Assembly (NCBI GenBank): GCA_030628225.1
Contig: DAOVRJ010000046.1
Coordinates: 1-12,320, forward strand
Source: Candidatus Zixiibacteriota bacterium
GTDB lineage: Bacteria > SM23-81
Direction of reading: 5' to 3'
DNA: 12,320 nt
Shown: positions 1 through 12,320 of the stretch, piece after piece
Layout of the letters: each line of letters opens with the position of its first letter
Numbering within the stretch: the stretch's first letter is position 1
The notes under the pieces: generated by a model
Database searches by the model: none
The model's input: the letters and a program-made list of their open reading frames with translations, nothing else
Told to the model about the DNA's origin: nothing
Translations under genes and position numbers: made by a program

Positions 1-53
1 ATATCTCCAGGAGTTTTTGTCTTGATCCGGCCGTCTGTAAAACCAGAAAAATC

Positions 54-82
54 TTGCATTCAACCCTGTTTATCGTTAATTT
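54..82 (+). promoter_or_regulatory. Weak candidate sigma70 promoter upstream of the SPFH operon
   Basis: TTGCAT at 54-59 and TAATTT at 77-82 are separated by 17 bp in an AT-rich stretch before the first gene of the operon. The -10 match is poor. The window begins only 124 bp upstream of the gene, so the true promoter may lie outside it. Inferred from spacing only. Confidence 0.25.
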
Positions 83-124
83 AAAAGTAACAATCCCCTT
101 TTCTTTCCCCGGGCGATCGAGGAG

Positions 125-1828
125 ATGAATCTAAAAGTTCGCATTGCCATCATCTCAGTGGCCGTCAACGTTGTTTTGGTGGGCGTCAAGCTCACGCTGG
201 CCAGATGGTCTCAAAGCACCTCCATTCTCGCCGACGCCATTCACTCCCTTTCAGACATACTGGTCTCCATGCTGGTTCTCAGCGGTCTTGTCCTGGGAGC
301 TCTTGGTCAGAGAGATCACCATGACCGCTGGCGGAAGATCGAGGACATCGTGGCCATTGTGGTGGGGCTGTTTATTCTTCTGGCGGCCGTTCAGATCTTC
401 GCCGGCGCGGTAGCCGGTCCCCCCAGGGAGCTGACCCGTTTGCCCGTGGCTCTGGCGGGTATTTTCCTGTGCATTTTGGTCTCCGGCTTTATAGCCCGGC
501 TCAAGATCAAGGTGGGGAAAGAGCAGTCCTCCACCAGCCTGGTGGCCGATGGCTATCACTCGCGAATGGACATGTACTCCTCGATCGGGGTGATGGTAGG
601 CCTGGTGGGTGGCATGATCGGTCTCAACCTTGACGTTCAGGCCGCCGGACTGATCGCCTTGCTCATCGCTGCAACAGGTCTGGAGGTGATATACGGAGGC
701 ATACGGGCGTTGCTGCGGGGGACGGCGCTGGAGGAGTATTGGTTGGCGAACCTCTTCGGCCACACCCTGGTAGGACGACCTCCCCCTGCTGGATTGAGCC
801 ACAGATCCCTTGATCTGATCCTGTGGCTGCGTCATCGGGGCCGGCGCTTGCTGGTCTGGCTCTCAGTATTGGTCCTTCTTCTCTGGTTTTCCTCCGGGCT
901 GTATCAGGTTGGCCCTGGAGAGCGGGCGCTGGTATTTCGGTTTGGACGGTTATTGGACGCCTCTGGTCAAGGCCCTGGCCTGCGTGTACATCTGCCCTGG
1001 CCGGTGGAGAGGGCGCGCAAGATCCCGGTGAATATCATAAGGCGCATCGAGATCGGGTTTCGCACCCAGCTGATTGCTTCGGCAGCGGATATGCGCTCAT
1101 ATCAGTGGGAGAGCCGGCATGTCTTCGGGAAATACATCAAGAAGCCAGAGGAGTCCATTATGTTCACCGGCGATGAGAACTTGATCGACGTTAACACCAT
1201 CGTCCAGTATCGGGTGGCTGAGATCACTTCCTTTCTGCTGCGCCTGGAGGATCCGGAGACCCTGGTTAGATTGGCGGCTGAGGAGGCCATCAGGACGGTG
1301 GTGGGCATGGAGACTCTGGATAACCTGTTGACTTTGGATCGGCTGTCTGTGGAAGAGCAAATTCTGCAGACACTTCAGGCCACCTTAGAGAGAGTTGGTT
1401 CAGGCATACAGGTGATGGCAGTGAAGCTCCAGGACGTTCACCCTCCCATAGAGGTGGTTGAGGCTTTTCGGGATGTGGCCAGCGCTCGGGAAGACAAGAA
1501 TCGGCTGATCAACGAGGCGTATGCCTACAGGAATGAGGTGCTTCCCAGGGCCCGGGGCAAGGGGGTTGACGAGATTTACCAGGCCGAGGCCCAAAAGCAG
1601 GAGAGAATAAACGCTGCCCGGGGGGAGGCCGAGAAATTTGTGGCTCTTCTCCGCGAATACCAGAAAGCTCGAGAGGTCACCGAGGTGCGCATGTTCCTAG
1701 AGACTATGGAGAAAGCGCTGAGCGGAATGGAGAAGTTCATCGTCGAGCCGGGAGCCTCCCGGGAGCCGCTGGACCTCAGATTTTTTAAAGGACAACCAGG
1801 AGAGATCTTTGAAGGGGCGGGAAGATGA
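125..1828 (+). CDS. Fusion protein: CDF cation transporter membrane domain + HflK (SPFH/band 7)
   Basis: A 567-residue protein made of two families. Residues 1-200 resemble the six-helix membrane domain of cation diffusion facilitators (Zn/Fe/Mn-proton antiporters). TM2 carries the H40-x3-D44 metal-site motif (ADAIHSLSD) and TM5 the matching H145-x3-D149 (VADGYHSRMD). A reduced loop, DHHDRWRKIED, sits where CDFs usually have HPYGHGKIE. The cytoplasmic C-terminal CDF dimerisation domain is absent. After a linker (about 200-238), a seventh helix (242-260) leads into a complete HflK: GLYQVGPGERALVFRFGR, LPWPVE, FTGDEN, VQYRV, SAREDKNRLINEA, then a charged helical tail. Six CDF helices leave the chain in the cytoplasm, so helix 7 would place the SPFH domain in the periplasm, as in normal HflK. 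GAGGAG abuts the ATG; the start fits the usual beginning of CDF TM1. It overlaps hflC by 4 bp. Both family assignments are firm; retained transport is inference. HflK normally modulates FtsH. Confidence 0.88.
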   Translation: MNLKVRIAIISVAVNVVLVGVKLTLARWSQSTSILADAIHSLSDILVSMLVLSGLVLGALGQRDHHDRWRKIEDIVAIVVGLFILLAAVQIFAGAVAGPPRELTRLPVALAGIFLCILVSGFIARLKIKVGKEQSSTSLVADGYHSRMDMYSSIGVMVGLVGGMIGLNLDVQAAGLIALLIAATGLEVIYGGIRALLRGTALEEYWLANLFGHTLVGRPPPAGLSHRSLDLILWLRHRGRRLLVWLSVLVLLLWFSSGLYQVGPGERALVFRFGRLLDASGQGPGLRVHLPWPVERARKIPVNIIRRIEIGFRTQLIASAADMRSYQWESRHVFGKYIKKPEESIMFTGDENLIDVNTIVQYRVAEITSFLLRLEDPETLVRLAAEEAIRTVVGMETLDNLLTLDRLSVEEQILQTLQATLERVGSGIQVMAVKLQDVHPPIEVVEAFRDVASAREDKNRLINEAYAYRNEVLPRARGKGVDEIYQAEAQKQERINAARGEAEKFVALLREYQKAREVTEVRMFLETMEKALSGMEKFIVEPGASREPLDLRFFKGQPGEIFEGAGR

Positions 1829-2712
1829 AGAGAAAGTTGATCGTTGCATTCATCGTCGCCGGTTTTTTTATCCTGCTGGTGAGCTCTATCCTCTTCCAGG
1901 TTGAGGAGACTCAGTTTGCCATCATCACCCAATTCGGGAAGCCTGTCCGCGTAATTTCCACGGCGGGCCTCAAGCTAAAATGGCCGGATCCCATCCAGTC
2001 GGTTCGGCGGTTCGACCGTCGATTGTTGCTCTTCGACCCGGAGCCCAGCGAGTTTCTCACCCAGGACAAGAAGAATGTTCTGGTGGACAGCTATATGGGC
2101 TGGCGTATCAGCGAGCCGTTGAAATTTCTGGAGTCGGTGAAAGAGCGATCTGTGGCCGAAGTTTTTCTGGCCGACATCGCCTCGGCGGCCATGGGAGCGG
2201 CTCTGGGCAACTACTCCCTGTCGGCCTTGGTCTCCACGGACCCTCAGCAGAACAAGGTGGATCAGATCATGGAGCAGGTTAGCTCCAAATGCCGTGAGAA
2301 AGCGGCCGCCGATTATGGGATAAAGATCCTGGAGGTTCGACTGAAGAGGTTGAATTTGCCCGAGCAGAATAAGGAGAGCGTCTTTGAGCGCATGCGTACT
2401 GAGAGGGAACGCATGGCCAAGAAGTATCGCTCTGAAGGCGAGGAGGAGGCCATCAAAATTCGGGCCGAGGCGGATAAGAAATGCCGGACCACCCTCTCCG
2501 AAGCTTACGAGAAGGCGCAGATAATCATCGGGGAAGGAGACGCAGAGGCGACGCGCATCTACGCTTCGGCTTTCAACAGGGATCCCCGTTTCTACAAGCT
2601 GGTTCGAACATTGGAGTCGTACGGGAAGTTCCTAAACGAAAAGACCACGGTTGTCCTGTCTACAGATTCAGAGCTTCTGGAGTTGCTCACAGAGGGGAAG
2701 TTCAAGGAATAG
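1825..2712 (+). CDS. hflC: HflC, SPFH/band 7 partner of HflK
   Basis: A 295-residue SPFH protein, a little shorter than E. coli HflC (334). One N-terminal membrane helix (about residues 4-24) precedes the band-7 domain, starting EETQFAIITQFGKPV. HflC-type signatures follow: the DKKNVLVDSYMGWRIS block, IKILEVRLKRLNLPE, ESVFERMRTERERMAKKYRSEGEEE in spaced form, the GEGDAEATRIYA segment, and the closing FNRDPRFYKLVRTLESY. HflC assembles with HflK into a large membrane-anchored periplasmic cage that encloses FtsH and limits its access to membrane substrates; this is family knowledge. The start ATG lies in an ATGA overlap with the upstream fusion gene, pointing to translational coupling. The next hflK starts 10 bp after its stop. 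Identification is firm from the linear motif order. What is odd is that it is flanked by two different HflK-type partners. Confidence 0.93.
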   Translation: MKRKLIVAFIVAGFFILLVSSILFQVEETQFAIITQFGKPVRVISTAGLKLKWPDPIQSVRRFDRRLLLFDPEPSEFLTQDKKNVLVDSYMGWRISEPLKFLESVKERSVAEVFLADIASAAMGAALGNYSLSALVSTDPQQNKVDQIMEQVSSKCREKAAADYGIKILEVRLKRLNLPEQNKESVFERMRTERERMAKKYRSEGEEEAIKIRAEADKKCRTTLSEAYEKAQIIIGEGDAEATRIYASAFNRDPRFYKLVRTLESYGKFLNEKTTVVLSTDSELLELLTEGKFKE

Positions 2713-2722
2713 GCCGAGGTCC

Positions 2723-3706
2723 ATGAAAAATAAGGATTCATTGCTGCATCTGAAAGCGGTTTTTCAGCAGGTCAGAGCCGTTCTGCCGGAATGGCGAAAA
2801 TTAGCTCTCCTGGGCGGCATCTGCTTTTTAGGGCTTTATCTGCTCTCCGGCATCTACGTGGTTCAGCCCAACGAGCAGGGGGTGGTCCGGCGTTTCGGTC
2901 GGGTGGTGAATGATGGGATCATGCCGGGTATCCATTATCATCTGCCCTGGCCATTTGAAAGGATCAATCGCCCGAAGACCCTACAGGTTAAGGTGATGAG
3001 CATCGGTTTCCGGATGGTGGACAAGGTTAAGGGGCTCAGTCCGCGGCCGGAGGAGACGCAGATGCTCACCGGCGACGAGAATATCATCAACGTCCAGCTG
3101 ATCGTGCAATACCGGGTGGAGGACCCCCGGGCTTTCCTGTTTGCGGTGGAGTCACCTCACTGGCTGGTGCGCAAGGCGGCCGAGGCCTGTCTCACCAAAA
3201 TCATCGGCTCTATGGGCGTCGATCAGGTGTTGACCACGGACAAGCTGATCATCCAGGAGCGGCTGAAGGAGGAGGCGCAGGCTATTTTAGACCGATACGG
3301 TTGCGGACTACGGATTTACGGGACTTATTTTCAGGACATCAACCCCACGGAGGAAGTGGCCTTTGCCTTTCGGGATGTGGCCAGTGCCCGGGAGGATCGC
3401 AACCGCCTGATCAACGAAGCTCACGGGTATAGGAACGAGAAATTGCCCCAGGTGCGCGGGCAGGCTGAGCAGATGATTCGGGAGGCAGAGGGATATAAGA
3501 CCGAGCGGGTTAACCGGGCCAGGGGTGAGGCGGACAGGTTTTTATCTCTGTTGCAGGAGTATCGTAAAAGCAGAGAAGTCACCGAAACTCGACTGTACAT
3601 AGAGACCATGGAAAAAATACTCCCCAAGATCCGCAAATACATCTTGGATAAAGAGCAAAACAAGGGGGTGGTGGATCTGAAGATGATTATCCCCGGTCAG
3701 GAATAG
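2723..3706 (+). CDS. hflK: HflK, stand-alone second copy
   Basis: A 327-residue HflK. One membrane helix (about 27-46) follows a short cytoplasmic N-terminus. The SPFH domain begins VVQPNEQGVVRRFGR, followed by LPWPFE, LTGDENIINV, VQYRVEDPRAF, and the HflK hallmark ASAREDRNRLINEAHGYRNE. The rest is an Ala/Glu/Arg-rich coiled-coil tail that shares REVTE, ETMEK and RGEA blocks with the fusion protein two genes upstream, so the two are clear paralogues. The start is ATG 2723, 10 bp after the hflC stop, with GAGGT at 2716-2720. An in-frame upstream start at 2651 lies inside hflC and lacks this signal. It lacks the Gly/Gln-rich N-terminal extension of E. coli HflK (419 residues). Likely function: HflC partner in the FtsH-regulating cage. 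Why the operon keeps both a CDF-fused and a plain HflK is unknown. Confidence 0.92.
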   Translation: MKNKDSLLHLKAVFQQVRAVLPEWRKLALLGGICFLGLYLLSGIYVVQPNEQGVVRRFGRVVNDGIMPGIHYHLPWPFERINRPKTLQVKVMSIGFRMVDKVKGLSPRPEETQMLTGDENIINVQLIVQYRVEDPRAFLFAVESPHWLVRKAAEACLTKIIGSMGVDQVLTTDKLIIQERLKEEAQAILDRYGCGLRIYGTYFQDINPTEEVAFAFRDVASAREDRNRLINEAHGYRNEKLPQVRGQAEQMIREAEGYKTERVNRARGEADRFLSLLQEYRKSREVTETRLYIETMEKILPKIRKYILDKEQNKGVVDLKMIIPGQE

Positions 3707-3821
3707 GGACTGAGGGTGGAAAGTGTTGTAAGGCAGTAATTTTTTTGATAGCCCGTACCTCGGGTTTACAAGAGCAACCGTGGTTCCAAATCGCACACAT
3801 CTTAACGCGGAGGTCATGGAG

Positions 3822-4217
3822 ATGGGACCAGAGGTGCAGAGGAGAAAATCTCACTTTTGCTCCGTCTGTCAGAGAGTTGTGAAGATGGATATGTTGCGCA
3901 AAGGGCCGGTCGATGACGTGACATGGCTAAAATGCCCGGACTGTGAGGGCATCGTTCCCGTTCTCTCAGCCGCGATCAAGGAGTTGATGGGGATGAAGGA
4001 GGAAGTGCCGGGTACTGTGATGAAAAACGAATGTCCCGAATATGAGATGAGCGGGAACTATGATGTCGGTCAGATTTTCTACCATAAAATCTGGGATGAC
4101 TATGGGATGGTGCTCCAGAAGGGAAAGGAATCCCAGAAAGGCAGGGCCATCATGGTCTCTTTCCTCAGGGGGGGGTTAAAGAAGATCGTCGAGAATTACC
4201 AGTCGCTCGATACATAG
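3822..4217 (+). CDS. Small zinc-ribbon protein with C-terminal beta-rich (SH3/tudor-like) segment
   Basis: A 131-residue soluble protein with no signal peptide. C13-x2-C16 (CSVC) and C38-x2-C41 (CPDC) form a likely four-cysteine zinc ribbon. The C-terminal half, about residues 70-129, reads YDVGQIFYHKIWDDYGMVLQ and then a run of alternating hydrophobics ending KKIVENY. I compare this with small SH3/tudor-like folds that begin with a Y-x-x-G-x-x-hydrophobic-x-H pattern; that comparison is from memory and uncertain. I chose ATG 3822 because GCGGAGG (3807-3813) lies 8 nt before it; ATG 3816 is too close, and the GTG at 3780 has no signal. It starts 115 bp after hflK with no terminator between, and a strong terminator follows, so it may be the last gene of the SPFH operon. 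I do not recognise a named family. A nucleic-acid or protein-binding regulatory role is a guess. Confidence 0.75.
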   Translation: MGPEVQRRKSHFCSVCQRVVKMDMLRKGPVDDVTWLKCPDCEGIVPVLSAAIKELMGMKEEVPGTVMKNECPEYEMSGNYDVGQIFYHKIWDDYGMVLQKGKESQKGRAIMVSFLRGGLKKIVENYQSLDT

Positions 4218-4277
4218 ATCTTCTCCGGGGCTGAGGATCGGTGATGGGCGACCATTGCTATGTTTTCTAATAGAGAG

Positions 4278-4303
4278 ACAGGCGGAGCGATCCGCCTGTT
4301 TTT
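4278..4303 (+). terminator. Strong intrinsic terminator
   Basis: A perfect 9-bp GC-rich stem (ACAGGCGGA / TCCGCCTGT, 4278-4286 and 4291-4299) is closed by a GCGA tetraloop of GNRA type and runs into TTTTT (4299-4303). It lies about 60 bp past the zinc-ribbon gene and probably ends the hflK-hflC-hflK transcript. Confidence 0.9.
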
Positions 4304-4340
4304 ATATAGTGCGAGGGGGATACTTCCCCCTTCCAACCTA

Positions 4341-4430
4341 ACCACCCCAAATGAAAAATGTAAAATGAAAAGTGAAAAATTGAAAAATGCCCCACCCTTC
4401 CCAACCCTCGAATCTCGAGTCTCGAATCTC
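4341..4430. repeat. Degenerate intergenic short repeats (TGAAAAA type and CTCGAATCTC type)
   Basis: The gap from 4218 to 4528 holds the terminator, this repeat block and a promoter, and no credible gene. At 4351-4389 the units ATGAAAAATG, ATGAAAAGTG, AAAAATTG and AAAAATG follow each other. At 4407-4430 CTCGAATCTC occurs twice, at 4407-4416 and 4421-4430, separated by GAGT. The reverse complement of the second block, GAGATTCGAG, resembles the repeats at 12231-12260. Seen directly; any role is unknown. Confidence 0.6.
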
Positions 4431-4458
4431 TATCTCATACCACGATCACGATTTTCCC

Positions 4459-4487
4459 TTGACAAAGTAAAATCAGTTCGGTATACT
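4459..4487 (+). promoter_or_regulatory. Near-consensus sigma70 promoter for the VOC gene
   Basis: TTGACA (4459-4464) and TATACT (4482-4487) are 17 bp apart: a perfect -35 and a five-of-six -10. Transcription would begin near 4494, giving a leader of about 35 nt to the ATG at 4529. It sits between an upstream terminator and the gene, so this gene is probably transcribed alone and constitutively. Confidence 0.85.
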
Positions 4488-4528
4488 GAAATTCAAATGC
4501 TGCATCATGCTTAACCAGGGAGGCTCTC

Positions 4529-4888
4529 ATGCCACACCACATCTGTCACGTGGAGATTCCCACCACCGACTTCGAGAAGGCCAAGACCTTTTACTCAGGC
4601 CTCTTCGGCTGGAAGATCACCATAACGCCCAACATGGACTACGCCACCTTCGAGACAGGCAGCGAGCCTGGAGGCGGGTTCAACAAGGTGGACAAGGTCA
4701 CCTCTGTTGGTGAGCAGGGGGTGCTGGTCTACGTGTTCACCGAGGATATCCAGGAAACTCTGGCCAGGGTCGTCGAGCTGGGAGGAAGCGTGATCAAAGA
4801 GAAGACGAAGATCCCGGAGATAGGCTGGTATGCCCTTTTTGGAGACCCGGATGGGAGCATCATCGGCATCTTCCAGTCCAAGGAATAG
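4529..4888 (+). CDS. VOC superfamily (glyoxalase/bleomycin resistance fold) protein
   Basis: A 119-residue cytoplasmic protein of single-VOC-domain length. It begins HICHVEIPTTDFEKAKTFYS and continues LFGWKI, the usual first beta-alpha-beta unit of VOC proteins, where the metal-ligand His falls at H7. It ends GWYALFGDPDGSIIGIFQ, the conserved closing strand (GDPDGN/S-x2-G). VOC proteins act as glyoxalases, dioxygenases, epimerases or binding and resistance proteins, usually as dimers with a bound metal. The subfamily here resembles widely distributed 'VOC family protein' genes of unknown substrate. GGGAGG ends 6 nt before the ATG, fixing the start. It is monocistronic: its own promoter lies upstream and a hairpin follows 35 bp after the stop. 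The fold is sure; the substrate is not assignable. Confidence 0.88.
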   Translation: MPHHICHVEIPTTDFEKAKTFYSGLFGWKITITPNMDYATFETGSEPGGGFNKVDKVTSVGEQGVLVYVFTEDIQETLARVVELGGSVIKEKTKIPEIGWYALFGDPDGSIIGIFQSKE

Positions 4889-4922
4889 CCGGGGATTATT
4901 CCAGTTCGTTCTGGATGGAGAA

Positions 4923-4945
4923 AGGGCCGGCTTTTAGCCGGCCCT
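4923..4945. terminator. Hairpin terminator between converging genes
   Basis: A perfect 9-bp stem AGGGCCGGC / GCCGGCCCT encloses a TTTTA loop. It lies 35 bp after the VOC stop on the + strand and 42 bp after the stop of the DUF4384 gene on the - strand. Neither side has a full U-tract (CTGCATTTCT on +, TTTCTCC on -), so it is a probable but imperfect bidirectional terminator. Confidence 0.7.
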
Positions 4946-4986
4946 CTGCATTTCTGAAGATCAAAGGAGCTCTTGAGACGACCCAC

Positions 4987-6393
4987 CTACTTGTTTCTCC
5001 GCGATCTTCCCTCCGTGCTGGTGTTCCCCTTTGAGCTCTGCTTGCTGCTGGAGCTGCTGGAGCGCTCCTTTTTCGAGCCCGTGTCCGCGGACTTTTTCTG
5101 GGAGCTGCTCTGTTTCTTTTTGGAATCGCCGGTGAATACTTTGGCCACGCTTCCGATGATCTTGCCCAGGCTGGAGCTTCGGCCGGAGCTCTTCTTCACC
5201 TTTTTCGTCTCGCTTCTGGCAGGGCTTCTCTCCCGGTCAACCTCTCTTTTTCTTGATCTTTGGGATTCCACACCGGAGCGGATCTGGGTGCGAGATTGGC
5301 TGTTGCTTTTTGCCACGCGATCTATCCGGTAAGAAGGCCTCCGTGACCTGCGCTCGCTGTCACTGAGATCGCGATTGCCATCTTGCTCTTCCCTTGACAA
5401 GCGGCGATCAAGATTGCCGGTTTCCCCTCTTTTCGTCCGCTCCTGCATTTGTTCGCTGCCCGAGCCAGACCACTCACGCGGGGGCCGTCTTCTATCCTCC
5501 CGGCTCACATCATCTTTCCCTGTCCCAAATCGTGATGGACGCTCTCCTCCTCCGCCCCGCCGCACAGGTTTCTCCCGGTACCAGTCCGGCTTGCGTCTAT
5601 CCTGATGATAGTAGCCCTTCCAGGTGCATCGACGGCCGGTGTCCCGGTCGATGTACCAGTACACGTAGATGGGCTGACAGCCATGGTACCACCACCACGG
5701 GCGGCACCAGTAATGGTCCCAGTAGAAGTCCATCCAGATGCCCACGTGGATATAGGGATCCCACCAGGGATCGTAGAATCGATCGGGATACCAGTGATAG
5801 ACGATGTACCGGGGATAGGGGACCCAGCGGCGCACGTAAAACCAGCTGACGTCGCTGCTATAGCCCTCCGGCTCGTACTCATCATTGCCCCAGGCTAACT
5901 GCTGGTTGATCTCGTGGATGGCCAGATGGGGGTCTCCGGTGACGCGCCCCATGGGCCAGTAGATATCGCTGTCCACGCCATCTTCTATGTCGTAGAGAGC
6001 CCGCAAGTTCAGAGGAAAGTGCGAGGCGATGGCCACCACGTATTCGATGCCTGTAGGACCGTCCACAATCAAGTCGTACTCGTCGTAGGGGTCGGGGATC
6101 TCGTAGATGCGTCCTCCCTCGACCCAGGTCTGGTCATTGTACTTAGGATATAGCACATGGACGAAACCTTCTGTATCCACATTGTAAACCGCCACGTAGC
6201 AATCCTCGGAGGCCTGGAAGTATACGCGGATGTAGTGATCAGGCTCATACACGGCGCCATTGTGCTTGTTGAGCCATACTTCCACCTGCGCATTCCTGGA
6301 GGGGCGATTGCCCGCTTCCTCAAAGGCCGTGGCCAGGTGTGACCAGGCCATGGCCATCCCGACGATGCTCAGTAAAACCAGCAGCTTTCTCAT
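4987..6393 (-). CDS. Exported DUF4384 protein with Trp/Tyr-rich centre and Ser/Arg/Lys-rich tail
   Basis: 468 residues. A Sec signal peptide (1 to about 23, cleavage near ATA/FEEAG) is followed by a DUF4384-type domain at about 35-128. Matches to that pattern are EVWLNKHNGAVYEPDHYI, the DCYVAVYNVDTEGFVHVLYP block, then EGGRIYEIP and GPTGIEYVVAIAS. Residues 186-272 are extraordinarily aromatic (WYPDRF, DPWWDPY, FYWDHYWCRPWWWYHG, VYWYIDR), with cysteines at 230, 239 and 256. From about 275 the chain becomes Arg/Gly/Ser-rich and ends in Ser/Lys runs (KKERSSSSSSKQSSKG), probably disordered. The start has GGGGGCGAT four nt before the ATG, the same leader as the Spy-like gene of this operon. It is the last gene of the sigma-led operon and ends at a shared hairpin. 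DUF4384 domains occur in envelope proteins and next to kinases or sigma systems; no biochemical role is established here. An envelope surface-binding role for the aromatic and basic parts is inference. Confidence 0.82.
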   Translation of the reverse strand: MRKLLVLLSIVGMAMAWSHLATAFEEAGNRPSRNAQVEVWLNKHNGAVYEPDHYIRVYFQASEDCYVAVYNVDTEGFVHVLYPKYNDQTWVEGGRIYEIPDPYDEYDLIVDGPTGIEYVVAIASHFPLNLRALYDIEDGVDSDIYWPMGRVTGDPHLAIHEINQQLAWGNDEYEPEGYSSDVSWFYVRRWVPYPRYIVYHWYPDRFYDPWWDPYIHVGIWMDFYWDHYWCRPWWWYHGCQPIYVYWYIDRDTGRRCTWKGYYHQDRRKPDWYREKPVRRGGGGERPSRFGTGKDDVSREDRRRPPREWSGSGSEQMQERTKRGETGNLDRRLSREEQDGNRDLSDSERRSRRPSYRIDRVAKSNSQSRTQIRSGVESQRSRKREVDRERSPARSETKKVKKSSGRSSSLGKIIGSVAKVFTGDSKKKQSSSQKKSADTGSKKERSSSSSSKQSSKGNTSTEGRSRRNK

Positions 6394-6407
6394 CTAAATC
6401 GCCCCCT

Positions 6408-7334
6408 TTATAGATTCTGTTCGCTCTCACCCAGAGCAGGTTTGCGGCTGGGACGGCTGGAGGGGATCCGGCAGTCGGCCTCAGCCTTTCTGGGCTGACG
6501 CAGATCGGCGGGAGATAGACTTTCGCCGGCGGGCAGAGCCTTCAGCTCCGGATTGCCCTCGTCGATCTGAAAGGCCCAGTCGATGACCACGTAGTCGTAG
6601 CCGATGTGCATCACCTGGAATTTGGCGAAGTTGTTCTCCCAGGTCCAGACCAGATAGGCATGGCCCTCGTAGAGAGTGAGGGTATCGGCGATATCGGTGG
6701 ACCAGCCGCCATCCGGAGCCCAGTCAATTTCGTCCAGCGAGTTGACGTACCCGGCATACTGGATGTCCGTCCCATAAATATTGCCCAAGTATACTACATC
6801 AGTGCTGGCCAGGCAGTACCGGCCGTTCAGCCAGAGAAGGTACATGTCCACGAACGGATCGTCCCAGGGCTGGACCATGCGGCTATAATACCCGGAGAAG
6901 TCCACGCCGGCGCGGGAGTCCTCATCGTAGATGATCAGATCATAGCCCTCTGGGCGTGGTGTGTCGTGCACCGTCTCATAACTCAGACCGCTCTCGTTTC
7001 CATTCCAGTCGTGGGCGGATACGGCGTAGTAATAGGTGACCCCGTTCTGCACGTCCTCGTCCACGAAGTAGTTATCCCCACTCCTGCCGATGCACGAGTA
7101 CTGTCCGTTTGGGCTCATGCTGTAGAAGATCTTGTAGCCGGCCAGGTCATCGATGCGCACTTCGCTCCAGCAGATCTCCACGAATCCATCTCCGGTGATG
7201 GTGCGCACGCCCGCTGGGACCGGTGGTGGGGTGTGGTCGCAACAGCGGTTGACATCACAACAACCGGCGGTCAAAAGAGCGATCGATATCGGAAGTATCA
7301 GGATTAACCAGTAGAGTTTCCTTTTCACGGTCAT
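6408..7334 (-). CDS. Lipoprotein with a fibronectin type III domain
   Basis: 308 residues. Lys/Arg N-terminus, hydrophobic helix (8-22) and lipobox TAGC with acylated C25. The following CDVNRCCDH segment has extra cysteines. Residues 35-126 form a fibronectin type III domain: PPPVPAGVRTITGDG, VEICWSEV, DLAGYKIFYSMS, VTYYYAVSAHDWNGNES. The remaining region, about 130-275, is Tyr/Trp/Asp-rich and I do not recognise it; it reads like a beta-rich envelope domain. The last 30 residues are basic and Pro/Ser-rich (ADCRIPSSRPSRKP). The ATG at 7334 is only 3 nt from a perfect AGGAGG; the GTG two codons later (7328) is better spaced, so the true start may be there. Its stop lies 14 bp before the DUF4384 gene. 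FN3 domains in bacterial lipoproteins usually mediate protein or carbohydrate contacts. Likely an outer-membrane-anchored component of the operon's envelope function; exact role unknown. Confidence 0.82.
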   Translation of the reverse strand: MTVKRKLYWLILILPISIALLTAGCCDVNRCCDHTPPPVPAGVRTITGDGFVEICWSEVRIDDLAGYKIFYSMSPNGQYSCIGRSGDNYFVDEDVQNGVTYYYAVSAHDWNGNESGLSYETVHDTPRPEGYDLIIYDEDSRAGVDFSGYYSRMVQPWDDPFVDMYLLWLNGRYCLASTDVVYLGNIYGTDIQYAGYVNSLDEIDWAPDGGWSTDIADTLTLYEGHAYLVWTWENNFAKFQVMHIGYDYVVIDWAFQIDEGNPELKALPAGESLSPADLRQPRKAEADCRIPSSRPSRKPALGESEQNL

Positions 7335-7355
7335 CGACCTCCTCTCCGCGGGGCG

Positions 7356-8117
7356 TTAGTTACGCTGGGACCGGGATGATTTTTCTGTGGAAGACCCGTT
7401 TTCGCGGGATGAGCTCCTGTTGGAGGATTCCTTCTTCCGGGATGATCTATTCCCGGAGGATTCTTTTGTCCGGGAGGATTTCGCTTTAGAGGAGTTCCTG
7501 TCCTCAGAGGTGCTTTTCTTTTTGCTCTTGCTCACCTCGCTGGTGTCCCGCCTTTCCTGGCTGCGTTGGGGCTGCTTCTTTTTGCCGGCATTACTTATTT
7601 CCTGGCGGGAAGTGTCGTATGATCTGGTCCCCTCACGGGTTTTGACCTGCAGGTCTTCCTTCTGGATTTCCCGGATCATCCGGCGAAGCTTAGTGTCGAA
7701 CTTCTTGTCGAAGAGCTGGTACTTGGCCTGCTGCTCCACGGTGAGGATTTTGGCCAGCTTGCCTTGAAATTGGTCCTTGTTGGCCCTGGTCTGTTCATCT
7801 ATCTCCTTCAGCCGAGCCATCTTTTCCTTGATCAGATCTTTATCTTTTTCCTCAGCCTGCAGCAGCTTATCCAGCTTCTCCTCGATGGCCTCACGCTGCT
7901 CGCCAAGCTCCTTATTCCGATCTTCGTATGCCTTCTGGGTGGGGAAAAGGGCCTGAGCCTGTTCCTCAGAGAGGTCCAGATCTTCGGTCAGTTGCCAGGC
8001 TTTCACGCTGCTGATCTGCTTGCGGACGTTTTCCTTTTCCTCCTCTTTCAGGGAATAGGCTGTCTGAAAGCTCAACAGAATCAGAGCGCTTACCAGGTAA
8101 ATAATCGGTTTTCGCAT
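7356..8117 (-). CDS. Exported Spy/CpxP/CnrX-like helical protein with SR-like tail
   Basis: 253 residues. A signal peptide (1-22, AYS/LKEE) is followed by an all-helical, strongly charged region (24-155). It contains LTEDLDLSEEQAQAL at 43-57 and LTVEQQAKYQLFDKKF at 125-140. This paired 'L-(T/S)-x-x-Q' spacing is typical of the periplasmic Spy, CpxP, ZraP and CnrX group, which are chaperones or sensors of envelope and metal stress. From residue 160 the chain becomes a Ser/Arg/Lys low-complexity tail (SSRTKESSGNRSSRKKESSN and similar), which is not part of that family as I know it. GAGGGGG precedes the ATG by 8 nt. It sits directly after the anti-sigma gene, the place CnrX-like sensors occupy in sigma operons. 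A role as periplasmic sensor or buffer for the sigma system is plausible but inferred; a DUF3106-type label is an alternative. Confidence 0.8.
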   Translation of the reverse strand: MRKPIIYLVSALILLSFQTAYSLKEEEKENVRKQISSVKAWQLTEDLDLSEEQAQALFPTQKAYEDRNKELGEQREAIEEKLDKLLQAEEKDKDLIKEKMARLKEIDEQTRANKDQFQGKLAKILTVEQQAKYQLFDKKFDTKLRRMIREIQKEDLQVKTREGTRSYDTSRQEISNAGKKKQPQRSQERRDTSEVSKSKKKSTSEDRNSSKAKSSRTKESSGNRSSRKKESSNRSSSRENGSSTEKSSRSQRN

Positions 8118-8146
8118 CGTGATCGCCCCCTCGACGTGGAGTTTTC

Positions 8147-8156
8147 AGTGTACACT
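8147..8156. promoter_or_regulatory. Short perfect palindrome between anti-sigma and Spy-like genes
   Basis: AGTGTACACT is a 10-bp perfect palindrome in the 44-bp gap before the Spy-like gene. It could be a small operator half-site pair, but a palindrome of this length can arise by chance. Confidence 0.2.
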
Positions 8157-8161
8157 TAGTG

Positions 8162-8884
8162 TTATCCCATAAGGTTCTTTAGTTTAACCGACAACATCTT
8201 CAACTGATCTTCGCTGAGCTCTTCGATGAGCATCTCCGCGGGAGTCTGCAACAGAGCTTCCTCCTCGATGACAGCCTCCCAGAGGTCCGGATCCCGGGCC
8301 ATTTTTTCTACCATCAGCATCCTTTCCAGAGTTTCCGCCGGATGGGGGATGGCCGCCAACAGCTCCACCAGGGAGTCACCCGGCGTGCGGGCGAATTCAA
8401 GCCCCTCGATGTCCGACAGGGTTTTCCCCAGCTTTTCCAGACTGCGTAGGCCCTGTTGCTCTAAGCTGGCCAGAAGCGAGTGCCCGCCTGGCGCGGGAAA
8501 CTGAGGATGGCCCGACCACCACAGGAAGAGGAAAACCAGCAGCGAGGCCACGGCCACCGCCGGCACCCAGGCTCTGATGGGTACGGCCGGCCGGCGCCCA
8601 GAGACAGCTTGCTCCTCTCTGATTCCCTGGCGCACCCGAGATCTCAGCTCCATCCAGAAGCTCTCATCCGGTTCGGGCAACTCCCGGTAGTTCAATAGAG
8701 TAAGGGTTTGTTTCAGGGAAGCCCTTTCGGCGGCGCAGCGAGGGCAGACCTTCAGGTGTTCGTCCACCATGCGCTGCTCTTCGGGTGGAAGCTGATGTTC
8801 CAGATGGTCCACCAGAGAGGTCCGGACCTGTCTGCAATGAGTCCGTATCTGACGGTCGGTTTTTTTAGTATTCGATTTGGCCAT
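8162..8884 (-). CDS. Transmembrane anti-sigma factor with HC2 zinc finger
   Basis: 240 residues from the ATG. Residues 12-55 form a zf-HC2 anti-sigma zinc-finger domain (ZAS type): C17, then H43-x3-C47-x2-C50 in DEHLKVCPRC. This cytoplasmic domain typically clamps the cognate ECF sigma factor. One membrane helix (about 105-124, VPAVAVASLLVFLFLWW) leads to a periplasmic region of about 110 residues rich in Leu and Glu. That region contains repeated acidic helices (IEGLEF, VIEEEALLQTPAEMLIEELS) and would be the part that senses or is cleaved. The start is ATG 8884, with AGAGG 10 nt upstream; the TTG at 8890 is too close to that signal. The gene overlaps the sigma factor by 20 bp, which supports coupled translation and a matched pair. 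Release could be by regulated proteolysis or redox/zinc loss; the sequence does not decide. Confidence 0.9.
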   Translation of the reverse strand: MAKSNTKKTDRQIRTHCRQVRTSLVDHLEHQLPPEEQRMVDEHLKVCPRCAAERASLKQTLTLLNYRELPEPDESFWMELRSRVRQGIREEQAVSGRRPAVPIRAWVPAVAVASLLVFLFLWWSGHPQFPAPGGHSLLASLEQQGLRSLEKLGKTLSDIEGLEFARTPGDSLVELLAAIPHPAETLERMLMVEKMARDPDLWEAVIEEEALLQTPAEMLIEELSEDQLKMLSVKLKNLMG

Positions 8885-9434
8885 GATCAATTAGCCTCTT
8901 GCGCAATTTCTTAACAGCCTGACAGAAACTCGATTTGATAGCCCCCTCGGAGCGGTCCATGATTTTGGCGATTTCTTTGTGGGGCAATTCCTGATAATAG
9001 TGCATGACGAAGATGGCTCGTTGCTTCGGTGGCAGGGTGGAGATAGCCTGCTCGATCTGCTCGCCCAGATATTTGAGAGCCAGATCGCGGGCCGGCCTGC
9101 CCATAGGCGATCTGAGCAGATGAAATACCTCCGTGAGAGAGAGGGTCTGGCGAAGTTTTTGCCGGCGAATGTAGCTGATACACTGGTTGACGGCGATGCG
9201 GTGCAGCCATGTGCCGAAGCTGGAGCCGAACTTGAAGTTTTTCAAAGAGCGGAAGGCGCGGATAAAAACTTCCTGGGTGATGTCGGCGGCCTCGTCGTGA
9301 TCGCCCAACATGCCCAGGGCAATGCGGTAAACCCTCTTCTGGTGTCTGATCATCAATCTGTCGAAAGCCCATTGCTCGCCTCGCAGGAACTTTCGGATCA
9401 ATTCATGTTCTTCGGCCGCATCCATTTTTCCCAA
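8865..9434 (-). CDS. ECF (group 4) RNA polymerase sigma factor
   Basis: 189 residues with the two-domain ECF layout. Region 2, about 11-93, has ELIRKFLRGEQWAFDRLM, GDHDEAADITQEVFIRAFRS, FGTWLHRIAVNQCISYIRRQ. Region 4, about 126-182, has ISTLPPKQRAIFVMHYYQEL, then the helix-turn-helix HKEIAKIMDRSEGAIKSS and VKKLRKRL. It directs RNA polymerase to -35/-10 elements of its regulon and is held inactive by the anti-sigma encoded immediately downstream. TTG 9434 is preferred because GGAG lies 7 nt before it; ATG 9425, three codons in, is the alternative and changes nothing functional. It heads a five-gene operon. The promoter region is divergent from a + strand promoter at 9665-9693. I could not find a convincing autoregulatory GAAC-type ECF promoter upstream. 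RpoE-like in general architecture; the ECF subgroup cannot be set by eye. Confidence 0.94.
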   Translation of the reverse strand: MGKMDAAEEHELIRKFLRGEQWAFDRLMIRHQKRVYRIALGMLGDHDEAADITQEVFIRAFRSLKNFKFGSSFGTWLHRIAVNQCISYIRRQKLRQTLSLTEVFHLLRSPMGRPARDLALKYLGEQIEQAISTLPPKQRAIFVMHYYQELPHKEIAKIMDRSEGAIKSSFCQAVKKLRKRLIDHGQIEY

Positions 9435-9563
9435 TTTGAAACTCCATTTATTGGACGCTATAAAAAAGGGTACGTTTAAAACTTTTTGGGTGGTTTTTAA
9501 CCTGACCAGTTCTTCTTCGAGCCTTTTCCCAAGTAATATACGGCGCAGAAAGACCGAACTCCA

Positions 9564-9595
9564 CCATAATTTATACTGCTTTGTCCCTGCTTTGT
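9564..9595 (-). promoter_or_regulatory. AT-rich -10-like element with a helically phased direct repeat
   Basis: On the - strand ACAAAGCAG occurs twice with an 11-bp period (9595-9587 and 9584-9576). It is followed immediately by TATAAATTATGG (9575-9564), which contains a -10-like TATAAA. There is no good -35 box. A direct repeat in place of the -35 suggests an activator-type operator for the sigma operon, about 130 bp upstream of the sigma start. Seen directly; function inferred. Confidence 0.35.
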
Positions 9596-9664
9596 TTCCC
9601 AGAAATATTCATCTGGCCAGGGTGAGGGGGGAAAGCGGATGTATATTTTTCAAGTTTTACTTCC

Positions 9665-9693
9665 TTGATACCCCGACACCGGTGTGATATTAT
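9665..9693 (+). promoter_or_regulatory. Strong sigma70-type promoter, + strand
   Basis: TTGATA (9665-9670) and TATTAT (9688-9693) are separated by exactly 17 bp, each five of six to consensus. It points away from the sigma operon and toward 9743, where a broken gene seems to begin. Transcription would start near 9700. Confidence 0.75.
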
Positions 9694-9742
9694 GAAAAAC
9701 AGGGGTGAAAACCATCGGCAACCCTTTTCAGGAAGTGAGAGC

Positions 9743-9956
9743 ATGGTTAAGGTAAAGTCACTCGTACGCTGACCGTTTCCATTTGGGGAGTATTTTCTCT
9801 TGTTGTTGACGGGAGCATCTGCTGCCACGGATTGCGTTTTTCCCGACACCATAAGGAATCTCCGCCACCAGGGTCTTTCAGGACACTTTGATGGAACCGG
9901 CAGACACCATCGTGGTGACCGTGAATTTGAGCACTGAAACCGACTATCCAGTTTAG
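9743..9956 (+). pseudogene. Probable frameshifted remnant of a small secreted protein
   Basis: No intact frame exists here, but pieces of one protein appear in succession. ATG 9743 has GGAAGTGAG just upstream and gives MVKVKSLVR, then a stop. The frame at 9766 gives TLTVSIWGVFS. The first frame then reads LLLLTGASAATD. A third frame from 9855 reads GISATRVFQDTL and EPADTIVVTVNLSTETDYPV to a TAG at 9954. Joined, they resemble a signal peptide ending in ASAA plus the start of a beta-sandwich-like exported domain. At least three frame changes are needed. It lies behind a good promoter. The 9435-9990 gap otherwise holds only promoters and a direct repeat. It could instead be a noncoding transcript or contain sequencing errors. 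Confidence 0.35.
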
Positions 9957-9992
9957 CTGACCCCCCGATGCAGGTTACATCTACTTTTCCCC

Positions 9993-10021
9993 TTGACATT
10001 CGATGCCTGGCATCACATTAT
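9993..10021 (+). promoter_or_regulatory. Sigma70-type promoter for the murein lipoprotein operon
   Basis: A perfect TTGACA (9993-9998), a 17-bp spacer and CATTAT (10016-10021). Initiation near 10028 gives a leader of about 67 nt to the ATG at 10095. The TTG that could be read as an early start codon is in fact the -35 box. Confidence 0.75.
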
Positions 10022-10094
10022 GAGTGACATCTTTGGGGCATTTTTCTGGGAATCGCGGATAAGAAAGCTGGTGTTTCTCCGACTGGGGGTGAAG

Positions 10095-11642
10095 ATGCGT
10101 GCACGAAATTGTCTGCTAACGCTGGTCCTGACGTTTCTTGGACTCTGGTTCTTGCCAGGATGTGCCGGGGTGAGGCCTTATCCAGAGAAAGTGGTGATGC
10201 CGGAGCCAGAAGAAGAGCTTGAGCCAAGAGAAAAACCTGGCCTGGCCAGAGAACCGCTGGGCCGTTTTCAGCTCACCTTTTATTATCTGGTAGATGAGGC
10301 GGATGGGCGGTTTGCCGGATTGCCCAAAGAAGTGCCCGTTATGGACGTATTCGGTAGAACTATCACCGTGGTTTCCCGGGAGTTTAAGCGGAAAGCGGAT
10401 ATCGAGGGGTCCGCCAGACTCTCAGATGGACGGGTGATCAACTTCGCCGGGCGGGCTGCCGGCGGGATTCGCTATCGCCTGGTGGAGGGAGCGCGCTGGG
10501 GCCTGGGGGTGGGGAATACTGAGTTTATCTCCAAAGTGGAGCCATACAAGCTCATTCCCTATCGGACCGCCGCCGTCGACCCTAAAAAGATCCCCCTGGG
10601 CAGCGTTCTGTTCATCCCCCGGGCACAGGGTATTAGGCTGCCTAACGGCACCGAGCACGACGGTTATTTCCTGGCCCACGACGTGGGCGGAGCCATCAAG
10701 GGAAAGCGGATCGACCTGTTCGTGGGCACGGAGGAGGATATCCGCAACACTTTTACTGAGAATGGCCTGACCAATAAATCCTTTGTAGAGGTTTTTCTGG
10801 TGAAAGGAACGGAGGCCGAGAAGGTTCGATCCAGGTATCTGGCACAGTATACCTTGACGCCCAAACGAATTTACCAGATGATCTGGAAAGATATGGAGAT
10901 GGCCATGCGCAATGTGGCCGCCGTGGAGTCGGACCCGGATAAGCGCATCATGTTCTTCTCCGAGTTGGCCAAAGGAACGCCCTATGTGATATTTTGCCTG
11001 GGAGAAGGACCCGAAGGTATATATGATAAGGACCCCCTGGTGGATGTCGCCCGGGTCGATTGCATGACCTTCTGTGAGCAGACCCTGGCCATGGCCATAT
11101 CAAAAGGCTACGGGGAGTTTTTTAATAGTCTGCAGAGAATACGGTATTGTGACGGCATCGTCGGGATGAAGACGCGAAATCACTATACCATCGGTGATTG
11201 GCTGCCCAACAACTCCTGGCTGCTGGAAGATGCCACTGAGCTCATCGGCGGCCAGTTTTGCCGGCCGATGACCAAGACCATTGATCGGGCCAAAGATCTG
11301 ATGGCCATGGGTTGCCCGGACGTGAGGGACGTTGTGCCACCCAAGACCATGACCGTGAAGTACATCCCCAAGGAGTACCTGTTACAGGTGGAGGAAAATC
11401 TTAGGGGTGGGGAGATCGTCAGCCTGATCCACAAGGGGAAGGGAATTTTCTCCTCCCACATGGCCCTCATCGCCAAGGATCGCCAGGGCGAGACCATCTT
11501 TCGCCATGCCTCGCGGAGCGCCGGGGAGGTGGTGGATGAGCCGTACCGGGAATATGTGGAAAAGTTGCAGAATTGGGAGAATAATGCCGGGATGATCTTC
11601 ATGAGGGTGAGGAGGGATTTCCCCCTGGTTCTGGGCCGCTGA
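10095..11642 (+). CDS. Lipoprotein with 3D (MltA-like) domain and DUF1460 amidase-like domain
   Basis: 515 residues. Type II signal peptide: MRARN, hydrophobic core, lipobox LPGC with C23, then Ala at +2, which fits outer-membrane sorting. A Pro/Glu-rich spacer (28-55) follows. A 3D domain occupies about 120-236: AAVDPKKIPLGSVLFIP, HDVGGAIKGKRIDLF, with the three signature aspartates D162, D196 and D207. The 11-residue step between the last two matches MltA-type lytic transglycosylases, where the last Asp is catalytic. From about 255 a DUF1460 (NlpC/P60-related) domain follows: VDCMTFCEQTLAMA with probable nucleophile C323, LQRIRYCDGIVG, the R-N-H-Y motif (H363), and SSHMALIA with H455. The two parts suggest glycan-strand cleavage plus peptide or amide cleavage in murein recycling or remodelling; that combined activity is inference. 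GGGGGTGA 5 nt before ATG 10095 and the signal peptide fix the start. It has its own promoter and probably shares a transcript with the hydrolase 17 bp downstream. Confidence 0.87.
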   Translation: MRARNCLLTLVLTFLGLWFLPGCAGVRPYPEKVVMPEPEEELEPREKPGLAREPLGRFQLTFYYLVDEADGRFAGLPKEVPVMDVFGRTITVVSREFKRKADIEGSARLSDGRVINFAGRAAGGIRYRLVEGARWGLGVGNTEFISKVEPYKLIPYRTAAVDPKKIPLGSVLFIPRAQGIRLPNGTEHDGYFLAHDVGGAIKGKRIDLFVGTEEDIRNTFTENGLTNKSFVEVFLVKGTEAEKVRSRYLAQYTLTPKRIYQMIWKDMEMAMRNVAAVESDPDKRIMFFSELAKGTPYVIFCLGEGPEGIYDKDPLVDVARVDCMTFCEQTLAMAISKGYGEFFNSLQRIRYCDGIVGMKTRNHYTIGDWLPNNSWLLEDATELIGGQFCRPMTKTIDRAKDLMAMGCPDVRDVVPPKTMTVKYIPKEYLLQVEENLRGGEIVSLIHKGKGIFSSHMALIAKDRQGETIFRHASRSAGEVVDEPYREYVEKLQNWENNAGMIFMRVRRDFPLVLGR

Positions 11643-11659
11643 GAGATTTGGAGGAGAGG

Positions 11660-12217
11660 ATGGAACGTCATCCAAAGCTGCTGAGGCGGGAGCGAGCCGC
11701 CCTGTTGGTTGTGGACGTGCAGGAGAGATTGTGGCCGGCCATGCGTGACGGTCAGCGGCTGGTGGACCGCATCGTGATCATGGTCAAGGCCTGTGGTCTG
11801 CTGAAAGCCCCCATTTTCGTCACCGAGCAGTATCCCAAAGGATTAGGCCATACACTTCAAGTGATTCAAGAGGCTTTGGGGCGAACAGATCCCCTGGTCA
11901 AGATGACCTTCAGCTGCTGCGGCGTGACCCAACTGCCCAGGGCGCTAAAGGAGAGGGAAATCGAGCAGATTATCGTCGTGGGCATCGAGTCCCACGTCTG
12001 CGTGATACAGACGGCCCTTGATCTCATTCATCATGGATTTCAGGTTCATGTGATCCGGGATGCCATCTCATCTCGATTTGAGCAGGACGAGAGGGTGGCC
12101 CTTGAACGCATGGCCAGGGAGGGAGTGGTCATCTCCACCGTGGAGATGACCCTGTTCGAGCTGATGAGGACCGCCGAGGTGCCGGAGTTCAAGGAGGTGT
12201 CCAGGCTGATTAAATGA
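11660..12217 (+). CDS. Isochorismatase-family cysteine hydrolase
   Basis: 185 residues, cytoplasmic, a single isochorismatase-like domain of normal length. The catalytic triad of the family is visible: D19 in LLVVDVQE, K81 in LVKMTFSC, and the nucleophile C114 in GIESHVCVIQTALD. The conserved VIRDAISSR segment follows at 132-139. Members act on isochorismate, nicotinamide, N-carbamoyl or other small amides; this one resembles the YcaC-like group of unsettled substrate, with LWPAM and TEQYPKGLG blocks typical of that group. ATG 11660 is 5 nt after GGAGG (11650-11654); the in-frame TTG 11648 overlaps that site and is rejected. It starts 17 bp after the murein lipoprotein stop, so co-transcription is likely, but no obvious metabolic link to murein is seen. 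No T-tract terminator follows, only repeats. Confidence 0.9.
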   Translation: MERHPKLLRRERAALLVVDVQERLWPAMRDGQRLVDRIVIMVKACGLLKAPIFVTEQYPKGLGHTLQVIQEALGRTDPLVKMTFSCCGVTQLPRALKEREIEQIIVVGIESHVCVIQTALDLIHHGFQVHVIRDAISSRFEQDERVALERMAREGVVISTVEMTLFELMRTAEVPEFKEVSRLIK

Positions 12218-12227
12218 CCGGAAAGAA

Positions 12228-12310
12228 GGGGTCGAGGATTCGAGGGGCCGAGGGTTCGAGGGACCCCAGTGCACCACCCCAGTAAGCAGTCGGCAGGAGG
12301 CAGTAAGCAG
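12228..12310. repeat. Degenerate intergenic repeats after the hydrolase gene
   Basis: Two units of about 16 bp occur side by side: TCGAGGATTCGAGGGG (12232 on) and CCGAGGGTTCGAGGGA (12248 on). They are bracketed by inverted GGGGTC (12228-12233) and GACCCC (12262-12267). Next, CAGTAAGCAG is present twice (12280-12289 and 12301-12310), flanking TCGGCAGGAGG. The first type resembles the repeat at 4407-4430 in the opposite orientation. The block may continue past the window end. Confidence 0.6.
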
Positions 12311-12320
12311 AAATTGAAAT

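Follow-up and report, generated by a model that had tools for sequence, protein, structure and literature searches.

The locus

The analysed stretch of DNA (12,320 nucleotides, hereafter the window) is an entire contig of a draft, 92% complete Candidatus Zixiibacteriota genome. Near its start lies a gene whose product joins a CDF metal exporter to the SPFH protein HflK. An HflC gene and a second HflK gene lacking an exporter (HflK2) stand directly behind it; both had been missed by the sequence-only reading of the window (Table 1).

Table 1. Genes, domains and motifs of the exporter-HflK locus in the window
Feature	Position	Strand	Evidence or remark
Exporter-HflK1 fusion gene, 567 aa (P0001)	125..1828	+	Single ORF and domain profiles
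CDF (Cation_efflux) six-helix exporter core, residues 3-198	131..718	+	Pfam, VIA structure match
TM2 half of metal site, H40-x3-D44	242..256	+	Aligns to YiiP D47/D51
TM5 half of metal site, H145-x3-D149	557..571	+	Aligns to YiiP H155/D159
Linker, residues 199-239, in place of CDF C-terminal domain	719..841	+	Low model confidence at 212-226
TM7 / HflK membrane helix	842..898	+	Hydropathy peak 242-260; AF2 helix 239-256
SPFH (Band_7) domain of HflK1	899..1444	+	Pfam; Foldseek to HflK 7vhq_E, E 1.7e-16
W328-x3-H332 signature, SPFH1 loop	1106..1120	+	20/22 CDF fusions
C-terminal coiled-coil helices of HflK1	1448..1717	+	Model helices 442-514, 516-531
Cassette HflC	1825..2712	+	TIGR01932 209.9 bits, cut-off 134.4; start overlaps fusion stop by 4 bases
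HflK2, second HflK without exporter	2723..3706	+	TIGR01933 259.2 bits; HflK2 group in tree
Small Cys-rich, Zn-ribbon-like protein, 143-145 aa, CxxC pairs	3780..4217	+	Same place in SM23_81 (L083)
ECF sigma factor, zf-HC2 anti-sigma factor and envelope-type genes	8868-9434, 8162-8890, 7356-8117, 6408-7334, 4987-6393	-	

The fusion gene starts with an ATG preceded by a Shine-Dalgarno-like AGGAG at positions 119-123. The sequence-only reading had proposed that a CDF membrane domain is fused in frame to HflK, and the profile and fold matches agree with it. In the domain searches that it suggested, residues 1-200 matched Pfam Cation_efflux (residues 9-197, profile positions 2-198 of 198, E 2.6e-27, 96.3 bits with a cut-off of 26.6), and residues 235-567 matched Band_7 (residues 261-467, E 2.4e-22). 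The curated NCBIfam cut-offs were exceeded by both halves, with 102.7 bits against 82.35 for the CDF model TIGR01297 and 222.7 bits (E 5e-66) against 159.4 for the HflK model TIGR01933. The superfamily model aside, the top named CDF subfamily was MamB.

Hydropathy and the AF2 model (pLDDT 76) revealed six helices within residues 3-198 and, as had been read from the sequence, a seventh at 239-256 followed by a full HflK SPFH domain and long C-terminal helices. The exporter half superimposed on zinc-loaded YiiP (8f6k) with a Z of 23.2 and an rmsd of 2.2 over 195 residues (VIA), and the second half of the model matched E. coli HflK (7vhq_E) with a Z of 17.2. The pTM was just 0.41, so the two halves are not reliably placed relative to each other.

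The CDF profile match ends at residues 198-201 and gives way to the linker and HflK, which bears out the claim that the cytoplasmic CDF dimerisation domain is missing. Such a C-terminal domain is usual in CDFs, not universal. The even number of helices before the HflK helix also agrees with the earlier view that the CDF and HflK topologies are compatible.

The metal site

In a phmmer alignment to solved Shewanella YiiP, H40, D44, H145 and D149 fell in register with D47, D51, H155 and D159, positions that we take to be site A. Thus, the residues previously described as CDF-like TM2 and TM5 motifs align column for column with YiiP. Among CDF fusions, H40 is kept in 21/22, D44 in 22/22, H145 in 22/22 and D149 in 21/22, while the median alignment column is identical in 9/22. 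Two natural variants were seen: H40A in L143 (4624-6435) and D149N in L134 (4837-6543).

HD-HD sites are typical of Zn-CDFs, and on this pattern a zinc-type selectivity is predicted for the fusion, which is the only CDF found in the window genome. We also considered that the exporter half might be nothing but a dead membrane anchor. This is disfavoured, since few columns are as conserved as those of the metal site and the P-type ATPase modules described below keep their catalytic motifs.

The fusion in other genomes

The sequence-only reading had called for a search for the same architecture elsewhere. A survey of 386 genomes across bacterial families, with additional phylum and record searches, revealed the CDF-HflK fusion in 23 genomes or records in total. 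An independent homologue, in a 95-kb contig of a separate assembly (SM23_81, LJUY01000010), is 76% identical over its full length. The fusion was also found in Meg22_Bin_348 at 47% identity, in two Spirochaetae genomes at about 35%, and on a complete conjugative plasmid of the cultured isolate Aquibium oceanicum B7, where it is annotated just as HflK.

Comparison of the window with SM23_81 gave dN/dS values of about 0.10 (CDF part), 0.19 (linker), 0.15 (TM7 plus SPFH) and 0.06 (coil). The linker itself is under purifying selection (dN 0.27, dS 1.43), and dN/dS over the junction (residues 180-260) was about 0.14. The window being a whole contig of a draft genome, the fusion might have been an artefact of assembly or annotation, or a read-through by chance, but its recurrence, its presence on a complete plasmid and the selection across the junction refute this, and misassembly or a frameshift is ruled out by the full-length homologue, the plasmid and the junction dN/dS.

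In Hyphomicrobiales around the Aquibium plasmid the fusion was found in 0/347 genomes at E 1e-60, in a set that held no positive control, and in a plasmid search for fused HflK Aquibium alone covered at least 80% of the query. In Spirochaetota, 2/296 genomes searched have a fusion-length frame among the matches listed. A 650-aa frame (L081/G028) resembled a fusion and was rejected, as the exporter domain was not found in the frame. Additionally, a divergent CDF-HflK without HflC or HflK2 (L132, 4260-6083) is flanked by trigger factor and phosphoglucose isomerase genes.

A three-gene cassette

The order exporter-HflK1, HflC, HflK2 was observed in 32 of the 33 loci with enough flank, whatever the exporter type. 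The exception is G094, which has the fusion without HflC or HflK2; another CDF locus, L209, ends at a contig edge. At least 16 cassette genomes carry a further HflK-like gene elsewhere, so the cassette is no simple replacement of canonical HflKC. In the window genome we found one FtsH and no further HflK outside the cassette. It is uncertain whether the Cys-rich protein, which matches no Pfam family, is part of the cassette.

Exchange of the exporter module

Six genomes, from five families, have a permease of the SO_0444 type (PF03773) in the first gene instead of the CDF; domain search showed PF03773 in five of them, and the remaining one, L128, appears in the tree as a near-copy of L121. The two such fusions tested scored 356 and 348 bits against a cut-off of 300 for NF033936, the SO_0444 family of Cu/Zn efflux transporters. 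SO_0444 is necessary for Shewanella growth in Zn or Cu (PMC3219624). Upstream of three of these cassettes (L121, 1991-3989; L122, 8639-10713; L128, 9585-11587) lie an acetamidase/formamidase-like gene and an extra HflC, which groups with the cassette HflCs.

A P1B heavy-metal ATPase occupies the slot in five genomes, all from a single small phylum; one of the genes is cut by a contig end. Of the five, one was searched against Pfam and NCBIfam, and its module reached 616 bits against a cut-off of 346. The CPC, DKTGT and GDGIND motifs are retained in the P1B modules. G268 and G740 have the CDF version of the cassette alongside the P1B version.

By hydropathy, six helices precede the HflK helix in the CDF type and eight in the permease type, the P1B count being less clear. 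This even number suggests that the SPFH domain stays periplasmic. It should be stressed that no other functional evidence here is as strong as this occupation of a single slot by three unrelated exporter folds that share a kind of cargo.

Phylogeny

A careful tree was built from 79 HflK halves. Canonical HflKs, that of E. coli included, form one group in it (98/93), with no cassette HflK inside. The HflK half of the fusion does not group with them. Permease-fused HflKs nest among CDF-fused ones.

In the free tree, neither the fused sequences nor those of HflK2 stay together; they fall into several groups. Constraining all 26 fused HflKs together gave an lnL of +7.6 relative to the free tree (p-AU 0.67), and constraining all HflK2 together gave +8.2 (p-AU 0.68). 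A single origin of the fused HflKs, and likewise of HflK2, is thus suggested as the best tree found, the tests themselves proving no clade. The cassette HflCs form one group apart from 25 canonical HflCs (FastTree support 0.876). With these groupings of HflK1, HflK2 and HflC, the cassette looks like a single old unit of three genes whose exporter was swapped.

FtsH-contact residues and an HflK1 signature

The FtsH-contact residues of canonical HflK are partially retained in the cassette HflKs. R141 and E142 of E. coli HflK are reported to contact FtsH (PMC13220708). We used R141, E142 and R185 (PMC13220708) in addition, because Arg191, given as the FtsH contact in PMC12048511, is not an Arg in MG1655 numbering, whereas R193 is. 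Among CDF fusions, R141 is retained in 16/20 and R185 in just 5/20; among permease fusions, R141 is retained in 5/6. Position 193 is Arg in 42/42 canonical HflKs, 9/20 CDF fusions and 4/6 permease fusions, and in 0/28 HflK2.

The five P1B fusions have W-x3-H or W-x3-D at the SPFH1 loop where most CDF fusions have W-x3-H. The latter was found in 0/6 permease fusions, 0/28 HflK2 and 0/42 canonical HflKs, and is absent from E. coli HflK. The loop, in a region disordered in the AF2 model, perhaps faces the chamber, given that it lies just behind the E. coli R141/E142 position. We treat it as a lead, since it was noticed only after looking.

Genomic neighbours

In the window, no metal-resistance genes adjoin the cassette. 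Facing it are the sigma and anti-sigma factors and three envelope-type proteins, described by a weak Metal_resist match, a lipoprotein-like sequence and DUF4384; this synteny is partly kept in SM23_81.

Metal-resistance genes are present in Aquibium and Spirochaetae. The neighbours on the Aquibium plasmid are Nramp, a response regulator and kinase, a PPIC isomerase, a heavy-metal P-type ATPase, PCu(A)C and SCO; those in Spirochaetae L034 are ArsR, an HMA P-type ATPase and the same PPIC isomerase. This isomerase follows the cassette on both the alphaproteobacterial plasmid (L151, 14068-15765) and in Spirochaetae (L034, 9739-11862), which suggests that what moved was a larger metal module.

At six loci (L125, L133, L135, L138, L141, L033) the neighbours include Mrp/NBP35-type and ferredoxin-bearing NTPases, NifU and FeMo-Co-type proteins. 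An additional free CDF lies near the cassette of L125. ZIP transporters make up 2 of the 105 neighbours.

Discussion

We consider it reasonably likely that the locus encodes a dedicated, exporter-bearing SPFH dome with exchangeable transition-metal exporters, probably serving efflux. HflK1, HflC and HflK2 would probably assemble together, like E. coli HflK/HflC, into a dome on the periplasmic face of the inner membrane, and each HflK1 would bring a metal exporter joined to the N-terminal end of its membrane helix, on the cytoplasmic side. The zinc-type CDF of the window suggests that Zn2+ or a similar divalent ion would be moved from the cytoplasm to the periplasm, and this export is predicted to run against protons. 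The SPFH ring might substitute for the absent CDF dimerisation domain, holding the exporters side by side in a fenced membrane patch, so that the metal would emerge at or under the dome. The packing of exporters around an HflKC-sized ring may be tight.

Several observations count against this explanation. The window lacks metal-resistance neighbours, and the Fe-S, NifU and Mrp neighbours at six loci possibly indicate iron trafficking. Additionally, H40 is lost in L143, D149 is replaced in L134, G094 lacks HflC and HflK2, and the free tree is split.

The sequence-only reading had offered two ideas. Multiplying a transporter into a ring is the one that fits best. Zinc supply or sensing for an ordinary HflKC/FtsH cage found no support: the separate trees, the further HflKs, the loss of Arg in HflK2 and the exchangeable Zn, Cu and Cd exporters all point to metal export itself as the purpose.

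A tentative extension is that the dome forms a protein-walled periplasmic metal compartment, in which all three exporter folds would discharge under the cage and the W-x3-[HD] loops would help to hold or pass on the ion. In that case, these loops would conceivably lie inside the chamber, at the place of contact between canonical HflK and FtsH.

It is rather unlikely that the cassette serves the assembly of Fe-S clusters by handling iron, with FieF/MamB-like movement of Fe2+, instead of detoxifying zinc. The HD-HD site is of the Zn-CDF kind, the other modules are Cu/Zn permeases and heavy-metal ATPases, and the Aquibium and Spirochaetae contexts are those of heavy-metal resistance. What gives iron its small share is the set of Fe-S-type genes adjoining six cassettes together with the loss of HflKC in E. 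coli, which lowers the Fe-S enzyme IspG (PMC12005517); the MamB match points the same way.

Metal binding in the membrane part might instead open or close the HflK/HflC cage and thereby regulate proteolysis by FtsH during metal stress. In E. coli, access to FtsH is gated by HflKC (PMC12048511, PMC13220708), and the window genome, in which one FtsH and no HflK beyond the cassette were found, would suit such a role. We nevertheless judge it distinctly unlikely: three unrelated exporter families, one of them ATP-driven with its motifs intact, would make improbable sensors, at least 16 cassette genomes have another HflK-like gene, and the Arg at position 193 that is universal in our canonical HflKs is gone from HflK2.

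Quality control is more doubtful still. Here the fusion would tie the exporters to FtsH and in-cage degradation would set the pump level, transport itself proceeding as in free pumps. HflK is the cage's contact with FtsH (PMC13220708) and R141 is mostly kept, but R185 mostly is not, and if a covalently fused subunit were degraded, the cage would go with it.

The proposed exporter-bearing dome can be compared with several known systems. The fusion shares the SPFH fold, membrane helix and coiled coil with E. coli HflK/HflC, the FtsH modulator (7vhq_E and 9cz2 were the best Foldseek matches), it has the adjacent HflC partner of an HflK, and an alternating HflK/HflC dome is the assembly expected here. 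It differs from that system in the six-helix exporter that replaces the N-terminal cytoplasmic tail, the two HflKs per operon, the separate grouping of all three genes in the best trees and the distinctive W-x3-H loop. With YiiP/FieF and ZnT it has the six-helix core, fold and site A residues in common, and it departs from them in lacking the cytoplasmic dimerisation domain and being joined to SPFH. The SO_0444/ArsP_1 permeases and P1B ATPases, whose full-length modules exceed curated cut-offs in sister cassettes, are normally free; in the cassettes they stand N-terminal to HflK1.

With human stomatin, too, an SPFH ring fences transporters in a membrane patch, its domes enclosing AQP1 and UT-B, but these domes are non-covalent and cytosolic and the transporters carry water and urea (PMC12407830). 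In mycobacteria, PacL scaffolds cluster P-type ATPases into metal effluxosomes; in M. tuberculosis this likewise brings Zn/Cd exporters together, although PacL is a small single-TM, non-SPFH scaffold with flotillin-independent foci and no fusion (PMC9374683, PMC13043812). There are thus precedents for both halves of the SPFH-exporter idea. The sequence-only reading knew of no characterised protein of this layout, and we found no report of an exporter-HflK fusion in the open-access literature searched.

The cassette looks like an apparently undescribed modular metal-export assembly, of the SPFH/HflKC kind with built-in exporters, and adds an undescribed plasmid-borne candidate for metal resistance. 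The cassette bears on the roles of bacterial SPFH proteins beyond the control of FtsH, for the client can be read from the genome: a covalent module of one HflK paralogue, swapped among three unrelated folds that are all transition-metal exporters. Because transporter and scaffold are one chain with fixed stoichiometry, it becomes directly testable whether transporters are organised or enclosed by SPFH domes. If the compartment reading were true, this would be a bacterial metal-handling compartment built of membrane protein alone.
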